Of a DNA stretch of 64,000 nt, positions 1 through 64,000 are shown piece after piece. The notes beneath the pieces are model-generated. The model did no database searches, had not been told where the DNA came from, and saw only the letters and a list, made by a program, of their open reading frames with translations. A program made the translations under genes and the position numbers. How positions within the stretch are numbered: position 1 is the first letter of the stretch; the number at the start of each line of letters is the position of its first letter. The stretch comes from Dehalococcoidia bacterium (GTDB taxonomy: Bacteria; Chloroflexota; Dehalococcoidia; Lucifugimonadales; Lucifugimonadaceae). The stretch lies in contig JAPYUK010000001.1 in assembly GCA_029936155.1 (NCBI GenBank), forward strand, positions 64,746 through 128,745, given 5' to 3'.

Positions 1-1362
1 CTCGAGGAGCCAACTAGCGCTGAGATTCACTGCGACATCTGCGATGACAAGCGCTGGTTCGTAGTTGCTCCGAGCGAAAACGCGCCGGCCTCAGCTCGGA
101 CGGTAGTTCCGTGCGAGTGCCAGGAGCGAGTCTGGGGTGTTCGATCATCAGATCGCATCCGGCAGTACTCCGATCTTGGGCCACTAGAGCGCCTTACTTT
201 CGACACAGTCGAGCTGGGAACGCGTGACACGTTCTCGGAGCCTTCCAGCTTCAGAGACGCCTATCACGCTGCCCAGCGATTCGTAACTGACAAACAGGGT
301 TGGCTCGTGTTGTGCGGTCCATCTGGCACTGGCAAAACCCATCTGGCCGCAGCGATTGGGAACGCACTTGTCGACGCGGGCGAACCGGTAAGATTTGTTT
401 CAGTTCCTGACTTGTTGGATCACTTGCGTTCAGCTTTCGACCCGGCAGTAGGTGCTCAGTACGACGCGATATTCCTTCAGGCGATCGAAGCACCGATTTT
501 GATTCTTGACGATTTGGGAGCGCAATCATCGACGGCGTGGGCTGATGAAAAGCTCGATCAGATACTCACCCATCGCTTCAACCGCCGACTTCCTACTCTG
601 GTGACCACCGGTCTTCAATTTACCGAACTGGGGGACCGTCTACGCACCCGACTGGGCGATCCTTATTTTTCGACCGTGGTCAACATTAAGTCCGGAAGCG
701 GCATTCCAGATATCCGGGACTCGGGACTGGAGCCTCGGCTGACAGAGTCGATGACATTCGACAGTTTCACCAAGGGTGCGGCTGGAGCCACCGCGGCGCA
801 AAAGCGTTCTCTCGCCGAAGCCCAAGCAGCGGCCAAGGTGTTTGCCGAACATCCTTCTGGCTGGCTCTATCTAGCCGGGCCTACAGGTGTTGGCAAGACC
901 CATCTTGCCGCCGCTATTGTTGGCGAGAGCATCGCAGAAGGACGCGAAGTGCTGTACAGATTCGTGCCTGACCTACTCGATAATTTGCGAAAATCTTATG
1001 GGCCCGCTGGTGGAAAATCATTCGATCACACATTCAGTCAGGTCAGGGATGTCGACATTTTGGTACTCGACGATTTTGGTGCGGAGGCATCGACTGCATG
1101 GGCTGAGGAGAAGCTTTACCAGCTAATCGTCCATCGTCACGACTCCATGCTGCCGACCGTGTTCACTAGTCGAAGTACTCTGGAGACGATCGGCGGTTCG
1201 GCTTATCGAAACGAATCTCGGTACTCCGATGCGATAATTTCACGTCTTAGCGATGCGAACGTGGTTGCTGAACGATATCTGTCAGCTCCTGATTACCGTC
1301 ACAGAGGGGCTGCGCCTCGACCTCGCTCCGGTTCGTCGACTCGGAAATCCTCACGGAAGTGA
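1..1362 (+). CDS. DnaC/IstB-like ATP-binding protein with two tandem AAA+ domains (5' end outside the window)
   Basis: Frame 1 is open from base 1 (LEEPTSAEIHCDICDDKRWF...VPCECQERVWG, a Cys-rich N-terminus). Two Walker A motifs (GPSGTGKTH, GPTGVGKTH) and two Walker B motifs (LILDDLGA, ILVLDDFGA). Confidence 0.85.
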   Translation, partial: LEEPTSAEIHCDICDDKRWFVVAPSENAPASARTVVPCECQERVWGVRSSDRIRQYSDLGPLERLTFDTVELGTRDTFSEPSSFRDAYHAAQRFVTDKQGWLVLCGPSGTGKTHLAAAIGNALVDAGEPVRFVSVPDLLDHLRSAFDPAVGAQYDAIFLQAIEAPILILDDLGAQSSTAWADEKLDQILTHRFNRRLPTLVTTGLQFTELGDRLRTRLGDPYFSTVVNIKSGSGIPDIRDSGLEPRLTESMTFDSFTKGAAGATAAQKRSLAEAQAAAKVFAEHPSGWLYLAGPTGVGKTHLAAAIVGESIAEGREVLYRFVPDLLDNLRKSYGPAGGKSFDHTFSQVRDVDILVLDDFGAEASTAWAEEKLYQLIVHRHDSMLPTVFTSRSTLETIGGSAYRNESRYSDAIISRLSDANVVAERYLSAPDYRHRGAAPRPRSGSSTRKSSRK

Positions 1363-1369
1363 TTTTCGA

Positions 1370-2044
1370 GTGCCGAGTGATGGCTCCCATAACGTCGGCG
1401 CCGACAACTGCGTGTTTTGTTCGATCGTATCCGGCGATGCAGAAGCCAGCTGGGAAGCTTCGCCGTCAAGTGACTCCCGCGTCGCCTGCTTCCACAATCG
1501 GCTAAAGTGGATGCGGGTGATGTTGTTGGTCATCCCGACACAGCACATGACGCAGAGGGAGTTCTGGACGTCAGACGTGCTCGGCGAGGCCGCTGAGATG
1601 GCGGTTGATATGGGCGATCAACACTGTGGTTCAGAGGGCTATCGAATTATCTCGAACTTCGGGCTACAGGCTCACCAGAGTGTGTCTCACGCGCATTTGC
1701 ATGTCATCTCAGAAATGTCGCGACTGATCGAAAATGGGATCGCAAAATCAGCGCTGAGTGTCGACAGTGAATTCTCGGTCGACGAGTTCGAAATCGACGA
1801 AATCCCGTTCACTGCCCGGGTTTCACCAGCGGAGTCTCGCAGTCAACGGGACATGTGGAAATCGAGTCAGATTATCGAAGCCGCGGGTACTGCTTTAGAG
1901 GTCGCACGGCGACACTCAGCGAACGGATTCCGGTTGATGTCGAGTTTTTACATGGCGACCCAGAGCACTGAAGCCGGCAGCAATGACGCTGGCTTGTTCC
2001 TGCTGGGTGGTGGGCAACTGAGACTTTACGGAGACACGTATTAG
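1370..2044 (+). CDS. HIT-family protein, likely GTG start at 1370 (ORF track starts at 1253)
   Basis: NCVFCSIVSGD N-terminus and HAHLHVI histidine triad. GTG at 1370 lies just after the upstream stop (1362). Confidence 0.8.
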   Translation: MPSDGSHNVGADNCVFCSIVSGDAEASWEASPSSDSRVACFHNRLKWMRVMLLVIPTQHMTQREFWTSDVLGEAAEMAVDMGDQHCGSEGYRIISNFGLQAHQSVSHAHLHVISEMSRLIENGIAKSALSVDSEFSVDEFEIDEIPFTARVSPAESRSQRDMWKSSQIIEAAGTALEVARRHSANGFRLMSSFYMATQSTEAGSNDAGLFLLGGGQLRLYGDTY

Positions 2045-2365
2045 ACGAAACGTGCGGAAGCCATGGTCGCGACCGCGGAGACGACCAGTACGGCGTTCAC
2101 GTATCCGAGCATCGAAAGTCCACGCCGGTAGTTCGCAAGTTGTTCGTCTGTCGCTTCACCAGATGCAAGATCTCGCCATCAGTATTAGTCCACGGGTGGT
2201 AGATGTCCGTCTGGTAGTTGAGTTCTGGAGTGGGCTCACAGGCATGAAGCATCGCTGCCTGAGAAACCACGAACGAGTTCTCCGCCCGAGATGTGATGAC
2301 TCGCAAGGACCACCACACGGCGGCCACACTGTCTGATCTGCCTGGGTAGGTGGCGGTGCCACGTT

Positions 2366-3361
2366 CTACTCGAACGTAATCCCAACCTTCACGGCGCCAT
2401 CAAGTCGTTTGTCAGCGATGTGGAATGCTCGATCGATTTCAGAAATATTCACTCGGTGCGAAATGATCGGTTCGACGTCGATCTCGCCTGAGCTGATCAG
2501 ACTCACCGCCTCAACGTAACTAGTCAGTCCGGGCTCATCTTGCGATCCTAGTACTGTGAACGCATCAGCGCGAATCTTGAACATCTGCGAATAGTCGAAC
2601 GGCACTGGCTCTTCGGACTCAGGAAGACCGAACAGCACCACTTTCCCTTCGCTGCGAACGAGGTGAAACACCTGCGATAGGGTCTGTGTTGACCCAACCC
2701 CTTCGACCACGAGATCGGCACCGGAGCCGCCAGTCATTTCTTTGACAACATCCATAACAGCGTCGCCCGTTACATCGATTGCCTCGTCAACCCCGTAGCT
2801 CAGCCCTAGCTCACGTCGCCACGCCAGTGGCTCGATCGAGATGATTTTTTCGGCTCCAAGTTGCTTCAAGATGAAATCCCAAAACAGTCCTGCACTACCC
2901 TGCCCGACTACAACGCACGTCTGCCCTTCCAATGAAGCCGGAAGTCTTTTTGCTGCGTAGACGACCGTGCCTAGTTGCTGCGCCAATGTGATGCTGTCCA
3001 GATCGATACCGGGGTCGAGTTTTAAAAGGTGCTTGTCATCAACGGCCTGATAATCAGCAAAGCAACGCGAATCCCAGATAAAAGGCACCGTAAGAACGAT
3101 GTCGCCTTCCGAAAATTTGTCTGAACGAGATTCGACTACCCGGCCAGCCGCCTCGTGACCTGTATGACCTGCCATCGCCGGGAAGGCGTGCATCCCCCAG
3201 CCGGAATTGATCATGTGCAGATCGCTACCGCATATAGAGGCGGCGAGTGTACGAACCAGAACCTCTCCATCTTGAATGCGCGGCATATCGACTTCTTCGC
3301 ACCGAATCACACCACGCGCAATGGCTATCGCAGCTCGCATTTTTCCTTGTGTTTCTGGCAT
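2366..3361 (-). CDS. Zinc-type alcohol dehydrogenase / MDR-family dehydrogenase
   Basis: CGSDLH, GHTGHEAAGRV and a Rossmann motif VVVGQGSAGLFW. Likely start MPETQGKMRA overlaps the upstream stop (TAATG). Confidence 0.88.
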   Translation of the reverse strand: MPETQGKMRAAIAIARGVIRCEEVDMPRIQDGEVLVRTLAASICGSDLHMINSGWGMHAFPAMAGHTGHEAAGRVVESRSDKFSEGDIVLTVPFIWDSRCFADYQAVDDKHLLKLDPGIDLDSITLAQQLGTVVYAAKRLPASLEGQTCVVVGQGSAGLFWDFILKQLGAEKIISIEPLAWRRELGLSYGVDEAIDVTGDAVMDVVKEMTGGSGADLVVEGVGSTQTLSQVFHLVRSEGKVVLFGLPESEEPVPFDYSQMFKIRADAFTVLGSQDEPGLTSYVEAVSLISSGEIDVEPIISHRVNISEIDRAFHIADKRLDGAVKVGITFE

Positions 3362-4647
3362 TACGAGTAGGCTGCCAACTCTGTGCCGTGCGCCATCCAC
3401 ATCTCATCAAACATCTCTCGAATCTCGCCGAGCGATAGTACGGCAGATGTCAGAGGATCGAGAGCGATTGCGTGGAACGCTGCTTCCCTGTCGCCATCGA
3501 GAATCGCCTGAGTTGCAAGCTGCTGAACTGCCTGGTTCGAGCGGCTAAGCGCTGCGAGTTGTCCAGGAAGTTCGCCGACAACCATGGGGTGGAAACCTAA
3601 CTTGTCGATGAGAATAGGAACTTCAACACTGCTCAGGTCGATCAAGTTGTCGATCAACCCTTCGTTAGGCACGTTCGCGTTGATAACCGTTGGTCGATCC
3701 GATTCCATGGCTTCGATAATCCGGCATGCATACTCTTCAGATCGCTCGGCGGTTAGCAACTTGTCCGAATTGGCATCCTCAACTAGCTGCGTATAGTGGT
3801 CGTCTACTCGGGTCGTTCGACGCTGTAGATCCTGCCGAATCTGGTTCAGGTTGAAGTCTTCGATCACGTCTTCGTTTGTGCGGAAGTACGGTGTGTACTC
3901 GGACATGTGGCGAGTCGACTCTGTGACGAAGTAACCAAACTGTTTCATCACTTCGAATCGAACGGTGTCACGTGAAAATATCTCAGGGTTTTCCATAGCC
4001 TCCAAGAGCTGTGGATAGGCGTCCTCGCCGTCGACTTCGAATCTGAGGAACCATGCGAGATGATTGATGCCTGCAACCCAGCCCTTAACTCGATCCTTCG
4101 AAACACCAATATAGTCGGCAAGGTCGGCAGTGGTGTGTTGAACACTGTGACACAGACCGAGTGTTGGTACATCTGTTGCCTCGGCGATGGCCCAGCATGC
4201 TATTGCCATGGGGTTGGTGTAGTTCAACAAAGTGGCGTCTGGAGCCACCTCTTCGATATCGTGGCAGATATCCATGAGGACTGGAGCTGTACGCAACGCC
4301 TTGAATACCCCACCCGGTCCAACTGTGTCACCAACTGACTGGTCAACGCCGTATTTCAGCGGGATAGCGATATCGCGTTCGAAGCTGTCGCCGACTCGAA
4401 TAGTGGTCAGAACGTAGTCGGAATCAGCGAGGGCTTCACGTCGGCTGGGTGTGGTCTCGACCTTGATGTTGGTGCCGGTGTCGCGTGCGAGCTTGTTTGC
4501 GAACTTGCTCATTAGGGCGAGGCGCTCAGGGTCGGTATCCATGAGTGACACGGTCGAATCATTCAACTCGGGCACACAAACAATGTCCTGAAGCAGACGT
4601 CGAGCGAATACGACGCTGCCTGCACCAATCAGAGAAATCTTTGCCAA
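3361..4647 (-). CDS. Glycoside hydrolase family 4 (alpha-galactosidase / alpha-glucosidase / galacturonase type)
   Basis: N-terminal KISLIGAGSVVFARRLLQDI NAD-binding motif, NYTNPMA, and LCHSVQ motif typical of GH4. Confidence 0.9.
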   Translation of the reverse strand: MAKISLIGAGSVVFARRLLQDIVCVPELNDSTVSLMDTDPERLALMSKFANKLARDTGTNIKVETTPSRREALADSDYVLTTIRVGDSFERDIAIPLKYGVDQSVGDTVGPGGVFKALRTAPVLMDICHDIEEVAPDATLLNYTNPMAIACWAIAEATDVPTLGLCHSVQHTTADLADYIGVSKDRVKGWVAGINHLAWFLRFEVDGEDAYPQLLEAMENPEIFSRDTVRFEVMKQFGYFVTESTRHMSEYTPYFRTNEDVIEDFNLNQIRQDLQRRTTRVDDHYTQLVEDANSDKLLTAERSEEYACRIIEAMESDRPTVINANVPNEGLIDNLIDLSSVEVPILIDKLGFHPMVVGELPGQLAALSRSNQAVQQLATQAILDGDREAAFHAIALDPLTSAVLSLGEIREMFDEMWMAHGTELAAYS

Positions 4648-4753
4648 AGTTCTATCCTTACGTCTGCGGACTTGGAGTTCAGGCTGGGTTGCCAGCTAGA
4701 TACGGCAAGCTAGCACACGATCTCAGACACGACCACAGGTCGAGGGTGCAAAA

Positions 4754-5824
4754 CTAGCTGGCGCCAAGTTCTTTCAAGATCGCAGTGCCACGCTTTATCG
4801 CCCGGGCATCAAACGTCGCTTTAGCATCGAACATTCCACCCGAAGCATTGGCGGCGACGAATGTGTTTGAGTGTGGAAGTTCCCGTCGAAACCGACGTGC
4901 AAACTTGTTTGGCTGCGGCTTTTCAGTCGAGATGAAGTGAGCGTCGCCTATTCGCATGACTTGGATACCGGCCTCTTCATCGGTTCGAATCGACACCTCG
5001 ACATTTCGACGCTGAGTCGTATTGGCCGCTCCATTCACAGCCTGAGTAGCCAGCAGGAGTCCCATTGCATTCACGTCCTGCGCAGTTCGCTCAGCGTGTG
5101 TCGGTTCGGGATTGTCGTCCCACCAGTCGTAGGGTCGAATATCGTACGAAGGAGCCTGTGAGAAGAGCGTAAGCCCTCCACCGTTTTGCTCAATAGCCCA
5201 CGACGCGTAGCCCGGATAATCGGCTGTCCACACGGTCAACGGGCCGAGAATAGTCGCAGGGCAGGCGAAATTAACAATTCGAGCTATTCCCGATCCGTCG
5301 GATCGGTTTATCGCCAGTACGAAAAGTGCAGCGTTGCCCGGGCGACCAGCACCTGCGGTAAATGTTGAAACGTCGGGAAGCAGTGTTCCGGTCGAACCCA
5401 TCGACGCTGGTTCCATCGATTGCACAGCAACTCGCACCGCACCGGCCACCTGCTCAGGCAGATAGGCGTTGTAAGCCGCGTACTGAGCGTCTTCACGCCA
5501 TAGAGGAGGACTGGTGGCGTTGCCGGTAACTGTCAGCCACACAGAGTTGGGATCGACTCCAGCGGCTTCGCCGGCTGCAGTTTTGATGGCGGCGTACAAT
5601 CCAGACGACAGGCCCCAGAAATCAAGGCTGATGAGAACAACCCTCGTGCCAATTGATTCGAGCACAACGACTCGTGTGAGCAGATCGTCCATGATTCCGG
5701 TCGACATGCGAGGGCCGTGCTCAGGACCGTCGATCACAAATCCGACCGGTGGCGTAACTACAGCACGGCCGACTCCCGCCCGGAACAACTCGGGCTCAGT
5801 TTTGCCAGCCATTTCGAGGACCAT
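4754..5824 (-). CDS. Neutral/alkaline ceramidase N-terminal-domain-like protein, predicted metal ligands lost
   Basis: Colinear with the canonical copy at 59174-60577 (FRAGVGRAVVTPPVG; NFACPATILGPLTVWTADYPGY), but HTHSGP is replaced by GNATSPP and CHPT by CPAT. Confidence 0.7.
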   Translation of the reverse strand: MVLEMAGKTEPELFRAGVGRAVVTPPVGFVIDGPEHGPRMSTGIMDDLLTRVVVLESIGTRVVLISLDFWGLSSGLYAAIKTAAGEAAGVDPNSVWLTVTGNATSPPLWREDAQYAAYNAYLPEQVAGAVRVAVQSMEPASMGSTGTLLPDVSTFTAGAGRPGNAALFVLAINRSDGSGIARIVNFACPATILGPLTVWTADYPGYASWAIEQNGGGLTLFSQAPSYDIRPYDWWDDNPEPTHAERTAQDVNAMGLLLATQAVNGAANTTQRRNVEVSIRTDEEAGIQVMRIGDAHFISTEKPQPNKFARRFRRELPHSNTFVAANASGGMFDAKATFDARAIKRGTAILKELGAS

Positions 5825-6004
5825 TCGAAAACCTGTCTGCTTGAGTAGCGAATATCAGATAACGATAGTAGCTGTTAGATCGCGCTCGCCGGACTCGAAT
5901 CTATAGATGACTGCAGCTTGTGGATTATGGCCATGACGGGTGATACGCTCCGCCCCGTGCCCTCTAGCATGGCGGTTCATACTGATCGCAGGAGTTGCCA
6001 CCAT

Positions 6005-6934
6005 ATGGTCGCAAATATGCCCAGTTCTGATCAATTCGAAATATTTAGCGATGAGTTTCGGAGAATTCTGGGCCAGAACTCAACGATGAATCATCTCGCA
6101 GATGGTTTGGCTTTTGCCGAGGGTGTTTGCTGGGTTCCACGGCTGAACAAGGTAATAGTCAGCGACATTCCGAACAGTCGCATCGTTAGCTGGAGCGAGT
6201 CGGAAGGATTCGGCAGCTACCGGGAACCGTCGGGGCGGGCGAACGGTAACACTGTCGACCATGAAGGGCGGATTATCACCTGCCTCACCCAAGGTCGAGC
6301 CGTCATTCGGGAGGAGCTGGACGGAAGTCTCACCACGATTGCTGAGTCGTATGATGGTGGGCTACTGACATCTCCTAATGACGTTGTTGTGAAGTCGGAT
6401 CGATCGATTTGGTTTACTGACCCTGATTACGGCTATCTCGATTCAACACAGGGTCATGCAGAGTCTCTTGAGCAAGACAGAAATCGCGTGTACCGCGTCG
6501 ACCCTGACTCTCTAGAAATAACAATGGTTAGTGAGGATTTCGACAAGCCAAACGGCATCGCCTTCTCGCCTGATGAATCGGTGCTATACGTCGGTGATAC
6601 AGGTCGCACTCACGGAGAGTTTCGTGCGCATCGGCTAATGGCGTTCGATGTGGTCGACGATGGATTGGAGAATCCCAGAATGTTCGCGGATGTCGACCCC
6701 GGCATCCCGGACGGATTCAGAGCCGATGTTGACGGAAATATCTGGATATCTACCGGAGATGGCGTCCAGGTGTTCAATCCGAACGGTGACATGCTCGGTA
6801 AAATCCACACGCCCGAAGTTGCCGCCAATCTCTCGTTCGGCATGGCCGACAACCAGACCCTTTTTATCGGTGCAACTAGTTCTATCTGGAGCATCGAACT
6901 GAACATCGCCGGTGCTACCCGCCCAAACAATTAA
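6005..6934 (+). CDS. SMP-30 / gluconolactonase / LRE-family lactonase
   Basis: LADGLAFAEGVCWVPRLNKVIVSDIPNSRI, NDVVVKSDRSIWFTDPDYGY, KPNGIAFSPDESVLYVGDTG. Start 6005 or 6017 preferred over 5918. Confidence 0.9.
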   Translation: MVANMPSSDQFEIFSDEFRRILGQNSTMNHLADGLAFAEGVCWVPRLNKVIVSDIPNSRIVSWSESEGFGSYREPSGRANGNTVDHEGRIITCLTQGRAVIREELDGSLTTIAESYDGGLLTSPNDVVVKSDRSIWFTDPDYGYLDSTQGHAESLEQDRNRVYRVDPDSLEITMVSEDFDKPNGIAFSPDESVLYVGDTGRTHGEFRAHRLMAFDVVDDGLENPRMFADVDPGIPDGFRADVDGNIWISTGDGVQVFNPNGDMLGKIHTPEVAANLSFGMADNQTLFIGATSSIWSIELNIAGATRPNN

Positions 6935-6954
6935 TAGTTGGAATCAATTACACA

Positions 6955-7914
6955 ATGACTGCAGAATCTAAAATATTTCCAAATCACCGCTCGGCATTGC
7001 CACCAGAAGGACTTCTCGAAGGAGTCGAAGTGATCGATGATCGCTTCCTCGATCTGATAGACGTCAACGCAGAAATCTCGAAGCACTACACCGGCTGCGA
7101 ATGGGCAGAAGGGCCTGTCTACTTTCCGGAAGGTGACTATGTTCTGTGGTCGGACATCCCGAACAATCGAATATTGAAATTCGATGCAGGAACCGGCGAT
7201 ACGACGGTATTTCGCGAGCCGTGCAACAACACGAACGGTCACTTTCGAGATCATCAGGGTCGGCTCGTCTCCTGTGAACACGCCGCGAACCGGATTTCAC
7301 GAACCGAGCCCGATGGTACAGTGGTTTCTCTTGTCGAAACACTCGACGGCAAACGCCTAAACTCACCGAACGACCTCATCGTGAAGTCAGATGGGACGAT
7401 CTGGTTTACCGATCCTCCCTACGGTATTCTGTCCGACCGAGAAGGTAACCAGCGCGACTCTGAGCTAGCCGGTAACTACACGTATCGCCTCGATCCCGAC
7501 ACCGGCGATCTATCGGTTGTCGACAAGGTGGGAGATCGCCCCAATGGTCTCGCGTTCTCGCCTGATGAAAAATTGTTCTATCTCGCCGATACAGGCGATC
7601 CGAAAGACATCACTGTGTTTGACGTTAGTGAAGATGGCAAAACGCTTTCCAATCGTCGACAGTTCGCAGAGGTTCGACCGGGAGCTTCAGATGGCTTCCG
7701 GGTCGATGAACAGGGCAATATCTGGACGAGTGCCCGAGACGGGGTCCAGTGCTACTCACCCGAGGGCGCCCTACTCGGCAAGGTGCTAATTCCCGAGCAG
7801 GCAACCGCCAATCTTGCATTTGGCGATAAAGATGGCAAGCGCATCTACATATGTGGCGATACGTCGCTCTACTCGGTTCGAGTGAAGGTCGCAGGTTCCG
7901 CCCGTTACTGGTAG
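6955..7914 (+). CDS. SMP-30 / gluconolactonase, tandem paralogue
   Basis: CEWAEGPVYFPEGDYVLWSDIPNNRIL, NSPNDLIVKSDGTIWFTDPPYGI, RPNGLAFSPDEKLFYLADTG. Confidence 0.92.
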   Translation: MTAESKIFPNHRSALPPEGLLEGVEVIDDRFLDLIDVNAEISKHYTGCEWAEGPVYFPEGDYVLWSDIPNNRILKFDAGTGDTTVFREPCNNTNGHFRDHQGRLVSCEHAANRISRTEPDGTVVSLVETLDGKRLNSPNDLIVKSDGTIWFTDPPYGILSDREGNQRDSELAGNYTYRLDPDTGDLSVVDKVGDRPNGLAFSPDEKLFYLADTGDPKDITVFDVSEDGKTLSNRRQFAEVRPGASDGFRVDEQGNIWTSARDGVQCYSPEGALLGKVLIPEQATANLAFGDKDGKRIYICGDTSLYSVRVKVAGSARYW

Positions 7915-8059
7915 TTCGTCAGGGATTCCCTACAGTGCTTGCGGATATTTTACGGACGATAGCGAACGCGCACAGATCTTCGGTGGCGGAATCATCATTT
8001 CGCGCCGAGAATGGGTACCATAAATTTTCACCGGAAAACTTTGGGACAGGCTGGCACAA

Positions 8060-8524
8060 ATGAAAGTAGCAATCGGCGCCGACCACGGCGGCTACGAACT
8101 CAAATCCGATCTGGCGAAGCTCCTCGAAGGCCTTGGACACGAGGTTGTCGACAAAGGTGCTCATGAGTACGATGCCGAAGATGATTTCCCAGATTTTGCA
8201 TCACCGGTTGCAGCGGCCGTTCAGTCGGGAGAGGTAGAACGAGGCATCGTCATCTGCGGAAGTGGAGTCGGTGCAGCGATCGCCGCCAACAAGTACCCCG
8301 GCGTACGTGCAGGGTTGACCCACGACACCTATTCAGCAGCTCAAGGTGTTCGCCACGACGATATGAACGTGATGTGCCTAGGCGCCCGGGTGATCGGTGT
8401 AGCACTCGCAGAGGATCTCGTGAAGTCGTTCATGGGAGCTAAGCTTGAGGCGAACGAACCACGATTCCTACGTCGACTCGAAAAGGTCACCGCAATCGAA
8501 AACGATCAGATTTCTAGAAGTTAG
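8060..8524 (+). CDS. rpiB: Ribose-5-phosphate isomerase B
   Basis: MKVAIGADHGGYELK, GIVICGSGVGAAIAANK, AQGVRHDDMNVMCLGARV. Confidence 0.95.
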   Translation: MKVAIGADHGGYELKSDLAKLLEGLGHEVVDKGAHEYDAEDDFPDFASPVAAAVQSGEVERGIVICGSGVGAAIAANKYPGVRAGLTHDTYSAAQGVRHDDMNVMCLGARVIGVALAEDLVKSFMGAKLEANEPRFLRRLEKVTAIENDQISRS

Positions 8525-8554
8525 TTCGAGAACGATTTACCAAACGGGAAACTC

Positions 8555-9658
8555 ATGAACAATATTCGGAAGGCGTTGGAGAACGGTCAGTCGATCTGGC
8601 TTGACTCGATTAGCAGGGACATGCTTCGGTCGGGTGAGTTGCAAAAATTCATCGACTTGGGTGTCACTGGAGTGACATCCAACCCGTCGATCTTCGACAA
8701 GGCGCTTGCCGATAGCGATACCTACGACGAGTCACTTCTTGAATATGCCAAAGATGGTGCCGACCGCCAGACAATATTTGAGCGGCTAGCTGTCGACGAT
8801 ATCCGCGATGCCGCCGATGTGCTGCGACCTGTCTACGACAATGCAAGCATGCGTGACGGATTCGTTAGCATCGAGGTGTCACCAAATCTCGCCAATGACA
8901 CCGATGGAACCGTGACCGAGGCGCGTCGCCTATGGGCTGCGATCGATCGCCCCAATGTGATGATCAAAGTACCCGGGACCCCAGCTGGTGTACCGGCAAT
9001 CAAGACGCTTATTTCTGAGGGTATAAACGTAAACGTCACGCTGCTGTTCTCTCTCAACGCGTACGTTGCGGCAGCGAACGCATTTATCGAAGGGTTGTCC
9101 GAATTCGCACAGTCTGGGCGAGGTATTCCGGCCACTGTGGCGTCGGTTGCATCGTTCTTCGTAAGCCGAGTCGATACATCGGTCGATACCGCACTTCCGG
9201 ACGACCACGAGCTAAGAGGAAAGATCGGTGCGGCAAACGCCAAGGTCGCTTACGCAAAATTCGATGAGCTGTTCGACCGGAATCTCGACGGGGGCGGGAA
9301 CTTTTTCCCACTTCACTCAACTGGAGCACAGGTTCAACGACCACTGTGGGCGTCGACTGGCGTGAAGAACCCCGACTATCCCGACACTCTTTATGTTGAT
9401 GGCCTGATGGGTCCCGACACCGTGAACACAGTCCCGGAAGCAACCTTGGCCGCCTTCAGCGATCACGGTACCCCCGGCAAGGCACTAACCGAAGGCATCG
9501 AGGAAGCTCGAGCCCAGCTGGCTGCTCTTGCCGATGCAGGTGTTTCGATCGATTCGATAACTGATGATCTTCTCGAGGCCGGTGTTGCTGCGTTTGCTGA
9601 TTCGTATGAGTCGCTGCTTGGCCGCATTGACGAAAAACTGGCAGCGCTTAAAGCGTAA
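8555..9658 (+). CDS. tal: Transaldolase
   Basis: GQSIWLDSISRDML, GVTGVTSNPSIF, VMIKVPGTPAGVPAI, NVTLLFSLNAY. Confidence 0.95.
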   Translation: MNNIRKALENGQSIWLDSISRDMLRSGELQKFIDLGVTGVTSNPSIFDKALADSDTYDESLLEYAKDGADRQTIFERLAVDDIRDAADVLRPVYDNASMRDGFVSIEVSPNLANDTDGTVTEARRLWAAIDRPNVMIKVPGTPAGVPAIKTLISEGINVNVTLLFSLNAYVAAANAFIEGLSEFAQSGRGIPATVASVASFFVSRVDTSVDTALPDDHELRGKIGAANAKVAYAKFDELFDRNLDGGGNFFPLHSTGAQVQRPLWASTGVKNPDYPDTLYVDGLMGPDTVNTVPEATLAAFSDHGTPGKALTEGIEEARAQLAALADAGVSIDSITDDLLEAGVAAFADSYESLLGRIDEKLAALKA

Positions 9659-9703
9659 CCCTGTATCGATCCAAGTTCTCAGATCTACGGGAAAGGCGAA
9701 CGA

Positions 9704-11314
9704 ATGGCCAGTCACCCAATTGAGTCGACAGCTGGGGCGCTACAACGTCTGATAGGTGATTCCTTCGCTACTAGATTATGGCAGCGCGACTCGTCGCTGT
9801 GGCCGGATCCTTCACCCGGTGGTGACCCTGCTGACCAGGCACTCGGCTGGCTGGATCTTCCGTTGAGGGTGGCGGGGTTGGCTGAGCAATTTGCGAGTCT
9901 CTCCTCCCAGCTGGCAACCGATGGTTTTACCGATGTTGTAGTGCTCGGAATGGGTGGCAGCAGCATGACTTCGTTGACTCTAAGCAGTTTGTATGCTGGA
10001 CAATCGAAGCGGACGATTCGCCTGCACGCCCTCGACACGGTAAATCCAACTTCGATCTCTCACATCACTACCAAGCTCAACCTGAACAAGACGCTTTTCT
10101 TTGTTTCCAGTAAGTCAGGAACTACGGTCGAGCCACTGAGTTTGGAGGCTCACTTCAGATCGGCACTGGCGGATGGCGAAGCAGGGTCGGCCAACCGTCG
10201 GAATTTCATAGCACTTACCGATCCTGGCACTCCGCTTTCGGAGCGGGCGAGGGCGGGTGAATTCGGGACGTGGGTTTCGACACCGAAAGATGTTGGGGGA
10301 AGATTTTCAGCATTGAGCGCATTCGGGATGATGCCCGCAGCTGCTACCGGCATCAATATTCGCAATTTCGCAGATTCGGCAGCTCGAGTGGCACAATGCT
10401 GTCAGACCGATTCGATTGAGAATCCGGGTCTTGAGCTTGGTGCGTTCCTCGGCGCGAATGCGCTGGCTGGTCGAGACAAGGTCACGTTGCTGACAACGCC
10501 TGAGTACTCGACATTTGGGATGTGGGTGGACCAGTTACTTGCCGAATCAACCGGAAAAAACGGCAAAGGGTTGGTTCCTGTCACAGGCGAACCGGCTCTC
10601 GAAACGGGGATGTACGGAAGCGACCGCCAGTTCGTGATTTTTGACACTGACGACGGTCAGGGGGATCTAAAACGCAGAGCAGCGGAACTTGAAGCTGCCG
10701 GACATTCTGTGTTGACACTCACCCCGCTCACCTCTGAAAAACATGAAATAGCTGGCGAGTTTTTCCGTTGGCAGTTTGCGATCGCGGCTGCATCTTCCCT
10801 GATGGATATTTATCCCTTTGACCAACCCGACGTGGAAATGGCAAAGGTGAAATCGAGAGAACTTCTTTCAAATCCGACTTCCGATATCGATGCAACATCC
10901 TTTGCAAAAGCCTTCGATGCTTTGTCCAGCGCAAAGCCGCCGTCCTACGTTGCTCTCATCGCCTTCCTGCCTGAATCGCCAGAGCTCACAGCTTCATTCT
11001 CCGCGCTAAGAAAAGCCATATCGAGCAAGACCGGTATGGCGACGACATTTGGGTATGGTCCTCGATACCTACACTCCACAGGACAGCTTTACAAAGGCGG
11101 CCCCCAGAACGCTATGGTTCTGGGCTTCGTATCAGGGAAATACGATGATCTTGCCGTACCGGGGGAGGGATACTCTTTCGGTGAGTTGACCGCAGCACAG
11201 GCAGGCGGTGATTTCTTGGTAATGAAAGATGGCGGACAATCGGTTCTCCCTCTCGAGATTGGGAACGACCCGGCCGCAGAGATCGAAGCCGCTACGCAGG
11301 AACTGATTGGATAG
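9704..11314 (+). CDS. pgi: Glucose-6-phosphate isomerase (stand-alone relative of tal-pgi C-terminal domains)
   Basis: VVLGMGGSSMTSLTL, FFVSSKSGTTVEP, GGRFSALSAFGMMPAAATG. Confidence 0.92.
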   Translation: MASHPIESTAGALQRLIGDSFATRLWQRDSSLWPDPSPGGDPADQALGWLDLPLRVAGLAEQFASLSSQLATDGFTDVVVLGMGGSSMTSLTLSSLYAGQSKRTIRLHALDTVNPTSISHITTKLNLNKTLFFVSSKSGTTVEPLSLEAHFRSALADGEAGSANRRNFIALTDPGTPLSERARAGEFGTWVSTPKDVGGRFSALSAFGMMPAAATGINIRNFADSAARVAQCCQTDSIENPGLELGAFLGANALAGRDKVTLLTTPEYSTFGMWVDQLLAESTGKNGKGLVPVTGEPALETGMYGSDRQFVIFDTDDGQGDLKRRAAELEAAGHSVLTLTPLTSEKHEIAGEFFRWQFAIAAASSLMDIYPFDQPDVEMAKVKSRELLSNPTSDIDATSFAKAFDALSSAKPPSYVALIAFLPESPELTASFSALRKAISSKTGMATTFGYGPRYLHSTGQLYKGGPQNAMVLGFVSGKYDDLAVPGEGYSFGELTAAQAGGDFLVMKDGGQSVLPLEIGNDPAAEIEAATQELIG

Positions 11315-11343
11315 AACGGCCCCCAGAATACGGAGACCTTCAC

Positions 11344-12246
11344 ACGACTAGCTCGACAAACAGCATTAACCCAGTTTTTTTCATCGCCCTCGACGATCGA
11401 GTTAATTTCTGCTCGGATGTCCTCGACATCTCAGGCGACCCGGCGGCAGCCGACCGGGAGCAGGCGGCGAATCTCAAGCGCATCGTGTTCGACGGCATCA
11501 CAACTGCGATAGAGCGCGGCATTGCAAAATCGAACATTGCGCTGTGGGCCGACAGCGATCTCGGCGAATCTGTACTTCTGCGTGCCAAGGCGATGTCACT
11601 GATCACAGCTTCATCACCGGGTAACGGCGCACACTATCTGGGCAAACTCAACGTCGACTACACAGCGGTTCAGCTGAGTTTCAACACGGATGACCCCGAG
11701 GATGCTCGTAAGGAGCTGCTCGAACGTCTGAAGATAGTCTCGGACAAGGCAAGAATTGAGTCGATACCGCTGATGATCGAGCTGGACGTTGTTCCCACGA
11801 CAGCACAGATAGATATGTACGGCAACTTTGCGGACGCTCGTTCGATAATGCTATTGACCGCAATCCAGCGGCTACAGGATGCCGGGGTTGATCCAGCTGT
11901 CTGGGCGATCGAACCACCGTCGGACGATGTGTTCACCGCAGCGATTGCCGCTCAAGCAAATCTTGATGACCGCTCGAGCAAATTGCTCTTGGTGATTTCT
12001 GGTCAGCTGGTCACTGGCCAGATTGGCTCAGAAATACGCGACACCGAAAAACAAGTGATCCGTGTTGCTGCTCGAACCCTTGGAATCGCCGGAGTACTTA
12101 TCGGTCCCGGTGCCTATTACCGGCATTTGGTGCAGTTTCACGAAGGCGTGATAAAGCGTGAAGAGGCTGTCGATGTAATCGCCGAGCATTTAGGCGACAT
12201 CAGCAACATCTTCGAGAACTCTCGTACGGCTTCAGAGGTTCTGTAG
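11344..12246 (+). CDS. DUF2090 / class I aldolase-like protein; start codon uncertain (ACG at 11344 proposed; ORF track begins at an internal GTG, 11485)
   Basis: Frame stays open upstream with conserved-looking N-terminus PVFFIALDDRVNF. GGAG at 11332-11335 lies 8 nt before ACG 11344. The body resembles C-terminal IolC/DUF2090 aldolase domains. Confidence 0.6.
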   Translation, partial: TTSSTNSINPVFFIALDDRVNFCSDVLDISGDPAAADREQAANLKRIVFDGITTAIERGIAKSNIALWADSDLGESVLLRAKAMSLITASSPGNGAHYLGKLNVDYTAVQLSFNTDDPEDARKELLERLKIVSDKARIESIPLMIELDVVPTTAQIDMYGNFADARSIMLLTAIQRLQDAGVDPAVWAIEPPSDDVFTAAIAAQANLDDRSSKLLLVISGQLVTGQIGSEIRDTEKQVIRVAARTLGIAGVLIGPGAYYRHLVQFHEGVIKREEAVDVIAEHLGDISNIFENSRTASEVL

Positions 12247-12256
12247 ACAACACCAG

Positions 12257-13015
12257 ATGCCCGAACAGTCAGCACTTGATAACCGGATCAGTGCGTTCAT
12301 TTTTGATCTGGATGGAACGCTCGTCGAGACCGAACGACTCAAAGCGCAATCGTATGCAGTCGTCGTCGGTAATTTGACCGGATCGGGTATACCCGATCAC
12401 CGAGCGATCGAACTGTACGAACGGATTGTTGGTTCGACCGATGAGATGGTCTGCCGCCAGATGCTCGACGAGTTCGAAATCGGTGAAGGCCTCGAAACTG
12501 TAGACGGTGAACTGTGGAAGCATATTCATCAAATCCGTATGGATGAATACCGTGGAAATCACGGCGCTCCTGGCCAACTTCGAGCGAACGTCTACCAGCA
12601 CAACATCGATCTGTTACGCATACAGAAAGCGAAGGGCAGAACCGTTTCCGTCGCTACGTCGTCGTTTAGCGACGAAGCCAAGCGAGTGCTCGACGCATTG
12701 GGGTTACGGGTGCTGCTGGACGATATAGTCGGCCGAGATTCTGTAACAAACCCGAAACCAGATCCCGAGATTTACCTTCTGGCAATGGAACGCCTTGGCA
12801 TGGCTCCCGAGCAGGTCATAATTATCGAAGATTCGCCGATTGGCACGAAGGCAGCAATCGACTCAGGAGCAGCATGGATCTGCGTCAGCACGCCGTTTTC
12901 TCGCCAGGCTGTTGAGTCATCTTCATGGCTAGACAAGCGCTGGGTCGTGCATGATCGAGCTAAACTCGATGAAGTTGTTAAGCTCAGAATCGAATCGATA
13001 GAAGAAACCGGATAG
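12257..13015 (+). CDS. HAD-superfamily phosphatase / beta-phosphoglucomutase-like
   Basis: FIFDLDGTLVETE, VATSSF, NPKPDPEIYLLAMERLG, IIEDSPIGTKAAIDSGA. Confidence 0.92.
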   Translation: MPEQSALDNRISAFIFDLDGTLVETERLKAQSYAVVVGNLTGSGIPDHRAIELYERIVGSTDEMVCRQMLDEFEIGEGLETVDGELWKHIHQIRMDEYRGNHGAPGQLRANVYQHNIDLLRIQKAKGRTVSVATSSFSDEAKRVLDALGLRVLLDDIVGRDSVTNPKPDPEIYLLAMERLGMAPEQVIIIEDSPIGTKAAIDSGAAWICVSTPFSRQAVESSSWLDKRWVVHDRAKLDEVVKLRIESIEETG

Positions 13016-13070
13016 CACTGATCGCCCACAAGTGAACTGTGGGTCGACTCAGACACAACGGAGCACTTGA

Positions 13071-13982
13071 ATGAAACTCGGGATGATTGGCGTCGGCCGC
13101 ATGGGCGGCAACATGACGGAGCGGCTGCTAAACGACGGGCACGAGGTGGTGGTATTCGACCCCGACTCAGCGGCCGTTAATTCGCTCGTTTCAAAAGGCG
13201 CTTCTGCTTCCAGTTCACTTGCTGACGTTGTTGGTCAGCTCAATGCGCCTCGCACCGTTTGGGTGATGGTGCCTTCAGGAGATATTACAGAGCAGGCCGT
13301 GAATGGTCTTGTCGAGCTTCTTGATACCGGAGACACGGTGATCGACGGGGGCAACTCGAACTACAAAGAGTCGCAACGCAGAGCCGAGCACGCTGTTGCA
13401 CGTGGCGTCGACTTCCTTGACTCAGGCACCAGCGGAGGTGTTTGGGGACTCGCCAATGGCTACTGTCTGACGGTAGGGGGAAGTCGTGAGGCTTACGACC
13501 GCAATCGGCCAATATTCAAGACTCTCGCACCGGACGATTCCGACGGCAATCTCTATGTTGGGCCAAGCGGATCGGGCCACTATGTGAAGATGATCCATAA
13601 CGGGATCGAGTATGGCCTGATGCAGGCATATGCAGAAGGATTTGAGCTTCTAGCGGCCAAGGAAGACTTCAATCTCGATCTTGGGTCTATCGCTGAAAAC
13701 TGGACGCGGGGAAGCGTGATTCGTTCGTGGCTTCTCGATCTGACTGTCGATGAGCTGAAGAAGGATCCGAGACTGGATGCTCTTAGTTCGTATGTCGAAG
13801 ATTCTGGCGAGGGTCGGTGGACCGTTGATGCGTCGGTCGAGTTAGGAGTTCCTGCTCCTGTCATCACGTCAGCGCTGCAAATGCGCTTCCGATCGCGACA
13901 GGACAACCCGTTAGGCGGTAGGATGCTGGCAGCGATGCGTAACGGCTTCGGCGGTCACGCAGTAAAGAAATCGACCGATTAG
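13071..13982 (+). CDS. gnd: 6-phosphogluconate dehydrogenase, decarboxylating (short ~300-aa type)
   Basis: MKLGMIGVGRMGGNMTERL, VIDGGNSNYKES, FLDSGTSGGVWG, HYVKMIHNGIEYGLMQAYAEG. Confidence 0.95.
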   Translation: MKLGMIGVGRMGGNMTERLLNDGHEVVVFDPDSAAVNSLVSKGASASSSLADVVGQLNAPRTVWVMVPSGDITEQAVNGLVELLDTGDTVIDGGNSNYKESQRRAEHAVARGVDFLDSGTSGGVWGLANGYCLTVGGSREAYDRNRPIFKTLAPDDSDGNLYVGPSGSGHYVKMIHNGIEYGLMQAYAEGFELLAAKEDFNLDLGSIAENWTRGSVIRSWLLDLTVDELKKDPRLDALSSYVEDSGEGRWTVDASVELGVPAPVITSALQMRFRSRQDNPLGGRMLAAMRNGFGGHAVKKSTD

Positions 13983-14016
13983 GCCGAGCGGGCCGAGCGA
14001 GCAGGAAGGAATACCA

Positions 14017-14259
14017 GTGGTGAAAAACGAGTACCCATCTCCTCCCCACTATCCGCTGCTCAACACGCGGATGATGACAGCGAGAGAACTGCGCGAAATT
14101 CTTGAAGATCTGTGGCAGTGGGTTCACGAAGCCGAGATGGCTCATGAAGATATCGCACCTGATGACCAGTTAATTCTCGAGATTCGACAACAGATGGGTG
14201 TGATTATCTCGGAACGGGTTGAGCGTCACTCGGACGAGACCGGCCGTACCGCTGAGTAG
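14017..14259 (+). CDS. Hypothetical 80-aa protein (GTG start)
   Basis: ORF directly downstream of gnd on the same strand with operon-like spacing. Confidence 0.5.
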   Translation: MVKNEYPSPPHYPLLNTRMMTARELREILEDLWQWVHEAEMAHEDIAPDDQLILEIRQQMGVIISERVERHSDETGRTAE

Positions 14260-14293
14260 GTAATTTCAGGCGGTTGGCGTTCGGTGCGCCGAT

Positions 14294-15778
14294 TCAACCC
14301 AGAAGCTTTGAATACAGTTCAGACTGGCGATAGCGAGCGTCTTCGTAGATGCCGGCACTCGCTATGTTTGGCTCGTAGGTTTCGGCGATCTGGGCAGGAT
14401 ATGTGTCCAGAGAATCCCAGATGCCAAGCGCATTCAGAGCAAGCACCGCAGTCCCTCGGCTGGTGTCTTGCTGCTCTGCAGACACGCTGACCGATAAGCC
14501 AAGCACATCAGCCATCGTCTGGAGCCACCATGGCGAGTTCTGAATAGCGCCCCCGCTTGCGATCATTTGGTATCCGGAGTTCAGACCGGGCAGCAGCAAA
14601 TCGCCGACCATGGCAAATCGATATGCCACCGATTCAAGCATGGCTTGAAGGATTTCGATGGGTGTTGTGGAGACCTTAATACCGTCCAGCACGCCGGTGG
14701 CTGAAGTCGACCAACCTGTCGCACGTTCTCCTGCGATAAACGGCAATACGTTGATACCGTGAGCCGCCGGTTCGAGCTTTTCTAACTCGTCGTTAAGAAT
14801 CTCAATTGAAGGCAATCGAAGATTGTCGAGTGCCCACTGAACGACGTTTCCACCTTCAGAGAATGAGCCACCAAGCAGTGTCCGATCGGCGCCCAAGCGG
14901 TACGCCCACAGTCCGGTCGGCACATCGGGGGCAGGGCCTTCGTTCAGTACCCGCATCGCGCCGGTTGTTCCGACCGTGAGAGCAACTTTCGTTTCGTCCA
15001 CGCATCCGGTGCCTACGTTTACGGCCGCACCATCACCTACTGCGAGTAGAAACGGCAGCTCGGCGAGAGCAGGCCATCGTAGGGCGAACTCTGGCGTTAG
15101 GTCCGTCTCGGCGTCGTTCCAAGGAGCAAGTTCGGGAAGATTCTCAGCGTTGATTCCGAGTCGATCCAGAAGCAGGTGATCCCACTCGAGATCGTGTCGA
15201 TTCAACAGTCCACTCCACGATGAAACGCAGTAGCTGGCCTTCACATCGGTTCGACCAAACCATTTAGAGAAGATGTAGGTCGAGACGTCTACGTACTTAT
15301 CGATCTGGCTGGCGATGTCGGGCTGCGTTCGCTTTAACCATCTGATTCGCCCCGGCAGGTACGACGTGTGCTGCATCACGCCGGTGCGGTCGTAAATAAT
15401 CGGCACGTTCAATTCGGTGCGCAGGCGGTCGACGTCGGGAGCAGATCGGGTATCGGCGTAGGTGTAGACAGGGGTTAACGCGTCGCCGTTCTTGTCCACG
15501 CCAAGGACAGTACTCGACATGCAATCGAACCCAACCCCGATGATATCCGATACGATCTCACCCGCCTTTGCCAGAACCGTATCGATAGCGCTTTCTACCG
15601 CTCGCAGGATCTGGTCGGCATCCTCCTCAGACGTGCCGTCTGATGCGACAGTTTGGGCATGTGCAACCGCTGCCTCGACACCAGTGACACTACGTGCATG
15701 CGAGTCGAACAACCCGGCTTTCACCGACGAACTGCCGATGTCGACAGCTAACACAAACGGTGATTCGTAGTTGATCAT
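14294..15778 (-). CDS. FGGY-family carbohydrate kinase (gluconokinase/xylulokinase-like)
   Basis: FVLAVDIGSSSVKAGLFD, VALTVGTTGAMRV, MIASGGAIQNSPWWLQTMADVLG. Confidence 0.9.
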   Translation of the reverse strand: MINYESPFVLAVDIGSSSVKAGLFDSHARSVTGVEAAVAHAQTVASDGTSEEDADQILRAVESAIDTVLAKAGEIVSDIIGVGFDCMSSTVLGVDKNGDALTPVYTYADTRSAPDVDRLRTELNVPIIYDRTGVMQHTSYLPGRIRWLKRTQPDIASQIDKYVDVSTYIFSKWFGRTDVKASYCVSSWSGLLNRHDLEWDHLLLDRLGINAENLPELAPWNDAETDLTPEFALRWPALAELPFLLAVGDGAAVNVGTGCVDETKVALTVGTTGAMRVLNEGPAPDVPTGLWAYRLGADRTLLGGSFSEGGNVVQWALDNLRLPSIEILNDELEKLEPAAHGINVLPFIAGERATGWSTSATGVLDGIKVSTTPIEILQAMLESVAYRFAMVGDLLLPGLNSGYQMIASGGAIQNSPWWLQTMADVLGLSVSVSAEQQDTSRGTAVLALNALGIWDSLDTYPAQIAETYEPNIASAGIYEDARYRQSELYSKLLG

Positions 15779-15815
15779 TTTTCGAGTTTCGTGATTTTGG
15801 CTTGATTCAAAAGGC

Positions 15816-16976
15816 TCAGGAAACCAGATATTTTTCGACCAGTGACTGGTCTATCTCTATTCCGAGTCCAGGCTTGTCAGTCACTTCAAAGTATCCGTTA
15901 GTTGGACCGTAGTTCTCTGCAGTAATTGCATTCTTGTAGGCATTCGCCTCGTGACTGTGTTCCATGATCATAAAGTTAGAGCACGATGCCGAGTACTCAA
16001 CTGTCGACGCGACCGAGAGAATTCCGCCCCCCCCAACGTGGGGTGCGACCGGGATGTTGTAGGTGTCGGCAATCGTTCCGATTCGGTGGCCTTCGGTAAT
16101 GCCTGTGCGGGCGATGTCGTGCATCACAATGTCGTAAGCGCGTCGTTCGAACGCCTCACGCATTTCGTATCGGGTCCGACTCCACTCACCAATGGCAACC
16201 GCCATATCAAGCGCTTCAGAAAGCACCGCTGCGCCGGGTATGTCTTCCGGAAAGATCGGTGATTCAAGCCAGGTGAAATCGAGTTTTTCGAGTTCGCGCC
16301 CGAGCTTGATTGCGCTTGTTACCGACTGGCGCATGTGCGTATCGCACATCAACATGATCTTCGGTCCAATTCGCTTTCGAACTGCTCGGGCTATTTCCGC
16401 AACGCCATCGGCATCGAGAAGAAGGTGAAGTTTTAGAGCCTGGTAGCCGTAGCCGACATGCTCCTCGGCTAGGTCGGCGACGTTATCAGGATCAGTTCCC
16501 CCAATACCTGCATAAAGCTTGATTTTGTCGCGATAGCGCCCGCCAGCAAGCTTATGCACCGGCTTACCCGTCGCCTTGCCAACGATATCCCAGAGCGCAA
16601 TGTCGGTGCCGCCGATGGCATCGATGTAGAAGCCGGTTGGGTGTCCTCGTTCGCGCATGGCGCCGTAATTTCGAGTCCAAATCGCCTCGATGTCGAACGG
16701 ATCACGCCCCATGATCAGCGGTCGCACCAGGTTATCGACAATAGTCTTCGTCGTAGTCGGCGAAACCGGTGACTGTGCCTCACCCCACCCAACGATGCCC
16801 GTATCGGTTTCGATCTTGATGACGGTCGTTTCGTGGTGCTTCGAGTAGATCGAAGTGAACACTTCTTTATCGACGAAGTAGTCGCCGTAATCGATCACCG
16901 CTGGTCGTTCTTTGCCTTCGTCGGCCTTGTCTCGCGTAACCTGAATCGGAAAGGCGGTAATTTCTTTGATCTTCAA
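15816..16976 (-). CDS. Enolase-superfamily mandelate racemase/muconate lactonizing enzyme-like (copy 1)
   Basis: GTDIALWDIVGKATGKPVHKLAGG; carboxylate ligand regions MLMCDTHMR, FTWLESPIFPED, AIGEWSR; APHVGGGG. Confidence 0.9.
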   Translation of the reverse strand: MKIKEITAFPIQVTRDKADEGKERPAVIDYGDYFVDKEVFTSIYSKHHETTVIKIETDTGIVGWGEAQSPVSPTTTKTIVDNLVRPLIMGRDPFDIEAIWTRNYGAMRERGHPTGFYIDAIGGTDIALWDIVGKATGKPVHKLAGGRYRDKIKLYAGIGGTDPDNVADLAEEHVGYGYQALKLHLLLDADGVAEIARAVRKRIGPKIMLMCDTHMRQSVTSAIKLGRELEKLDFTWLESPIFPEDIPGAAVLSEALDMAVAIGEWSRTRYEMREAFERRAYDIVMHDIARTGITEGHRIGTIADTYNIPVAPHVGGGGILSVASTVEYSASCSNFMIMEHSHEANAYKNAITAENYGPTNGYFEVTDKPGLGIEIDQSLVEKYLVS

Positions 16977-17017
16977 GTCGTTGTTGTGTCTTTCTATCTG
17001 GAACCAATTGGGCGGGG

Positions 17018-17341
17018 CTATTCGGCCTGCATTTTCTCAGGGGTCATCATCTCGTAAAACTCGATGTAGTTGCTGATCATGTGCTCTCGAATCTTCGCGC
17101 CAAAAACTGATGCTTCTGGCCCAGACTTGGCTTCTTCGCAGTACGGCGATCCAATTGTTTCGTCGGTCCACTGCATGTACACGCGGTTGCTATCGCCGGG
17201 CAACGTACCACCGTTGAAGTAAATTGTCACTTTCGACCGCTGACCAGCCGCCGTGTAAGCATCACCTTGCTGCTGCATTAGAGATGCCACCATCCTCGCC
17301 GTGCCGGGTTCTACGTCATGCACACGTCGAATTACGTACAT
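17018..17341 (-). CDS. Hypothetical ~107-aa protein
   Basis: Start at MYVIRRVHDVEPG is preferred over the longer ORF. Adjacent to the enolase-superfamily gene on the same strand. Confidence 0.55.
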   Translation of the reverse strand: MYVIRRVHDVEPGTARMVASLMQQQGDAYTAAGQRSKVTIYFNGGTLPGDSNRVYMQWTDETIGSPYCEEAKSGPEASVFGAKIREHMISNYIEFYEMMTPEKMQAE

Positions 17342-17582
17342 TGGAAGCTCCTTCAGGGCTGTTGAAATATTTGCTACAAAGTCATCATCTAACGTCGTAA
17401 GAAAAGGCCTTGGCGGGATGACTTCAAGGTAGACGTGGACAAAATACAGCCTGAATCGGCAGGTCGTAAATGGCCACTCATCCAATCGTGATATCGAACC
17501 GGTGACGTTTGCGGCTATTATTAGACGATTGTCGACAACTATATTCCGAACGAATTAGCAGTTTGTTCGGCTGGAGCAGTGG

Positions 17583-18701
17583 ATGAAGATCGGCGCGCCA
17601 AGGGAGTCAGACCCCAACGAAAACCGCGTGGCACTTGTGCCAGAGACGGTCGAGCGTCTCGTCAAAGCGGGTCACGAGATATTTATTGAGGAAGGCGCGG
17701 GAACCATCGCTGGATTTCCAGACTCCGCTTACTCTGAGGCCGGTGCTAAAACCGCCTCAGCTACCGAGATAGCCGGTTCCGTCGATATATTCGTTCACGT
17801 GCAACCGCCAACCTCAGACGAAATTGGTTCCCTGAAAAAGGGGAGCATCGTAGTTAGCACCCTGAATGCTAGGACGAATCCGTCGGGCGTTGCGGCACTT
17901 GCATCTGCCGGTGCAACCGCTCTGGCGATGGAGCTGGTGCCTCGAATCGCTCGAGCGCAACGCATGGACGTTCTATCGTCGCAGGCATCTATCGCCGGGT
18001 ACAAGGCAGCACTTCTCGCAGCCAACTCTCTCGGCAAATACCTTCCCATGATGATGACCGCCGCGGGAACTATCCCACCGGGCAAGATACTCGTACTTGG
18101 AGCCGGAGTTGCTGGTCTCCAGGCAATCGCAACCTCACGTCGACTGGGTGCTGTTGTCGAGGCCTTCGACGTTCGGGTCGCTGCTGGTGAGCAGGTCGAA
18201 AGTCTTGGAGCAACATTCATCCAGCCACCCGCAGCGGAAGATGCCGAGGGCGCAGGCGGATATGCAAGAGAACAGACCGAAGACGAACAGGCCGCTCAGC
18301 GTGAGTTCCTGAAAGAGCACATTGCTGAGGCCGATGCGGTAATTACAACGGCTGCAATTCCGGGACGCCCTGCCCCACTTCTGATGACGGAAGACATGGT
18401 GGCCGTGATGAAGCCGGGAAGTGTTGTTATCGACCTCGCAGCGGAGTCGGGTGGAAACGTTGCAGGAACGGTTGCAGGCGAAATCGTCAACAAAAATGGC
18501 GTAGCAATAAACGGGCCCGTGAACGTACCTAGCTCAATGCCGTTCGATGCAAGTCAGCTTTATTCAAGAAACGTCATGGCGCTCTTCGACCTGATTATCG
18601 ACAAGAAAGAAGGCACGCTGAATCTTGATTTTGAGGATGAAGTCATTGAATCGATGTGTGTCGCTCACGAAGGTGAAGCTCGGCACGGGTTGGGTGAATA
18701 G
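17583..18701 (+). CDS. pntAA: NAD(P) transhydrogenase alpha subunit, part 1
   Basis: MKIGAPRESDPNENRVALVPETVERLVKAGHEIFIEEGAG; ILVLGAGVAGLQAIATSRRLGAVVEAFDVR. Confidence 0.95.
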   Translation: MKIGAPRESDPNENRVALVPETVERLVKAGHEIFIEEGAGTIAGFPDSAYSEAGAKTASATEIAGSVDIFVHVQPPTSDEIGSLKKGSIVVSTLNARTNPSGVAALASAGATALAMELVPRIARAQRMDVLSSQASIAGYKAALLAANSLGKYLPMMMTAAGTIPPGKILVLGAGVAGLQAIATSRRLGAVVEAFDVRVAAGEQVESLGATFIQPPAAEDAEGAGGYAREQTEDEQAAQREFLKEHIAEADAVITTAAIPGRPAPLLMTEDMVAVMKPGSVVIDLAAESGGNVAGTVAGEIVNKNGVAINGPVNVPSSMPFDASQLYSRNVMALFDLIIDKKEGTLNLDFEDEVIESMCVAHEGEARHGLGE

Positions 18702-18759
18702 CGAGATGAACAAAGTATTTTTCACCAATACCGAACCGAAAAAGGGAGCTTCAGAGTAA

Positions 18760-19059
18760 ATGTTTGACGCCGAAGCGCTAATCATTGCGCTAACAGTGTT
18801 CGTACTTGCGATATTTATCGGGTACGAAGTAATTACAAAAGTGCCGCCAACGCTGCACACCCCGCTTATGTCGGGCTCGAATGCTATCTCGGGCATCGTA
18901 ATCGTTGGCGCCCTGCTGGTAGCAGGACAGGCTGAGGGCGTGCTTGGTCAGATTCTTGGCGCAGTCGCAATCGGACTCGCGATGATCAACGTTGTCGGTG
19001 GCTTCATGGTTACCGACAGGATGCTCAAAATGTTCAAGCGAAGCGGCGACCGCTCATGA
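18760..19059 (+). CDS. pntAB: NAD(P) transhydrogenase alpha subunit, part 2 (membrane)
   Basis: IFIGYEVITKVPPTLHTPLMSGSNAISGIVIVGAL, followed by GGFMVTDRMLKMF. Confidence 0.95.
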   Translation: MFDAEALIIALTVFVLAIFIGYEVITKVPPTLHTPLMSGSNAISGIVIVGALLVAGQAEGVLGQILGAVAIGLAMINVVGGFMVTDRMLKMFKRSGDRS

Positions 19060-20459
19060 GCACCGAAGCACTTTTAGACGTCAACACCACGAGTCTTGCG
19101 TACATTTTCACAGCGATTCTGTTCATTGTTGGCCTGAAAAGACTTGGTTCACCTGCTACAGCTCGTAGCGGTAACCGGTTGAGCTCGCTTGCCATGCTTG
19201 TCGCCGTTCTGGCAACCGTCCTTGGTAACGATCTGATGTCGTGGGAATGGATCATCGGTGGAGCTCTTGTTGGTTCCGCTGTCGGTGCGTTCTCTGCCCG
19301 AAAAATCGCAATGACCGATATGCCGCAACTCGTGGCTGTCTTTAATGGATTTGGTGGAGCGGCCTCGGCTGTTGTTGCTGCTGCCGAACTGGTTCGCTTG
19401 ATCAACGCTGGAGACGAGATCGCTGAACACGTTTCGATTACGATCATGGCTTCGGTCATTGTCGGTAGCGTAACGCTTACCGGTAGCTTTATTGCTTACG
19501 GAAAGCTCCAGGGAATAATTTCAACTCGCCCGCTGCTGCTGCCGATTCGAAATGTGATCAACGTTGCGTTATTGTTCGGCATGATCGCATCGACGGTCTG
19601 GCTGGTTATTGATCCGTCGCTCACACCGTTCCTGATCGCCGGCACAATTGCGCTTGCGTTGGGAATTCTGGTTGTGATTCCGATTGGTGGCGCCGACATG
19701 CCGGTGGTTATCGCCCTACTGAACTCATATTCGGGTATTGCTGGCGCGGCTACTGGTTTCGTGCTCGGCAACACCGTATTGATCATCGCTGGCTCGCTTG
19801 TTGGTGCATCTGGACTCATCCTTACGAGGATCATGACTAAGGCGATGAACCGATCGCTGGCGAACGTAATGCTCGGTGGGTTTGGTGTTGAAGACGGCGC
19901 TTCGACAGGTGGCGAGGAAGAGACTCGCCCGATCCGATCGATTCAGGCTGATGATGCAGCAATGATGCTTGCGTACGCTCAGTCGGTGATCTTCGTACCG
20001 GGCTATGGCCTCGCCGTTGCCCAGGCTCAGCATCAGGTTCGTGAGCTGGCTGATCTGTTGAAGGAAAAGGGAATCAGCGTTCGATATGCAATTCATCCTG
20101 TAGCGGGTCGAATGCCGGGTCACATGAACGTATTGCTCGCTGAGGCGAATGTACCTTATGACGAGTTGAAGGACCTTGATGAAATCAACGGTGAGTTCTC
20201 ACGAACCGATGTTGCAGTTGTGATTGGTGCAAATGACGTTACTAACCCGTCTGCACGCACTGACCGGACGAGCCCGATCTACGGCATGCCGATTCTGAAC
20301 GTTGACGCGGCACAGTCGGTCATCATGATGAAACGAGGAATGTCGGCCGGTTTCGCCGGGGTTCAGAACGAGCTGTTTTTCCTCGACAAGACGATGATGC
20401 TCTTCGGCGACGCCAAGACATCGGTCGAGGGCATTGTGTCTGAGATCAAGGACCTGTAG
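19056..20459 (+). CDS. pntB: NAD(P) transhydrogenase beta subunit
   Basis: VFNGFGGAASAVVAAAEL, GGADMPVVIALLNSYSGIAGAATGFVLGN, IPGYGLAVAQAQH-like motif FVPGYGLAVAQAQHQVREL, PVAGRMPGHMNVLLAEANVPYD. Confidence 0.96.
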   Translation: MSTEALLDVNTTSLAYIFTAILFIVGLKRLGSPATARSGNRLSSLAMLVAVLATVLGNDLMSWEWIIGGALVGSAVGAFSARKIAMTDMPQLVAVFNGFGGAASAVVAAAELVRLINAGDEIAEHVSITIMASVIVGSVTLTGSFIAYGKLQGIISTRPLLLPIRNVINVALLFGMIASTVWLVIDPSLTPFLIAGTIALALGILVVIPIGGADMPVVIALLNSYSGIAGAATGFVLGNTVLIIAGSLVGASGLILTRIMTKAMNRSLANVMLGGFGVEDGASTGGEEETRPIRSIQADDAAMMLAYAQSVIFVPGYGLAVAQAQHQVRELADLLKEKGISVRYAIHPVAGRMPGHMNVLLAEANVPYDELKDLDEINGEFSRTDVAVVIGANDVTNPSARTDRTSPIYGMPILNVDAAQSVIMMKRGMSAGFAGVQNELFFLDKTMMLFGDAKTSVEGIVSEIKDL

Positions 20460-20480
20460 AAAGTTCGAAAGGAAATCTGA

Positions 20481-20514
20481 AAAGGCCCCAGGAACTGTTT
20501 TCCGGAGCCTTTTC
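20481..20514 (+). terminator. Rho-independent-like terminator after pntB
   Basis: AAAAGGCCCCAGGAA-ctgt-TTTCCGGAGCCTTTT stem-loop followed by a T-run. Confidence 0.75.
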
Positions 20515-20540
20515 GCGTTTGGCTGGGATAGCATCCGAAT

Positions 20541-20670
20541 CCACCACAACCCGATTTCCCGAGCGATGTCATCGGAGTCGAGGAATCTGGTGTGGGTGCG
20601 CGTTGTTTATTCGTCGATATGTTCTTTCCAGCGTCCGGGATACTGAATCAAGTTCAGCATGACGGCTTTC
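20541..20670. repeat. Dispersed imperfect-palindrome intergenic repeat (copy A)
   Basis: CCCGATTTCCCGAGCGATGTCATCGGAGTCGAGGAATCTGG and ATACTGAATCAAGTTCAGCATGACG; related to 50024-50150 and 52935-53062. Confidence 0.55.
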
Positions 20671-21023
20671 CGGTCGCTTCAACGTAGACGAAGATTCTGT
20701 CGCCAATTTCTCCACCTATCCCAGCCCTCTCGACGTTGAAGAAGAGCGATCTTCGCCGTCATCGAATGGAACTTCAATTGGCAATTGCCCGCGGATTTCA
20801 ACTTTATCTGCGTGGAAATACACTTCAGTCGAAGTCCGAATCATGATCTCTTGGAGAGCGTCGGTTGGGTCTGAGGAGTCACTGATATACCCGAGCGGCA
20901 CCGGCCCTCTGAAATCCTGTGGCTTCCCCTGTTTGCCATATTGCGGGGTTGAGGTTCAATCGACCCATCGGAATACCTATTTTAGCTTTACGTTCAGCGA
21001 TCATCGACGCGGTTTAGGGCTGA

Positions 21024-22052
21024 CTAGGTGCCAATTGGCATTGGCATATCGACTCCGTGTTCTTCACTTACGATCTGCATGTTCTTCCACGCGGCTGACT
21101 CCAGCGGTAGTAAACCGGAAGATCGCAGTTCGGCCATTCGTTTTTGACCGCGTTCACCGGCGTAGTAGATTTCGTCGACATCGGATTTCTTGTCGCCGGA
21201 TTTGATTCGGACAATCTCTGAGTCCATGTTCGCTTTGAATTTCTCTATCGGCTGAAACTGGGCCGGGTCTAGAAGCCAGATGAAGTGACCCCATTGGTTA
21301 TCGCCGATAATGTTGGCGAAGATGTCGACCATCATCGCCAGCCCATAGCCTTTTACTCCGGCCATTGGTAGCACCATGCTCGAACCTATCTTGAAATCCG
21401 CAGCGTCGGTAAGCGGGGTGCCATCAGCGTGTTCGACCAAGCCTTCGGGAATGGTCTCGCCGTTACGTCCGGCTTCGATGACTTTCGCTCCAGCTATGGC
21501 GCTGGTGGACATATCGAGCAAAAACGGCAGGTGCTTTCCAGCGGGCGCGGCATATGCCAACGGATTTGTTCCGAACTTGCCTGTGAGCCCGCCAGTGGGT
21601 GGCACAAACGGAAATTGGAAACCACTGCAAACAAATGCTATGAGGTCTTCCTCGACCAACCGTTGCGCGAATGGTGCGAGGGCTATCAGGTTTGCGGTGT
21701 TGACTACGTTCGCCGCCGCCATGCCGTGATTTTTGGCCTTGATGATGCTGCGATCGACAGCTTCGTTCATAGGCAGAACCCCGCATGCCCCATCACCGTC
21801 AATCGTTGTGATCAGGGACGTATCGAGAACGATTTTGGTACTGGGATTCACGTTCATCTTCGGGTATGCAGTATCTCGAGTGTGCCAGTTGATCAAGTCG
21901 AGGAAGAAGAATAAACCATGGGACGGATGCCCACGAAGTTCGCCATCGAGTATGACTTCGGCGATCTGGGTGGCGTTGTCGGCTGGCATTCCGATGCCGT
22001 GAAGGGAGGATTCCATAAATTCGGTGGCGTCGGATATCGAGATTGTCGGCAA
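21024..22052 (-). CDS. Ldh2-family malate/L-lactate/ureidoglycolate dehydrogenase-like oxidoreductase
   Basis: ILDGELRGHPSHGL, NHGMAAANVVNTANLIALAPFAQRL, GVKGYGLAMMVDIFANI. Confidence 0.9.
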   Translation of the reverse strand: MPTISISDATEFMESSLHGIGMPADNATQIAEVILDGELRGHPSHGLFFFLDLINWHTRDTAYPKMNVNPSTKIVLDTSLITTIDGDGACGVLPMNEAVDRSIIKAKNHGMAAANVVNTANLIALAPFAQRLVEEDLIAFVCSGFQFPFVPPTGGLTGKFGTNPLAYAAPAGKHLPFLLDMSTSAIAGAKVIEAGRNGETIPEGLVEHADGTPLTDAADFKIGSSMVLPMAGVKGYGLAMMVDIFANIIGDNQWGHFIWLLDPAQFQPIEKFKANMDSEIVRIKSGDKKSDVDEIYYAGERGQKRMAELRSSGLLPLESAAWKNMQIVSEEHGVDMPMPIGT

Positions 22053-22423
22053 TGTTTCGGTCCAGTCCAGATCAACATGTAATACAAAATACGAGTAAAG
22101 AACTCACAGAAACTGGAATATATAACACCTTTTTTACTTTTATTAAGTTAATTTGTCGTGAACTGGCATAAATACAACGATGTCATAACGTCGCCGCCCG
22201 CAACATCACCGGCAGCCCGATTGGCAAAGCTTTGCTCGACATGTCCGTCGTCTGGGCTGAGCTCGAACATGAGCTAATCCGCTCCGTTCACCGTGTGCCT
22301 CACTCCGCTGGTAATCGGGTAGATCCGTGGTCAATCATCCATGCACGGCTTTGGAAGCGGCACTACAAGCGAGATCGCTAGACGTCCTGTTCCTCTCCTG
22401 TTGGGAGAGGGGGCAATGCACCC

Positions 22424-23209
22424 CTAAAACGCTTCGCGCAGGTTATCGGGTGGGGTACGGAAATCTTTATTCCACAAGCCTTCAACGTGGTAGCGGGGCT
22501 GCCAACCGAGAACTCGTTTTGTCTTTTCGTTGTTGAACTTACCGTGAGGTAGATCTGGCAACACAAAGAACGTCTCGCAGCGGGTCGCCAACCGTTCCTC
22601 TGGAACCTCGACTGCGGCCTGAACAGCTGTACCGCAGTCTTGCCAGGCCGTGGAGTACGGCACCATATCCTGATGGGGAACCACAGGAGCCTCGGGTCCA
22701 CCGAGATTCCACGAGTGCTTCATGTTGTAGTACAGCAGCGTGATTACCTGAATGCCGTGCCGCTTGCTGAACACTCGGCACACTTCTTGCCCAAGCGCCT
22801 TTGTGTGAGCATACAGGCGTGTTCCTGGAGCCGGTGGCATATCCGGGTTCAAATCGAAATCCCACTCCTCATACTGCTGCCCAGCCATTTGGTAGTGCGG
22901 CCCGGTCGTGATGACTCGCTTGATGCGGTGTTCGCGAGCAGCGGTCATCATCGCAAAATTGCCCAGCGTGTTCACATCGAAAGCAAGCTGACGATCGGGT
23001 CGCAAGACCGATAGATTCACGATCACATCCATGCCTTTAGCGGCTTTCACAACGCCGTCGACGTCGTCGGCTGAAAGCTTTAGGTACTCACCCTGATAAT
23101 CAACACGTGGCTCGTTGATATCAGTGAGCAAGATGTCGTGGCGTTCTTTCATTGCGGATACGGCCCAGGGTCCAAGCATGCCGTTTCCACCGAGTATCAA
23201 AATCTTCAT
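22424..23209 (-). CDS. NAD-dependent epimerase/dehydratase (SDR)
   Basis: MKILILGGNGMLGPWAV Rossmann motif; extended-SDR layout. Confidence 0.85.
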   Translation of the reverse strand: MKILILGGNGMLGPWAVSAMKERHDILLTDINEPRVDYQGEYLKLSADDVDGVVKAAKGMDVIVNLSVLRPDRQLAFDVNTLGNFAMMTAAREHRIKRVITTGPHYQMAGQQYEEWDFDLNPDMPPAPGTRLYAHTKALGQEVCRVFSKRHGIQVITLLYYNMKHSWNLGGPEAPVVPHQDMVPYSTAWQDCGTAVQAAVEVPEERLATRCETFFVLPDLPHGKFNNEKTKRVLGWQPRYHVEGLWNKDFRTPPDNLREAF

Positions 23210-23892
23210 GATGTGAGCCTCTCAGCTATTCCCGGCAGTAATTTTGCAGCCGTATTGGTGATGAATCGTTGATGTTCGACCGGCGACTGAACATGCACGT
23301 CCTGCCACTGTCCAAGCCCCTCACTGACGAGGGTTTCTGCAACCGCAGCGCCGATCAGTTCGTGTGATATTGCAGCTGAGTCACTTGATTCGGCAGCGTT
23401 GCTGTCGACAAACGGCCATCCGAGCCTGAGATTCACAACTTGAATTAAGCGGTCTCGTGCGAACTCTTTGCATACGTATTCGGTCATGTGAGCGGCAAGT
23501 AGAACCGTATCTTCCGCAGGTGGGTCGGTTCGCCACTTCTCGGTAACGACCAGGTTCTCTTCGTGATCCTCGTACAAGCGCAGTGTGCTGATGTTTACGA
23601 AACGCTTCACACCCGCATCGGACGCCGCCTGCAGCAGGTTGTACATCCGTCTCATGTGGTAATCCATCAGATGAGTGGCGGAGCCTGCTTGCCCTTCGTA
23701 CCCAATGTTGACGATTGCATCGATGCCTGACACAAGTTCATCGGTTTCCGATCCGTGACCAAGCTCGTTGCCAACGATGTCGCCACTTGCGCTCGACAGC
23801 AGATCGGTCAGCCTAAGCGAGTGCGGTCCGTTGAGGGCGTCTGCAATGATCTGCGCTGTCGCAGAGGCGGCGGACGTTATCAGCACGTTCAA
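23206..23892 (-). CDS. NAD-dependent epimerase/dehydratase-like (SDR)
   Basis: MNVLITSAASATAQIIADAL; VKRFVNISTLRLY; 4-bp overlap with the next gene. Confidence 0.8.
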   Translation of the reverse strand: MNVLITSAASATAQIIADALNGPHSLRLTDLLSSASGDIVGNELGHGSETDELVSGIDAIVNIGYEGQAGSATHLMDYHMRRMYNLLQAASDAGVKRFVNISTLRLYEDHEENLVVTEKWRTDPPAEDTVLLAAHMTEYVCKEFARDRLIQVVNLRLGWPFVDSNAAESSDSAAISHELIGAAVAETLVSEGLGQWQDVHVQSPVEHQRFITNTAAKLLPGIAERLTS

Positions 23893-23978
23893 TATTTAAC
23901 TCCACTTGTTGGGTTCTGTTGTGGGTGAACTTCTCGATTCAACCCGATGGGAGGTTGGGGTTCGTAGATACTAACGCC

Positions 23979-24573
23979 ATGAAGTTGATTTGGATTCCAA
24001 ATCTAGTCCAAATAATGCGTTACAAGCCGCTGTTGGTTATCTTCGCCATCGCTTTGTTGGCGATCCTTGGATGTGCACAGTAAGACACGACCGAAGTCGA
24101 AGCATCGAACGCACCCGACTCTTTGGTTTGCCCAGACTGCGACCTAGTCGATGTCATCGGCGTGAAGGATGCGAACACACTTACTACTTCGATTGGAGTA
24201 GTTCAGATGTACCGTGCGTACGTGCTCGATCAGTCGAGTGATTGTGCATAGATAGCGCTCTCGCGCCTTAAAAACTTCGCAGGCAAGTCCGTGCGAGTCG
24301 AGACCGGGCCGATCGACACAATTCGTAATGTTTTTAAACGACTATCACGTGTACACCGAGGATGGTCGTTCAATCGAAGAATTGCTGATCGAAGAAGGCC
24401 TCGCTCTTGTCTAGAGTCAGGATGGGCAGCATCTCGGCTGGTTTATTCATTTAGACTCTGTCGCAAAAGAGCAAGGAAGTGGCTGTCTCTGGCACAATTA
24501 TCAGGCGTTTCAGCGGGGTGAACCAAACGATTTCCGTGTTCCGGGACTAACTTACCTCGAATCCAGGTCCTGA
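23979..24573 (+). pseudogene. Decayed SNase (thermonuclease)-like lipoprotein
   Basis: MKLIWIPNLVQIMRYKPLLVIFAIALLAILGCAQ*DTTEVEASNAPDSLVCPDCDLVDVIGVKDANTLTTSIGVVQMYRAYVLDQSSDCA*IALSRLKNFAGKSVRVETGP... then a frame change to DYHVYTEDGRSIEELLIEEGLALV*SQDGQHLGWFIHLDSVAKEQGSGCLWHNYQAF. Three in-frame stops plus one frameshift. Confidence 0.75.
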
Positions 24574-24645
24574 AGCACGTCGACGGCGTAACTCGCACTC
24601 GGCCCGCCCAGTTCACCAACATTTCCCCTGTACTCTTTAAGAATT

Positions 24646-25215
24646 ATGTTTATACGTGAAAACATGCTCCTGACAATCGCACTGCTTGTGGCGGCCGTGG
24701 CCGCAACCGCATTGGCATGCGGATCGAGCGATAGCGATGAAGACGTTTTTCTTCAAGTCAGCGATCCTGGCCGTGTTTTTAGTCTGGCCGATCTAATTGC
24801 TACCCCATACAAAGAAGTCAGTAACTACTCCACCGAAGGACTTCCCGGCGCTACAGATGTCAGTTTTGGGTTTATGAAGGTAAGCGGCGGCGATCCATAC
24901 GACTACGAGGTCAGGTTTTACATATCACACGAGACGGCTGTCGACGAAGGAACCACCATGGCCATCGAAGGTTCTGGTCCAGATGCGATTCTGAGCGATG
25001 ATGATGCTACCTACAAGGAAGGCATCAAAAATCGCAGGACGATCATCGGAGGTGGAGTTGGCGGAGGTGCCCGTAGTGGCATTGGCCCAAAGTTCGGCTC
25101 TTACGCAATTTTTGGGAATATCGTGATGCTGTGTCAGGGATCGGATATAGAAACATCACAACAGCGTTGCGGCTTGTTGCAGAAAGAGCTGTTACCCAGT
25201 GCAAAAGTTTCGTAG
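24646..25215 (+). CDS. Small lipoprotein, array paralogue 1
   Basis: Lipobox-like ALACGSS; GRVFSLADLI, YDYEVRFYISHETAVDEG, YKEGIKNRR, FGNIVMLCQG-X9-C. Confidence 0.85.
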   Translation: MFIRENMLLTIALLVAAVAATALACGSSDSDEDVFLQVSDPGRVFSLADLIATPYKEVSNYSTEGLPGATDVSFGFMKVSGGDPYDYEVRFYISHETAVDEGTTMAIEGSGPDAILSDDDATYKEGIKNRRTIIGGGVGGGARSGIGPKFGSYAIFGNIVMLCQGSDIETSQQRCGLLQKELLPSAKVS

Positions 25216-25759
25216 TCGGTCTGCGTTTTCAATTTCGATCTTTCTTTTACTGCTGCTCATGACATTTACAGCATGTGGTCCGGGATCATCAGGCGCACCT
25301 GACTCTGAAGCACTAGTTAAAGTTTCTGACTTTGGCCGCGTATTCTCGATTGACGATGTGCTGACTACAGGCTGGAAACGCAACAAGACTTACGATGTTG
25401 AAGGCCTTGATGACGCCAAAGAAGCGTACGCCGGATTTTGGACACCACCTGAACTCGATCCGCTCGACTACGAGATTCGCATCTACCCCGACCACAGGAC
25501 AGCCGTAGATTCCGGCACACCTTTTGCCGAAGAGGCATCGGGCGAGGGCGCATCACTAACAGTCGACGATGCAATGTGGGACGAAGGAGTACGAAATCGA
25601 CGAATGATGGTTGGACCTGGTAGTGGAACGCAAACCTCTAGATATGGCGATTTCGTAATACTGAGTAATCTGGTCATTCTGTGTCAGGGACGTAATTCGG
25701 AACAGGCACTTGATCACTGCGCACCATTCGTAGCCCTATTACGTGGTAAAGGTGCATAA
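25199..25759 (+). CDS. Small lipoprotein, array paralogue 2 (GTG start overlapping paralogue 1)
   Basis: Lipobox FTACGPG; GRVFSIDDVL, YDVEGLDDA, LDYEIRIYPDHRTAVDSG, WDEGVRNRR, LSNLVILCQG. Confidence 0.85.
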   Translation: MQKFRSRSAFSISIFLLLLLMTFTACGPGSSGAPDSEALVKVSDFGRVFSIDDVLTTGWKRNKTYDVEGLDDAKEAYAGFWTPPELDPLDYEIRIYPDHRTAVDSGTPFAEEASGEGASLTVDDAMWDEGVRNRRMMVGPGSGTQTSRYGDFVILSNLVILCQGRNSEQALDHCAPFVALLRGKGA

Positions 25760-25920
25760 TTACGCTAGCAATCGTTCGGTGAACATTTACGACCGTCATT
25801 TTTGAAAATCAACTGAGTGACTGACGAGTTGTAGAGACGTATATTTGGCGCACCCACTATTCAACTCATTTTCATCGCTTGAGAACGGTGAGGTTCGACC
25901 ACACGATAGGGAGCTTTAAT

Positions 25921-26496
25921 ATGAGACAGGCAAACAGTAGCAGGGCACGGCTGCTGATTCTGTTGTTAGCTATTGCAGCGTTATCGATCACTGCCGTCGC
26001 TTGTGGCGGTGATAGTGACGATGTCAGCTCGTCATCTGACGGCCCGATAGCGAAAATTGATACGACCGAGCGGATCTATACCGCTGACGACATCATCAAT
26101 GCCACCAACTTCAAACACAACGACGATTACGACGTCGAAGGACTCGATGGTGCCATTGCGGCAATCTACGGGTTCTATGGAGTCGACCCTTACAACCGGT
26201 CAGAGTATGAAGCACGGTTCTACCCCGACCATGCAACGGCAATGATTCAGGGTGTTGACTTCGCAAACGAAGCAACTGGTGCCGAAGCGGTTCTGTTAAA
26301 GGACATTCAGCGGTGGGACGAAGGTATTTCAGATCGTCGCCAGTGTGCCGGTAACGGTGGACACCACTCCGGAAAATGCGATAACCCAAAGTATTTTGAC
26401 TATGTCATAGTCGGAAACATGGTCTTGATGTGTCAGGGCAAAGACACTTCGACATCACATCAGGCATGTGCAGCTCTGATGAGCGTGGTGCAATAG
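25921..26496 (+). CDS. Small lipoprotein, array paralogue 3 (start MRQANSSRA preferred)
   Basis: Lipobox AVACGGD; ERIYTADDII, YDVEGLDGA, YEARFYPDHATAMIQG, WDEGISDRR, VGNMVLMCQG. Confidence 0.85.
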   Translation: MRQANSSRARLLILLLAIAALSITAVACGGDSDDVSSSSDGPIAKIDTTERIYTADDIINATNFKHNDDYDVEGLDGAIAAIYGFYGVDPYNRSEYEARFYPDHATAMIQGVDFANEATGAEAVLLKDIQRWDEGISDRRQCAGNGGHHSGKCDNPKYFDYVIVGNMVLMCQGKDTSTSHQACAALMSVVQ

Positions 26497-27069
26497 ATGC
26501 CAACCCGAGTTTTCAGGGCTGGAAACAATCCGACTGTATTCATTGTGATCGCCGCGCTATTCGCAGTGGTCGCGGCTGCCTGTGGAACTGATTCCGGTGG
26601 CGGTGCCGCGGCTGTTGCCAAAGTTGTTGCCAACGATCGTATATACACCGTTGAAGACTTCGAAGCGCTACGGCCTTCCGGAGTGAAGACGGTTAAGGAT
26701 TACGACGTCGAGGATCTGCCGGCTGCCGTTGGTGCAGTGCAAGCTGTTTACAATCAGCTTGCCTACGAGATCAGGTTCTACACTTCCCACGACGATGCAG
26801 TCGCACAGGGAGCTTCATACGCCGACTCGATCACTGGTGAGGATGCTGTGGTCACCGGAGACGAGGTTCTGTGGGAAGAGGGCGAACGAGATCGCAGAAA
26901 GTGCAGTCGAGCGGCTGCGACTCCACACTCAAGTTGCTCGTACTCGGCAAGATACCTTGAGTACGTGATTCGCGGAAACATGATTTTGTTCTGCGAAGGC
27001 AACGAATCGAAGGAAGCTTTTTCTAACTGTGAAGAATTCATGGCACTTACAGAGCCTTCACCTGCGTAG
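26497..27069 (+). CDS. Small lipoprotein, array paralogue 4
   Basis: Lipobox AAACGTD; DRIYTVEDFE, YDVEDLPAA, YEIRFYTSHDDAVAQG, WEEGERDRR, RGNMILFCEG. Confidence 0.85.
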   Translation: MPTRVFRAGNNPTVFIVIAALFAVVAAACGTDSGGGAAAVAKVVANDRIYTVEDFEALRPSGVKTVKDYDVEDLPAAVGAVQAVYNQLAYEIRFYTSHDDAVAQGASYADSITGEDAVVTGDEVLWEEGERDRRKCSRAAATPHSSCSYSARYLEYVIRGNMILFCEGNESKEAFSNCEEFMALTEPSPA

Positions 27070-27088
27070 ATTCTCAAGTTGAACGAAT

Positions 27089-27122
27089 AAAAAAGCCGAC
27101 GAAATTGTTCGTCGGCTTTTTT
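27089..27122. terminator. Bidirectional terminator between paralogues 4 and 5
   Basis: AAAAAAGCCGACGAA-attg-TTCGTCGGCTTTTTT perfect inverted repeat between convergent genes. Confidence 0.92.
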
Positions 27123-27149
27123 ATTGCCTAAATATTGGGTCAGTCGTTG

Positions 27150-27707
27150 TTACTCGGGGAGAGCATCGATCAAAGCTTCACATGTCGACAACAGTCGTTC
27201 GCACAGCATAACGGTGTTTCCAACAACAGCATAAGCGGGGTACAGGTTCACAACGGGAATGAGGTAGTCACGCTGCCCCGCTGTACGGGCAATGATGACC
27301 TCAGCAGCCTCCGCGCCCATTCCGAGTGCATCCGCGTGCGACGTGTAGAAGCGTACTTCGATGTCACGTTGGCTGAAAAAGCCGTACCAAATGTCGGTAG
27401 AGCCGGGAACGGTTTGCGGAGTGAACTGCTTGCTCTTCTTGAAACCTACTGCTTCAAGATCGCTGATTGAGTAGAACGACTCAGCCCGGGTAGTCAGCCG
27501 CACGCCCTTTTCGTCTACAGAACCGTTGTCTGATTCGGCTAGTTCATCGGATGAACCGTTGTCGGATTCTGCTAGTTCATCCGATGAACCGCAGGCAGTA
27601 GTGTTGGCAATCAGCACGAGGGCGAACATAGCCAACGCGAGCAGTCGAATCGAACGTTGAAAAAAATATTGTGAGGCCGTTTGTTGCATCGAGTTTCGTA
27701 ACACCAA
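27150..27707 (-). CDS. Small lipoprotein, divergent array paralogue 5
   Basis: Lipobox TTACGSS; SFYSISDLEAVGF, DIEVRFYTSHADALGMG, VVGNTVMLCE...C. Confidence 0.8.
   Translation of the reverse strand: MVLRNSMQQTASQYFFQRSIRLLALAMFALVLIANTTACGSSDELAESDNGSSDELAESDNGSVDEKGVRLTTRAESFYSISDLEAVGFKKSKQFTPQTVPGSTDIWYGFFSQRDIEVRFYTSHADALGMGAEAAEVIIARTAGQRDYLIPVVNLYPAYAVVGNTVMLCERLLSTCEALIDALPE
27520..27585 (-). repeat. Two near-identical 33-bp coding repeats in paralogue 5
   Basis: gaaccgttgtctgattcggctagttcatcggat followed by gaaccgttgtcggattctgctagttcatccgat, encoding SSDELAESDNG twice. Confidence 0.9.
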
Positions 27708-27793
27708 TTTCGAATAGTCCAGTCATTTGATCAGGCAGTTACCTTGGTAACTACACAGAAGCTTACCGCAAGCACTATTCACCTGTGGTGGCT

Positions 27794-27830
27794 AAAAAAA
27801 GTGCCCCCGACAAATTGTCGGGGGCACTTC
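27794..27830 (-). terminator. Terminator downstream of the ABC substrate-binding protein gene
   Basis: Minus strand: AAGTGCCCCCGACAA-ttTGTCGGGGGCACTT followed by T7. Confidence 0.88.
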
Positions 27831-27874
27831 ATTCGCGTCTTTTATCTCAAGTAGTGAAAACTACTAGAATTTTC

Positions 27875-29734
27875 CTACTTCTTTTCTAGAGCGTGCAGAA
27901 CCAATGACCACGTGAGGTGCCAAGCAGCCTCGTTCACGTAACCAGAAGTGTCTGTACCCAAAGGCCAGTTAGTCCATCGCTTCTCACTCATGATGATCCG
28001 GTGGTAGAACTCAAGGATTGGAACATCCGGAAGTTCTACGATCCAGATTTCCATGGCTTCGTGCCACAGTTCCTGCATCTTGTCGATGTCATCTGGGTGA
28101 GTCTTTGCGACTTCGTCAGTAAGTTCGTCCCACCGTTCATTTTCCCAGTGGTAGAAGTTCACCTGGTGACCACCAGGAATGTTTACTGATGCCGACTGGT
28201 AAAGCTTCATGGTGAAGTAAGGGTCACGGACCGATCCGCCGTGTCCGAACATCAGACATTCGAAGTTACCTTCAGCCATTCGTGAAGAAGCATCGGGCGG
28301 CTGCGAGTAGGAGGCGTTGATGCCTTCACGTCGAAGCTGTTCAGCCACGATTGGACCGAGGTCCACCCATGGGCCGAAACCGATGATTCCACAATTGATG
28401 CCATTGCCCTGAGCGTCAACCCAGTTGCCATCGCCATCTTTCGAGTAACCGGCACCTTCAAGCAGAGCGTTGGCCTTTGTAGGGTTGTGCTCTGTGGTGT
28501 CGTTTACTGCTAGTAGGTCCGCTACGGAGTCAAAGTACTTCTGGAGCGGTGGGTACTGCGGCATCGTAAGCGGGTTGAATGCCGCGTTGCCGTCGTAGGC
28601 CACATCTCTTAACTCTTCACGGTCGAGGAAGTAGCTGAATGCCCAACGTACGTCCTTGTTGTCGTACGGACCGAACTTACCGGAGTCGTTGAATGCAATC
28701 GATACCGGCCACCAGTCGACATATCCGTAAGGAGCGTCGGTTCCGGTGTGAGTGACGAGGTCACTGTTCTTGTTCATCGTCTCAACGATTACAGAAGGTG
28801 TCGTCATCGCCGAGTAGTCAACCGTGTCTGAGATCAACGCCTGCGCCCGCATCGACTGGTCTGGGGTTGGCAGGTAAAGGTTTCGCAACACTACAGGCAG
28901 TTTGCCGTACTGGCCGAGTTCAGCCAGGCCATCGCCCCACCACGAGTCGCGGCGGTCGATAATCTTCTGCTCAGCTGTTCCAGAAACGACCTTCCAGGGA
29001 CCCGTCGAAAGCGGGAAGCCCTTTGCGGGGTCGTAGTCCTTGAACGTTGTCCAGTCTTTGCCGCTGTAGTGGTGCTCGGGCACCATGTACACGCCAATGT
29101 CGAACTTGTACGCAAGAAGGAAGAAGAATCGTGGGTCCGGTCGGTCCAGCACTACCTTTACGGTGTGGCTGTCGACTTTCTCCGCGTGGTTCATTGCGTT
29201 GTCAATGTCAGTACCCCAGCGAACCTCTTCTTTAAGGTCTTTGAGGGTATTGAGCGAATAGACAACGTCATCTGCGTTGAATTCTTCACCGTCAGACCAG
29301 TTAACGCCTTCGCGCAGGTTGATCGTCAATTCGGTGAAGTCGCCGTTCCAGTCCCAGCTCGTTGCGAGCCATGGGATCATCTTGTCGTCGAATGCACTAA
29401 AGAATGCAAGCGGCTCAAAGATCATGTTTGGTCCCTGCTGGTGGTTTGCACCAATAGCGTAGGGGTTCCACAACTCGTGGTCGACGAATCGACCTTCAGC
29501 ACCACCACGGTACTGAACAAGCGTGTCCTCACGGGAAATATCTGCAATTGCACCGCTCGCAGCGGCCGGAGCCTCAGTAGGCTCAGGAGCAGCCGTAGCT
29601 TTAGCGGCAGGCTCAGGGGCGCTGCTGCTGTCAGAAGAATCCTCATCATCTCCGCCACCACAAGCAATCGCCGCAACTAGGGCAATTGAAAGCAGGGCGA
29701 GGAAGAGAATTCTCCACCTCTCAGTAAATGTCAT
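27875..29734 (-). CDS. ABC transporter substrate-binding lipoprotein, family 5 (peptide/nickel type)
   Basis: Lipobox [51 protein letters not shown]. Confidence 0.93.
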
Positions 29735-30121
29735 TCTGACCTCCGAATAAATGTCAGACGCGAAATCAAACAAGCCGCCATTCGGCAGTTTCAGTCTGTA
29801 AACAGAATTTATAACCGAAACCTACTTTAGAGTCAATATTCACTTACCTGTTACAGAGGTCGAATTCACACTACTCGGTTTTTGGTGCGTGAGCGTTTTA
29901 ACGCGATCTGAAATGGTGCTTGGCGTTCAATTAATACTTGACTAAAGATTGAACACAATTCCAGCACAACCCGGTACTTACTGGTGAACGTCTTCAAACC
30001 AACATAGCCATCTAGGTAAACACTTGTTATCTTTGGACGACAGAAATCATATTTTTTGATTAGTTATCGAAGAATCAGTGGTTTACCCGTATATGGACAC
30101 TATTGAATTGAGTTTTAGCTC

Positions 30122-31201
30122 GTGACTGAACAAACGCAGGCTGTCGAAAACTCTTCGCCTTCAAGTGGCCCGTCGATTATCCGAATAATTACGGGTATTT
30201 TCGGTCATTTTTTGGTGAAGCGGTTCCTTTTCTTTCTTTTTGTTGTTTGGCTAGCAAGCACGGTAATTTTTATCATCCCGCGCCTGTCTGGTCAGGACCC
30301 CGTTAAGGAGAAGCTTCTTCTTGAAGCTCAACGAGGTGGGGCTATGCAGACCGGCCTTGATGCGATGGCAAAGCATTACCAAAAACGATTCGGTCTCGAC
30401 CAGCCAATCTGGATTCAGTACTCCAACTTCCTTAATGATCTGGCACATCTAAACCTTGGGGTTTCGATCGCATTCTTCCCTCGCACAGTCAATGACATCG
30501 TGTTCGAATCGTTGATATGGACTTTGGGGTTAATGGGAACTGTGACGCTGCTGGCGTTCGTGTTAGGAACGTTGGCCGGGGCAATTCTGGGCTGGCCTAG
30601 AAGACCGGGCTGGATTCAATACGTGTTCATGCCACTACTGACCCTTGCTGCTATACCGCAGTATTTGCTGGCGATGATTTTGATTTTCATCTTTGCGTTC
30701 AAACTGGGTTGGTTACCACTATTTGGTGGCTACGCAGCCGGTACGTTGCCAGAACTTTCGTTTGCGTTCTTTATCGATGTTATTAAGCACGCAATTCTGC
30801 CTGCATTCGCAATTCTGTTCTCAGTCGTTGGCTTCTGGGCAATTGGCATGCGCGGAATGATGATCAACATGCAGGGTGAGGACTACATGATTCAGGCCGA
30901 TGCTAAGGGCCTGAAGGGTTCTCGAATATTCATGCGATACGCCGTACGTAACGCGCTATTGCCCCAGGTAACTGGCCTGGCGCTGGTGCTCGGAACTATC
31001 GTTACCGGACAGGTGCTCGTCGAGCGGGTGTTCTCATACCCTGGAATTGGCGACATCCTATTCCAGGCAATCAGGTTGTCCGACTTCTTTGTAATTCGAG
31101 GAATCGTGATCGTGATAATTCTTGGTATTGCTGGAGCAACGTTCCTGCTCGATGTCCTCTATCCGTTACTTGATCCTCGTATCAAGGTGGGGAAATCGTA
31201 A
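30122..31201 (+). CDS. ABC transporter permease, DppB/OppB family (GTG start)
   Basis: RFGLDQPIWIQYSNFL, RGMMINMQGEDYMIQADAKGLKGSRIFMRYAVRNALLPQVTGLAL, YPGIGDILFQAI. Confidence 0.93.
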   Translation: MTEQTQAVENSSPSSGPSIIRIITGIFGHFLVKRFLFFLFVVWLASTVIFIIPRLSGQDPVKEKLLLEAQRGGAMQTGLDAMAKHYQKRFGLDQPIWIQYSNFLNDLAHLNLGVSIAFFPRTVNDIVFESLIWTLGLMGTVTLLAFVLGTLAGAILGWPRRPGWIQYVFMPLLTLAAIPQYLLAMILIFIFAFKLGWLPLFGGYAAGTLPELSFAFFIDVIKHAILPAFAILFSVVGFWAIGMRGMMINMQGEDYMIQADAKGLKGSRIFMRYAVRNALLPQVTGLALVLGTIVTGQVLVERVFSYPGIGDILFQAIRLSDFFVIRGIVIVIILGIAGATFLLDVLYPLLDPRIKVGKS

Positions 31202-32173
31202 ATGACCGAATCAGTTACAACTCCAAAACCGATTGATCCAACCGAAAGTGATGGCTGGAACCAGTTCAACACAGACCGTGTGCAGCCAATCAAGCGCTAC
31301 GCACTGCGAAACCCCTCCCTAATTTGGGGTTGTGGTCTGGTGTTCTTCCTTATGTTGTTTGTTGGCGTCGGCCACGTCGTTTGGGACACCGAACAGTTCC
31401 GGCCACTTTCAACTCCAACCAGGTTGGCACCAACGCTATCGCACGCGATAGTCAAAGGTGGCGAGCTGACAGGCGAAGTAAAGCCATTCCCTTTTGGGAC
31501 AGATACGGCAGGCCGTGACTTACTTGCTGTCGCTATTCTTGGCACGCCGCTGACCCTGAGAATCGGTATCATCGCCGGCTTCACTTCGATAATTCTCGGA
31601 ACTGTCGCAGCTTTTGTAGCTGCTTATTACCGTGGATGGCTCGACGGCGCTATTAGATCAGTTGTTGACGTGGGTCTGGCAATGCCGGGCCTGCTGATAT
31701 TGATTCTTGTCCGAATCAACATTGGACGTGAACTTAGCGTTGACGAGATGGGATTAGCGCTCGGTCTAGTGGGTTGGGTGTTCCCGGCTCGGACTATCCG
31801 GGCGCAGGTACTGGTAATGCGAGAGCAGGCTTACGTCGAGCTTTCGCGATTGTCCGGAACCAGCGGCATGGGAATCATCTTCAAAGAGATGCTTCCGAAC
31901 CTGATTCCGTACATTACGGCCAGCCTTGTAGGTTCGGTTGCTGGTGCGATTCTTGCATCGATCGGCCTTGAAGCCATCGGTCTTGGGAACTTCAGCACGC
32001 CGACACTCGGCATGACTATTTTCTTCAACATCCAGTTCTCATCAATCACGCTCGGTATGTGGTGGTGGTGGCTACCGCCGCTCGTAGCGATTGTGATTGT
32101 GTTCCTTGGATTGTTCTTGATTTCATCAGGATTAGATGAATGGTCTAACCCACGATTGAGGAAACGCGTTTGA
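31202..32173 (+). CDS. ABC transporter permease, DppC/OppC family
   Basis: PFPFGTDTAGRDLLAVAILGTPLTLRIGIIAG; RTIRAQVLVMREQAYVELSRLSG. Confidence 0.93.
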   Translation: MTESVTTPKPIDPTESDGWNQFNTDRVQPIKRYALRNPSLIWGCGLVFFLMLFVGVGHVVWDTEQFRPLSTPTRLAPTLSHAIVKGGELTGEVKPFPFGTDTAGRDLLAVAILGTPLTLRIGIIAGFTSIILGTVAAFVAAYYRGWLDGAIRSVVDVGLAMPGLLILILVRINIGRELSVDEMGLALGLVGWVFPARTIRAQVLVMREQAYVELSRLSGTSGMGIIFKEMLPNLIPYITASLVGSVAGAILASIGLEAIGLGNFSTPTLGMTIFFNIQFSSITLGMWWWWLPPLVAIVIVFLGLFLISSGLDEWSNPRLRKRV

Positions 32174-33204
32174 GCACCGAACAAGCAATTGAGACTTATC
32201 GAGAGGGCGCTCGGATATCCGATGTCGACGCCCTTGTAGTAGATGGCCTTTCGGTTTACTACGAAACTGAGGGTGGAACAGTTAAGGCGTGTGATGACGT
32301 AACGTTCACTCTCAAACAGGGTGAACGGTTCGCTCTCGTCGGTGAATCAGGTTCAGGCAAGACAACTCTTGCCATGGCCCTTATGCGACTGACGAGGCCT
32401 CCGGGGCATATCGCCAAGGGTAGTGTTCTACTCTACGGCCATGACCTTACAAAACTCACTGATGACGAAATGCGCAAGGCACGATTGTCTGAGATCGCAT
32501 TGGTTCCTCAGGGAGCAATGAACTCGCTAAACCCGATCATGAGGATCGGTAAGCAGGTCGTCGATGGTCTGCTCGATCACCTCACTGATGACCAATCGAC
32601 TCCGGGCAAGGAAGAACTGGACGACACGGTTCGAGACCTACTCACCAGAGTGGGTCTCCGACCCGGTGTTGCCCGATTGTACCCACACGAGCTCTCGGGC
32701 GGAATGAAACAACGTGTAGCGATGGCCATTGGCATTTCGCTGCAACCAAAGTTGATCATTGCTGATGAGCCGACATCCGCGCTCGACGTTGTCGTGCAGC
32801 GACAGATCATGCAGACGCTTGGTCGACTTCAGGAAGGCCTTGACGCTTCTATCATGCTCGTTGGTCACGACATGGGCCTCGTTGCTCAGTTCGCCGACAC
32901 CATCGGCGTTATGTACGCAGGCAAGCTCGTAGAAGTCGGACCGGTAGAAGAAGTATTTAGCGATCCCAAGCACCCGTATACGAAGCTGTTGATCGGAAGT
33001 CTTCCATCACTGCAAGAAAAGCGGGAATTCTTGGGAATCCCAGGACTCCCTCCTGAGCTTGTTGCACTGCCACCAGGATGCGCGTTTGCAGACCGCTGCC
33101 CGTCGAGCTTCGACCGGTGTTCTGTCGATATTCCAGAAAAACTTAACATTGGAAGCCGCAGGGACGTGGCTTGCCATCTGTATGAAGGCGAGGCTCAGTC
33201 GTGA
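32170..33204 (+). CDS. ABC transporter ATP-binding protein, DppD/OppD family
   Basis: Walker A GESGSGKTT; signature LSGGMKQR; Walker B LIIADEPTSALD. Confidence 0.95.
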   Translation: MSTEQAIETYREGARISDVDALVVDGLSVYYETEGGTVKACDDVTFTLKQGERFALVGESGSGKTTLAMALMRLTRPPGHIAKGSVLLYGHDLTKLTDDEMRKARLSEIALVPQGAMNSLNPIMRIGKQVVDGLLDHLTDDQSTPGKEELDDTVRDLLTRVGLRPGVARLYPHELSGGMKQRVAMAIGISLQPKLIIADEPTSALDVVVQRQIMQTLGRLQEGLDASIMLVGHDMGLVAQFADTIGVMYAGKLVEVGPVEEVFSDPKHPYTKLLIGSLPSLQEKREFLGIPGLPPELVALPPGCAFADRCPSSFDRCSVDIPEKLNIGSRRDVACHLYEGEAQS

Positions 33205-34256
33205 GCACGTTTCTTGAACTAGATCACGTAACAAAAACGTTCGGTAGTGAAGGAATGTTTGGGAACGGCATGGTGACTATCGCCGTCGACGACGTTTCAC
33301 TGACTATCGATGAAGATGAACCTTCTATCACCACGGTGGCTGGCGAGAGTGGAAGTGGAAAAACAACACTTTCTCGACTGCTACTCGGAAGCCATGTGCC
33401 GACTGATGGACGGATGCTCTACCGCGGTAAGGATTTCACCAAACTCACGAGTCGAGAGCGCCGCAACTTCCGCCGCGAGATTCAACCGATCTTCCAAGAT
33501 CCATTTGAGTCGTACAACCCTTTCTACAAGGTCGACCACGTTCTAGATGCGCCGATCCAAAACTTCAAACTCGCATCATCTGACCGAGAGAAGAAGCGGA
33601 TGATCGAAGATGCGCTTGAGATGGTCGGGCTCGTACCCGGCGAAACGCTGGGTCGCTTCCCTCACCAGTTGAGTGGTGGTCAGCGGCAGCGGGTCATGGT
33701 TGCCCGTGCGCTCCTACTGAAGCCAAGAGTGATTCTGGCCGATGAGCCTGTCTCGATGGTTGACGCGTCACTGAGAGCAACAATTCTCGACTCGATTCGT
33801 CGTCTTAACCGAGATTTGGGCATTTCGGTTGTGTACGTGACGCACGACCTGACGACCGCGTACCAAATCAGCGACAACATCCTGATCATGTACAGAGGGA
33901 CGATTGTTGAAGCGGGTACCGTGGATGAGGTAATTCCGAACCCACAGCACCCGTATACGCAGTTGCTGATCGAGTCGATACCACAGCCAGACCCGAAGAA
34001 CCGATGGGGATCGGAGCCGCCTCAGCAGAACTGGGACACCTCCGACACACAGATCGCTGGCTGCAGGTTTGCTGATCGCTGCCCGGCTGTGATGGACGAA
34101 TGTCGCACAACCAAGCCGCCGCAGTACCTCATCAACGAGCACCAGTTGACCGCTTGCTTCCTCCACAAGGACAAGGGCGAGATGACCAACCCGGACATCA
34201 CAAGCACTTTCCAGACTGAATCAGAGACGATTAAGGCCGTTCCGGCCAAAATTTAG
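33201..34256 (+). CDS. ABC transporter ATP-binding protein, DppF/OppF family
   Basis: Walker A GESGSGKTT; LSGGQRQRVMVARALLLKPRVILADEPVSMVD. Confidence 0.95.
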   Translation: MSTFLELDHVTKTFGSEGMFGNGMVTIAVDDVSLTIDEDEPSITTVAGESGSGKTTLSRLLLGSHVPTDGRMLYRGKDFTKLTSRERRNFRREIQPIFQDPFESYNPFYKVDHVLDAPIQNFKLASSDREKKRMIEDALEMVGLVPGETLGRFPHQLSGGQRQRVMVARALLLKPRVILADEPVSMVDASLRATILDSIRRLNRDLGISVVYVTHDLTTAYQISDNILIMYRGTIVEAGTVDEVIPNPQHPYTQLLIESIPQPDPKNRWGSEPPQQNWDTSDTQIAGCRFADRCPAVMDECRTTKPPQYLINEHQLTACFLHKDKGEMTNPDITSTFQTESETIKAVPAKI

Positions 34257-34284
34257 AGTCTTTCGACTACGGTCCGAATTCATT

Positions 34285-34334
34285 AACTCCGAAGGTCACG
34301 GTGTAAATCACCAGCCCTTCGGAGTTTGTTTTTT
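34285..34334 (+). terminator. Terminator after the ABC operon
   Basis: AACTCCGAAGG...CCTTCGGAGTT followed by tgTTTTTT. Confidence 0.8.
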
Positions 34335-34476
34335 AACGTGAGCTCGTGCTTGCCGAATGCATGCGCTGATTCGCTGATTCATCAAGTCCAGGCTATCGAA
34401 GGTCTGGCAATTTCGATTGGTGCGAAAAAACCAACTCTTGACACGGTTCGTCAGACGTTAGGATCTGCCCGAAGCA

Positions 34477-35400
34477 CTAGTCCGGCACCGCAAAATCTGT
34501 GATGAATTCAGCTTTACCTTGAATATCGAGTTTCACTCGGTAGAGATCGCCACCGCGGTAGGTGTCGATATTGAAGCCTTCAGCCTCCCAGCCATTCAGC
34601 TCGGGATCACCCGTTCCGAAACTCGCCGTCGTAACGTAAAGTTCGTTCAGGTCTTTGCCGCCAAACATCGCAGATGATGTTTGTGCCGCAGGCAACTCCA
34701 CCCGCCGCTCCTCTTTGCCATCTGGATCGAATCGTACGATCATGCCGCCGGACCAGATCGCCGACCACACAAAGCCATCGCCGTCGACGGTCATGCCATC
34801 TGGGATGCCCCAATTATCGGGGATCGTTGTAAAAACCTGCTTGTTGGTGATCGCGCCGGTCGTCACGTTGTGATCCCACTTGTAGATCTCGTGCTTGAAC
34901 GTATCGGTCGAGTAGAACGTGCTCAGGTCAGGAGAAAAGCCCATTCCGTTACATAGTTCAAGCCCATCGTCGATTATCTCGGCTGTGCCGTCTGGCTTGA
35001 ACCTGAATAACGCGCAAGAATCGAGATGCCCACTACCTCCATAAAGGCTGCCATCGGGGCCCACTGTTACGTCGTTGAGCTTGATCGGGTATCCATCAAC
35101 TTCACCTTTGTGGAGCCATGTGAAGTTGTCGTCTGAGTGCCACAGTTGCACACCTTCCCAGGTGCCGACGGCCAAACCGCCCCGTTTGTTTCTGGTTGCT
35201 CCTGCTACGTTGTAGCCTTCGTGCAGCAGGTTATTTTCCCCGGTCGCGGGGTCGAAGTTCCAAAACTTGCCGCCCTGAATGTCGATCCAGTACAGCGTCT
35301 GTGATTCGACATCCCAAACCGGACCTTCACCAACCAAAGCATTCTCGGCCGCAAGTTTTTCTACCTCGTATCCCATTGAATTCTCCAGTCGTTGGGGCAT
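34477..35400 (-). CDS. SMP-30 / gluconolactonase family protein (third copy)
   Basis: ENALVGEGPVWDVESQTLYWIDIQGG, LNDVTVGPDGSLYGGS, CNGMGFSPDLSTFYSTDT, DGMTVDGDGFVWSAIW. Confidence 0.93.
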   Translation of the reverse strand: MPQRLENSMGYEVEKLAAENALVGEGPVWDVESQTLYWIDIQGGKFWNFDPATGENNLLHEGYNVAGATRNKRGGLAVGTWEGVQLWHSDDNFTWLHKGEVDGYPIKLNDVTVGPDGSLYGGSGHLDSCALFRFKPDGTAEIIDDGLELCNGMGFSPDLSTFYSTDTFKHEIYKWDHNVTTGAITNKQVFTTIPDNWGIPDGMTVDGDGFVWSAIWSGGMIVRFDPDGKEERRVELPAAQTSSAMFGGKDLNELYVTTASFGTGDPELNGWEAEGFNIDTYRGGDLYRVKLDIQGKAEFITDFAVPD

Positions 35401-35580
35401 TCGTACCAGTCAGACGTAAAGCAACATTTTTGCACCGCCCGAAGGCTGACCAGTCTACCCCAGAATTAACGCCGCAAGAGAACTCGTAGTTACTCGTTTA
35501 TCTCCGCGCAAACGATGATCTATACAGTATATTTCCATCCGAAACCCTATTCCGATAATTACGACTCGTGGGAGCTAGTC

Positions 35581-37068
35581 ATGACATCTGATGTTTACTT
35601 CATGGACGCCCGAAGCGATTCGGCCGACACCAGCCTGATAGCGAAGACAACAACGGTCTTCGACGCCGCAGGTCTCGACAAGCTCGTTGAACCCGGCGAT
35701 GTAGTCGCTATCAAGCTCCACTGTGGTGAGTGGAACTCGAGCGCGTATCTACGCCCTGTTTACGCGCGCGCAATCGCTGATCGGATCAAAGAGCTTGGTG
35801 GACGACCGTTCGTTTGCGACACAACAACCCTCACCTACAGTCCTTACTCCACACGTGCGACCGAGCTCGACCTGTTGTTGACGGCTGAGCGAAACGGCTA
35901 TTCATCGGCGGTTCTAGGCTGCCCGTTTATCGTTGCAGACGGGTTCGTCGGTACCAGCGACTACCGAGTTGATATTCCAGAGGGCTACCTGCTGAAAGAG
36001 GCTTATGTTGCGCAAGCGATTGCTGCAGCCGACGTCCTGATCACGCTGACGCATTTCAAGGGCCACGGTATGGGTGTGATCGGTGGAGCGCTAAAAAACC
36101 TTGGTATTGGAGCACAATCGAAGCGCGGCAAGTTCAACGTACACATGGGCGGTCACCCAAAATATGGTGTTGGCGCGGCGGTCGAGTTTGATGAGAATTT
36201 TGTCGTCGACAAGGAAAAGGACGTCGAGTGGAACTTGATCGAAGAGGCGTGTCCTATTGGTCTTTTCGAAATACAGGAAGACAACAGAATCAAGTGGGAT
36301 CGAGACAAGTGCATGACCTGTCTCGGCTGCCTCGGTGTGATGAACCCTCGGGGGATATTCCAACCCAATCAGATGCTGTTCGACGCGACAGATATCGCGA
36401 TTGGCGACGCGGCACTTGGCGTTGTGAAAACCGTTCCAAAAGTCGGATTTGTGACGTTGGCCATTGACGTATCACCGAAGTGTGACTGCGCCGGTTTTTC
36501 TGATACTCCAATCGTTCCTAACCTCGGAGTATTTGCCAGTACCGACCCGGTCGCTATCGATCAGGCATGTGTAGACGCCGTGACAGAGTCGCCCGGAACC
36601 CCCGGGTCGCTCAGTGAAGAAATGGGCGTCGAAGAAGCTGGTGAGCGCAAGTTCGACCTTGCAGGAGCAGCTATCGAGGGTCTTTCCGAGCAGACGACTA
36701 TCAACACGGCCGTCGTGAACGGACTTGGAACTCGAGACTACGAACTCCACCACGTTGAGCCGGTTGGCCGCGACAAGTTCCGCTACCCGTACGACCAGCG
36801 ACCGACAAAGGTGCGCTTCGCGAAAATGTTCGAAAAGTTCCAGCCGTTCCCGTTCGATAGACACGATGGACACGGTTACGACAGGATGGATGAGGTAGAT
36901 ATCGAAGCTGTGAAACCGCATGACGGTCCGACCGTCGGGGTGCACGCCCATTCGGCGTATCACGGCGATGGCACGAGTCACGGCCCCAACGGACACGGCG
37001 CACCTGAAAATCAGTGGCACCCTGGCGAAGAGGGCACACGAAATCACTCGACGACTCACGAACACTAA
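35581..37068 (+). CDS. DUF362-family protein with one Cys cluster and a His-rich C-terminal tail
   Basis: VVAIKLHCGEWNSSAYLRPVYARAIADRIKELGGRPFVCDTTTLT, THFKGHGMGVIGGALKNLGIG, CMTCLGCLGVMNP; tail with many His (HAHSAYHGDGTSHGPNGHG...HEH). Confidence 0.88.
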   Translation: MTSDVYFMDARSDSADTSLIAKTTTVFDAAGLDKLVEPGDVVAIKLHCGEWNSSAYLRPVYARAIADRIKELGGRPFVCDTTTLTYSPYSTRATELDLLLTAERNGYSSAVLGCPFIVADGFVGTSDYRVDIPEGYLLKEAYVAQAIAAADVLITLTHFKGHGMGVIGGALKNLGIGAQSKRGKFNVHMGGHPKYGVGAAVEFDENFVVDKEKDVEWNLIEEACPIGLFEIQEDNRIKWDRDKCMTCLGCLGVMNPRGIFQPNQMLFDATDIAIGDAALGVVKTVPKVGFVTLAIDVSPKCDCAGFSDTPIVPNLGVFASTDPVAIDQACVDAVTESPGTPGSLSEEMGVEEAGERKFDLAGAAIEGLSEQTTINTAVVNGLGTRDYELHHVEPVGRDKFRYPYDQRPTKVRFAKMFEKFQPFPFDRHDGHGYDRMDEVDIEAVKPHDGPTVGVHAHSAYHGDGTSHGPNGHGAPENQWHPGEEGTRNHSTTHEH

Positions 37069-37112
37069 ACAACTCAACTCACGAATAACGAACTCAGGAG
37101 AACTGCTTAATA

Positions 37113-37373
37113 ATGCCAAGAGGACAAGATTTGCTCGATGAGGCAATATCGCTAATTTCGGGCGCTGGTCAGAGTGAACTAGCGGATCGTTTAACGGCTC
37201 AGCGCGACAAATTCTTCTTCAAATCACTTGCTGGCGTACCGCTGGCAAACAAAGCGAAGAAGGCCGGAACTGCGCTAAGCACTGATGGTTCCGACAAGAA
37301 TGTGGCCACGATCGAGGCACTTGTAATCGAGATCGAAGACAAGTCAGACGCCCCGGGCACTGTCCTTACCTAA
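37113..37373 (+). CDS. Hypothetical 86-aa protein
   Basis: Operon-like spacing between the DUF362 gene and the epimerase gene. Confidence 0.6.
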   Translation: MPRGQDLLDEAISLISGAGQSELADRLTAQRDKFFFKSLAGVPLANKAKKAGTALSTDGSDKNVATIEALVIEIEDKSDAPGTVLT

Positions 37374-38239
37374 TGGCAACCGTTCTAGTAACTGGTGGAG
37401 CTGGCAGCATGGGTCGTCTGGTCTGTACCCGGCTGGCGAAGGCCCGACACGCCGTGAAGGCGTTCGATCTCAGCACAGCCGATTTTGCAGGACTGTCAAA
37501 CGGTGTAACAGCGCTTCCAGGTGATTTGACGTCGGTTTCTGATGTTGAGGCCGCGGTACATGGCGTCGATGCCGTGGTTCATCTGGCGGCGATACTGCCG
37601 CCGTTGGCGGATCAGCAGATCGAACTGGCACAACGTGTCAACGTAACCGGCACACAAATTATTGTCGATGCGATGAAGAAACACGTGCCGAAAGCTCGAC
37701 TGGTATTTAGTTCTTCGGTCAGCGTTTATGGCACTCCCGACAACGACAACGAAATCTCAGTTTCACAGAACTATGATCCCGACGACAACTACGCGAAGAC
37801 CAAAGCCGAGTCTGAGCAGATCGTTGTGAACTCAGGACTCGATTCGTGCGTTCTTCGTATTTCTGGAGTTTCGATTCCGGTGTTTCAGGAACCACCTGCC
37901 GAATGGCCCTTCTTGCCAGATCAAAACATCGAATTTGTGCATCGTGACGACGCGGTGAACGCGATCGTTGCGGGTGTTTCGGCGAAGCTGAATGATTCGA
38001 CTCGTGTCGTGAATGTTAGTGGTGGGTTGACGTGGCGAATGACCGGATCGCAATATGTTGCCGACTACTTCGGAATGATTGAGGTGGATCCCTCAGACGC
38101 GATTTATCAGTCAGATCCTGGTCATTTTTCCTGGTACACCGAAGAGGGCGGAAACGCAGTTCTTGAGCATCAACAGAATTCGTATCCGCAATACCTCGAA
38201 CAGCTTCAGGACGAGATTGATCGGCTGATGGAGGATTGA
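37373..38239 (+). CDS. NAD-dependent epimerase/dehydratase
   Basis: VLVTGGAGSMGRLVCTRL, VVHLAAILPP, YAKTKAESE. Confidence 0.9.
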   Translation: MATVLVTGGAGSMGRLVCTRLAKARHAVKAFDLSTADFAGLSNGVTALPGDLTSVSDVEAAVHGVDAVVHLAAILPPLADQQIELAQRVNVTGTQIIVDAMKKHVPKARLVFSSSVSVYGTPDNDNEISVSQNYDPDDNYAKTKAESEQIVVNSGLDSCVLRISGVSIPVFQEPPAEWPFLPDQNIEFVHRDDAVNAIVAGVSAKLNDSTRVVNVSGGLTWRMTGSQYVADYFGMIEVDPSDAIYQSDPGHFSWYTEEGGNAVLEHQQNSYPQYLEQLQDEIDRLMED

Positions 38240-38429
38240 AGCCTTCGTTCGGTATCTACTTCAAAGTGAGTGGTCGAGAAGTCGTCTGTTTTGAGGCATT
38301 GAACTTGATCTGACCGAACAACCGAATCTCTTTCGGAGTATGACATCACCCTTGACTATAGATCATGAGTGATTGTTGGTCTGTTTTTGTTACGGGTCGG
38401 CGGATTTTTAACAATCTTCACAGCAACTA

Positions 38430-39164
38430 CTACGCAGGCGCGGCAATTGTGATGCGGTTCGAAGGTTCGCTACCAATTGTTGAAATTGAGTAGCTTTTAC
38501 CCTGCTCTACAAATACGACATCGCCGGGATCAGCTATCACTGGTTCTTCACTATCGATCGTCCACTCAATCTGGCCTTGCAACACCACCCACCAGCGATT
38601 TTCGTCGGCGTGAGATGTTGCATCAGAAGTTGTCCCCTCGAGCTCGTGGGTATACGTCACGTAGTTGCGATTGTCATCTACAGCTACCTCGACCCACTTC
38701 GACGAAGTTCCGTTTCGATCGACAAGTGCACTGAACTTCGTGTGGATCAGGTTCGGGTTTGTCTGCCCTTTATCGACAGGAATAAATCGGCACGGAGCGA
38801 CGCCCTTGATGTCGTGATTACTATTGGGGTGCGTAATACCGAACCGAATGGCCTGAACGCCTTCTTTAGGCTGGATATCGTGGGCAAATCCGGCCGGCGC
38901 CATGATGATGTCGCCCCACTCAGAAAGCACCGGCTCGTATTGCCCAATTTGCCATTGGGTTCGACCATCCAGAGCTATCCAGAACTCGTTGAAATCCGGG
39001 TGAATGTGGGGGTCTGGGGGTGTGCCGGGAGGTCCAGATATCCAGACGGCGCGATTGCGCCCATCATCGAGAATTATTTCTGCCCAACGCTCGCCCTCGC
39101 CATGCCTGCCCATAGTGTCGGAGTGTCGAGATATTCTGCGGTTCATTTTTGTTTCGGTAGTCAA
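38430..39164 (-). CDS. Bicupin-domain protein
   Basis: DPHIHPDFNEFWIALDGRTQWQIG...GDIIMAPAG and SHADENRWWVVLQGQIEWTID...GDVVFVEQGKSY. Confidence 0.8.
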   Translation of the reverse strand: MTTETKMNRRISRHSDTMGRHGEGERWAEIILDDGRNRAVWISGPPGTPPDPHIHPDFNEFWIALDGRTQWQIGQYEPVLSEWGDIIMAPAGFAHDIQPKEGVQAIRFGITHPNSNHDIKGVAPCRFIPVDKGQTNPNLIHTKFSALVDRNGTSSKWVEVAVDDNRNYVTYTHELEGTTSDATSHADENRWWVVLQGQIEWTIDSEEPVIADPGDVVFVEQGKSYSISTIGSEPSNRITIAAPA

Positions 39165-39175
39165 TTGGAAATCCC

Positions 39176-40237
39176 TTACTCGGTCGTAGCTTGAGTGGCT
39201 AGCGCAGCCTGCATCATCGCTCTGGCGTAGCCGACTGTATAGGCAAAGCCGGTGTAGGTAGTTGCTGAAATTCCGTCGAATGGGAACTCGGTGTCAGAGT
39301 CATTTCCCGGCGGATGCTCGGGGTAGATAAGTCGAGGGTATTTCTGACGAACCAGCTCGCTCATCACGGCGAACATATCGACCTGTCCCTCATCGACCCA
39401 GACCTCGGTATAGTCGAGATTCGGCGTACGGGTAACAACGTTCCGGAAGTGGACGTGATTAATCTGGTCGCGCTCGCCGAAGTATCGGCAGATCTCAACG
39501 GGATCGTGTCCCAGTTCCCGTGTGACGCCGCAGTCGAATGTGATGCCGTTGTACGGACTCGGCACGATGTCCGTAAGCCGTTTCCAGCCTTCGACCGTGC
39601 TCATGATCTGTCCGCTGCCCCGACTTATCGGCGCTGGTGGGTCGTTGGGATGCAGTGCGAGTCGCACGTTTGCCTCTTCAGCGACTGGTATGACGGCTTT
39701 GAGGTAGTAGGTGACGTTGTCCCACAACTCGTCGAGAGAGATGGTTGTCTTGCCGGTTAGCGGCGGCAAATCTTTGATCCGATCATTGTTGAAATCCATC
39801 AGGCCTGAACCACCTCGACCTGGAACAACCTTGTAGCCCTCGACGATGCGGTGGGGGTAGAAGTTGTACTCCATCACTGGAAGACTCTGCCTCCCCGCTA
39901 TCTGAATCGCATTGATGACGGTTTCAATATCTTCGTTTCGGCCGGGCTGCCCAAAGATGATGCGCTCACCCGGATCGAACATGATGTTGCGCAGTTCGAG
40001 GTCGGCCTCGGCTACGCGATCTATGTGACGTTTCAGATTTTCGTCGTTCCAGGTTTCGAGACCGCCGGTGTCGAGATGAGCGATGCTGATTCCTAGCACG
40101 CCCAGCTGCTTGACTCGCCTGAGCGAGCGGTCATCAAGGTTGTCGAGGAACAGCGTTATCGTTGGTGTTTCTTCCGTCTCGGGCCAGTGTCCTTGCCCTT
40201 TTATCGAATCGTGAATTCCTGCTTTGTTGTAAACCAC
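39176..40237 (-). CDS. Mannonate dehydratase (UxuA)-like protein, copy 1
   Basis: VRLALHPNDPPAPISRGSGQIMSTVEGWKRL, GITFDCGVTRELG, NHVHFRNV; near-colinear with 60617-61633. Confidence 0.82.
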   Translation of the reverse strand: MVYNKAGIHDSIKGQGHWPETEETPTITLFLDNLDDRSLRRVKQLGVLGISIAHLDTGGLETWNDENLKRHIDRVAEADLELRNIMFDPGERIIFGQPGRNEDIETVINAIQIAGRQSLPVMEYNFYPHRIVEGYKVVPGRGGSGLMDFNNDRIKDLPPLTGKTTISLDELWDNVTYYLKAVIPVAEEANVRLALHPNDPPAPISRGSGQIMSTVEGWKRLTDIVPSPYNGITFDCGVTRELGHDPVEICRYFGERDQINHVHFRNVVTRTPNLDYTEVWVDEGQVDMFAVMSELVRQKYPRLIYPEHPPGNDSDTEFPFDGISATTYTGFAYTVGYARAMMQAALATQATTE

Positions 40238-40290
40238 TTTGTGTTTGTCTTCCTGATGTGCCTGAACGTTGGGTGTGAGCCCGATATTTT

Positions 40291-41658
40291 CTAAACCATC
40301 CCGTGAGCGACGTACTCGTAATCAGCCGAGGCGTAATCGTCTTCCCACCGCTTTTCGATACTGGCGCGCCAGTCTTCGGCGAGCTTGGTCAGTTCGGCTG
40401 TTATTGCAGCTTCAGACTCGGCGAGATTGACTGACTCACCGGGATCGTTCGCCACGTCAGAAAGGTGAACCTCAGCTATTGGGTCGGTGTCTTCGACAAG
40501 CTGGCCCTTTAAGACAAGCTTCCATTTTCCACGCCGCACTGCCGTCTGACCTTCCATCTCCCAGAAGATTGTGCGATCTTCGAGATCATCACCAGATGCG
40601 ACGTGAGACAGGAGACTGGTGCCGTCGATCTCGTATTCGCTCGCGTCAGCACCAACTGCCTCAAGAACGGTCGGTACGATGTCCATCGAAGCGCAGGACT
40701 GATCGATCACCTGCCCTGATGGAATTCTGGCTGGCCAGCTCATGATCGCCGGCTCTTTTACACCACCATCGAACAGGCTGAACTTGTGACCCTTGAGCCC
40801 ACCGGAAGTCCCACCGTAGTAAGGATCCTGCTTACCATCGAGCCAGTTGCGAGACTCTCTTGAGGGTCCATTGTCAGACGTAAATACCGAAAGCGTGTTT
40901 TCGGTCAATCCGAGTCGTTCAAGCTCATGCCGAATGCTAGCGATCGCATCATCAACCGCGCTGATCATCGCTGCCATCACTTGTCGATCCCACGGTAGAT
41001 CGTCGAATCGATCCATGTAATCCTGCGGGGCGTGCATCGGATAGTGCGGAGCGTTGAACGGTATGTAGAGGAAGAACGGCTTGTCCGACTTGCTCATGTC
41101 CCGGATGTATTCGATCGCTTTTTTTGCGATCAGCTCGGTGAAGTACTCGCCGTTCCGCCAGATCTCTTCGTTGTCTTCCCATAGATCGTGTGTGGGGTTC
41201 AGACTCGGCCCGGGTCGGTTGGCTCCCCAGTAGTAGATGTGCGAGTAGAAATCGATGCATCCGGCCATGAACCCGAACGTCTTATCGAAGCCGTGAGCAC
41301 CGGGTCGTGACTGCTCGGCCAGACCCAAGTGCCACTTACCTGTGATGGCCGTCTGGTAGCCCTCTTTCTTGAGCATTGCTGCGAGAGTCGGTGTAGTGGC
41401 AGGAAGACCTGTCGCGGTGCGATGACCCCGTAGTATCGACCGCACTCCGGCATTGCCGGGGTAGCGCCCCGAAAGTAGTGCTGCACGCGATGGCGAGCAG
41501 ACGGGACTATTCGAATACCAGTTGGTGAAGCGGACTCCGTCATTCGCCATGCCGTCGAGTGTGGGTGTGCGGAAATCTGTTGCGCCCATACACGATAGGT
41601 CGCCGTAGCCCTGGTCGTCGGTCAGGTAGACGATCACATTCGGTCTCGAGTCAGCCAT
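40291..41658 (-). CDS. Sulfatase (arylsulfatase family), Cys-type formylglycine motif
   Basis: PNVIVYLTDDQGYGDLSCMG, NSPVCSPSRAALLSGRYPGNAG, GKWHLGL. Confidence 0.95.
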   Translation of the reverse strand: MADSRPNVIVYLTDDQGYGDLSCMGATDFRTPTLDGMANDGVRFTNWYSNSPVCSPSRAALLSGRYPGNAGVRSILRGHRTATGLPATTPTLAAMLKKEGYQTAITGKWHLGLAEQSRPGAHGFDKTFGFMAGCIDFYSHIYYWGANRPGPSLNPTHDLWEDNEEIWRNGEYFTELIAKKAIEYIRDMSKSDKPFFLYIPFNAPHYPMHAPQDYMDRFDDLPWDRQVMAAMISAVDDAIASIRHELERLGLTENTLSVFTSDNGPSRESRNWLDGKQDPYYGGTSGGLKGHKFSLFDGGVKEPAIMSWPARIPSGQVIDQSCASMDIVPTVLEAVGADASEYEIDGTSLLSHVASGDDLEDRTIFWEMEGQTAVRRGKWKLVLKGQLVEDTDPIAEVHLSDVANDPGESVNLAESEAAITAELTKLAEDWRASIEKRWEDDYASADYEYVAHGMV

Positions 41659-41894
41659 TCGGTTCGTTCCTTTTGAGCGAGGTTTGAGGACTCATTTATT
41701 CACTCCAGCGATGCGACATCGTATCGGAAGTTTTGACCTGCCGGGGTAATACGAAATCGATGGCACATCATTTCCCGGTCGCTGCGGAGCGGACTGGAGC
41801 GATATTCGGTGGATGGCTGGATCCAGTTCGTTGCGATTCGAGAGGTGAGCGTCCCCACCGCTAGATCTCTCGACGAAGTTTGGTCCGATGAAAA

Positions 41895-42359
41895 CTAGGA
41901 CGACTCCACTCTGGAAATCACTAACGGATATACAGCGAGTGGCACGTCCTGCAACCCCATCGTGATTTCGCCGAGGTGCTTGGTCAGGATCGCGTTTTCG
42001 CGGTAATCGATTGGGGCGACGAACAAGGAAGGGGCAGGCCTATCTAAGACTGTTTTGATCGTGTCCAGTAGCGCAGCTGACTCGTCTACATAGTTGTAGC
42101 TCCAGAAGAACGATTCGGCCAGCAGACCCCACTTTGGATTGCGCAACGACAGATCGGCATGACCGCCATATGTGTTGTCCTGCTCCCACTCGATTAGACC
42201 GTAACCGCCGTCTTCCCAGACCATCACTGCGACGTCTGAGTTGAGGCGGCGGGCGGTCTCCATTTCTTGAACATTCGTCAAGAAACCGCCATCACCGACA
42301 ATCGTCATCACCTTTCGATTTGGACCGATCACCGCGGCACTAATCGTACGGAGTAACAA
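41895..42359 (-). pseudogene. Truncated TPP enzyme: C-terminal domain fragment of an acetolactate-synthase-like protein
   Basis: VIGPNRKVMTIVGDGGFLTNVQEMETARRLNSDVAVMVWEDGGYGLIEWEQ, only ~154 aa versus 561 aa for the intact TPP enzyme at 57376; overlaps the 3' end of the upstream gene. Confidence 0.7.
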
Positions 42360-43449
42360 CCGCTCGTTGCTGAGTGAATTTTTTCAGCAGCTCTGGATCG
42401 GGTTCAGGTAGACCATCTGTATATGGCAGCATCGTTTGTTGCGCGGTCAGTTCTACTTCGGGTTGCCCAAGATCACGAATGTAAAAACGGGACGACGGGA
42501 ACAGATCACCGGGATAAGTGAAGTTCGGGAGCGTTGCGAGTTCGACGCACACGGCAGAGCCAATGGCACTTTCGAGCATGCCGCCCACCCACACCGGAAC
42601 ACCGGCGTCCTGGCAGATATCGTGGATTCTTATCGAATTGCTGAGACCGCCGACACGACCCGGTTTGATATTCACGAACTCGCAAGCACCGATACTGAGC
42701 GCCTGCTCAACCACTCTCGGTCCGGTAACGGATTCGTCGAGGCAGATCGGTGTTTCGATTGACCGAGCCAGCTCGGCGTGATCGAGGATGTCGTCGTTTG
42801 CCAGCGGTTGCTCTATGAATTCGAGATTGAACTTGTCAATCTCTTTGAACATTTCGACATCGTCCAGAGAATAGCCCGAGTTGCAGTCGATGTGTAGCTT
42901 CTCGTTTGGAAACGTCGAGCGAACTGCCTTGAGCATTTCTACGTCCCAGTCGCGAGCTACTTTCAGTTTTACTCGAGGAAATCCGGCATCAATTGCCAAT
43001 TGAATGTTTCCGAGCAGCATGTCAAAAGAGTCTTGGATTCCAAAGTCAGCACCAGCTTGAACTTCCTTGCGGGTGCCACCGAGCAGGTCGTGAAGGGGTA
43101 GGCTCTGAATCTTCGATTCGAGGGTCCACCAGACGATCTCCAGAGCTGCCTTTGCGAACTGGTTGCCTTTGAAAACGGAAAGTGCATCGATGATGCTTTC
43201 GGCCGTTTCATGCTCGCCACTGACGACCCGCGGAGCAAAGTATTCGGAGACGTTTAGAAAAACCCCTGCAGCGCCCTCGGAGCTGTAGGAAGGTCGCTCT
43301 AAAGGGGTCGATTCCGCCCACGCGAAATGGTCGCCGCTAGTGGCTTTGACCAGCACAGAGTGAATGTCGTAATCGGCACCGTATGCCGTTCGCCACGGGT
43401 ATATGAGCGGCATCGCAACGTGGAATATTTCGAGAGAATCGATCTTCAT
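42340..43449 (-). CDS. Enolase-superfamily o-succinylbenzoate synthase / N-acylamino acid racemase-like (copy 2)
   Basis: Start at MKIDSLEIFHVAMPL. RVKLKVARDWDVEMLKAVR, LHIDCNSGYS, LEFIEQPL, ICLDESVTG, VNIKPGRVGGLSNS. Confidence 0.88.
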   Translation of the reverse strand: MKIDSLEIFHVAMPLIYPWRTAYGADYDIHSVLVKATSGDHFAWAESTPLERPSYSSEGAAGVFLNVSEYFAPRVVSGEHETAESIIDALSVFKGNQFAKAALEIVWWTLESKIQSLPLHDLLGGTRKEVQAGADFGIQDSFDMLLGNIQLAIDAGFPRVKLKVARDWDVEMLKAVRSTFPNEKLHIDCNSGYSLDDVEMFKEIDKFNLEFIEQPLANDDILDHAELARSIETPICLDESVTGPRVVEQALSIGACEFVNIKPGRVGGLSNSIRIHDICQDAGVPVWVGGMLESAIGSAVCVELATLPNFTYPGDLFPSSRFYIRDLGQPEVELTAQQTMLPYTDGLPEPDPELLKKFTQQRAVVTPYD

Positions 43450-43757
43450 ACCGGAGAGGGTACATCTCGAACGAAATGAGTGTGTGCACGATTGCCAGAG
43501 GTTCGACGGCTTCGATCTACCAAAGAAATTGTAATTCGACATGACAATTGAATGCCTCTGCAAGATCATTTCTGCCTGACATTGTCCTAGGTTGGGCAAA
43601 ACTGTTGGCCAAAATTCACCGTACGAGTGCACGAACAAGCGTTCGGTCACCGTGCGGTTTCGGGTTATTGTTACTTGACTTGATTGCACTATTACGTGGT
43701 TGAGCAAATATCTCGATCTCATGATTACGTATCGATCGCCGGGAGAATCTCGAATAA

Positions 43758-43892
43758 ATGCCTGACTGGTGGCTAGAAGCAACATTGCCGACCGTGGTGT
43801 TTGGTGGCCTATTTCTGTTGTGGGTTCTGATTCCACCACCCGACGACGAAGCGGATTTTGCAAGCCGACTACGCGATAGGTTCCGCAAATAA
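43758..43892 (+). CDS. 44-aa single-TM microprotein overlapping the start of the downstream permease fusion (not in ORF track)
   Basis: MPDWWLEATLPTVVFGGLFLLWVLIPPPDDEADFASRLRDRFRK; its TAA overlaps the next ATG (TAATG, 43890-43894). Confidence 0.65.
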   Translation: MPDWWLEATLPTVVFGGLFLLWVLIPPPDDEADFASRLRDRFRK

Positions 43893-46800
43893 TGTTTGGC
43901 ACAGCCGATCGAAAACGACTGCTTGTCGGGCTCCTATTGTTGGCCGTCATCATGGGCTTGTTTCTGGCGTTCAACCGCCTGCCCAAGATCGGCATTGTTG
44001 GCGAAGATCTTGACGCTGTCAGCTCGCCAACGAGCCAGTGCTTCCAGGGTTTTTGTATAGAGCGAGATCCTGGTGTCAGTTTCGTGACTCGCTGGCTCAA
44101 GTTTTCGATCAGCTACTTACGACTGGTCACAGTGGGGATGACGTTCGCATTCGTCACAGCCGGGTTAGCAGAAGCATTCCTCTTTTCGAAGTCGATCGGC
44201 AAAGGTCTGCCAACGGCCGGAGTGTTCCGCCGAACCGTTCAGGGAGCTGCTACTGGTGGAATAATGAACCTGTGTTCAGCCTGTATTGTTCCGGTTTCAT
44301 CGGCATTTCACAGACGAGCCAGCATCGAGGGTGCAGTGGCGATGGTGCAGGGTTCGACCACGCTAAACATTCCGGCGCTCGCGATGGTTTTTTTCGTGTT
44401 TAGCCCAGTACTTGGATTTAGCCGACTGATACTTGCCGTTGTTGGCGCACTGATCATCGGACCTATCGTGGTTTTCAGTGTCAGGCGCGACCGAACTCAG
44501 TCGGTGGAGATACCTGACACGTTCGACGATCCGATAGATCGTGCCGACTGGAAAGAGGTTCTAGTTCCGGCGTTTAGGCACTGGGCGAAGGCCACTATTG
44601 GATACGCAATAAGACTTTCTCCAATCATGATTCTCGCCGGGTTCGCAAGCGGTCTCGTCATTCAGTGGCTGAGCCCTGAAGTGATCGCCACTTACCTGGG
44701 TAACGATGTACGCGGTGTATTGCTGGCCGCGACGTTCGGCGTGTTGATCAACGTGCCGCTTCTTTTCGAAATTCCTCTTGTTGCCCTGTTGCTATTGCTA
44801 GGAATGGGCACTGCGCCGGCAGCGACGTTGCTGTTCGCTGCAGCGGCTGGTGGGCCGGTTACTTTCTGGGGTTTGGCCAAGTTGATGCCTCGCAAAGCCA
44901 TCGCTACATTCGCTACGGCTACATGGGCGGTCGGCGCGTTGGGAGGCTTACTGGTGCTCGCCGGAGGTGCCTACTTCTGGGAGGACGCGAGATTGAGCGA
45001 CCGGGTTGCGAAGGCTTCTGAGCAGCGAACGGTCGAAGAGTTGTTTTTGGCGTCTGGATCGGAGGTTGTGAGCGTATTCGATTACCCGGTGATATTCGAT
45101 GGCGTGCCCGCGGCTGACGAATTCGCTCCGTTCAGGAATATTGCTCCGTTTATCGGCACCCAGGCGATGGTAGAAAACCGATATCCGGGCGTGGCGATAC
45201 TCGACTTCGACCGTGATGGTGATCTCGATTTTTATGTAACTTCGGCTGAATCAAATGCCGTGTTTCAGATAACACGTGGTGGTCCTAACAAGCTCTTCAG
45301 GAACGATGGGGATGATGTATTTACGGAGATCGCTGCCGGAGCCGGTGTCGGCGCCGCCGCGCAGAACTCGACCGCTGTGGCAGCTTGTGACCTCGACAAT
45401 GATGGCTACCAGGATCTCTACGTCGGAGCGCATGGCAGGATCGGTGACAGTCTGGACTATCGGTCAGTTACCGAAGTACCGGGACTAGCCGTCGCAGTTC
45501 AGGATCGGCTGTTCCACAACAACGGCGACGGTACTTTTACAGATATCACCGTATCGGCATTTGGCGATCACACAAACATCCGCTCGACGGCAAGTATTGC
45601 TTGTGGTGATATCGACAACGATGGCTGGCTCGATCTGTACATCGGCAACCGCGCCGACCAGGATTTCGTGCGATTCGATACTTCACGTCACCATGGTCAT
45701 TTCAATACGTTCTTCCACAACAACGGTGACTTGACTTTCTCCGATCTCACAGCTGAAGCAGGACTTGTTTCACCGCCCATTCGGATGCGGGATGTCAACG
45801 GAAACCCGATTACTTTTCCGGGCTTGAATGGTGACAACGTGGAGGGGTTCGATTTCAGCGTGGTCGATAAAAATGGACATATTGTTGGCGATCCCGCGGG
45901 TCAGACGTGGACGACATTGATGTTTGATCACGACTCGGATGGCGATCTCGATATCTGGGTCGGCGACGATGGCGACCGCTTGAAGGTTTACCAAAACGAC
46001 TCGGATGAAGACGGTATCTCGTTTACTCGTATCGAAGAGCAGCTTGGCATCGACCGGATGGGTCAATGGATGGGATTCGCTCTGGGCGACTATGACGGCG
46101 ACTCAGATCTCGATGTTTTCGTAACAAACATGGGCTTTCATCCTCTTGAACGCCCTTGGCCGGGTGAGCCTTCGGCAGACTGCGCGTATTACCACTCGAC
46201 GGCAACGGGAACATGTTTTCACGCGTTGATCGAGAACAGGGTTAATGAGGCTGCGGATCCAGATCGGGCCGGCGCATTCGTGTTCGTCGAAGGTGAGACC
46301 ATGGTCGTACCAAACGATATACTCCCGCCCACTTCCCTGGACAGCGATTTCCTACCTACCAACGACGCCTCGATCAACGGCCTTGGGGCTTATGAGTTTG
46401 GGTTCGGTACAGCGTTCTTTGATATGGATAACGATGCCGATGAGGATCTGTACTGGCTCGGCTCGCTAGCCGCACGCGGAGAGGGTCCGCAAGGAGATTT
46501 CGCACCTGGGTTTGGTCGCATGCTCCAGAACGCCGGGGATGGGACGTTCAGAGATGTAACGGTCGAATCGCACACGGTGGATGCACTGGCTATCGATTAT
46601 TCAGTGCTTGAAACCAACAACCACGATTTCAATGCCAGCAAGCAACGACTTGGTATCGAATTCCATGAGAACGGCAAGGGTGTCGCGGTTGGAGACTTGA
46701 ACGGTGACGGCTATGTCGACCTGATCGGCACAAACTCCAATGGCGAAACTTTCATGTCCGACGGTGAACGAGCGGTTGTGGGTGGCCCGCTGTTTGTGTG

Positions 46801-47122
46801 GATGAGCGCCGGGGGCGACAACAACTGGATATCGTTCAGGCTGAAGGGGCGCATGGCGATCGATGGCACCGGTTCGAACGCCGATGGAATCGGTGCGAAG
46901 GTCACAATCACTCACGCGCTTCGGAGAGAGACATCGACCATCCAGATGAAAGAGGTTCTTGGGTCATCCAGCTTCCTGTCGATGAGTTCCCTAGACGTTC
47001 ATTTTGGTCTGGGCGACGCCGACAAAATTGCAGTGACAATCGACTGGCCCAGCGGTTTGACGACTGCCTATAATGATCTGAACGTCAACCAGATCCACGA
47101 GTTCACCGAACCTGCGAACTAG
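43892..47122 (+). CDS. N-terminal permease domain fused to FG-GAP/VCBS repeats and a C-terminal ASPIC/UnbV domain
   Basis: Multi-TM N-terminus with NLCSACIVPVSSAFHRRASIEGAVAMVQGSTTLNIPAL; repeated LDFDRDGDLDFYV, CDLDNDGYQDLYVG, GDIDNDGWLDLYIGN, HDSDGDLDIWVG, GDYDGDSDLDVFV; C-terminus SLDVHFGLGDADKIAVTIDWPSG. Confidence 0.85.
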   Translation: MFGTADRKRLLVGLLLLAVIMGLFLAFNRLPKIGIVGEDLDAVSSPTSQCFQGFCIERDPGVSFVTRWLKFSISYLRLVTVGMTFAFVTAGLAEAFLFSKSIGKGLPTAGVFRRTVQGAATGGIMNLCSACIVPVSSAFHRRASIEGAVAMVQGSTTLNIPALAMVFFVFSPVLGFSRLILAVVGALIIGPIVVFSVRRDRTQSVEIPDTFDDPIDRADWKEVLVPAFRHWAKATIGYAIRLSPIMILAGFASGLVIQWLSPEVIATYLGNDVRGVLLAATFGVLINVPLLFEIPLVALLLLLGMGTAPAATLLFAAAAGGPVTFWGLAKLMPRKAIATFATATWAVGALGGLLVLAGGAYFWEDARLSDRVAKASEQRTVEELFLASGSEVVSVFDYPVIFDGVPAADEFAPFRNIAPFIGTQAMVENRYPGVAILDFDRDGDLDFYVTSAESNAVFQITRGGPNKLFRNDGDDVFTEIAAGAGVGAAAQNSTAVAACDLDNDGYQDLYVGAHGRIGDSLDYRSVTEVPGLAVAVQDRLFHNNGDGTFTDITVSAFGDHTNIRSTASIACGDIDNDGWLDLYIGNRADQDFVRFDTSRHHGHFNTFFHNNGDLTFSDLTAEAGLVSPPIRMRDVNGNPITFPGLNGDNVEGFDFSVVDKNGHIVGDPAGQTWTTLMFDHDSDGDLDIWVGDDGDRLKVYQNDSDEDGISFTRIEEQLGIDRMGQWMGFALGDYDGDSDLDVFVTNMGFHPLERPWPGEPSADCAYYHSTATGTCFHALIENRVNEAADPDRAGAFVFVEGETMVVPNDILPPTSLDSDFLPTNDASINGLGAYEFGFGTAFFDMDNDADEDLYWLGSLAARGEGPQGDFAPGFGRMLQNAGDGTFRDVTVESHTVDALAIDYSVLETNNHDFNASKQRLGIEFHENGKGVAVGDLNGDGYVDLIGTNSNGETFMSDGERAVVGGPLFVWMSAGGDNNWISFRLKGRMAIDGTGSNADGIGAKVTITHALRRETSTIQMKEVLGSSSFLSMSSLDVHFGLGDADKIAVTIDWPSGLTTAYNDLNVNQIHEFTEPAN

Positions 47123-47132
47123 TTAGTTTGAA

Positions 47133-48614
47133 CTACGATTCCTCGTCAGCCCGTTTCGGCTTGGTAGCGATCGCGAGCGCAAGTCCCATCAACGAGAACA
47201 CTGTCACAAGTATGTAGGCGTACTTCCAGCCGTTCATGAACGAAGCACTAGCGGCGGCGTCGCCAGTAATGTCGCTCAGCGGAATGTCGAACCCGTCGGA
47301 GACCATCACTCCTACAACTACGGCTGAAGCTATCGCCTGCCCCGCCACGTTGCCGACATTCCTCGTGAGGTTTGTCAACGCACCAACAACACCGAAAGAT
47401 TCTTTAGGCACGCTACCCAGAATGGTGCTGTTGTTAGGCACTCCCCATAGTCCCATCGCAAGTCCGTTGAACAGAAGCACGACCATGACGATCCACATCG
47501 GTGTCTCGGCCGTGAACGTCATGAATGCGATTGCCGTAAATATCAGCAGCGAGAAACCGACTATCGTGAACGGTCTTTCACCAAGTTTGTCTCCCATGCG
47601 ACCTGAAGAGCTCGCAGCAACTGCCATACCAAGAGAGCTGAGGAAGAGAATTCCTCCGGCGAGGGCCTCGCCGATATCGCGCAGGCTGATGAGATAGATG
47701 GGCATCATGAATCGGACGGCTGTCGTTCCCAAGAATCCCAAAAATCGTGTCGCAACGGCCATCGAAAATACGATGTTCTTGAACATTCTCAATTCGAGCA
47801 TCGGTGCATCGGATTTGAGTTCCCACCAAATGAAATATGCGAATAACGAAACGGCCGAAGCTGCACCACCGAGAATCAGCGGAGAAACGATTGGAACGCC
47901 AAACGGATTGTTGATAAGGATCACGACGAGCGTGATGGTGATGCCAGAAACGATTGCTCCCATCCAGTCGAATGCCGGTCGAGGACCGGTTCGTTGCTGG
48001 CTAACGATCTTCTCGTCAAGAATGAAGTACCCGGCGATGAAGGCGATTCCGATCGGTATGGTCAATATGTAGAACAGTGCCTGCCACGGTAGGAATTGCA
48101 GTACTAGACCTGCGATAACCGGGCCCATAGCCCCGCCGACTGCGACAGCTGTTGTCTGTGCGCCAATCGCTTTTCCGCGTTCACGTGCAGGAAATACCGA
48201 GAGGACCATGGCTGTTCCGACCGACTGACCCATCGAGTTGCCAATAGCGGTAAATGTTCTCGCGGCTATCAGCAGTCCAAACGTTGGAGCAAGGCCTGTG
48301 AATACCGACCCACTGCCGAAAAGAACGAGACCAATTAGGTGGGTTCTCTTGCGACCGATGATGTCGGCCATCCTGCCCATCGGCATCATGAATGCGCTGA
48401 TAGTCAGTCCTTGGACAATCACCACCCATGAAGCCGATCGCAGGGTTACGCCGAAGGTGTCGGCAATTTGCGACAAAGCAAGGAACACCATTCCCATGCT
48501 GGCGACCATCGTGAAAAACGAGATGCCGATAGCGATAAACGCTTTCCATTTGTAAGCGTCGAGTGGATCAGGCTGTTGAGCAGGCGTCTGCGGTGATGTT
48601 GCGGTCTCCCTCAA
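47133..48614 (-). CDS. MFS transporter (DHA2/EmrB-like)
   Basis: SASWVVIVQGLTISAFMMPMGRMADIIGRKRTHLIGLVLFGSGSVFTGLAPTFGLLIAARTFTAIG; many TM segments. Confidence 0.93.
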   Translation of the reverse strand: MRETATSPQTPAQQPDPLDAYKWKAFIAIGISFFTMVASMGMVFLALSQIADTFGVTLRSASWVVIVQGLTISAFMMPMGRMADIIGRKRTHLIGLVLFGSGSVFTGLAPTFGLLIAARTFTAIGNSMGQSVGTAMVLSVFPARERGKAIGAQTTAVAVGGAMGPVIAGLVLQFLPWQALFYILTIPIGIAFIAGYFILDEKIVSQQRTGPRPAFDWMGAIVSGITITLVVILINNPFGVPIVSPLILGGAASAVSLFAYFIWWELKSDAPMLELRMFKNIVFSMAVATRFLGFLGTTAVRFMMPIYLISLRDIGEALAGGILFLSSLGMAVAASSSGRMGDKLGERPFTIVGFSLLIFTAIAFMTFTAETPMWIVMVVLLFNGLAMGLWGVPNNSTILGSVPKESFGVVGALTNLTRNVGNVAGQAIASAVVVGVMVSDGFDIPLSDITGDAAASASFMNGWKYAYILVTVFSLMGLALAIATKPKRADEES

Positions 48615-48723
48615 GCGATGAGGTCTGCTTCAACAGGACGATGGTTTTTTGGCATGGGCGCCATACTACTCCCGCCCCGACACCAAAATGCAAGTCGAAT
48701 GTTTTGATTGAGGCAAATGGACG

Positions 48724-49902
48724 CTATGTCGCTCGCTGCTCAATCCAGTCGAGGTCGAACTCGAAGCCGAATCCGGGTGCGTTGGACGGTGTGAGATATC
48801 CGTCTTTGATAACCGGAGTACCCGGCAACACAACGAGTTCCTCAAGTGGCACTCCTGGAGGGGCAACGCCTTCGGAGCGCTCAGCCCACATCACCGATGA
48901 CATCGCGTACGCAAGGTGTTGACCATACGGGTAGTTCGTGCTTGCGTGAGGGATGACGGTAAGTCCGTGCGCCTCTGCCAGATGGCAGATTTTGATACCG
49001 GCGGTTAGGCCTCCAACCCATTGCAGGTCGGGCTGGAAGATGTCTACAAGACCGTGGCTGGCCGCGAGTGCGAACGGGTGGATCGAGTACCAGTGTTCGC
49101 CGGTTGCAAGCGTCTGATAGGGAATACGTTGGCGGAGATTGAAGTAGCTGTCCATATCTTCTGGCAGCATGTAGTCCTCAAGCCATTTAATGTTGTAGGG
49201 GCGCAAGCGCTCGGCAAGACGAACCATATAGTCGGTGTTCATCGACATCCAACAATCGACGGCGATTTCTACGTCATCGCCAACCTGCTCACGGGTTTTC
49301 ACAACCAATTCTTCTGTTCGGTTCAACCCCGGCAGTCCAGCGTCGGGTCCTTCACGCAGGAAGAGTTTTACTGCCTTGAAGCCGAGTTCGAGGAACCAGT
49401 CGATCGAGTTCTCGGTGCCATACGAGAGATCGGTGTTACTGGCATAGCAAAATATCTTTTCTTTCTGCGGCCCACCAATTATTTCGTAGACCGGTCTGTT
49501 GAGCAGCTTGCCCTTGAGATCCCAGAGTGCGTTGTCGACAGCACTTATGGCGAAGCTGGAAACACCTGCCGTTCCATAAGGGGATGTCGCCTTCTGCATG
49601 AGATCCCAAACCCGCTCGGTCGCCATGCAGTTTTCGCCCTCGATCACAGGGCCGATGTGGTCGTTGATGAGGGGGACGGTAACACCGCTGTGGAGCGTAA
49701 GTCCAAATCCCCATGTACCGTCTTCAGCGGTGACGACACACGCTGTTCGCTTCCAGTTGTTGCCCCAGTCGGATCGCTTCAGCTCAGGGTAGCGTTGCAT
49801 CGGGCTGACAAAGCCGTTGGTTTCGATCTTGGGAACACGGGGCTTTGTCGTAGGGCGTGGCGTTACGTCGACTTCGATGGCTTTGACTGAGGCTATTTTC
49901 AT
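48724..49902 (-). CDS. Enolase-superfamily, L-rhamnonate dehydratase-like (copy 3)
   Basis: FKAVKLFLREGPDAG, IAVDCWMSMN, IKWLEDYMLPED, LATGEHWYS, VIPHAST. Confidence 0.88.
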   Translation of the reverse strand: MKIASVKAIEVDVTPRPTTKPRVPKIETNGFVSPMQRYPELKRSDWGNNWKRTACVVTAEDGTWGFGLTLHSGVTVPLINDHIGPVIEGENCMATERVWDLMQKATSPYGTAGVSSFAISAVDNALWDLKGKLLNRPVYEIIGGPQKEKIFCYASNTDLSYGTENSIDWFLELGFKAVKLFLREGPDAGLPGLNRTEELVVKTREQVGDDVEIAVDCWMSMNTDYMVRLAERLRPYNIKWLEDYMLPEDMDSYFNLRQRIPYQTLATGEHWYSIHPFALAASHGLVDIFQPDLQWVGGLTAGIKICHLAEAHGLTVIPHASTNYPYGQHLAYAMSSVMWAERSEGVAPPGVPLEELVVLPGTPVIKDGYLTPSNAPGFGFEFDLDWIEQRAT

Positions 49903-50023
49903 ATGACGTAATTTCCTGTTTAGTGGCGACTTGCGAATGCTGGGCGGACTTTACAGGAATATTGATTGGTTGATGGTGTGGTCGGTTTTCTAGTGATGTT
50001 GATCCATCTGACTATGAAATACC

Positions 50024-50150
50024 CATTCCCCGAGCGGAGTCAGCAGAGTCAAGGGATCTGGCGAGGTCGTGCAAGGCAGTGGGCTAGCATGGTCGGTGAA
50101 TCCGCTGAGGTCCCTCCACTTCGCTACGCTTCGGTCGGGAAATCGGGTAG
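50024..50150. repeat. Dispersed imperfect-palindrome intergenic repeat (copy B)
   Basis: TACCCATTCCCCGAGCGGAGTCAGCAGAGTCAAGGGATCTGG ... TCCCTCCACTTCGCTACGCTTCGGTCGGGAAATCGGGTA; inverted-repeat-like ends. Confidence 0.55.
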
Positions 50151-50187
50151 TTTATTATCTAAAAAAGCTCGTAGCAATAGAAGAATT

Positions 50188-50230
50188 CTCCCTTAATCTT
50201 TCCTGCTCCCGGCGGGAAAGATTAAGGGAG
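50188..50230 (-). terminator. Perfect 16-bp inverted repeat downstream of the 50240-51394 gene; possible terminator
   Basis: CTCCCTTAATCTTTCC-tgctcccggcg-GGAAAGATTAAGGGAG. No immediate T-run on the minus strand. Confidence 0.55.
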
Positions 50231-50239
50231 TAGGCGAAA

Positions 50240-51394
50240 TTATTCGCCGCGGAACTGTTCGTCGGAGTTTGCGCGGAGGAAGTCCATGTTCATCTCGATT
50301 CCGAGTCCTGGGCCATCCGGCATGTGCAGCCTGCCCTCTCGGACATCAAGCGGCGTCTGAATAAACTGGTCGTAGGCTCCCAATCGATGTCGAGCCGTCT
50401 CGAGCTTGTAGAAATTAGGTACGCTCATCATCACCTGCGCACCCGCCAGAATGTTGATGGGACCACTGGCGTCGTGAGGTGATATTGGCACATAGTAGGC
50501 CTCTGCCATCGTCGAGATTTTCTTTAGCTCCGAGATGCCACCTGTCCAGGTGACATCGGGCATCAGGAAATCGGCCAAATCCTGCTCAAGCACCGCGACG
50601 AATTCCCAGCGAGTGTGGAGACGCTCACCAACCGATATCGGTAGTTCAATCTGATTGCGAACGTTCTTGAGCGCATGAGTGCTTTCGACTGGCACCGGCT
50701 CTTCCCACCAGTGGATGTTGGACGGTGCGACGCTACGTGACAGTCGAACAGCTGTTGGCACGTCGAAGCGACCGTGTGCGTCGATCAGCAGCTCCATGTC
50801 GGGGCCTGCACCCTCGCGAATTGCGGCGGTGATTTGGTTCCCTTCTGCCTCGCCGCTGGCAGTCATCGTGCCACTGAGATAACCGTTGCTTTCTTCGACC
50901 ATGTGCGGATACGGATCGAACTTCATGGCCGTGTGCCCGGAGTCCGCAATTTCTTTTGCCTGTCGCTTCGCTTCATCGGGTCCGATATTAGGATCAGGAT
51001 GGGTATAGAGCTCGATGTTTTCTCGAACCGGTCCTCCGAGCAGGTTGTAGATCGTCTCATTCATCGCCTTGCCGCGAATGTCCCAGAGTGCGATATCGAT
51101 ACCGCTGATGGCGTTCGTCGAGGCTCCCCGCGAGCCCATGTAGGTGAAGCGCCGAAAAATCTTGTTCCAGATCTGCTCAATGTTGAAAGGGTTGTCACCG
51201 ACTATCAGCGGATTCAGCTGTTGCAGCACTGCGCACACGGCACGGTTCGCCACTGGGTGGGTTGTCGTAACTTCTCCCCAACCGGTAATTCCTTCGTCGG
51301 TCTGCACTTCAACGAAAATGTATTCGCCCTGCCTGCCAAAGTTGTAGGCGGCGGTTGCAAGTAGTAGCCAGGGCGTGACTTTGGTGATTTTCAT
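50240..51394 (-). CDS. Enolase-superfamily, galactonate dehydratase-like (copy 4)
   Basis: GIDIALWDIRGKAMNETIYNLLGGP, AMKFDPYPH, LLIDAHGRFD, IHWWEEPVP, SVGERLHTRWEF, PISPHDASGP. Confidence 0.92.
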   Translation of the reverse strand: MKITKVTPWLLLATAAYNFGRQGEYIFVEVQTDEGITGWGEVTTTHPVANRAVCAVLQQLNPLIVGDNPFNIEQIWNKIFRRFTYMGSRGASTNAISGIDIALWDIRGKAMNETIYNLLGGPVRENIELYTHPDPNIGPDEAKRQAKEIADSGHTAMKFDPYPHMVEESNGYLSGTMTASGEAEGNQITAAIREGAGPDMELLIDAHGRFDVPTAVRLSRSVAPSNIHWWEEPVPVESTHALKNVRNQIELPISVGERLHTRWEFVAVLEQDLADFLMPDVTWTGGISELKKISTMAEAYYVPISPHDASGPINILAGAQVMMSVPNFYKLETARHRLGAYDQFIQTPLDVREGRLHMPDGPGLGIEMNMDFLRANSDEQFRGE

Positions 51395-51658
51395 AGAAGC
51401 CTCTCTATCCTGTTCGAGTTGGCGGTCATCACAGCATGTTATGAATTAAGTCGTGTGTGAATTTCACGTCAAGTTTCACAGCGAATTTGAGTAACGACAA
51501 GTAGCATATCGCCGTCCACGTTGATTTTTGCGATTCACAGATTATTCTTGCCGAAATCGCCTCGTCGAAGCCTGGAAGCGAATATCCTCAACGATTCCGC
51601 TGTCGCTCCTAGACGGCCCGAAGCTGGTATGCACTTATTGAAAAGGGACGACTGAACA

Positions 51659-52921
51659 ATGTTGTCGACGACGACGAATTCTCACGAACGGCAAAACGTC
51701 GTGATCATTGGAGCAGGATCCGCCGGGCTGGCGACAAGCTATTTCCTCAGTGAGAAAAATATCGATCACGTTGTCCTGGAACGGGGTGAAGTCGGTAATA
51801 CTTGGAATGTCGAACGATGGGACGGGTTTCATCTAGTGAATCCAAACTGGGCGGTTCGACTGCCTGGGTTTCACTATGTTGGCGAGGAGCCTGAGGGCTA
51901 TCTGTCGAAGCGCGAAACGATCGACTACCTGCAGGATTACGCGAAGCATTTCGACGCGCCGGTTCGAGCCGGTATTGAGGTCGAGACTCTCGGACAGCAC
52001 GGCGATGCCTATCGTCTGACGACCAGCTCAGGTCATATGATCGAGGCCCGGTGTGTCGTGGTGGCAACCGGTGCGTTCGGTGTTCCGAAGACGCCTGATT
52101 TTTCGTCGGGTCTGAGTTCTTCTGTCACGCAGATCCATTCGGCTGAGTACAAGAATCCGAAGACTCTGTACGACGGCGGAGTACTGGTTGTGGGTTCTGG
52201 TCAATCGGGGGCACAAATCGCCGAGGAGTTGCTCCAGGCGGACAAGCAAGTATGGCTATCGGTGGGCAATGCTGGAAGACGCCCGCGGCGCTACAGAGGG
52301 CGAGACTCGTCATGGTGGAACTACACGATGGGCAATTTCGACAAGACGATCGAAAATGTGGAATCGATCGATAGCGCACGTTTCGGTTCGTCATCGCACA
52401 CCAGTGGTGCCGGCGGAGGTCATGATATTTACCTACGGCAGATGGCCAAGAACGGCGTCACGCTGGTGGGTCCGGTGACTGGCGGCGACGACGTTACGAT
52501 TTCACTTCGAACTGATCTGAAGGAAATTCTGGATGCTGTTGACGCCCACCCGATCCAGTGGAAACAAGGTGTTGATGAGTACGTCGAGAAGCACGGCATC
52601 AAGGTGCCGATGGACGATACGGTCGATCCACCGGGGATTAAGCACTGGCCGAAGGGCGCAGTTCTGAGTGAGCTTAACTTAGTCGAAGCCGGGATCAAGA
52701 CCATCATATGGTCGACGGGATTTAAGTACGACTTCGACTGGATCAAGCTTCCGATCACAGGTGAGCACAATTTTCCGATTCAGCGGCGGGGCGTCACCGA
52801 ATATTCTGGGCTTTATTTCATGGGACTGCAGTGGATGTATGGGTCTAAGTCGGCGCAGTTTATTGGAGTCGGTGAAGATGCGGAGTACGTCGCAGGCCAT
52901 GCAGCTGAGCGGTTTGGATAA
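51659..52921 (+). CDS. FAD/NAD(P)-dependent flavoprotein (CzcO-like monooxygenase family)
   Basis: VVIIGAGSAGLATSYFL and second nucleotide motif GVLVVGSGQSGAQIAEEL. Confidence 0.9.
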   Translation: MLSTTTNSHERQNVVIIGAGSAGLATSYFLSEKNIDHVVLERGEVGNTWNVERWDGFHLVNPNWAVRLPGFHYVGEEPEGYLSKRETIDYLQDYAKHFDAPVRAGIEVETLGQHGDAYRLTTSSGHMIEARCVVVATGAFGVPKTPDFSSGLSSSVTQIHSAEYKNPKTLYDGGVLVVGSGQSGAQIAEELLQADKQVWLSVGNAGRRPRRYRGRDSSWWNYTMGNFDKTIENVESIDSARFGSSSHTSGAGGGHDIYLRQMAKNGVTLVGPVTGGDDVTISLRTDLKEILDAVDAHPIQWKQGVDEYVEKHGIKVPMDDTVDPPGIKHWPKGAVLSELNLVEAGIKTIIWSTGFKYDFDWIKLPITGEHNFPIQRRGVTEYSGLYFMGLQWMYGSKSAQFIGVGEDAEYVAGHAAERFG

Positions 52922-52934
52922 GCATCGCCGAACA

Positions 52935-53062
52935 CTCCATATCCCGACCGCTGGGTCTCCTGAGTCAGTCGAAGGGCGTAGCGAAGTGGAGGAACCTTCG
53001 GTGGATGAGTGGCGAGTAGCGCCCCCCCTCGTCAGAGATCCTGAATCAAGTCCAAGATGACG
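52935..53062. repeat. Dispersed intergenic repeat (copy C)
   Basis: TATCCCGACCGCTGGGTCTCCTGAGTCAGTCGAAGGGCGTAGCGAAGTGGAGGAACCTTCGGTGGATGAG ... GATCCTGAATCAAGTCCAAGATGACG; central part matches the reverse complement of copy B. Confidence 0.5.
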
Positions 53063-53111
53063 TACGATGGTTGTGCTGTTATCAGGGAGTTAATAATTTC
53101 CAGCGGACATA

Positions 53112-53150
53112 AAAACAGCCCACAGCCGAATATTGGCTGCGGGCTGTTTT
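53112..53150. terminator. Terminator between the flavoprotein and MMPL genes (convergent)
   Basis: AAAACAGCCCACAGCC-gaatatt-GGCTGCGGGCTGTTTT. Confidence 0.88.
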
Positions 53151-53187
53151 GCTATTCAATTGACTGATGTTAGTCAGCAGTGCCGAA

Positions 53188-55632
53188 CTAGTCTGAGGCT
53201 CCGGCTGGTGCGGCCTCAGCAATTCCGGTCACTTGGTCAGTCTCAACTTCAGGCGATCGCCCTTCGATCGAGATGTTCGGGATCCATTCGAGCCACTTAG
53301 GCAGGTACCAGGCACGATCGCCAAGTATCCGCAATACGCTAGGAACGAGCAGCGAGCGAACTATCGTTGCATCGATCAGAACTGCGGCACCAAGACCGAA
53401 TCCCATCGACTGGAAGAAAGCGATGTCGCCAAGTGCAAATCCTCCGAACACAGCAACCATGATGAGCGCCGCGCCTGTGATGATGCTCGCAGTACGTCGC
53501 AGCCCAAATGCCACGGATTCCGTCGCGAGACCAGTTAAGTCGTAGTGCTCCTTGATACGACTGAGCATGAACACGTGGTAGTCCATCGACAGTCCAAACA
53601 GAATGCTAAACATGAACAGCGGTAACCAGAATTCAATTTGATCAACTTGCTCGAATCCGAACAGTTCAATCAAGAATCCCTTCTGGAATACCAGCACTAC
53701 AAGACCGTATGCAGCACCTACTGAGAGGAGGTTCATGATGATCGACGCGATCGAAATCGTTATCGACCTGAACGCCAGCAGCAACAGGATAAAGCTCAGG
53801 CTCAGCACAGAAGCGAACACAACCGGGAGGTACTCGTCGGTGATTTTTACCGAGTCGACGATCTCCGCCGGTCCACCACCAACAAGCGCTTCGTAGGAAC
53901 TATCTGGCACACCCGCGAACGCTTCAGGAATCAACTCTGATCGCAGATCACGAATAGTGTTCAGCGCCTTTTGATTTTGGGGATCACCTGGAATCTGCGA
54001 TCTCAGGACTGCTAGATTTGCGCCAGCCTCAACTCGCACATCCGGTGCCTGTAGACCATCATCGACGGTCATCAGCTGTTCGAGCTTAGTAAGCGCACTT
54101 GCGATTGGCTCAGAGCCTACGTCACCGTCAATGGCTACCACTGCGCGGGCGTCGGAACCGAATCCGAATTTCTCATCGAGCTTCTCGAACCCCTTCTTTG
54201 CCGGGAGATCATCTGGCAACACGGAAATACCACTCGTCCCTTTTTCCAGATCGAGGTAGAAATACGCAAGAATCAGCAGAATTGCGGCTGCACCAATCAT
54301 GCTCATCCACGGACGTTTCATCACAGAGATCGTGATGGCGTTCCACATACCTGAACTTGCGTCGGGATCGGACGGGGTCTCGTCACCGTATACACCGGAT
54401 AATTTTACGCCCGTGAAGCGTCGAATCAGGGTTAGCACGATAAGAATTAGCATCACACCAGCAGAAACCATGATCACATCGGTGCCGAAACCGGCTGTCA
54501 TGGTCAGGACCACAACACCGACGATGAACAATCCTGCCGTCAAAGGAAGAGGTACCCGAACAGCGTGCACCTTGTCGCCAAGAATTCCGATAATTGCAGG
54601 TAACAGCGTGATGCCTGTTATCACCGCCAGGAACACCACCAGAATGGAGCCGACTCCGAATGCCTGGAACGTCCGTACAGGGATGACCAGCATTCCGAGC
54701 ATCGCCAGAACTACCGTAAATCCACTAAACACCACGGCTCGACCCGCAGTACCACCAGCAACCTCAATTGCCTGTTGCTTTTCGAGTCCACGCTCACGTT
54801 CTTCTTTATAGCGAGAGAGGATGAACAGCGAGTAGTCGATACCCACTGCGAGCCCCATCATCGAAAGAATGTTTGGAACAAATTCGTTTAGTTCCATGAA
54901 CTGACCGACAATTGCGGTCAGCCCAATAGCAGCGAAGATTGCTGCTATCGCCAGAATGATTGGAATGAACGCTGAAACCACGGCTCCGAACACCAGAGCG
55001 AGAATGATGATTGCAATTGCTACACCTATGGTTTCACCGGTAACAAGATCGCTTTCAGCCAGTTCACTAAACACATGGTTGATGCTGGCGTTACCGATCA
55101 TGTAAACCTCGAACGTACCGTCCGTGAACTCGTCTGCTACATGCAGTAGGGTTTCGATCTCGCCAGCCGATTCTTCAAATACTTCGATCGACGTAAGCAA
55201 GGTCGTGCCGTCTTCGGACACCATGCCTTCGTAATCGCTGAATTTACCGACTAAGACTTCGACATCGTGCTCGGTTTGAGCACCAGCAAGAGCATCGCCG
55301 AACTCGGTTACTCGCTGATCGAAGGCGGCATCACCGGGTTTCAAGCCATCGGCCAGTATCAGAACGAACTCACCCGAAGTTTCGGGGCCAGTGGATTCTT
55401 CCTCATTGTTCGTGCCGTCGATCTCGCCGAAGCGTTCATCGATGAGCATCTGAGCACGTTCATACTCGAGGACTTTGGTTGGTCCTTGCTCTCCTTCGAG
55501 AGCGCTTTCCAACATAGTGCTTGCGAGTGCGCCCGAAGCGACAAGAGCCAGTATCCAACCTGCAACGATCCACCACGGACGTCGACCGCTAAAGCTTGCG
55601 ATTCCCTCTACAGAAACTCTCATTGTTATCAC
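53188..55632 (-). CDS. MMPL-family RND transporter
   Basis: Two repeats of GLAVGIDYSLFILSRYKEER / GLSMDYHVFMLSRIKEHY; many TM segments. Confidence 0.93.
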   Translation of the reverse strand: MITMRVSVEGIASFSGRRPWWIVAGWILALVASGALASTMLESALEGEQGPTKVLEYERAQMLIDERFGEIDGTNNEEESTGPETSGEFVLILADGLKPGDAAFDQRVTEFGDALAGAQTEHDVEVLVGKFSDYEGMVSEDGTTLLTSIEVFEESAGEIETLLHVADEFTDGTFEVYMIGNASINHVFSELAESDLVTGETIGVAIAIIILALVFGAVVSAFIPIILAIAAIFAAIGLTAIVGQFMELNEFVPNILSMMGLAVGIDYSLFILSRYKEERERGLEKQQAIEVAGGTAGRAVVFSGFTVVLAMLGMLVIPVRTFQAFGVGSILVVFLAVITGITLLPAIIGILGDKVHAVRVPLPLTAGLFIVGVVVLTMTAGFGTDVIMVSAGVMLILIVLTLIRRFTGVKLSGVYGDETPSDPDASSGMWNAITISVMKRPWMSMIGAAAILLILAYFYLDLEKGTSGISVLPDDLPAKKGFEKLDEKFGFGSDARAVVAIDGDVGSEPIASALTKLEQLMTVDDGLQAPDVRVEAGANLAVLRSQIPGDPQNQKALNTIRDLRSELIPEAFAGVPDSSYEALVGGGPAEIVDSVKITDEYLPVVFASVLSLSFILLLLAFRSITISIASIIMNLLSVGAAYGLVVLVFQKGFLIELFGFEQVDQIEFWLPLFMFSILFGLSMDYHVFMLSRIKEHYDLTGLATESVAFGLRRTASIITGAALIMVAVFGGFALGDIAFFQSMGFGLGAAVLIDATIVRSLLVPSVLRILGDRAWYLPKWLEWIPNISIEGRSPEVETDQVTGIAEAAPAGASD

Positions 55633-55872
55633 CGTTGAAATATTTACGAAGCGCTATGTACTGAATTCATTACATTCTGAAACAACAGCAGTCCACTTTG
55701 AACCGTCCTGAGCCGAATGTTGAGGTTTTAGACCAAATGCTGATGATTAGTCTGGTCTACCCCAATCAGCAACCGGTTCGACAGCAACAAAACTAAACAG
55801 CAATCGACAAATTGGAATCCCCACTAAGGGGTATGTTTCGCACGAGAGCGACAGATAACTACGCTGGAATTT

Positions 55873-57228
55873 GTGTTCCAGCATCCACCTGACAAGACTT
55901 CACTGTGGATACACTGTGCGGCCGTGGCAATATCGACAGAATCCCAACCAAAATCGCTCCCTCGGGTTGCGCGTACGCCATTTTACTACGGTTGGGTCGT
56001 GCTTTTTGTCGCGGCGCTGGCGAGCTTTGTTTCCGGACCTGGGCAGACTTTCACATTCTCGGTTTTTCAGGATTCGTTTATCAATGATCTTGGTCTGTCG
56101 GCCACCGCAATCTCAACCTTGTATCTGTTCGGGTCGCTGACAGCCGCAGGGATGATCATATTTATCGGACGCAGTCTTGATAGGTATGGACCTCGAAGAA
56201 TGATGGTCGTATCCGTTGTAGTTCTGGGACTTGGCGCACTATGGCTTTCCCGCGTGCACTCAAGTTGGCAGCTGTTTGTTGGGTTCACAATTATGCGGAC
56301 GATGGGCCAGGGGGCGTTAAGCCTCATTCCCGCGACGGTTGTTTCAATTTGGTTCGTTCGTAAGCGTGCGATGGCGCTAGCGCTGATGGCTTTGGGCGGT
56401 GCTCTGGCGAGTGGTATCTACCCGTTTTACGGGGCCACGTTGATAGGTGAATTCGGATGGCGAACAGCGTGGGTTGCGATCGCAGTTACCGGATGGGTGC
56501 TTCTCATCGTACCTGCCATTATTTTCATTCGTACCAGCCCGGAATCGATCGGACTACTCCCTGATGGCGACACAAGCGATGGCGCTCCCGGTGACGACTC
56601 AAAAGTAAAGGAAAGCCACTCAGAGTTCTCGTGGACTGTCCGAGAAGCGACGCGTTCTCGCACTTTGTGGTTTCTCATATTTGCAGGTTCGGCCCAGTCA
56701 TTGGTCGGCACGGGCGTAGCGTTCCAGCAAGTATCAATCATGACCTCAAAAGGCATGACAATCGGAGCGGCAGCGGGAGTATTCGGCATCATGGCGCCGA
56801 CTGCGATAGCAGGTCAGTTCTTGGCAGGCTATCTTGCAGGACGTTATCCAGTTCGTTATTTGATCGCCGCCGGTCAAGTGGGAATCGTAGCTGCAATGAT
56901 CATGTTGCTGGGTTCGAGCGAACTCTGGCATGCCTACACCTATGGGGCGATTCTTGGAACGGTCATGGGCTTTCTTATGAATCTGAATCACGTGGTTTGG
57001 CCCAATTATTTCGGTCGGCGACATCTGGGGAGTGTCCGTGGGATTACAAATTTCGGAACGATGTCGGCAGCTGCGATAGGACCGCTTCCCCTCGCACTTT
57101 CTCTCGACCTCACAGGTTCCTACGCCGTCGGCCTAATCATCTACATGGTGCTACCGCCTCTATGTGGGCTTGCTGCAATTCTGGCTGGGAGACCCGGAAG
57201 ACCGGTTCGAGCACGGCTGCTGGCATAA
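55873..57228 (+). CDS. MFS transporter (monocarboxylate/OxlT-like); start may be further downstream
   Basis: FYYGWVVLFVAALASFVSGPGQTFTFSVFQDSFI N-terminal motif and 12-TM layout. Confidence 0.9.
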   Translation: MFQHPPDKTSLWIHCAAVAISTESQPKSLPRVARTPFYYGWVVLFVAALASFVSGPGQTFTFSVFQDSFINDLGLSATAISTLYLFGSLTAAGMIIFIGRSLDRYGPRRMMVVSVVVLGLGALWLSRVHSSWQLFVGFTIMRTMGQGALSLIPATVVSIWFVRKRAMALALMALGGALASGIYPFYGATLIGEFGWRTAWVAIAVTGWVLLIVPAIIFIRTSPESIGLLPDGDTSDGAPGDDSKVKESHSEFSWTVREATRSRTLWFLIFAGSAQSLVGTGVAFQQVSIMTSKGMTIGAAAGVFGIMAPTAIAGQFLAGYLAGRYPVRYLIAAGQVGIVAAMIMLLGSSELWHAYTYGAILGTVMGFLMNLNHVVWPNYFGRRHLGSVRGITNFGTMSAAAIGPLPLALSLDLTGSYAVGLIIYMVLPPLCGLAAILAGRPGRPVRARLLA

Positions 57229-57375
57229 GCACGCGGTCTAAAACGACAAGATGATTCAGCAGTCGTCGCCGCATCTTCCACGGATTCAATAGTCCAACCG
57301 CTCTCAGGCTGATGTAAAGTGCGCCGAAGTTTCCTGTAAGAGAAATGTTTACTCGACTGAAAGCTGTTTGATCAA

Positions 57376-59061
57376 ATGACCCAGATGTCTGGCGCAAAAT
57401 TCCTGGCTGAAACCATGCATGGTTACGGCGTATCCCACTTCTTCTTTATGCCGGTAATAGTCGCTGACGCCATGCCTGAAATGGAGCGGCTCGGAATCAC
57501 TCGAGTGATGGCGCACAGCGAGAAGCCTGCTGCCTACATGGCCGACGGGTATGCACGGGCGAGTCGATCAGTTGCGTTCTGTGGAGCCCAGTCGGTGGGT
57601 GCGAATAATCTGGCTGCTGGTCTTCAGGACGCCTATCTGGCGAGTTCACCTGTGGTTGCCCTAACAGGGCGGTTGCCACAGGAACTGCAGGATCGATGGG
57701 CATATCAAGAAGTCGACCATACCAGTCCGTTCAGTGCGGTCACAAAATACAGCAGTCGGGTGAACAGCACCGATCAGTTACCCATGTTCTTACGACAGGC
57801 TATCCGTGAGGCGACCACGGGAACTCCGGGACCAGCACACCTCGATCTCGCAGGCATATCCGGTGGTGATATTTCGACCGGAGAGGCCGATCTTGACGTT
57901 GTAATTGAAGAGCAATTCACAAGCTTGCCGCCGTTCCGACCTGAGCCAGATTCAGCATCTGTGAACGCCGCACTTGGTGAGCTTTCACGGGCAGCACGGC
58001 CGGTGATCGTCGCTGGTGGTGGTGTCACATCGTCTGACGCAAGGAAAGAGCTAATTGCCCTTGCAGAGCGACTGAACATCCCGGTCGCAACCGCGCTCAA
58101 CGCCAAGGCGATGTTCCCGGCGGATCACCCGCTTGCCGTTGGTGTACCGGGTGCATATTCGAGAGCTTGTGCAAATCAGGTGTTGGCCGAGGCCGACCTG
58201 GTCTTTTTCATTGGAAGTCACACAGGTGGTCAGGTGACGAACGACTGGAAACTCCCTCGCGCCGGAACTCGGGTTCTTCAACTCGATATCAATGCAGTGG
58301 AGCTCGGCAGGTCGTTCCCGATATCTGTCGGTCTTCAAGCAGACGTCCGAGCGGGGCTTCAGAAGATGTTGGACATCAGCAGTGAGGTTGGCACAGCTAG
58401 CGATGAGCAGCAGCGTGCCACATGGATAGGCCGTACACAGCAGCTGGTTGGCGACTGGAAGGCGAGTGTCGATGATCTCTGGAATTCGGATGACGAGCCG
58501 ATGCGAACCGAGCGGTTGTGCAAGGAATTAACCGAACTATTGCCAAGTGACTCGATCCTTCTTTCTGATACCGGCCATTCTGGGATTTGGACGGGCACGA
58601 TGATCGATTTCAAGAGTCCTGACCAATCGTTCATTCGTTGCGCTGGATCGCTCGGCTGGGCGTTCCCAGCGGCATTTGGAGCAAAGGCGGCTGCTCCTGA
58701 TCGTCCCGTGATTACGTTCGCTGGAGATGGCGCTCTCTGGTACCACTTCATGGAACTCGACACCGGCGTTCGATATGGACTGAACACGGTCACGGTCGTA
58801 AACAACAACGCGTCGCTGAACCAAGAGCGCGGCCTTAACGAACGCAACTACGGTGGCCCCCTGCCCGGTTCTGATGAGCTGTGGAAGCTAACCGAGACCG
58901 ATTTCGCGGCGATGTCTGAACAGATGGGTGGGTTTGGAATTACCGTGACTAAGCCCGGTGATTTCGAGGGTGCTTTAGATCAGGCATTGAACGCTGGTAA
59001 ACCTGCGGTGATCGACGTCAAAACAAATATCGACAGCATCGCTCCTGCTGCATGGAACTAG
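57376..59061 (+). CDS. TPP-dependent enzyme, acetolactate-synthase large-subunit-like
   Basis: EKPAAYMADGYARASRSVAFCGAQSVGANNLAAGLQDAYL; RPVIVAGGGV; ITFAGDGALWYHFMELDTGVRYGLNTVTVVNNN. Confidence 0.92.
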   Translation: MTQMSGAKFLAETMHGYGVSHFFFMPVIVADAMPEMERLGITRVMAHSEKPAAYMADGYARASRSVAFCGAQSVGANNLAAGLQDAYLASSPVVALTGRLPQELQDRWAYQEVDHTSPFSAVTKYSSRVNSTDQLPMFLRQAIREATTGTPGPAHLDLAGISGGDISTGEADLDVVIEEQFTSLPPFRPEPDSASVNAALGELSRAARPVIVAGGGVTSSDARKELIALAERLNIPVATALNAKAMFPADHPLAVGVPGAYSRACANQVLAEADLVFFIGSHTGGQVTNDWKLPRAGTRVLQLDINAVELGRSFPISVGLQADVRAGLQKMLDISSEVGTASDEQQRATWIGRTQQLVGDWKASVDDLWNSDDEPMRTERLCKELTELLPSDSILLSDTGHSGIWTGTMIDFKSPDQSFIRCAGSLGWAFPAAFGAKAAAPDRPVITFAGDGALWYHFMELDTGVRYGLNTVTVVNNNASLNQERGLNERNYGGPLPGSDELWKLTETDFAAMSEQMGGFGITVTKPGDFEGALDQALNAGKPAVIDVKTNIDSIAPAAWN

Positions 59062-59173
59062 TAGACTCCCGCACCAGAAATTAACCAAACATGACCCAGT
59101 CAGTGATCTGCATGGGGCCGTTTCACTTTTACACTAATTTCATTTAACGACATCGAATGTCAAGGAGAACATC

Positions 59174-60577
59174 ATGCTCGCAGCCGGTACCGGAAGAGTC
59201 GATATCACCCCGCCGATTGGGATAGCCCACGCCGGGTGGGGTGCTCAATCGCACGAAGGCGCCGAGGGTATCGACATGCCGCTCACAATCACTGCTTTAG
59301 TAATCGAGGCTGATGGCAATACCGAGCCGGCTGCACGAATCGCGATTCTCGATATCGACACGTGCATGTTGATTGAGGCATACGACGTTCGAATTCGCGA
59401 TGCAGTAACCGAAAAGACTGGTATATCTGCCGCGAACCAGCGGGTTTCGTACACGCATACACACTCGGGGCCAATTGAGGGGCTGTCGTGGATCGTTAAG
59501 GGTGCTGAGATGGTCGAACCGTGGTTCCACTCGATGGCTCCCGCTTCGGCAAAAGCTGTCGAGGAAGCTATACGGAACATAGTCCCAGTCCGGGCAGATT
59601 CTGGCACGGGCCACTGCGAGATTAATATCAACAGGCGTCCAGTAAGCCACGATGGCAATGTATTTACGGGTCGGAATCCAGGCGGTTTTGTTGACCACGA
59701 AGTACTGGTCACTGCCATCGATGATCTCGATGGAAACCCGGTGGCAACACTAGTGAACTATGCCTGCCACCCTACGATCATGGGTCCCGAAAACAAGCTG
59801 ATAACACCCGACTATCCGGGACCAGTTCGTGAGACTGTCGAGAGCATCGTCGGCGGCACCTGCCTGTTCTTACAGGGAGCGGCTGGGAATCAAGGTCCAG
59901 TGGACGGCTTTTCGGGCGATACGGCCGTGTACCGGAAGCTCGGCAAGCAGCTGGGAATCGAAGCCGCTCGAGTTCGTCTGAGTATCGATCCTGTTCCACG
60001 TGAAGAAAAGCTAGAGGAAATCCTGCCGTCAGGCGCTGACCTCGGGATGTACACATTCAATCAGGCTGGAGAATCGGACGACACGCTTGGTGTTGTCGAA
60101 TCAGCATCATCACTACCTATCAAGGAGATGCCGCCCGAGTCTGACGTTCAAGCAAATTTCGATCGCATCAGTGCAAATCTTGAGACGGTCCGAAAAGGCG
60201 GCGGCTCTGTCGAAGAAGTCAAGCAGGCGGCATTTCCGGCAAAGCGTGAGACGCTGCTACTTCGCCACACTCAGACTTTCGGTCGGGGCGGTGAAAAAAG
60301 AGATATCCCGATACAGGTAATACGGATCGGCAACACTGCGTTGGTCGCAATTCCTGTGGAACCTTTCGCTGAGATCGGAACTGCTGTGAAAGAACGATCA
60401 CCCGCCGATTGGACGCTATTTTCCGGCTACTCGAACGGCTACTACGGCTATCTCCCGATGGCGTATGCCTACCCGGAAGGTGGATATGAAGTTGGACCAA
60501 CGGCTCCGTTCGAGGCGGGAGCGGCCGAGCAGATGATCGAAGACTGCCTCGACGCCATCAGGAAACTCTGGGATTAA
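59174..60577 (+). CDS. Neutral/alkaline ceramidase N-terminal-domain protein (motif-intact copy)
   Basis: GRVDITPPIGIAHAGWG, VSYTHTHSGP, NYACHPTIMGPENKLITPDYPGP, FLQGAAGNQGP. Confidence 0.88.
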   Translation: MLAAGTGRVDITPPIGIAHAGWGAQSHEGAEGIDMPLTITALVIEADGNTEPAARIAILDIDTCMLIEAYDVRIRDAVTEKTGISAANQRVSYTHTHSGPIEGLSWIVKGAEMVEPWFHSMAPASAKAVEEAIRNIVPVRADSGTGHCEININRRPVSHDGNVFTGRNPGGFVDHEVLVTAIDDLDGNPVATLVNYACHPTIMGPENKLITPDYPGPVRETVESIVGGTCLFLQGAAGNQGPVDGFSGDTAVYRKLGKQLGIEAARVRLSIDPVPREEKLEEILPSGADLGMYTFNQAGESDDTLGVVESASSLPIKEMPPESDVQANFDRISANLETVRKGGGSVEEVKQAAFPAKRETLLLRHTQTFGRGGEKRDIPIQVIRIGNTALVAIPVEPFAEIGTAVKERSPADWTLFSGYSNGYYGYLPMAYAYPEGGYEVGPTAPFEAGAAEQMIEDCLDAIRKLWD

Positions 60578-60616
60578 TCACGAAAAATAACAAGCCGGGA
60601 ACGGCCAAGGTTCAAT

Positions 60617-61633
60617 ATGACAGATACCCCAAACGGCCCAAAACTTGCGATTTCGGTCGCCCAGTTCGACGATGCGACCCTACGTCGAGTTCGACAACTG
60701 GGAATTACGAATGTCCACTCAAGTGGAGGCGCGGGAAGTTCCGATTCAAACTTTGGACGAGAGGATCAGTTGCCGTGGACTGAGGAGGGGCTTGGTGCCA
60801 ACGTGAAGGCTCTGGAGGCTCACGGTATCAAGCTGGGTATCAAGATGATCACCGGGTTCCCAAACGCAATATATGGCAGGCCGGGTCGAGACGACGAGAT
60901 CGAAAAAGTCATCAAGTCCGTGAGAGTGGCTGGGCGGCTGGAGATACCCGTTGTTGAGTACAACTGGTACGCCCATCGAATTGTCGAGGGCTATTCATAT
61001 GTCGAGGGCCGTGGTGGATCCGAGTATCACGCGTTCGACTATGAATCGATCAAAGATTTACCGCCGCTGCCCGAGGAGGGTGCACATACAGCGGACGCGA
61101 TGTGGGACAACATCACCTATTTCCTCAAGGCTGTAATCCCCGCAGCAGAAGAGGCCGGTGTGCGACTGGCCTTGCACCCGAACGACCCACCGGCACCGAT
61201 CAGCCGAGGGTCAGAGCAGATCATGGGCAGTATCGATGGTTGGAAGAAGCTGGTCGGGCTGGTCGATTCCACGGCAAACGGGATTACATTCGACTGCGGT
61301 GTGACCCGTGAAATGGGCGGCGACCCTGTTGAGACGGCTCGGTATTTTGGTGATCTCGACCGCATAAATCACGTCCACTGGCGCAACGTCATCACAGAGA
61401 TCCCAAAAGAAAAGTACACCGAGGTGTTTCTGGACGAAGGTGAAGTCGACATGCTCGGAGTGATGAAAGAGCTTGTTCGCCAGGGGTACCCGCGGCTCGT
61501 GTACCCGGAGCACCCGCCAAGAATGGATCACGACAAGGAGTTCCCGACTGACGGCTTCGGTGCTGGTTATACCGGCTTCGCCTATACAGTCGGATACGCC
61601 CGTGCCACTTTGCAAGCGGCACTGGTGGTATAA
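60617..61633 (+). CDS. Mannonate dehydratase (UxuA)-like protein, copy 2
   Basis: VRLALHPNDPPAPISRGSEQIMGSIDGWKKL, GITFDCGVTREMG, NHVHWRNVI. Confidence 0.85.
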   Translation: MTDTPNGPKLAISVAQFDDATLRRVRQLGITNVHSSGGAGSSDSNFGREDQLPWTEEGLGANVKALEAHGIKLGIKMITGFPNAIYGRPGRDDEIEKVIKSVRVAGRLEIPVVEYNWYAHRIVEGYSYVEGRGGSEYHAFDYESIKDLPPLPEEGAHTADAMWDNITYFLKAVIPAAEEAGVRLALHPNDPPAPISRGSEQIMGSIDGWKKLVGLVDSTANGITFDCGVTREMGGDPVETARYFGDLDRINHVHWRNVITEIPKEKYTEVFLDEGEVDMLGVMKELVRQGYPRLVYPEHPPRMDHDKEFPTDGFGAGYTGFAYTVGYARATLQAALVV

Positions 61634-61733
61634 CCCGTTGTGACATATTGTCGTTCACTTCTCTCGGCGGTAGTATCCGCTCAGCACTCAGTACAAATTT
61701 AGTTGGCCTATTTCGGCCCGTCTGGCAGAGACC

Positions 61734-62123
61734 ATGTATAACTTGAACCATATTCACTTGAAATCGAACGATCCGATGAAAGCGGCCACGTGGTGGGTCG
61801 ATAACTTTGGATTTGAGATCGTCGACGACTCGACGCGAGACACCGGTGATCGGTTCGTGAAGTGCCGATCTGGAAACGGTGTTCCTGTGAATATTTCTGG
61901 ACCCCTAGATGGCCAGACGTTGGTTGAGAGCGATTCTGGACCGAATCTGGGCCTTGAGCATTTCGGTTTTGATGTCGTCGACATCGATGCAGAAATCGAA
62001 AGACTGGGGAAGGTCGGAGCGCCTTTGGTGGAGGGTCCCAACGCCCTCCCCGACGGCACGCGATTCTGCTGGGTGAGTGCGCCGGACAACGTCCGTGTTG
62101 AGCTGATTCAGTGGCCGGGGTAA
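61734..62123 (+). CDS. VOC-family (glyoxalase/dioxygenase superfamily) protein
   Basis: NHIHLKSNDPMKAATWWVDNFGFEIVDD; GLEHFGFDVVDIDAEIERL. Confidence 0.88.
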   Translation: MYNLNHIHLKSNDPMKAATWWVDNFGFEIVDDSTRDTGDRFVKCRSGNGVPVNISGPLDGQTLVESDSGPNLGLEHFGFDVVDIDAEIERLGKVGAPLVEGPNALPDGTRFCWVSAPDNVRVELIQWPG

Positions 62124-62479
62124 GGAGCTAGCTATTGTCGCTGTCGGCAGCGAGGTTTTCACCTCGGAGCCGGTTGGCGCGGATATTGTGGCGTCCCGGG
62201 TACCGTACCGGTAGGTGTCCATCCTCGATCATCGCACGATCGACTTCACGCATCTCGTCGGTCGTGATGTGAAGTATTCCAACAGTGGCTACAGGAAATG
62301 GCTCAGGCATGTTGAGATTCTGTCAGATGTTCCGATTGTTCAAGCGAATGCACCGATTTCAGAGTTCCGTATTTGGTCCCAGACCGAAGTAAGGGTTTCG
62401 ACACGCTGGCACACTCAGTAGTATCCTGCCCGTCGCAGCGAGTCCCATGCTGCAGAGCCGCAAACACTAGGAGTGCGAA

Positions 62480-63400
62480 ATGAAACTGCTTTTCTTCAAC
62501 GACTTTCAATTAGGTGTGCTCAAACGCGATAACGTCATCGACGTATCGGATGTTGTTGCGGACATACCGCGCCTTGAGCCTCAGCAGTTGATAACAGGTT
62601 TGATCAGTAATTTCGCCAGTTACAAGGCAAAACTCAATGCGGCTGTCGACGCTTCCGACGGAGTACCTGTTTCTGGGGTTCGAGTACGCCCGCCGCTGCC
62701 GAGGCCAAGCAATATCGACTGCATGGCAGTGAACTATATGGAGGATGGCACCCGGGACGAACCTGCGCAGATACAGGTTTTCCAGAAATCGCCGAACGCA
62801 ATTATCGGTCCTGGCGACACTATGGTTCTTCCCGACACGCCAGCAACGGTTTTCGAAGGTGAAGCAGAACTGGCGCTTGTGATTGGCAAGACGGCAACCA
62901 ACGTTAGCGAAAACGACGCATTTGACTATATTTTTGGCTACACGAACTTCATCGATGGCTCGGCGCGGGGATTGGGTGGATCAAGTGTTTTCCACGCAAT
63001 GAAATCACGAGATACATTCGCTCCCATCGGTCCGTATATCGTAACCGCTGATGAAATTTCCAGTCCGCAGAGCCTGCAGATTCAGCTGAGCAACAACGGC
63101 GTGCTACGCCAAAATTTCAACTCTGACGACATGGCGCACAAGATCGGACGTTGCATTGAGTACATCACGGCGATCCACACCCTCGAACCAGGTGACATAG
63201 TTGCTACAGGCACGAATCACCGGGGATTGAATCCGTTCCAGGATGGCGATGTGATCGATCTCGAGGTCGAAGGACTTGGGCGACTGACGTTCAACGTGAA
63301 AGACGACCTAAAACGTAGCTGGGCACGCGAAACCCACCTCGAACGTGAAGAACAGGGACTTTCGGCTTCACCACCGCAGGATTCTGGCAAGTACAGCTAA
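62480..63400 (+). CDS. Fumarylacetoacetate hydrolase (FAH) family protein
   Basis: IDCMAVNYMEDG, EGEAELALVIGKTATNV, IFGYTNFIDGSAR, LEPGDIVATGTNHRGLNP. Confidence 0.93.
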   Translation: MKLLFFNDFQLGVLKRDNVIDVSDVVADIPRLEPQQLITGLISNFASYKAKLNAAVDASDGVPVSGVRVRPPLPRPSNIDCMAVNYMEDGTRDEPAQIQVFQKSPNAIIGPGDTMVLPDTPATVFEGEAELALVIGKTATNVSENDAFDYIFGYTNFIDGSARGLGGSSVFHAMKSRDTFAPIGPYIVTADEISSPQSLQIQLSNNGVLRQNFNSDDMAHKIGRCIEYITAIHTLEPGDIVATGTNHRGLNPFQDGDVIDLEVEGLGRLTFNVKDDLKRSWARETHLEREEQGLSASPPQDSGKYS

Positions 63401-63483
63401 ATGGTCCAGCGCTCTGGCTTTAATAGCGGAAGCCGAAGCGCGGACTATTGAACGTGAGATGCGAGACCTGAAAACATGCCGGA

Positions 63484-63702
63484 ATGACATTTCGACTGAT
63501 TCGACTTCACACAGTCGTGGTCTTGTTGGTGTTGGCTGTCATATATTCGTTACTCGTCGCATTCGACCATCCCATGCCGATCAGATTCGCTAACGGAATA
63601 AAACCGGACAATCTCAAAACCGAGAATGGGATCAGTTGGTCGCCGAAAATTCTCGCCTTTTCGGGAGTGATTTCTGACGGCGTTCTTGTTGTTGATCGAT
63701 AG
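63484..63702 (+). CDS. Hypothetical 72-aa protein with an N-terminal hydrophobic segment
   Basis: MTFRLIRLHTVVVLLVLAVIYSLLVAF; plausible small membrane protein. Confidence 0.4.
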   Translation: MTFRLIRLHTVVVLLVLAVIYSLLVAFDHPMPIRFANGIKPDNLKTENGISWSPKILAFSGVISDGVLVVDR

Positions 63703-63851
63703 TCGCTAGAGCCAGCAAGCTCAATTTACTCGATATCCCAGTTGATTTGATGATTTGGCAAACGGCGATGGGTGTACCATCTCGCTCGCAGCAACCAGCT
63801 CGTTACTGCGACAAGCCTGTTCGCGCCTGCCTTTGGCGAACGAGAACGCAT

Positions 63852-64000
63852 ATGACATCCAAAGCAACTGATCTTTCATACGTTATTCATCACACAAGAG
63901 CGATGCGGCGGTTGAAGCCCGATCCCATCCCGGAAGATGTGCTGTTGAAGTTGATCGACGCAGCGAACCAGGGGCCTACCGGAAGCAATAAGCAGAACGC
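63852..64000 (+). CDS. Nitroreductase-family protein (3' end outside the window)
   Basis: MTSKATDLSYVIHHTRAMRRLKPDPIPEDVLLKLIDAANQGPTGSNKQNA, matching nitroreductase N-termini. Confidence 0.8.
   Translation, partial: MTSKATDLSYVIHHTRAMRRLKPDPIPEDVLLKLIDAANQGPTGSNKQN

Follow-up and report, generated by a model that had tools for sequence, protein, structure and literature searches.

The window, i.e., the whole stretch of 64,000 nucleotides that was analysed, carries on its forward strand a small gene directly followed by, and overlapping with, a large gene in which a membrane permease and a β-propeller are joined in one chain. The features of this locus are as follows.

43741-43745, + strand: GGGAG, likely ribosome-binding site of the small gene, inferred from its position 12 nt 5' of the ATG
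43758-43892, + strand: 44-aa single-helix membrane microprotein, MPDWWLEATLPTVVFGGLFLLWVLIPPPDDEADFASRLRDRFRK; its TAA overlaps the next ATG (TAATG)
43892-47122, + strand: permease-propeller fusion gene, an uninterrupted ORF of 1076 aa plus stop
43919-43981, + strand: extra N-terminal transmembrane helix (residues about 10-30), from hydropathy and the AF2 model
44039-44056, + strand: CFQGFC hairpin motif (residues 50-55), predicted to be extracytoplasmic, from alignment and AF2
44108-44953, + strand: PF03773 ArsP_1 permease domain (residues 73-354), from Pfam; two four-helix halves in the model
44270-44293, + strand: LCSACIVP, broken-helix motif of the first half (C128, C131), from alignment
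44765-44776, + strand: FEIP, broken-helix motif of the second half (E293), from alignment
44978-45121, + strand: permease-propeller linker (residues about 363-410), partly of low pLDDT, with conserved frame and a pN/pS of 0.24
45122-46771, + strand: FG-GAP/VCBS β-propeller with seven putative Ca sites (Dx[DN]xD[GAS]), from Pfam, motifs and Foldseek
46886-47098, + strand: ASPIC/UnbV domain (residues 999-1069), from Pfam

An earlier note on this DNA had described a single 1076-aa ORF, and the frame was indeed found to be uninterrupted on the + strand; its start, however, is at 43892 and not at 43758 as had been stated, the latter position lying in another frame and opening the separate 44-codon gene. 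The covalent join of permease and FG-GAP/ASPIC propeller was likewise confirmed, since all the Pfam domains scored above their curated cut-offs within this one ORF: ArsP_1 at residues 73-354 (68.6 bits versus a cut-off of 32.3), FG-GAP_3 in five stretches (116.7 bits), the FG-GAP model also in five stretches, and UnbV_ASPIC at residues 999-1069 (63.6 bits). With both FG-GAP repeats and UnbV_ASPIC above cut-off, the C-terminal part belongs to the FG-GAP/ASPIC propeller family. More broadly, the earlier reading of the locus held for its domains, but it overlooked where the fusion starts, that a conserved 44-aa gene occupies 43758-43892, that a CFQGFC hairpin is present, and that C-terminal domains are exchanged between lineages, as described below.

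The genome from which the window derives is a fragmented draft (2.07 Mb in 84 contigs), which could suggest an artefact of assembly or binning, or two genes merged by a frameshift. Nonetheless, an intact orthologue of 80% identity is present in the closed PacBio genome CP046147 (L046), which excludes an assembly error, and in the genus, more than ten genomes (most of those sampled) have orthologues of 76-80% identity that cross the junction without a stop or frameshift. Within the genus, the permease had the lowest pN/pS (0.117) and is thus the most constrained part of the fusion, followed by the N-terminal helix and loop (0.130) and the propeller (0.172); the linker, at 0.241, is itself under purifying selection, and the ASPIC domain stood at 0.281. 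Between residues 332 and 426, no Met codon that could start a separate propeller was found, nor was any signal-peptide-like stretch seen. A join or frameshift at 45,000-45,060, which the earlier note had proposed to check, was rejected on the continuity of the orthologues, the constraint on the linker and the lack of an internal Met. The fusion is therefore real and conserved, and the chance that it is an artefact is negligible. The closed genome is that of Candidatus Lucifugimonas marina JH1073, a cultivated, PacBio-sequenced SAR202 bacterium described as monoderm (PMC10444878); as the unit is intact in this isolate, its function can be tested.

The permease region was compared in an alignment of 43 sequences, all of which matched PF03773; the N-terminus is thus a true permease of this family, as the earlier note had supposed, and not a plain anchor. 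C128 and C131 are invariant in this alignment, with CSAC as such found in 42 of the 43, and EIP, including E293, is invariant in all 43; the hairpin motif CFQGFC occurs in 41 and reads CIQGLC in one more. The AF2 model built from these 43 sequences (mean pLDDT 78.4, pTM 0.78) contains an additional N-terminal helix, a β-hairpin at residues 48-57 that includes CFQGFC, and two four-helix halves, the helices being broken at the CSAC and FEIP motifs. The two halves aligned weakly with each other as profiles (E = 0.099). No solved homologue was found in the PDB with E below 0.1, either by sequence profile or by fold, and the transport site is thus a model of unverified geometry. A nine-helix topology is predicted for the membrane part and, with the basic N-terminus inside, would place the C-terminus outside the cell.

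By family, the fusion is a variant of the known ArsP / PF03773 permeases (TCDB 2.A.119), and not a new kind of system. ArsP proteins function as transporters and have in common a Cys motif within the membrane (PMC4435449, PMC7176098), which in the published members is C(S/T)C (PMC4435449); they are described as having 4+4 helices, and the characterised ArsP is an exporter (PMC7176098). The PF03773 profile spans the whole core of the fusion, which resembles ArsP in its conserved membrane Cys motif and the conserved Glu-x-Pro in the second half, and may share with it the two four-helix halves seen in the model. In contrast to ArsP, the fusion permeases have CSAC in place of C(S/T)C (within the phylum, ordinary PF03773 proteins carry CSC or CSCC), an extra N-terminal helix, the CFQGFC hairpin, a C-terminal domain predicted to be extracellular, and a coupled microprotein, and the gene lies outside any ars operon. 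Judged by sequence, the fusion-type permeases are a distinct subfamily marked by the extra helix, the CFQGFC hairpin, and CSAC for C(S/T)C. Similarity to SaoE (NF040736) and to the SO_0444 Cu/Zn efflux family (NF033936) is also recognisable over the permease core, but the respective scores of 33.4 versus 325 and 25.9 versus 300 are about one tenth of the cut-offs. Membership in either SaoE or CuZnOut_SO0444 was rejected because these values fall far below the NCBIfam equivalog cut-offs. In the open-access literature, no paper was found on SaoE as a named family.

In the propeller, the Asp-rich DxDxDGxxD repeats reported earlier were located as seven Dx[DN]xD[GAS]xxD motifs, at fusion residues 438, 500, 573, 679, 733, 844 and 935. 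Motifs of the type Dx[DN]xDG bind Ca in the propeller blades of other proteins (PMC3123361), and by this sequence likeness the fusion propeller is probably stabilised by, or binds, Ca. Its AF2 model is mostly of pLDDT 80-93. The best PDB match of the propeller, both by sequence (E 2.6e-10) and by fold (Foldseek on the predicted model; E 7.6e-24, TM-score 0.71 on the target), was CRTAC1, cartilage acidic protein 1 (9etn), which shares the FG-GAP and ASPIC domains; unlike the fusion propeller, CRTAC1 has no permease attached. Of 29 aligned fusions, 23 retain four cysteines of the propeller (499, 571, 764 and 775). Relatives also have propellers homologous to this one as stand-alone proteins of roughly 720-800 residues, and several of these (L025, L027-L031) have lipoprotein-like start signals (LVLAGC, LWVACS, LAFSC); on this account the fusion propeller is probably extracellular as well. 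The earlier suggestion that a large propeller is placed beside a transport domain is borne out as to the covalent join, and a position of the propeller next to that domain, outside the cell, is probably right. One stand-alone, lipoprotein-like propeller gene, in JH1073 (G013:C1:1815702-1817720, - strand, in L070), is broken by a single in-frame TGA, which makes it either a pseudogene or a sequencing error.

The small gene encodes one hydrophobic helix with a basic C-terminus. Its TAATG overlap with the fusion gene was found at 14 of 14 loci of the genus and its pN/pS within the genus is 0.22, indicative of purifying selection, which together show that the gene is coding. In most of these 14 loci, a GGAG- or GAG-like run is similarly placed. 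A profile search of 147 genomes at E < 1e-12 returned 17 strong matches in 16 genomes, all 16 of which also have a PF03773 match, and in all but one case the microprotein gene stands immediately 5' of the permease (16 of 17). Copies were seen upstream of long-class fusions, of short-class fusions and of permease-only genes. The 17th is an orphan (L141:8681-8944, - strand) in G070, a genome with three fusions, and no copy was found beside the two of these fusions that were examined (L045, L055). Weaker matches elsewhere cover residues 6-28 and resemble generic membrane helices. At many fusions in many lineages, an adjacent microprotein is absent, and the short ORFs found 5' of fusions without a copy were just the ends of peptide-transporter genes and unrelated frames. 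No Pfam family matches the microprotein, and it is apparently new to description; conserved as it is, annotation pipelines could overlook so short a gene. It probably acts with the permease, either as a small subunit or in its assembly. A contig labelled Alphaproteobacteria (L047), probably misbinned, carries the start of a SAR202 fusion together with a microprotein that matches those of the SAR202 loci L057 and L059 in every residue.

In the order, a PF03773 match within an open frame of 868-1304 aa was found in 28 of 147 genomes (37 proteins), and all such frames that were scanned in full have FG-GAP and ASPIC. At the level of the class, 12 of 393 genomes matched the permease query at E <= 1e-10, a single-sequence survey that lets divergent members escape. 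Among genomes from outside the class, two that belong to one Chloroflexota genus have four close relatives each, and three further matches are stand-alone permeases of 24-29% identity. Overall, the CSAC/CFQGFC subfamily is found in many SAR202 lineages and in one other Chloroflexota genus. One match lies on a 9-kb contig labelled Deltaproteobacteria (L058), for which misbinning is possible.

Within this distribution, the C-terminal part is variable. The fusion propellers fall into two classes, long (the type in the window) and short, which are interleaved on a permease tree with many weak deep branches, such that about five changes are needed. L114 and L115 have a PD40 propeller and TIG between the permease core and the FG-GAP/ASPIC propeller (L114:4123-8034, - strand, 1304 aa; L115:5835-9632, + strand, 1266 aa), and L056 joins the core to two TIG followed by FG-GAP/ASPIC. 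In L113 (4405-6576, + strand), a CFQGFC permease core is joined to DUF3179 (277 bits) without a propeller; the Cys motif of this protein reads CAAC. DUF3179 is a family of unknown function, some members of which contain selenocysteine (PMC9312934), and this partner hints at thiol or selenol chemistry. The L061 form is split, a 432-aa permease gene being followed within a few bases by the gene for a membrane-anchored propeller. Lastly, L062, L116 and L111 have the permease alone with no C-terminal partner. The swapping of C-terminal domains suggests that they adapt the core to ligands or surface partners, and the survival of permease-only members indicates that the core functions by itself.

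The deep-ocean SAR202 bacteria belong to an environmentally important group that is ubiquitous in the ocean, slow-growing and monoderm; to our knowledge, little is understood of how such cells take up or export compounds. For the two-gene unit we favor, with a probability of roughly 45%, a surface transporter with a Cys-Cys-Glu site that is equipped with a small subunit and with an extracellular domain for capture or docking. At its start, the large chain would have a single helix anchored inward and then a hairpin, facing outward, that bears the C-x4-C pair of CFQGFC; it would continue into the PF03773 transport core, in the two four-helix halves of which the broken helices would bring C128, C131 and E293 to the probable substrate site. 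The last helix would exit outward and bear the CRTAC1-like propeller, probably Ca-stabilised, and the ASPIC domain, so that the propeller would be covalently tied at the mouth of the transporter; the translationally coupled 44-aa single-helix protein would probably serve as the small subunit or assembly factor. Family and motifs together suggest a thiol-reactive class of substrate, and the core may accordingly move a soft metal, a metalloid or a related compound, for which, for the carrier of which, or for a surface partner, the propeller could be the docking or capture platform. Domain composition, conservation, gene overlap and the swapping of C-terminal domains are direct observations here, while the topology and the subunit role have fair support. 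Speaking against this reading are the failure to find a solved relative of the permease, the degenerate permeases that still bear the propeller, the lack of metal, arsenic or selenium genes beside the window's locus and of neighbors conserved beyond the genus (apart from the occasional peptide ABC transporter genes), the many lineages with no adjacent microprotein, and the weak alignment of the two halves. A permease with its own extracellular propeller, if true, would be an unusual transporter design.

The main competitor of this reading on the side of the propeller is that the permease is only a membrane anchor or scaffold, and that the propeller does the work, as a receptor or adhesin on the surface or as an enzyme platform, with no transport. 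Such a role agrees with the occurrence of the same propeller as a stand-alone lipoprotein and with the degenerate permeases of L065 and L078, which have no PF03773 match and lack CSAC and FEIP but have kept the propeller and a CFQG.C hairpin; having lost these elements, the membrane part of the latter two may be a mere scaffold that does not transport. In the main clade, however, the transport motifs do not vary and no region is under stronger constraint than the permease, and some members survive as the permease alone, accompanied by the microprotein (L062, L116), such that the core must have a function of its own; we thus regard a pure anchor as unlikely. On the side of the permease, the core may be an exporter of organo-metalloid or soft-metal ions, similar to ArsP or SO_0444, in which case the propeller would serve only to scaffold a complex at the cell surface. 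Membership in PF03773, the weak matches to the SaoE and CuZnOut models, and the export activity of the characterised ArsP (PMC7176098) point in this direction, but the NCBIfam scores are low (33 versus 325 and 26 versus 300), CSAC replaces the C(S/T)C of ArsP, and no resistance genes are nearby in the window, for which last reason the locus lends no support to ArsP-like export; this we consider somewhat less likely still. The surface transporter could also be one case of a modular class, in which a single CSAC/CFQGFC core has been repeatedly joined to various extracellular receptor domains, such as propellers or DUF3179, that set what is captured. This broader proposal is tentative and less likely than not; if true, it would imply a small single-helix subunit in many lineages, and a receptor that is built covalently into the transporter and does not act as a binding protein of its own.

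The degenerate propeller genes are arranged in tandem in L065 (4449-7700 and 7820-10996, both - strand) and occur singly in L078 (6759-9428, - strand). Around the fusion locus of the window, no metal, arsenic or selenium genes were found; its neighbors are MFS, enolase-superfamily, sulfatase and similar genes, with no arsenic-resistance operon. Synteny is at the level of the genus, and no neighbor is conserved beyond it apart from occasional peptide ABC transporter genes. A search of the whole window for RNA elements returned none at the gathering threshold, and a promoter and terminator scan of the fusion locus gave matches not clearly above those of shuffled sequences. In the open-access literature, most subscription journals being outside its scope, no report was found of FG-GAP/ASPIC permease fusions or of SAR202 FG-GAP proteins. 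Beyond the synteny that the window itself shows, peptide/dipeptide ABC transporter genes are often near the fusion (L040, L041, L042, L044, L058, L068, L072, L073), which is possibly just a general feature of these genomes. Three enolase-superfamily genes of the mandelate racemase type surround the fusion in the window (42340-43479, 48724-49902 and 50240-51394), and a short ORF at 41895-42359 matches thiamine pyrophosphate enzymes in their C-terminal domain alone.
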